Part shown: piece by piece, positions 1-8,494 of the stretch
Position numbering within the stretch: position 1 is the stretch's first letter
How the letters are laid out: every line of letters begins with the position of its first letter
Assembly: GCA_002772205.1 (NCBI GenBank)
Contig: PCRZ01000034.1
Location: 3,200-11,693 of the forward strand
Source: Candidatus Jorgensenbacteria bacterium CG23_combo_of_CG06-09_8_20_14_all_54_14
GTDB taxonomy: Bacteria; Patescibacteriota; Minisyncoccia; UBA6257; GWB1-50-10
DNA: 8,494 bases
Direction: 5' to 3'
Notes under the pieces: generated by a model
The model's input: the letters and a program-made list of their open reading frames with translations, nothing else
Database searches by the model: none
Told to the model about the DNA's origin: nothing
Translations under genes and position numbers: made by a program

Positions 1-11
1 CCCTCCCGCGC

Positions 12-38
12 ACCGCGGTTTCCCGAGATGCGGTTTTT
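12..38 (+). terminator. Possible weak terminator of an upstream gene
   Basis: ACCGC at 12-16 can pair with GCGGT at 30-34 around a 13-nt loop, and a run of T follows (34-38). The stem is only 5 bp and the loop is long, so this is a weak candidate. No coding sequence is visible to its left inside the window. Confidence 0.22.
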
Positions 39-109
39 GATATGATAAGGTGTTTGCATGATGGACCGGGGAAAGGTACGTGAGCTGGTCTGGCGGAAGG
101 GAAAAGCGG

Positions 110-118
110 TGCTATAGT
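110..118 (+). promoter_or_regulatory. Extended -10 promoter of the dCMP deaminase operon
   Basis: TGC at 110-112 directly precedes TATAGT at 113-118, an extended -10 with 5 of 6 consensus bases. The preceding bases (GGGAAAAGCGG) resemble those before the promoter at 7511-7519. No good -35 is seen. The hexamer ends 14 nt before the ATG at 133, so the leader would be only about 7-8 nt, with no room for a normal Shine-Dalgarno site. Confidence 0.6.
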
Positions 119-132
119 ACTATTAAGGCGCT

Positions 133-624
133 ATGTCGGAAGAAAAATATATCCGCCCCTCGTGGGATGAATACTTTATGGAGGTGGCGCGGGCGGTCGC
201 GAAGCGGGCTACATGCGACCGGGGGCGCTCCGGATGCGTCATCGCGCGCGACAAGCAGATACTGGTGACCGGCTACGTCGGATCTCCGCGGGGCTTGCCG
301 CACTGTGACGAGGTTGGCCACCAAATGAAGACGATAACACATGAGGATAGTACACAGACCCAACACTGCGTCCGCACCGCGCACGCCGAGCAGAACGCCA
401 TCGTGCAGGCCGCCAAGCTCGGCGTACCCGTCAATGGCGGCACCCTGTACTGCAGGATGACCCCGTGCGCGACGTGCGCCAAGATGATCATCAATGCCGG
501 TATCCGCCGGGTGGTCTGCGAGAAGCGGTACCATGCGGGGAAGGAGAGCGAGGAAATGTTCGCCCAGGCGGGGATAGAAGTGGATTTTTTTGACGAGTCG
601 GTGGAGCAATATGAGCGCCAGTAA
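133..624 (+). CDS. dCMP deaminase (ComEB/dCMP deaminase family)
   Basis: The 163-residue protein is a zinc-dependent cytidine/deoxycytidylate deaminase. HAEQNAI at residues 84-90 gives the zinc-binding His and catalytic Glu (H84, E86). PCATC at 111-115 gives the two zinc cysteines (C112, C115). The segment GYVGSPRGLPHCDEVGH (47-63) is typical of dCMP deaminases rather than tRNA adenosine deaminases or cytidine deaminases. The expected reaction is dCMP to dUMP plus ammonia, feeding thymidylate synthesis in the cytoplasm. Length is normal for the family. The ATG at 133 is chosen because it lies just behind the extended -10 at 110-118 and gives a complete N-terminus. The 3' end overlaps the next gene by 14 nt, so the two are co-transcribed. 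Family assignment is firm; dCMP specificity is inferred from the motif context. Confidence 0.92.
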   Translation: MSEEKYIRPSWDEYFMEVARAVAKRATCDRGRSGCVIARDKQILVTGYVGSPRGLPHCDEVGHQMKTITHEDSTQTQHCVRTAHAEQNAIVQAAKLGVPVNGGTLYCRMTPCATCAKMIINAGIRRVVCEKRYHAGKESEEMFAQAGIEVDFFDESVEQYERQ

Positions 625-1186
625 GATTGTCATCGGCCTCGTTGGTGAGGTGAGCAGCGGCAAGGGAACTTCCGCCGCGTACCTCAAGGAGCGGTACGGT
701 GCGGGTACGGTGCGGTTTTCCAACATGCTGCGCGATGTATTGAGGCGGCTCTACCTTCCCGATATCCGGAAAAACCTGCAAATACTCTCCGCATCCCTCC
801 GGCGCGAGTTTGGGGAGGATATTATGGCGAAAGTTATTGCGGAGGATGCACGCCGCGCGTCATCGGCGCTTGTGGCGGCGGATGGGGTTCAGCGGCCGGA
901 CGACATCGCATATCTTATGGCGTCTGGAACTTTTTTTCTCGTCGCGCTTGATGTGGAGGCACGGACGAGGTATGAGCGCATTAAGGCGCGCGGGGAAAAT
1001 TTGGACGATGCGATAAAAACGTGGGAGGAGTTCATCGCGCAGGGGAATGAGGAGCCGGAGCAAAAAATACGCGAGCTCATGGCGGGCGCGAATTTTCATG
1101 TCAACAACAACGGGAGCATCGCGGAACTTCACAAGCAATTGGACGAGATTATGCGCACGCTGGGGGTTACGCCGTTGGCACACTAA
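611..1186 (+). CDS. P-loop nucleotide kinase-like protein ((d)NMP kinase / adenylate-kinase fold)
   Basis: This 191-residue protein begins with a beta strand and an adenylate-kinase style P-loop (GEVSSGKGT, residues 12-20), followed by FSNMLRDVL (37-45) at the position where NMP kinases bind the monophosphate. DGVQRPDDI (91-99) and LDVEARTRYERIKARGEN (113-130) match the later core strands and the arginine-rich helix of dephospho-CoA kinase, UPF0200 and dNMP kinase-like proteins. A nucleoside or deoxynucleoside monophosphate kinase is the likely role, but the substrate cannot be read from sequence. Its position overlapping dCMP deaminase suggests deoxynucleotide supply. ATG 611 is preferred over the in-frame TTG at 590 because GGAG (602-605) sits 5 nt upstream and the extra residues before it are not kinase-like. 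A dephospho-CoA kinase-like role is the alternative. Confidence 0.78.
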   Translation: MSASKIVIGLVGEVSSGKGTSAAYLKERYGAGTVRFSNMLRDVLRRLYLPDIRKNLQILSASLRREFGEDIMAKVIAEDARRASSALVAADGVQRPDDIAYLMASGTFFLVALDVEARTRYERIKARGENLDDAIKTWEEFIAQGNEEPEQKIRELMAGANFHVNNNGSIAELHKQLDEIMRTLGVTPLAH

Positions 1187-1192
1187 TCGCAT

Positions 1193-1627
1193 ATGCATTT
1201 CTCGCGCGGCGCGTTTGAAAAATTAGTGGCGGATGGCATCGCGCGCATCCCCGCGCGCTTTTTGAGAAAACTCAAGAACGTGGCAGTCATCGTGGAAAAC
1301 GAACCGACGCCGGAGCAACTGAAGAGCGTTGGTATGGGGAACCGCGAGCTCCTCCTCGGCCTCTACGAGGGGGTTGCGGATGCGGAGGGTGGACACACCC
1401 ACCGCGCTTTTCCGGATAGAATCACCCTCTTCCGCCGCCCCATTGAGGCGGTGGCGCGCGGTGGAGGCGACGTGGCCAGGGTGGTCGCCGAGACCGTCCG
1501 CCACGAGGTCGCACACCACTTCGGTATGGACGAGTGTGAGGTGCGCCGCGCCGAGCATCGTGGGGCGTGCCGCCGCCTGCCTCCTGCCCGCGCAGGCGGG
1601 GCGCAGGCAGGCCCGCGGGTGGTATAA
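1193..1627 (+). CDS. Zincin-like metallopeptidase (PF06262 / COG3824 type) with repeat-derived C-terminus
   Basis: The 144-residue protein carries HEVAHHFGMDE at residues 104-114, a HExxHxxGxx(D/E) zinc site typical of the small bacterial zincin family. The VAVIVENEP stretch (30-38) and LLGLYEGV (54-61) also fit this family. The substrate is unknown; these are small soluble proteins often found singly. The gene starts 6 nt after the NMP kinase-like stop, so it is probably the third gene of the operon, though no Shine-Dalgarno site is visible. The C-terminus is odd. From about residue 128 it is encoded by a GC-rich palindromic repeat (1575-1612), and its stop codon TAA (1625-1627) lies inside the -10 hexamer of the next gene. 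The ancestral stop was probably lost nearer residue 120-125. Family call is secure; activity is inferred from intact ligands. Confidence 0.8.
   Translation: MHFSRGAFEKLVADGIARIPARFLRKLKNVAVIVENEPTPEQLKSVGMGNRELLLGLYEGVADAEGGHTHRAFPDRITLFRRPIEAVARGGGDVARVVAETVRHEVAHHFGMDECEVRRAEHRGACRRLPPARAGGAQAGPRVV
1575..1612. repeat. GC-rich palindromic repeat read into the zincin gene
   Basis: GCCTGCCT (1575-1582) is complementary to AGGCAGGC (1605-1612), and an inner CCTGC/GCAGG pair lies between them. The sequence resembles the perfect palindrome CCTGCCTGCGCAGGCAGG at 2192-2209 and 4963-4980, so it is probably a diverged member of that dispersed family. Confidence 0.6.
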
Positions 1628-1628
1628 T
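1620..1628 (+). promoter_or_regulatory. Extended -10 promoter of the ATP-cone gene
   Basis: TGG (1620-1622) precedes a perfect TATAAT (1623-1628). No convincing -35 is visible in the GC-rich sequence 17 nt upstream. Transcription would start near 1635, giving a leader of about 28 nt before ATG 1663. The hexamer contains the TAA stop of the upstream zincin gene. Confidence 0.7.
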
Positions 1629-1662
1629 TTAGAGTAAAGGGCGAGGGGTCACATTCAACACT

Positions 1663-1947
1663 ATGGCGCATTTGGTCATTAAGCGTGATGGTACCCAGGA
1701 GCCGTTTGATGTAGGGAAGATCCGGCACGCTATTGAGGCGGCGGCGATGGAAGCGAAACTCTCCGGCGAGCGTGTCGCGGAGTTGGTCCGTGACGTGTCA
1801 GCGGTGGCACTCGAGTGTGCGGGAGGTCGCGACGAGATCTCCACTACGGAACTCCGCGACGCCATTTTGAAAGAGCTTGATGTTGTGGAGCCATTCGCCG
1901 CGGAGGCGTGGCGCCAGCACGACCGCGCGCGGCGCTCCTGGGTGTAG
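1663..1947 (+). CDS. Stand-alone ATP-cone domain protein
   Basis: The 94-residue protein is essentially one ATP-cone (PF03477). It starts with HLVIKRDGTQEPFDVGKI (3-20), the standard first strands, followed by the helical part (IRHAIEAAA, 20-28) and ISTTELRDAILKELD (58-72). ATP-cones bind ATP or dATP and are the allosteric regulators of class I and III ribonucleotide reductases and of the repressor NrdR. Here there is no NrdR zinc ribbon and no reductase domain, so it is free-standing. Its place behind dCMP deaminase and a kinase-like gene fits a dNTP-sensing role, but that is inference. It has its own promoter at 1620-1628; only a weak GAGGGG lies upstream. The last codons (about 1924-1947) overlap the left edge of repeat copy A, so the native C-terminus may have been altered. 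Confidence 0.82.
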   Translation: MAHLVIKRDGTQEPFDVGKIRHAIEAAAMEAKLSGERVAELVRDVSAVALECAGGRDEISTTELRDAILKELDVVEPFAAEAWRQHDRARRSWV

Positions 1948-1964
1948 GCGTGCTTATGGCGTAG
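1932..1964 (+). pseudogene. Remnant of the 3' end of the membrane protein gene, carried at the edge of repeat A
   Basis: In the frame ending with TAG at 1962-1964 this stretch encodes ALLGVGVLMA-stop, the same residues as the C-terminus of the membrane protein at 4039-4701. The nucleotide match to 4669-4701 has only two differences (1934 and 1940), both silent third-codon changes. It lies out of frame with the ATP-cone gene it overlaps. It is therefore a duplicated gene tail, not a working gene. Confidence 0.65.
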
Positions 1965-1970
1965 TACATT

Positions 1971-1994
1971 TGTAGCACCTCTTGTAGCACCTCC
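1971..1994. repeat. 12-bp tandem repeat, 2 units (copy A)
   Basis: TGTAGCACCTCT (1971-1982) is followed by TGTAGCACCTCC (1983-1994). The matching place in copy B has four units. On the minus strand each unit reads GGTGCTACA, resembling the extended -10 sequences of this window. Confidence 0.8.
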
Positions 1995-2005
1995 TATTTT
2001 CCCCA

Positions 2006-2046
2006 TTTTCCCCACTTACAAAGCCATGGCTTTTTATCTGGGGAAA
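2006..2046. repeat. CCATGG-centred palindrome, degenerate (A1)
   Basis: The left arm TTTTCCCCACTTACAAAGCC is complete, but the right arm has drifted (GGCTTTTTATCTGGGGAAA instead of GGCTTTGTAAGTGGGGAAA). The same drifted arm occurs in copy B (4776-4816), so the change preceded the duplication. Confidence 0.75.
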
Positions 2047-2078
2047 CACCTCCTTTCCCTACGGGGAAACACCTCCTC

Positions 2079-2114
2079 TCCCCACTTACAAAGCCATGGC
2101 TTTGTAAGTGGGGA
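2079..2114. repeat. CCATGG-centred perfect palindrome (A2)
   Basis: This is a perfect 36-bp palindrome with left arm TCCCCACTTACAAAGCC meeting its complement at CCATGG (2094-2099). GGGGAAA (2063-2069), CACCTCC (2070-2076) and TCTCCCC (2077-2083) just before it form a competing hairpin with one mismatch. Confidence 0.9.
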
Positions 2115-2191
2115 AATACCTCCTACCGCTTTCTGTTCATCGGATACGGTACCCACGCACCAGTCCGCCTTAGGCGTACGGTGCGGGGTTC

Positions 2192-2209
2192 CCTGCCTGC
2201 GCAGGCAGG
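2192..2209. repeat. Perfect 18-bp GC palindrome (copy A)
   Basis: CCTGCCTGC is followed directly by its complement GCAGGCAGG. It forms the core of a larger structure in which CGGGGTTCC (2184-2192) pairs with CGGAGCCCCG downstream, apart from one mismatch. The same palindrome is at 4963-4980. Confidence 0.8.
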
Positions 2210-2240
2210 CGCTCTACGGAGCCCCGAATGAAAAAGGAGC

Positions 2241-2246
2241 TATAAG
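2241..2246 (+). promoter_or_regulatory. Possible -10 of the DUF378 gene
   Basis: TATAAG (2241-2246) matches the -10 consensus in 5 of 6 positions and lies 30 nt before the ATG at 2277. There is no TGn extension and no clear -35, so support is modest. Confidence 0.35.
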
Positions 2247-2276
2247 TATCATCCCGTGGAGCTTCACTTTCATCGT

Positions 2277-2537
2277 ATGATGAACAAACTGTCTGCGGTT
2301 GACTGGATTGCCCTCGCCCTTGTCATTATTGGAGGTTTGAACTGGGGGCTTGTGGGGGTGTTTGATTTTGATCTTGTTGGAACGATCTTTGGCGCGATAT
2401 CGGCCATTACCCGCGTGGTGTACATCCTCGTGGGACTTTCTGCTATCTACGTTTTGGCGATATCGAAAAGCTCGGGAAGCAATAGGAGTAGCCCGGGCTT
2501 TACAACGGTGGGGGGTTTCTGCTACCATGGCAGGTGA
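2277..2537 (+). CDS. DUF378 family small membrane protein
   Basis: The protein (86 residues from ATG 2277) matches DUF378 (PF04070). A first membrane helix WIALALVIIGGLNWGLVG (10-27) includes the diagnostic GGLNWGLVG, then FDFDLVGTIFG, then a second helix (VVYILVGLSAIYVLAI, about 48-63). It is an integral inner-membrane protein of unknown function. ATG 2277 or 2280 is chosen; an in-frame GTG at 2256 lies inside repeat copy A and adds residues foreign to the family. No Shine-Dalgarno site is at the right distance. About 20 polar residues follow the second helix (from about residue 64), longer than usual, and may be read-through into formerly intergenic DNA. The repeat directly upstream supplies its 5' region. 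Confidence 0.82.
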   Translation: MMNKLSAVDWIALALVIIGGLNWGLVGVFDFDLVGTIFGAISAITRVVYILVGLSAIYVLAISKSSGSNRSSPGFTTVGGFCYHGR

Positions 2538-2618
2538 GGTAAGTGTACTCAGTTGGTTTTGCCTTTGTGTAGCGATACCTAAGGCGCAAGAGAAGCCAAG
2601 TGAGAGGTCGCCTTACGC

Positions 2619-2624
2619 TATAAC
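2619..2624 (+). promoter_or_regulatory. Possible -10 of the RRM protein gene
   Basis: TATAAC (2619-2624) lies 11 nt before ATG 2636, which would leave a leader of only a few bases. There is no TGn extension. Upstream, TAAGGCG (2580-2586) and CGCCTTA (2609-2615) form an inverted repeat that could be an operator or a leader stem if transcription begins further upstream. Confidence 0.4.
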
Positions 2625-2635
2625 ATAAGCACACA

Positions 2636-2959
2636 ATGGCAAAACGCTTGTACGTAGGGGGATTACCCTACACGACGAGTGAGGAAACGCTACGCGACGC
2701 CTTTTCGAAGGCGGGAGCCGTGGCGAACGCCAGCATCGTCACCGACAAGATGACGGGCCGCTCGCGCGGCTTCGGCTTCGTGGAAATGGAAAACGACGGC
2801 GATGCGGATAAGGCAATCGAGATGTTGAATGGAAAGGAACTCGAAGGCCGCACCCTCACCGTGAACGAAGCGCGGCCGCTTGAGGCGCGTGCACCCCGCC
2901 GGGGAGGTTTCGGCGGCGGGCGCGGCGATTTTGGCGGCGGGCGCGGCGGGAACTGGTAA
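2636..2959 (+). CDS. RRM RNA-binding protein with glycine/arginine-rich tail
   Basis: The 107-residue protein has one RNA recognition motif (about 4-80), with RNP2 LYVGGL at 5-10 and RNP1 RGFGFVEM at 44-51, including the aromatic positions that stack on RNA. A flexible RGG-type tail follows (GGFGGGRGDFGGGRGGNW, 90-107). Small bacterial proteins of this design bind single-stranded RNA in the cytoplasm and in cyanobacteria are linked to cold response; that role is not shown here. The start is fixed by the standard MAKRLYVGGLP opening. No Shine-Dalgarno site precedes it, in keeping with a very short leader from the -10 at 2619-2624. The gene is closed by the terminator at 2995-3026. Identity is secure; RNA targets are unknown. 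Confidence 0.93.
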   Translation: MAKRLYVGGLPYTTSEETLRDAFSKAGAVANASIVTDKMTGRSRGFGFVEMENDGDADKAIEMLNGKELEGRTLTVNEARPLEARAPRRGGFGGGRGDFGGGRGGNW

Positions 2960-2994
2960 TTACGGTTCCGCCTTCGGCGGGACGAAGTCCGCAG

Positions 2995-3026
2995 CTCCCC
3001 CACCCCTCGCGGGTGGGGGAGTTTTT
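2995..3026 (+). terminator. Rho-independent terminator after the RRM gene
   Basis: CTCCCCCACCC (2995-3005) pairs perfectly with GGGTGGGGGAG (3011-3021) across the 5-nt loop CTCGC and is followed by TTTTT (3022-3026). It is the clearest intrinsic terminator in the window. Confidence 0.93.
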
Positions 3027-3298
3027 GTTGGTAGCTGTATTTCGCGCCACTTGCGCTTTTTTCGGAATCGCGGTCCATCTGCTCCTGCGGCAGATGTCCG
3101 CTGCACTCCCCGCCTGCGCCGACCTGCGCTTCGCCGAGGTCTCGGCAAGGCGATGGCTTCGGCGGACAGGTCGCTCCGACGGCTCTCGTTTTCACTCGAG
3201 ACCAAGCCCGTCGGAGCTCCGAGAGCTTCCTTGAAAAGTGCAAGTGACGCGGGAGGCGGTGCAATTCACTTTTCCGCATTGCGAAGGGTGGGGGCGCG
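3027..3298. other. Non-coding, hairpin-rich intergenic stretch
   Basis: No supported gene lies here. Several inverted repeats are visible: CATCTGC (3076-3082) with GCAGATG (3090-3096); GACCT (3121-3125) with AGGTC (3137-3141), overlapping the alternative GCCGA/TCGGC; CTCCGACGG (3174-3182) with CCGTCGGAG (3208-3216); and GAAAAGTG (3233-3240) with CACTTTTC (3267-3274). I looked for tmRNA, RNase P and SRP RNA core motifs and saw none. It could be a structured RNA, an eroded gene or a cluster of palindromic repeats. No promoter is obvious in front of it, so transcription is uncertain. Confidence 0.45.
3174..3216. repeat. Inverted repeat with nested stem
   Basis: The outer arms CTCCGACGG (3174-3182) and CCGTCGGAG (3208-3216) match over 9 bp. 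Inside them TCTCG and CGAGA form a second stem around TTTTCACT. No T-run follows, so it is not a standard terminator. Confidence 0.6.
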
Positions 3299-3307
3299 TG
3301 CTATCTT
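3299..3307 (+). promoter_or_regulatory. Extended -10 of the 27-residue membrane peptide gene
   Basis: TGC (3299-3301) precedes TATCTT (3302-3307), with 4 of 6 consensus bases. GGGTGGGGGCGCG before it resembles the G-rich context of the other promoters. The hexamer ends 7 nt before ATG 3315, the same geometry as the promoters at 3697 and 7511. Confidence 0.45.
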
Positions 3308-3314
3308 CTTTTAT

Positions 3315-3398
3315 ATGGAAACGTTTGAGTTTTGGTTTCTTGTGGTGGTGGGGCTTGGGCTCGCGTGGTTCGGGATAGAACTTACGGGCCTCGCGTGA
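3315..3398 (+). CDS. Probable 27-residue single-span membrane peptide
   Basis: The ORF encodes METFEFWFLVVVGLGLAWFG followed by IELTGLA (27 residues). Nearly all of it is one hydrophobic membrane helix (about residues 5-22) with an acidic start and a short polar end. I do not recognise a family. It is supported by the extended -10 at 3299-3307 with a 7-nt spacing to the ATG, matching the leaderless layout of better supported genes nearby. There is no Shine-Dalgarno site. Its first 13 nt (ATGGAAACGTTTG) are identical to the start of the membrane protein gene at 4039, which may be chance. Small membrane peptides often bind a larger membrane protein or act as toxins; nothing here decides. The ORF could still be spurious. 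Confidence 0.5.
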   Translation: METFEFWFLVVVGLGLAWFGIELTGLA

Positions 3399-3543
3399 AG
3401 GGGAGCGTGTTTTCGCGCAAAATCTGGATTGCCGGGTAGGGCACGGCAGGCGGCGAGCATGCAACCGGCCGAGGCGTTGCGGTATGAGTAGGCGTTAGGT
3501 ATCAGGTGCTGAGCATTAGACTGAGTTGAGGGTTTTTGTTTTG

Positions 3544-3552
3544 TGGTACGAT
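3544..3552 (+). promoter_or_regulatory. Extended -10, first of two promoters with the same core
   Basis: TGG (3544-3546) precedes TACGAT (3547-3552). The 14-nt string TGTGGTACGATAAA (3542-3555) recurs exactly at 3695-3708. A weak TTGAGG lies at 3526-3531, but the spacer of 15 nt is short. Confidence 0.5.
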
Positions 3553-3558
3553 AAACTC

Positions 3559-3636
3559 ATGTGTGTTGTCACGCGAATTACGCCATGGCTGAATTGCGGT
3601 GACATGGCTATAGTTTCGGTTAGATTTAGATTTTGA
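3559..3636 (+). CDS. Possible 25-codon leaderless ORF (low support)
   Basis: ATG 3559 lies 6 nt after the TACGAT hexamer at 3547-3552, the spacing seen at better supported leaderless genes. It opens a 25-residue frame (MCVVTRITPWLNCGDMAIVS, then VRFRF). The product shows no recognisable domain or membrane helix, and the frame runs through the inverted repeat 3567-3604. It may instead be a leader peptide, a short regulatory transcript or nothing. Apart from this frame and the two promoters, 3399-3712 appears non-coding. Confidence 0.2.
   Translation: MCVVTRITPWLNCGDMAIVSVRFRF
3567..3604. repeat. Imperfect 38-bp inverted repeat, CCATGG centre
   Basis: TGTCAC (3567-3572) pairs with GTGACA (3599-3604), AATT with AATT inside, and the centre is GCCATGGC (3582-3589). 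14 of 19 base pairs match. The arms differ from the A-D palindromes, but the centre and overall size are alike. Confidence 0.55.
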
Positions 3637-3670
3637 ACTCTAGTGTCTTAGCTTTTCCTTATCCTCAAAA

Positions 3671-3705
3671 CCGCTCACGTAGTGGCGGAGAAAGTGTGGT
3701 ACGAT
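3671..3705 (+). promoter_or_regulatory. Inverted repeat plus extended -10 of the tRNA-binding protein gene
   Basis: TGG (3697-3699) precedes TACGAT (3700-3705), 7 nt before ATG 3713. Just upstream, CCGCTCAC (3671-3678) and GTGGCGG (3682-3688) form an inverted repeat with one bulge, occupying the -35 side. The link GTGGCGGAGAAAGTGTGGT is close to GTGGGGAAAGTGTGGT at copy C (7496-7511). Confidence 0.6.
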
Positions 3706-3712
3706 AAAACAA

Positions 3713-4036
3713 ATGATTTCAATCGGCGATTTCAAAAATGTTGAGCTGAAGGTCGGGAAGGTGCTTGAGGCGGCGCGCGTGGAGGGGTCGGATAAACTTT
3801 TGAAACTTTCCGTGGACATTGGGGAGGGGAGCGCGCGACAGATTATCGCCGGCATCGGGAAGGCATACACTCCCGAAGCGCTCGTGGGGAAACAGATCGT
3901 AGTGGTCGCAAACCTTGAGCCGAGAATACTGATGGGTCTTGAGAGCCAGGGGATGCTCCTCGCGGCGTCGGATGCGGAGGGACCAGTCCTCCTCGTGCCG
4001 GAGCGACCGGTGGCTCCCGGGGAACAAATTAAATAG
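3713..4036 (+). CDS. tRNA-binding domain protein (EMAPII / MetG C-terminal type)
   Basis: The 107-residue protein is a complete EMAPII-like OB fold (PF01588), as found at the C-terminus of methionyl-tRNA synthetase and in the lone proteins CsaA, YgjH and Arc1-type factors. It opens with ISIGDFKNVELKVGKVLEA (2-20), then HP-loop-equivalent EGSDKLLKLSVDIG (24-37), RQIIAGIGKAYTPEALVGK (42-60) and NLEPRILMGLESQGMLLAA (67-85), all classical. It binds tRNA or structured RNA without catalysing aminoacylation; which partner it serves is unknown. The ATG sits 7 nt after the -10 hexamer, so the mRNA is probably leaderless, and there is no Shine-Dalgarno site. It is followed 2 nt later by the membrane protein gene, probably in one transcript. 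Confidence 0.93.
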   Translation: MISIGDFKNVELKVGKVLEAARVEGSDKLLKLSVDIGEGSARQIIAGIGKAYTPEALVGKQIVVVANLEPRILMGLESQGMLLAASDAEGPVLLVPERPVAPGEQIK

Positions 4037-4038
4037 CA

Positions 4039-4701
4039 ATGGAAACGTTTGTTACGCAGGCACTCACACTTCTTCCCATTGCGGCACGGTGGGGAATTTT
4101 TGTTCTTGCGGTCTCTACGTATACGGCTCACCACACGGGCTGGCATTTTCCGGCGGTTTCCTACCGCCGCCTCGCCTCCATCCTCGCCGCGTTCTACGGC
4201 GGATACGCCGCGCTCCTCACCATCGGGCAGTACGCGCTTTGGAGCGGCGATTGGTGGGGGCGGCATTTTTTGAACACGCCGCTTGATGTTACGCTCCCCA
4301 TTCCGCTCGTGCACGCCTTCCCCGGGTTTTTCGGTGGCGCTCTCGGGTACTTTCTCTTTTATTCCTGGGGGCGGTTCTGGCTCGGCGCGGTGCTCGCCGT
4401 GGGAGTCGCGCTGCTTTTCTGGTGGTTCCTGCGGGTTTTGAAGCGGCATAACGAACGTTTCTTTGAGGAGAGCGAAACCGAATTGGGATTTCTCGCGGCG
4501 CTCATCGCTGGGTGGCCGCAGGTGCTCATATTTCTCGCCGTCACATTTTTGGCGGTCGTGCTGATTTCCATCGCGCGGATGCTGTTCTTCAAGAAATCAC
4601 TCACCACACTCGGACTCCCGTTCCTCATCGGGGCGTGTGCGGCGCTCGCGTTCGGCGGCGCGCTCGCGGCACTCCTTGGTGTAGGCGTGCTTATGGCGTA
4701 G
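4039..4701 (+). CDS. Polytopic membrane protein of unknown function
   Basis: This 220-residue protein has about six predicted membrane segments: roughly 8-27, 45-66, 88-108, 112-132, 155-180 and 190-217. The loop between segments two and three is rich in Trp and aromatic residues (ALWSGDWWGRHF, 66-77), and the loop after segment four is charged (LKRHNERFFEESETE, 134-148). I recognise no enzyme or transporter motif, so it is a hypothetical integral membrane protein. It starts 2 nt after the stop of the tRNA-binding protein gene and probably depends on that transcript; only GGGG (4019-4022) serves as a distant Shine-Dalgarno candidate. Its last 11 codons form the left edge of repeat B and recur, with only silent changes, at 1932-1964 behind the ATP-cone gene. 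There is no terminator before the repeat. Confidence 0.8.
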   Translation: METFVTQALTLLPIAARWGIFVLAVSTYTAHHTGWHFPAVSYRRLASILAAFYGGYAALLTIGQYALWSGDWWGRHFLNTPLDVTLPIPLVHAFPGFFGGALGYFLFYSWGRFWLGAVLAVGVALLFWWFLRVLKRHNERFFEESETELGFLAALIAGWPQVLIFLAVTFLAVVLISIARMLFFKKSLTTLGLPFLIGACAALAFGGALAALLGVGVLMA

Positions 4702-4707
4702 TACATT

Positions 4708-4755
4708 TGTAGCACCTCTTATAGCACCTCTTGTAGCACCTCTTGTAGCACCTCC
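4708..4755. repeat. 12-bp tandem repeat, 4 units (copy B)
   Basis: Units are TGTAGCACCTCT (4708-4719), TATAGCACCTCT (4720-4731), TGTAGCACCTCT (4732-4743) and TGTAGCACCTCC (4744-4755). Copy A has two units, so the array varies in number. On the minus strand it reads as repeated GGTGCTACAAG or GGTGCTATAAG, like the extended -10 elements of this window. Confidence 0.88.
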
Positions 4756-4775
4756 TATTTCCCCCACTTACAAAG

Positions 4776-4816
4776 TTTTCCCCACTTACAAAGCCATGGC
4801 TTTTTATCTGGGGAAA
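4776..4816. repeat. CCATGG-centred palindrome, degenerate (B1)
   Basis: It has the same intact left arm and drifted right arm as 2006-2046. A further lone half-site, TTTCCCCCACTTACAAAG, precedes it at 4758-4775. Confidence 0.75.
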
Positions 4817-4853
4817 CACCTCCTTTCCCTACGGGGAAACACCTCCTTTCCCC
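4811..4853. repeat. Two hairpins with CACCTCC loops
   Basis: GGGAAA (4811-4816) and TTTCCC (4824-4829) enclose CACCTCC (4817-4823); GGGGAAA (4833-4839) and TTTCCCC (4847-4853) enclose a second CACCTCC (4840-4846). The loop equals the anti-Shine-Dalgarno core of 16S rRNA; on the minus strand it reads GGAGGTG. The second 3' arm is shared with the palindrome 4847-4886, so the two folds exclude each other. Confidence 0.7.
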
Positions 4854-4886
4854 ACTTACAAAGCCATGGCTTTGTAAGTGGGGAAA
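4847..4886. repeat. CCATGG-centred perfect 40-bp palindrome (B2)
   Basis: The left arm TTTCCCCACTTACAAAGCC meets its exact complement at CCATGG (4864-4869). It is the longest perfect member of the family here. Confidence 0.93.
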
Positions 4887-4954
4887 ATACCTCCTACCGA
4901 TTCCTGTTCATCGGGTACGGTACCCACGCACCAGTCCGCCTTAGGCGTACGGTG

Positions 4955-5050
4955 CGGGGTTCCCTGCCTGCGCAGGCAGGCCTGCCTGCCGGTCCCGAGA
5001 CTCTCGATGAGAGTCCCGAGGACTCAAATCGGAGCAGGCAGGGAACCCCG
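4955..5050. repeat. 17-bp perfect inverted repeat with nested hairpins
   Basis: CGGGGTTCCCTGCCTGC (4955-4971) is exactly complementary to GCAGGCAGGGAACCCCG (5034-5050). The 62-nt loop holds GACTCTC/GAGAGTC (4999-5005 and 5009-5015) around GAT. Upstream, CGCACC and GGTGCG enclose CGCC-TTA-GGCG. Downstream, CCACAGG (5063-5069) and CCTGTGG (5076-5082) form another stem. There is no T-run. Confidence 0.75.
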
Positions 5051-5118
5051 AATAGAAAGAAGCCACAGGCATTATCCTGTGGAGCTTCACATTTTAGGAG
5101 AGACAGCGCGTAGCACTG

Positions 5119-5127
5119 TGGTACAAT
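5119..5127 (+). promoter_or_regulatory. Extended -10 promoter of the lamin-tail protein gene
   Basis: TGG (5119-5121) precedes TACAAT (5122-5127), in the same TGTGGTAC context as the promoters at 3544 and 3697. It ends 11 nt before ATG 5139, leaving a leader of about 4-5 nt. No clear -35. Confidence 0.65.
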
Positions 5128-5138
5128 AAAAAATTGTT

Positions 5139-6590
5139 ATGGAAGAGGACTTTATTGAGGTACCGGAGGGCGCAGACGGCTTTGACGCCGGCGCTGCGGA
5201 AAGGCGCAGCCGCTTCCTTATTCCAATTGCCGCCGCCCTCGCGGTGATTCTATTAGTGGGCGGGGCCTACGCGTTCGGGAGGTACGCTGGTGGCGGCTCA
5301 CCTTTGCTCCTCGCAAATATCTCTTCGCTTTTCAGAGAGACATTTTCGGGCGGGGTGGCTCCGATGACCTCTGGTGTCGGGGCTCCGACCTCCAGCAGGG
5401 GCGTCGGAGTTGAAATAATTCCCCTCGGCGGCGAACGCGAAATCCTGTTCTCTGGCGGCGGTGGGAGAACTGCATCCTCAGCAGTGCCGTCTCGTACCGC
5501 TCCCGCAGTGTCGCTTTGCGCTTTGCCCTCCGGCGCCGCACCATCGCATTCCGTCCTCATCAACGAGGTCGCATGGGCGGGCACCGCTTCCGACCAATCG
5601 GCTAAGGAGTGGATAGAGCTCATGAATCCCGGGAGCGCGGCGGTATCACTCGCGGGCTGGCAGCTCGTGAACAAGAGCGGCGGCATCCGCGTGGCATTCG
5701 GCGGCGCCCACGCCATTGAGGGAGAGGGTTATTTCCTCCTGGAGCGCAGGGATGACACCGCGGTGCCCGGCGTGCCGGCGGACGCGTTCTTTCAGAGTGC
5801 CATTAGGAATAGCGATGAGACGCTCACGCTCTTTGATGCGCAGTGCGGGTTGGTAGACGAGGTGAAGGCCGAGGAGGGGAGCGGTAAGCGGTGGCCTGCC
5901 GGCGAAGCGTATCCGAACTACCGCACCGCGGAGCGCGCGCCAGATCTTTCCTGGCACACGTACCAGGGGAGCGCGCGGAACGGACTTTTAGGAACGCCGA
6001 AGACCGAGAATTCGCTTCCGCCGTCTCCCGCGGCGTTACCAGCGAAACTTGCCGCAAGCACCGCGCCCACTTCCGCTCCATCTTCCACTGAGGCAGCTAC
6101 TCCTCCGCCTGTGTTGCTCTCTCCGTCCGGCACGGGACGCGTCATAATCAGCGAGGTGATGGCGGGGATGGACGGCGCCACCGACTATGAGTTTGTGGAA
6201 CTCTACAATGCGGATGAACACGCGGTGGATCTCACCGGCTGGTATGTGAAGAAACGGAGTTCTGCGGGAAAGGAATCTTCGCTCGTATCCGCAAATGCGG
6301 CGGATCCATCGGCCAGCCTGGAGGGGAAAACCATAGAAACGGGTCACTACCTGCTTCTTGCAAACAGCAACGGCTACACCGGCGCGGTGGCGGCTGATGT
6401 GCGCTGGCCAAAATCCTACACGCTTGCGTACACGAACAACGCGGTGGTTTTGTACAACGCAGCGGGGGAGAAGGTGGATGAAGTCGCGTGGACCGAAATC
6501 CCGAAGGGTTCCAGCTACGCGCGGATGCCGATAAATGGTTCCACTTTTTCAATTCAAACCACTCCCACACCGCAGAACGCCGCTCGGTAA
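5139..6590 (+). CDS. Membrane-anchored protein with two lamin-tail domains
   Basis: The 483-residue protein has a short acidic cytoplasmic N-terminus, one membrane anchor (about 25-47, LIPIAAALAVILLVGGAYAF) with no signal peptidase site evident, and a low-complexity stalk. Two lamin-tail domains (PF00932 type) follow. The first (about 137-285) begins SVLINEVAWAGT with EWIELMNP and LAGWQLVN; the second (about 332-478) begins RVIISEVMAG with YEFVELYN and VDLTGWYV. A Pro/Ser/Thr/Ala linker (about 291-332) joins them. Bacterial lamin-tail domains occur on surface proteins, nucleases and hydrolases. No catalytic domain accompanies them here, so a structural or binding role outside the membrane is likely. 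It is transcribed alone from 5119-5127, with no Shine-Dalgarno site and a very short leader. Fold and topology are well supported; the ligand is unknown. Confidence 0.88.
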   Translation: MEEDFIEVPEGADGFDAGAAERRSRFLIPIAAALAVILLVGGAYAFGRYAGGGSPLLLANISSLFRETFSGGVAPMTSGVGAPTSSRGVGVEIIPLGGEREILFSGGGGRTASSAVPSRTAPAVSLCALPSGAAPSHSVLINEVAWAGTASDQSAKEWIELMNPGSAAVSLAGWQLVNKSGGIRVAFGGAHAIEGEGYFLLERRDDTAVPGVPADAFFQSAIRNSDETLTLFDAQCGLVDEVKAEEGSGKRWPAGEAYPNYRTAERAPDLSWHTYQGSARNGLLGTPKTENSLPPSPAALPAKLAASTAPTSAPSSTEAATPPPVLLSPSGTGRVIISEVMAGMDGATDYEFVELYNADEHAVDLTGWYVKKRSSAGKESSLVSANAADPSASLEGKTIETGHYLLLANSNGYTGAVAADVRWPKSYTLAYTNNAVVLYNAAGEKVDEVAWTEIPKGSSYARMPINGSTFSIQTTPTPQNAAR

Positions 6591-6623
6591 CGGTCCGCTG
6601 TTTTCTCCCACCCCCTACCTTCT

Positions 6624-6629
6624 TATATT
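6624..6629 (+). promoter_or_regulatory. Possible -10 in front of the 36-bp palindrome
   Basis: TATATT (6624-6629) matches the consensus in 5 of 6 positions. Transcription would begin near 6636, exactly at the left edge of the palindrome 6637-6672, which would then be an operator at the start site or a 5' hairpin. No TGn extension or -35 is seen. A second candidate, TGTTACACT (6752-6760), would start transcription inside the Shine-Dalgarno site and is less likely. Confidence 0.35.
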
Positions 6630-6636
6630 ATCCTTC

Positions 6637-6672
6637 TTATGTCCTATTGGACGGCCGTCCAATAGGACATAA
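6637..6672. repeat. Perfect 36-bp palindrome
   Basis: TTATGTCCTATTGGACGG (6637-6654) is followed at once by its exact complement (6655-6672), with no loop. Flanking CCCCCTA (from 6611) and TAGGGGG (6676-6682) could extend the symmetry. It has no T-run on either strand and is unrelated in sequence to the CCATGG palindromes. Confidence 0.92.
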
Positions 6673-6775
6673 AGATAGGGGGGTTCTGCGAATTTCCGGT
6701 TTTCCACGTTTTTCCCGCGCTTTTTGCGCTCCTGCGCCGTTCCCACATTTTTGTTACACTTCTCAGGAGGTTTTT

Positions 6776-6901
6776 ATGTGCATGAGAAAAACTTCCGCGA
6801 TTTATCAAAGATTACCAGAGATACCAGATACGTACTTCATGCGGGACGCGCGGCATTCTCGTAGGGCGAACGAAAAAACCGCCCGAGAATACGAACTATG
6901 A
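6776..6901 (+). CDS. 41-residue basic protein, translationally coupled to ThpR-like gene
   Basis: The ORF encodes 41 residues (MCMRKTSAIYQRLPEIPDTY, then a tail rich in Arg and Glu). There is no membrane helix, Cys motif or family I recognise. It is supported by the best Shine-Dalgarno site in the window, AGGAGG (6765-6770), 5 nt before the ATG, and by its ATGA overlap (6898-6901) with the next start, typical of coupled translation. Its sequence, with several Arg/Lys and Glu residues, suggests a small soluble, perhaps RNA- or protein-binding, factor. It may also be a leader cistron whose main job is to deliver ribosomes to the downstream gene, which lacks its own Shine-Dalgarno site. Confidence 0.68.
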   Translation: MCMRKTSAIYQRLPEIPDTYFMRDARHSRRANEKTAREYEL

Positions 6902-7458
6902 GAGTATTTGTCGCCATTCCCATTCCCGAGGATTTACAGGGTGAAATCCTCGCGTGGGAGGAAAAATGTCGCGGACTTCCCGTACGTTGGCTCAAGGGAA
7001 AGAATCTACACGTGACCCTTGTCCCTCCGTGGGAGGAGGAAGCGGCACGGGTGCCGGAGGTACTCTCTCGCATGGGTGAGGCGGTGCATATTCTCAAAGA
7101 TTCGCTCACACTTTCTTTCTCGCGCGTGCGGTTCGGGCCTGACCCGCAGCGTCCGCGCCTCATCTGGGCGGAAGGGGAGACGCCGCGGGCGCTTGCGGTG
7201 CTCGCGCGGGAACTTCATGGAAGGTTGGGAATGGCGCCGGAGCAACGTTCGTTCCGGCTCCACCTGACCCTTGCCCGCTTCCGGCCGGAGGATTTTGCAT
7301 CATTCCCGCGGCGCGATTTGGATGAGTGGGTATCGTGGCGCATGGAAGCCAAGGCGGTCGTGCTCATGCAATCACGTCTCCTCCGCGGGGGCGCGGAGTA
7401 CGAGGTGCTGGGGGAGACACCTTTCTCTTCCCGTTTCTCTTCCCGTGGCGGGCGGTAG
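6898..7458 (+). CDS. thpR: RNA 2',3'-cyclic phosphodiesterase (2'-5' RNA ligase family)
   Basis: The 186-residue protein is a 2H phosphoesterase. Its two HxTx signatures are HVTL (38-41) and HLTL (122-125), spaced as usual in LigT/ThpR. The N-terminal MRVFVAIPIPEDLQ (1-14) and WLKGKNLHVTLVPP (31-44) are typical. The known family activity opens RNA 2',3'-cyclic phosphates to 2'-phosphomonoesters, with reversible 2'-5' ligation in vitro; the physiological substrate is uncertain. Start ATG 6898 overlaps the stop of the 41-residue gene by ATGA, and no separate Shine-Dalgarno site is seen, so translation is probably coupled. The last codons and the TAG stop (7456-7458) fall in the left edge of repeat copy C, so the C-terminal SSRGGR may be partly repeat-derived. 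Family identity is secure. Confidence 0.92.
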   Translation: MRVFVAIPIPEDLQGEILAWEEKCRGLPVRWLKGKNLHVTLVPPWEEEAARVPEVLSRMGEAVHILKDSLTLSFSRVRFGPDPQRPRLIWAEGETPRALAVLARELHGRLGMAPEQRSFRLHLTLARFRPEDFASFPRRDLDEWVSWRMEAKAVVLMQSRLLRGGAEYEVLGETPFSSRFSSRGGR

Positions 7459-7504
7459 GAGGTGTTTCCCCAGTTACAAAGCCATGGCTTTGTAAGTGGG
7501 GAAA
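7452..7504. repeat. CCATGG palindrome copy C (inverted relative to A and B)
   Basis: GCGGTAGGAGGTGTTTCCCC (7452-7471) is the reverse complement of the sequence to the right of palindrome A2, apart from one base. The palindrome itself spans 7465-7504 (centre CCATGG 7482-7487), with one mismatched pair (7473/7496). AGGAGGTG (7457-7464) is the CACCTCCT element in opposite orientation. The repeat supplies the stop codon of the upstream ThpR-like gene and leads directly into the next promoter. Confidence 0.88.
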
Positions 7505-7519
7505 GTGTGGTGCTATAAT
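7490..7519 (+). promoter_or_regulatory. Promoter of the PaaX/Cas2-like gene, built into palindrome C
   Basis: TGC (7511-7513) precedes a perfect TATAAT (7514-7519). The palindrome's right arm supplies TTGTAA (7490-7495), 4 of 6 for a -35, with an 18-nt spacer. The start codon GTG 7526 is 6 nt after the hexamer. Because the palindrome covers roughly -22 to -61, a protein bound there could block or recruit polymerase. Confidence 0.75.
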
Positions 7520-7525
7520 AGTTTA

Positions 7526-8104
7526 GTGGCGAAGTTGATAATAAGGAGGAACTCAAGGCCGTATCAAATTCTCAAGCATCTCGCGTGGGGCTCCGGCGTG
7601 CTGCTGGTTTCAATCATTTCACCTTTAGGTGGGGCGCAACTCGTACGAGCGGGGATCAAGTCCTACTTGAGGAAGAAACGTTTTGAGAGGGACAAGTTTC
7701 TCCGCGATCTTAAAAAACTGCAGGAAAGGGATTTAGCGGACTACCGGGAATTGGACGATGGGAGCGTTGAGGTAACCATCACCAAACGTGGAAGGACACA
7801 GATGCTGAAGTACCGGTTGGACGACATGTGCCTGAAGCGGCCGCCGCATTGGGATGGGAAATGGCGCCTCATCGTGTTTGATGTTCCTCATTCCCACAAG
7901 CAGGCGCGTGATGCGCTCCGGCGGAAGCTTTTGGATTTGAGATTTTACCCGCTCCAGAAAAGCGTATTTATCACGCCCTATCCCTGCGAGAAGGAGATTG
8001 ATTTCATCGCATCGGTGTTCGGCGTGGGAAGGTATCTGCTCATTTTGTACGCGACCCACTTTGAGGGAGAGGAGAAACTGAAGCACTACTTTGGTGTGCG
8101 GTAG
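7526..8104 (+). CDS. PaaX-like regulator with Cas2-like domain
   Basis: The 192-residue protein has a basic N-terminal helical region resembling a winged helix (about 8-95, ending in KKLQERDLADY and VEVTITKRGR), then a Cas2-like ferredoxin fold: WRLIVFDVP (113-121), ARDALRRKLLDLRFYPLQKSVFITPYPC (127-154), and YLLILYA (170-176). This is the arrangement of PaaX-family repressors, and CPR members are often labelled Cas2. D119 matches the Cas2 catalytic position, but no CRISPR array or other cas gene is present, so transcription control is more likely. GTG 7526 is chosen over GTG 7496, since the extra residues would lie within palindrome and -10. The GTG is 6 nt after TATAAT, so the mRNA is probably leaderless. 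The palindrome before it is a natural candidate operator; this is inference. Confidence 0.8.
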   Translation: MAKLIIRRNSRPYQILKHLAWGSGVLLVSIISPLGGAQLVRAGIKSYLRKKRFERDKFLRDLKKLQERDLADYRELDDGSVEVTITKRGRTQMLKYRLDDMCLKRPPHWDGKWRLIVFDVPHSHKQARDALRRKLLDLRFYPLQKSVFITPYPCEKEIDFIASVFGVGRYLLILYATHFEGEEKLKHYFGVR

Positions 8105-8125
8105 GCAGCGGTTGGCAAAGACCTA

Positions 8126-8165
8126 TTTCCCCAGTTACAAAGCCATGGCGTAGTAAGTGGGGAAA
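8126..8165. repeat. CCATGG palindrome copy D (degenerate)
   Basis: The left arm TTTCCCCAGTTACAAAGCC is intact and shares the C-type G at position 8134; the right arm is changed (GGCGTAGTAAGTGGGGAAA). The following TGTGGTGCTGTTGG (8167-8180) looks like the copy C promoter with its -10 destroyed (TGTTGG for TATAAT). It lies between convergent genes. Confidence 0.8.
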
Positions 8166-8178
8166 ATGTGGTGCTGTT

Positions 8179-8216
8179 GGGGGACGGGAGGGGAAACGGG
8201 ATGGGACGGGAAGGGG
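8179..8216 (+). other. Seven-run G-tract, probable G-quadruplex motif
   Basis: Seven runs of 3-5 G occur at 8179-8183, 8186-8188, 8190-8193, 8198-8200, 8203-8205, 8208-8210 and 8213-8216, separated by 1-4 nt (AC, A, AAAC, AT, AC, AA). This more than meets the usual four-run pattern. It ends 2 nt before the stop codon of the minus-strand gene and would lie in the 3' RNA of the PaaX/Cas2-like transcript. Confidence 0.7.
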
Positions 8217-8217
8217 A

Positions 8218-8494
8218 TTAGTTCGCTCCGGGGCCCTTCAGCCGTTTGCTTATTTCCTCAAGCTTGGTGCGTATCTCGTGTAGCTCCCGGTGGAGCTCTA
8301 TGATGATATTGGTTTCCGTCTGCACCTCCGCTTCCGTTTTCTCCGTGAGTTTCTTTTCGTGTTTCAAGCCGGAGACCACAATGGTTTCCCCTATGAAGAA
8401 GGAAACGAAGAGGCCGGTGGCGAGCAGAACCACGGCGCTTATGAGGATGGACATGGGGCCGGTGAGGAATGGGAAAAGATCGGCGGTGTGCCAG
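8218..8494 (-). CDS. Membrane protein with C-terminal coiled coil, partial (5' end outside window)
   Basis: The minus-strand frame is open from the window edge to the TAA at 8218-8220. It reads WHTADLFPFLTGPMSILISA, then a continuous hydrophobic helix (VVLLATGLFVSFFIG), then a charged heptad-rich tail (EKKLTEKTEAEVQTE, IIIELHRELHEIRTKLEEIS) predicted to form a coiled coil, ending KGPGAN. An ATG at 8454 exists, but the frame continues without a stop upstream and the residues before it fit the membrane region, so the true start is probably beyond 8494. I do not recognise the family with confidence; the tail is reminiscent of DUF1003-like proteins, but key residues are not visible. It converges on the PaaX/Cas2-like gene, with palindrome D and the G-tract between them. 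Confidence 0.65.
   Translation of the reverse strand, partial: WHTADLFPFLTGPMSILISAVVLLATGLFVSFFIGETIVVSGLKHEKKLTEKTEAEVQTETNIIIELHRELHEIRTKLEEISKRLKGPGAN

Follow-up and report, generated by a model that had tools for sequence, protein, structure and literature searches.

Insertion sequences of the IS200/IS605 group are small units of a single gene with a hairpin at each end. The same layout of one gene and end hairpins is given as background in PMC2817692; there, and in PMC3116915, RAYT genes are described as framed by two palindromes (REPs), with cognate copies scattered through intergenic DNA. We analyzed a stretch of 8,494 nucleotides (the window, throughout) that holds a locus resembling both kinds of system as described in these sources: like IS200/IS605 it is a small one-gene unit with a hairpin at each end, and like the REP/RAYT systems (TnpA-REP, REPINs) it combines two framing palindromes, scattered cognate copies and several unlike genes in one genome.

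There are differences as well. The protein is unrelated to that of IS200/IS605, and the copies here are distinct; the genome carries ten genes of this family, the one in the window included, all of them different from one another and none near-identical to another in an assembly of a kind that may collapse identical copies. In place of the HUH tyrosine transposase of the RAYT systems, the family protein has a predicted Cas2-type fold. RAYT repeats are always inverted, whereas the orientation of the pair is not fixed here (among 108 homologues with a matching repeat on both sides, 48 pairs are direct, 39 inverted and 21 equal), and, again unlike REP/RAYT, the upstream copy often contains or adjoins a -10 box. 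A Pfam scan of 47 family members found no Y1 transposase domain, which together with the unfixed orientation indicates that the protein is not a RAYT. In our reading the system is REP/RAYT-like, with an unrelated protein at its core; palindrome binding, self-repression and spreading would be the putative activities of that protein.

The bracketed gene and its predicted protein

The gene at 7526..8104 on the plus strand, which encodes a PaaX_M (PF20803) protein, is bracketed by two copies of a 40-bp palindrome: copy C upstream (7465..7504) and copy D downstream (8126..8165), 21 bases 3' of the stop codon. The start codon is uncertain (GTG at 7526, TTG at 7535 or an earlier GTG at 7496). In both bracket copies the left arm has AGTTAC instead of ACTTAC. 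The dispersed copies in the window are A1 (2007..2046) and B1 (4777..4816), each with two kinds of arm, together with A2 (2077..2116) and B2 (4847..4886), the last a perfect palindrome; a lone half-site (about 4758..4775, plus strand) adjoins B1, and the palindromes themselves are assigned to neither strand. As single-stranded DNA the six window copies fold 3.5 to 8.4 standard deviations better than shuffled sequences, indicating that the palindromes are not there by chance. The initial annotation had listed these six copies and the half-site, all of which are real (two of its starts are one base off), but it had missed that D is the partner of C and that the pair brackets the gene.

We searched the genome (509 kb in 47 contigs) with the half-palindrome and, allowing up to three mismatches, obtained 19 matches, compared with none for the reversed control. 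These matches make up eleven palindromes plus the lone half-site, with six palindromes in the window, two on contig C45, two on C8 and one on C27; the palindrome is thus dispersed through the genome, as had been supposed from the window. The two C45 copies lie between the 3' ends of two convergent genes, which we take from their sequence to be pheT and recG. Within the window the copies form no regular array, and the window holds no tRNA and no Rfam match at gathering thresholds. A copy of a different palindrome family (3568..3603, no strand assigned) matches the repeats beside a paralogue, G000:C29:10117.

Other repeated sequences lie nearby. The A and B copies sit inside a duplicated segment of about 350-430 bp (window 1924-2270 and 4661-5093) that also contains another repeat, CCTGCCTGCGCAGGCAGG, and the 3'-terminal part of the gene upstream. 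Beside palindrome B, on the minus strand at 4707-4754, are tandem 12-bp units, GAGGTGCTAYAA, similar to the -10 region that follows palindrome C. A perfect 36-bp palindrome at 6637-6672 (TTATGTCC..GGACATAA, with a CGGCCG centre) is similar to the bracket palindromes of another gene subfamily.

Nine bases past palindrome C is a TATAAT box (7514..7519, plus strand), the predicted -10 element of the bracketed gene on the strength of its sequence and of a tendency across the family. The order of palindrome, TATAAT and gene given in the initial annotation is confirmed. At D, which it had described as the same layout with the -10 destroyed, the stretch that corresponds to the -10 region of C reads GTGCTGTTGG.

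The encoded protein is predicted to join a Cas2-type fold to a winged helix, with weak matches behind the prediction of the latter. PaaX and Cas2 are its top structural matches, E. coli PaaX being the best of them, and a VapD protein is also among them. Its likeness to the PaaX repressor extends to the PaaX_M domain, which is present in 47 of 47 family members scanned. It differs from PaaX in length (192 residues, where the chain of E. coli PaaX has 305), in not reaching the cut-off of the PaaX equivalog TIGR02277 (21.2 bits for the window protein, cut-off 264.55), in an invariant aspartate (143 of 143 homologues examined) whose position is Ser in the mycobacterial relative 3kfw (a weak alignment, E 0.18), and in its setting, a scan of 12 window proteins having turned up no phenylacetate genes. 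With Cas2 and VapD the family shares a predicted ferredoxin-like fold and the motifs FD[IV]P and QKSV, but it adds an N-terminal domain and palindromes of its own, and no Cas1 match was found among the same 12 proteins. Pfam Cas2 gives the window protein 22.4-22.5 bits, under the cut-off of 23.8, and reaches E 0.001 or better in 20 of 47 family members (scored by E-value and not by cut-off), and PADLOC Cas2 matches are weak. An H-hydrophobic-H motif, as expected of the HUH site of Y1 transposases, occurs in just 9 of 143 homologues. NCBI names relatives of the protein PaaX or, in some cases, CRISPR-associated endonuclease Cas2; the three closest protein relatives with an organism name are from Candidatus Jorgensenbacteria, and homologues are present in 34 of 59 relatives. 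We found no published description of this system, and no paper that brings together Cas2 and PaaX, or REPs and the candidate phyla radiation, in a search short of preprints and most subscription journals.

Bracketing by gene-specific repeats across the family

A matching repeat is found on both sides of 108 of 139 homologues, compared with 14 of 562 control ORFs (the ORF calls, here, in the strict tests and in the placement of loose copies below, are mechanical and some are spurious) and with none of the 139 homologues in a mirrored control; the remaining 31 have no flanking match. This test pools two sets of homologues, with 4 dropped, and asks for a shared repeat, whether or not it is a palindrome. 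When strict palindromes are required on both sides, 44 of 66 homologues in the first set pass, compared with 1 of the 161 other ORFs of these stretches; deliberately mispaired flanks match in 16 of 600 draws. From the second set, 22 of 74 homologues and none of the 410 controls pass under this requirement; many of the 52 that fail have imperfect palindromes. The second set derives from the best 80 of 194 named loci in a collection with one genome per species (76 from groups of the candidate phyla radiation and 4 named just 'bacterium'), less three loci already in the first set (G004, G011 and G044) and 3 homologues near contig ends.

Unlike genes of the family carry unlike repeats. A repeat score of at least 14 is reached by 0.3% of the 1735 pairs of homologues with 30-40% protein identity and by 85% of the 47 pairs with at least 70%; this low sharing between unlike genes indicates that the copies at one gene stay alike and that the repeats of different genes diverge. 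Loci L041 and L080 carry two related genes next to one and the same flanking gene, but the two point in opposite directions, as they would after an in-place inversion of the unit.

The position of the upstream repeat relative to the promoter also recurs. A TATAAT-like box stands near the end of the upstream repeat in 64 of the 108 bracketed cases, against 17.9 expected for random places in the same loci; in the 18 Nomurabacteria-type loci inspected, the box usually overlaps the upstream repeat, and the downstream copy is an inverted repeat of the upstream one in about half. The initial annotation had proposed a portable operator/promoter cassette, and with boxes placed in this way the operator/promoter idea fits at the gene, where the layout of palindrome, -10 and gene is found again and again; it does not extend to the loose copies, which lie off promoters (see below). 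Strings like TGTGGTACGATAAA at 3542-3555, 3695-3708 and 5117-5130 of the window, two of them shortly upstream of genes, have the look of an extended -10 promoter in common use here.

Gene neighbourhoods and loose copies

Close homologues occur in unrelated neighbourhoods. Among 97 pairs of homologues with at least 70% protein identity, a flanking gene is shared in 26 and none is shared in 71. We chose 18 of these 71 pairs for DNA alignment, and in all 18 the main match covers the gene and reaches no further than 132 bp upstream of the start and 46 bp downstream of the stop. In 5 pairs (all Nomurabacteria, all including L196) the match runs from about -33 to about +42 with both palindromes inside; in the remaining 13 its end falls somewhere from 21 bp upstream to 5 bp downstream of the stop, short of the downstream palindrome. 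In four of the 18 pairs both members come from the same genome (L174/L177, L185/L208, L190/L188 and L178/L191), with DNA identities of 75-87%. The earlier suggestion of a unit spread through the genome is not supported for a promoter cassette; what recurs, in unrelated neighbourhoods of other genomes, is the gene, sometimes with its palindromes. Changes of gene order in these genomes also have other causes, and several of the genes hold the same place across genera, indicating that movement of the gene is not frequent.

One interval, between genes that we take from their sequence to be fba and prfA, allows presence and absence to be compared. It was measurable in 17 of 19 stretches: 3 contain a bracketed gene (996-1537 bp, two of which, in G010 and G004, hold other DNA too), 10 have only 19-210 bp, and 4 have other inserts. 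Within a single genus, G010 has the gene in this interval and G042 does not. G045 (locus L239) has a single palindrome in this interval, centred on CGACCG, at the place that a bracketed gene takes in other genomes. This comparison yielded no exact junction, and empty-site comparison within genera was mostly uninformative because the species are too diverged in DNA. No target-site duplication was seen by eye at the sites inspected, and the viral contigs scanned gave no relative (32 stretches matched a pattern, none of which was confirmed).

At least three family genes in this genome have a palindrome family of their own, each with 11-12 sites when bracket copies are counted. The first is the 40-bp palindrome (11 sites). 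The second, CCTCAA-N8-CATATG-N8-TTGAGG, brackets the gene at C29:1169 and has 12 sites including the bracket pair, one site adjoining a run of N; the third, GTCACCGCAATTCAGCCATGG, lies beside the gene at C29:10117 and has 11 sites, two of them behind the gene. A short palindrome, GGTGCTATAATTAATTATAGCACC or similar, accompanies second-family copies at L261 (about 230-258) and L265 (about 2110-2140), and at L265 an assembly gap (N) starts within the GGTGCTATAATTAATTATAGCACC-like palindrome.

Palindrome type and gene subfamily co-occur. Across the taxonomic family we surveyed 35 genomes, counting the present one, and found the second-family pattern in 12, the corresponding gene subfamily (at E 1e-20) in 12 and both in 8. 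At least two copies of the pattern (0-1 mismatch) are present in 8 of the 12 genomes with the gene subfamily and in none of the 23 without it (Fisher p = 2e-5). Four genomes have the gene and no pattern match (G003, G008, G022 and G049); the palindromes that bracket the gene there differ from the pattern in spacing, centre or outer arm. In G042 there is a single copy but no gene at E 1e-20; G001, G018 and G021 have matches with two mismatches only, and no gene; G043 has eight copies, of a type unlike the bracket of its own gene. In the five genomes suited to a test of similarity within the genome (G002, G013 and G043 were left out, having no clean bracket pair under the pattern), 14 of 24 loose copies resemble their own genome's bracket copies most, 6 are tied and 4 point the other way, and a count of 14 is reached in 2 of 120 reassignments, the true one among them.

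The placement of the loose copies was examined for 28 copies of the three families in this genome (27 loose copies plus D, with one loose copy, C25, left out). Tandem genes flank ten of them, convergent genes 7 and divergent genes 2, while 3 lie inside called ORFs and 6 are unclassed; a called start codon is within 100 bp of 6 of the 28. In G004, 5 of 5 loose copies of its version fall between ORFs, when ORFs of 100 codons or more are counted. The consistent placement at promoters that the initial annotation expected therefore does not hold for loose copies, and a regulon with operators at promoters is not supported by the 28 copies placed.

These positions, off promoters and in 7 cases between convergent genes, bear directly on the best of the competing accounts, in which the protein is a PaaX-like repressor only, with operators at its own promoter and behind the gene (perhaps for looping) and with the loose copies as its regulon. 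Such a repressor would explain the PaaX_M domain, the structural match to PaaX, the TATAAT-like boxes beside so many upstream copies and the ten distinct genes of this genome, which are what plain regulators would be; the paired downstream copy, on the other hand, would be unexpected for an ordinary autorepressor, and the unrelated neighbourhoods of close homologues also count against it. We consider this account a serious but rather unlikely alternative.

Candidate mechanisms and spread in the phylum

Because most related genes are bracketed by a repeat pair of their own, the protein is likely to bind its palindrome and may spread it. The reading we prefer is that the protein encoded between C and D probably does bind the palindrome, probably represses its own promoter through the upstream copy and may spread copies, working much as REP/RAYT systems do. 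The winged helix would bind the palindrome, and since the upstream copy covers the -35 region the gene would repress itself. The Cas2 fold would cut or copy palindrome DNA: Cas2 proteins use the conserved aspartate, and the presence of the same residue here suggests a nuclease. Further copies may spread through the genome. The likeness to REP/RAYT systems lies in distinct genes, each framed by its own repeat, and loose copies that are mostly intergenic.

A more specific proposal, which we advance tentatively, is that Patescibacteria have a mobile palindromic element powered, without Cas1, by a Cas2-fold protein, which would cut or recombine its own palindromes at their centre, so that the gene moves rarely and bare palindromes often. 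This genome has palindromes whose two arms differ as well as symmetric ones of either kind (arms such as ACTTACAAAGCC and AGATAAAAAGCC), and there are similar mixtures of arms in the second family and in G019; mixed-arm palindromes beside symmetric ones, in this genome and in G019, are as an exchange of half-sites at the centre would give. In quasi-palindrome repair one arm is corrected by the other, and as such arm-by-arm correction gives the same mixture we do not accept half-site exchange as proof of recombination.

The upstream copy often stands before or across the -10 box, which places it outside the message and makes it improbable that the protein is a Cas2-fold RNase cutting hairpin RNA from palindromes that flank its own message, as a self-limiting or toxin-like unit. 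Cas2 and VapD are indeed among the structural matches and the copies form strong hairpins (with DNA parameters), but in the stretches read there is no family gene between loose copies. That the palindromes are ordinary terminators or generic intergenic repeats, near these genes by chance, would account for their good folding and mostly intergenic positions; their sequence is specific to each gene, and control ORFs of the same loci are rarely bracketed in any of the three comparisons above, so that this explanation is very improbable. Least probable of all is an origin in CRISPR adaptation, the system being a relic in which Cas2 acts on sites that resemble repeats, to which the NCBI names of some relatives, the weak PADLOC matches and the Pfam Cas2 matches of family members point, but which sits poorly with window copies that form no regular array, repeats that are unlike between genes and a scan of 12 window proteins among which Cas1 does not appear.

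To return to the preferred reading of a protein that binds and may spread its palindrome, the repeats supply a predicted binding site for each gene, so that what this large family of unknown function does can be tested directly. If the protein does spread palindromes, REP-like systems would have originated on two or more occasions from proteins that are not related, and DNA mobility without Cas1 would be a new role for the Cas2 fold. Patescibacteria genomes are very small, yet the PaaX_M domain (presence alone, whatever the bracketing) occurs in 90 of 286 sampled genomes of the phylum, compared with 2 of 14 control genomes, and a single sampled genome of the phylum may have as many as eleven PaaX_M matches.
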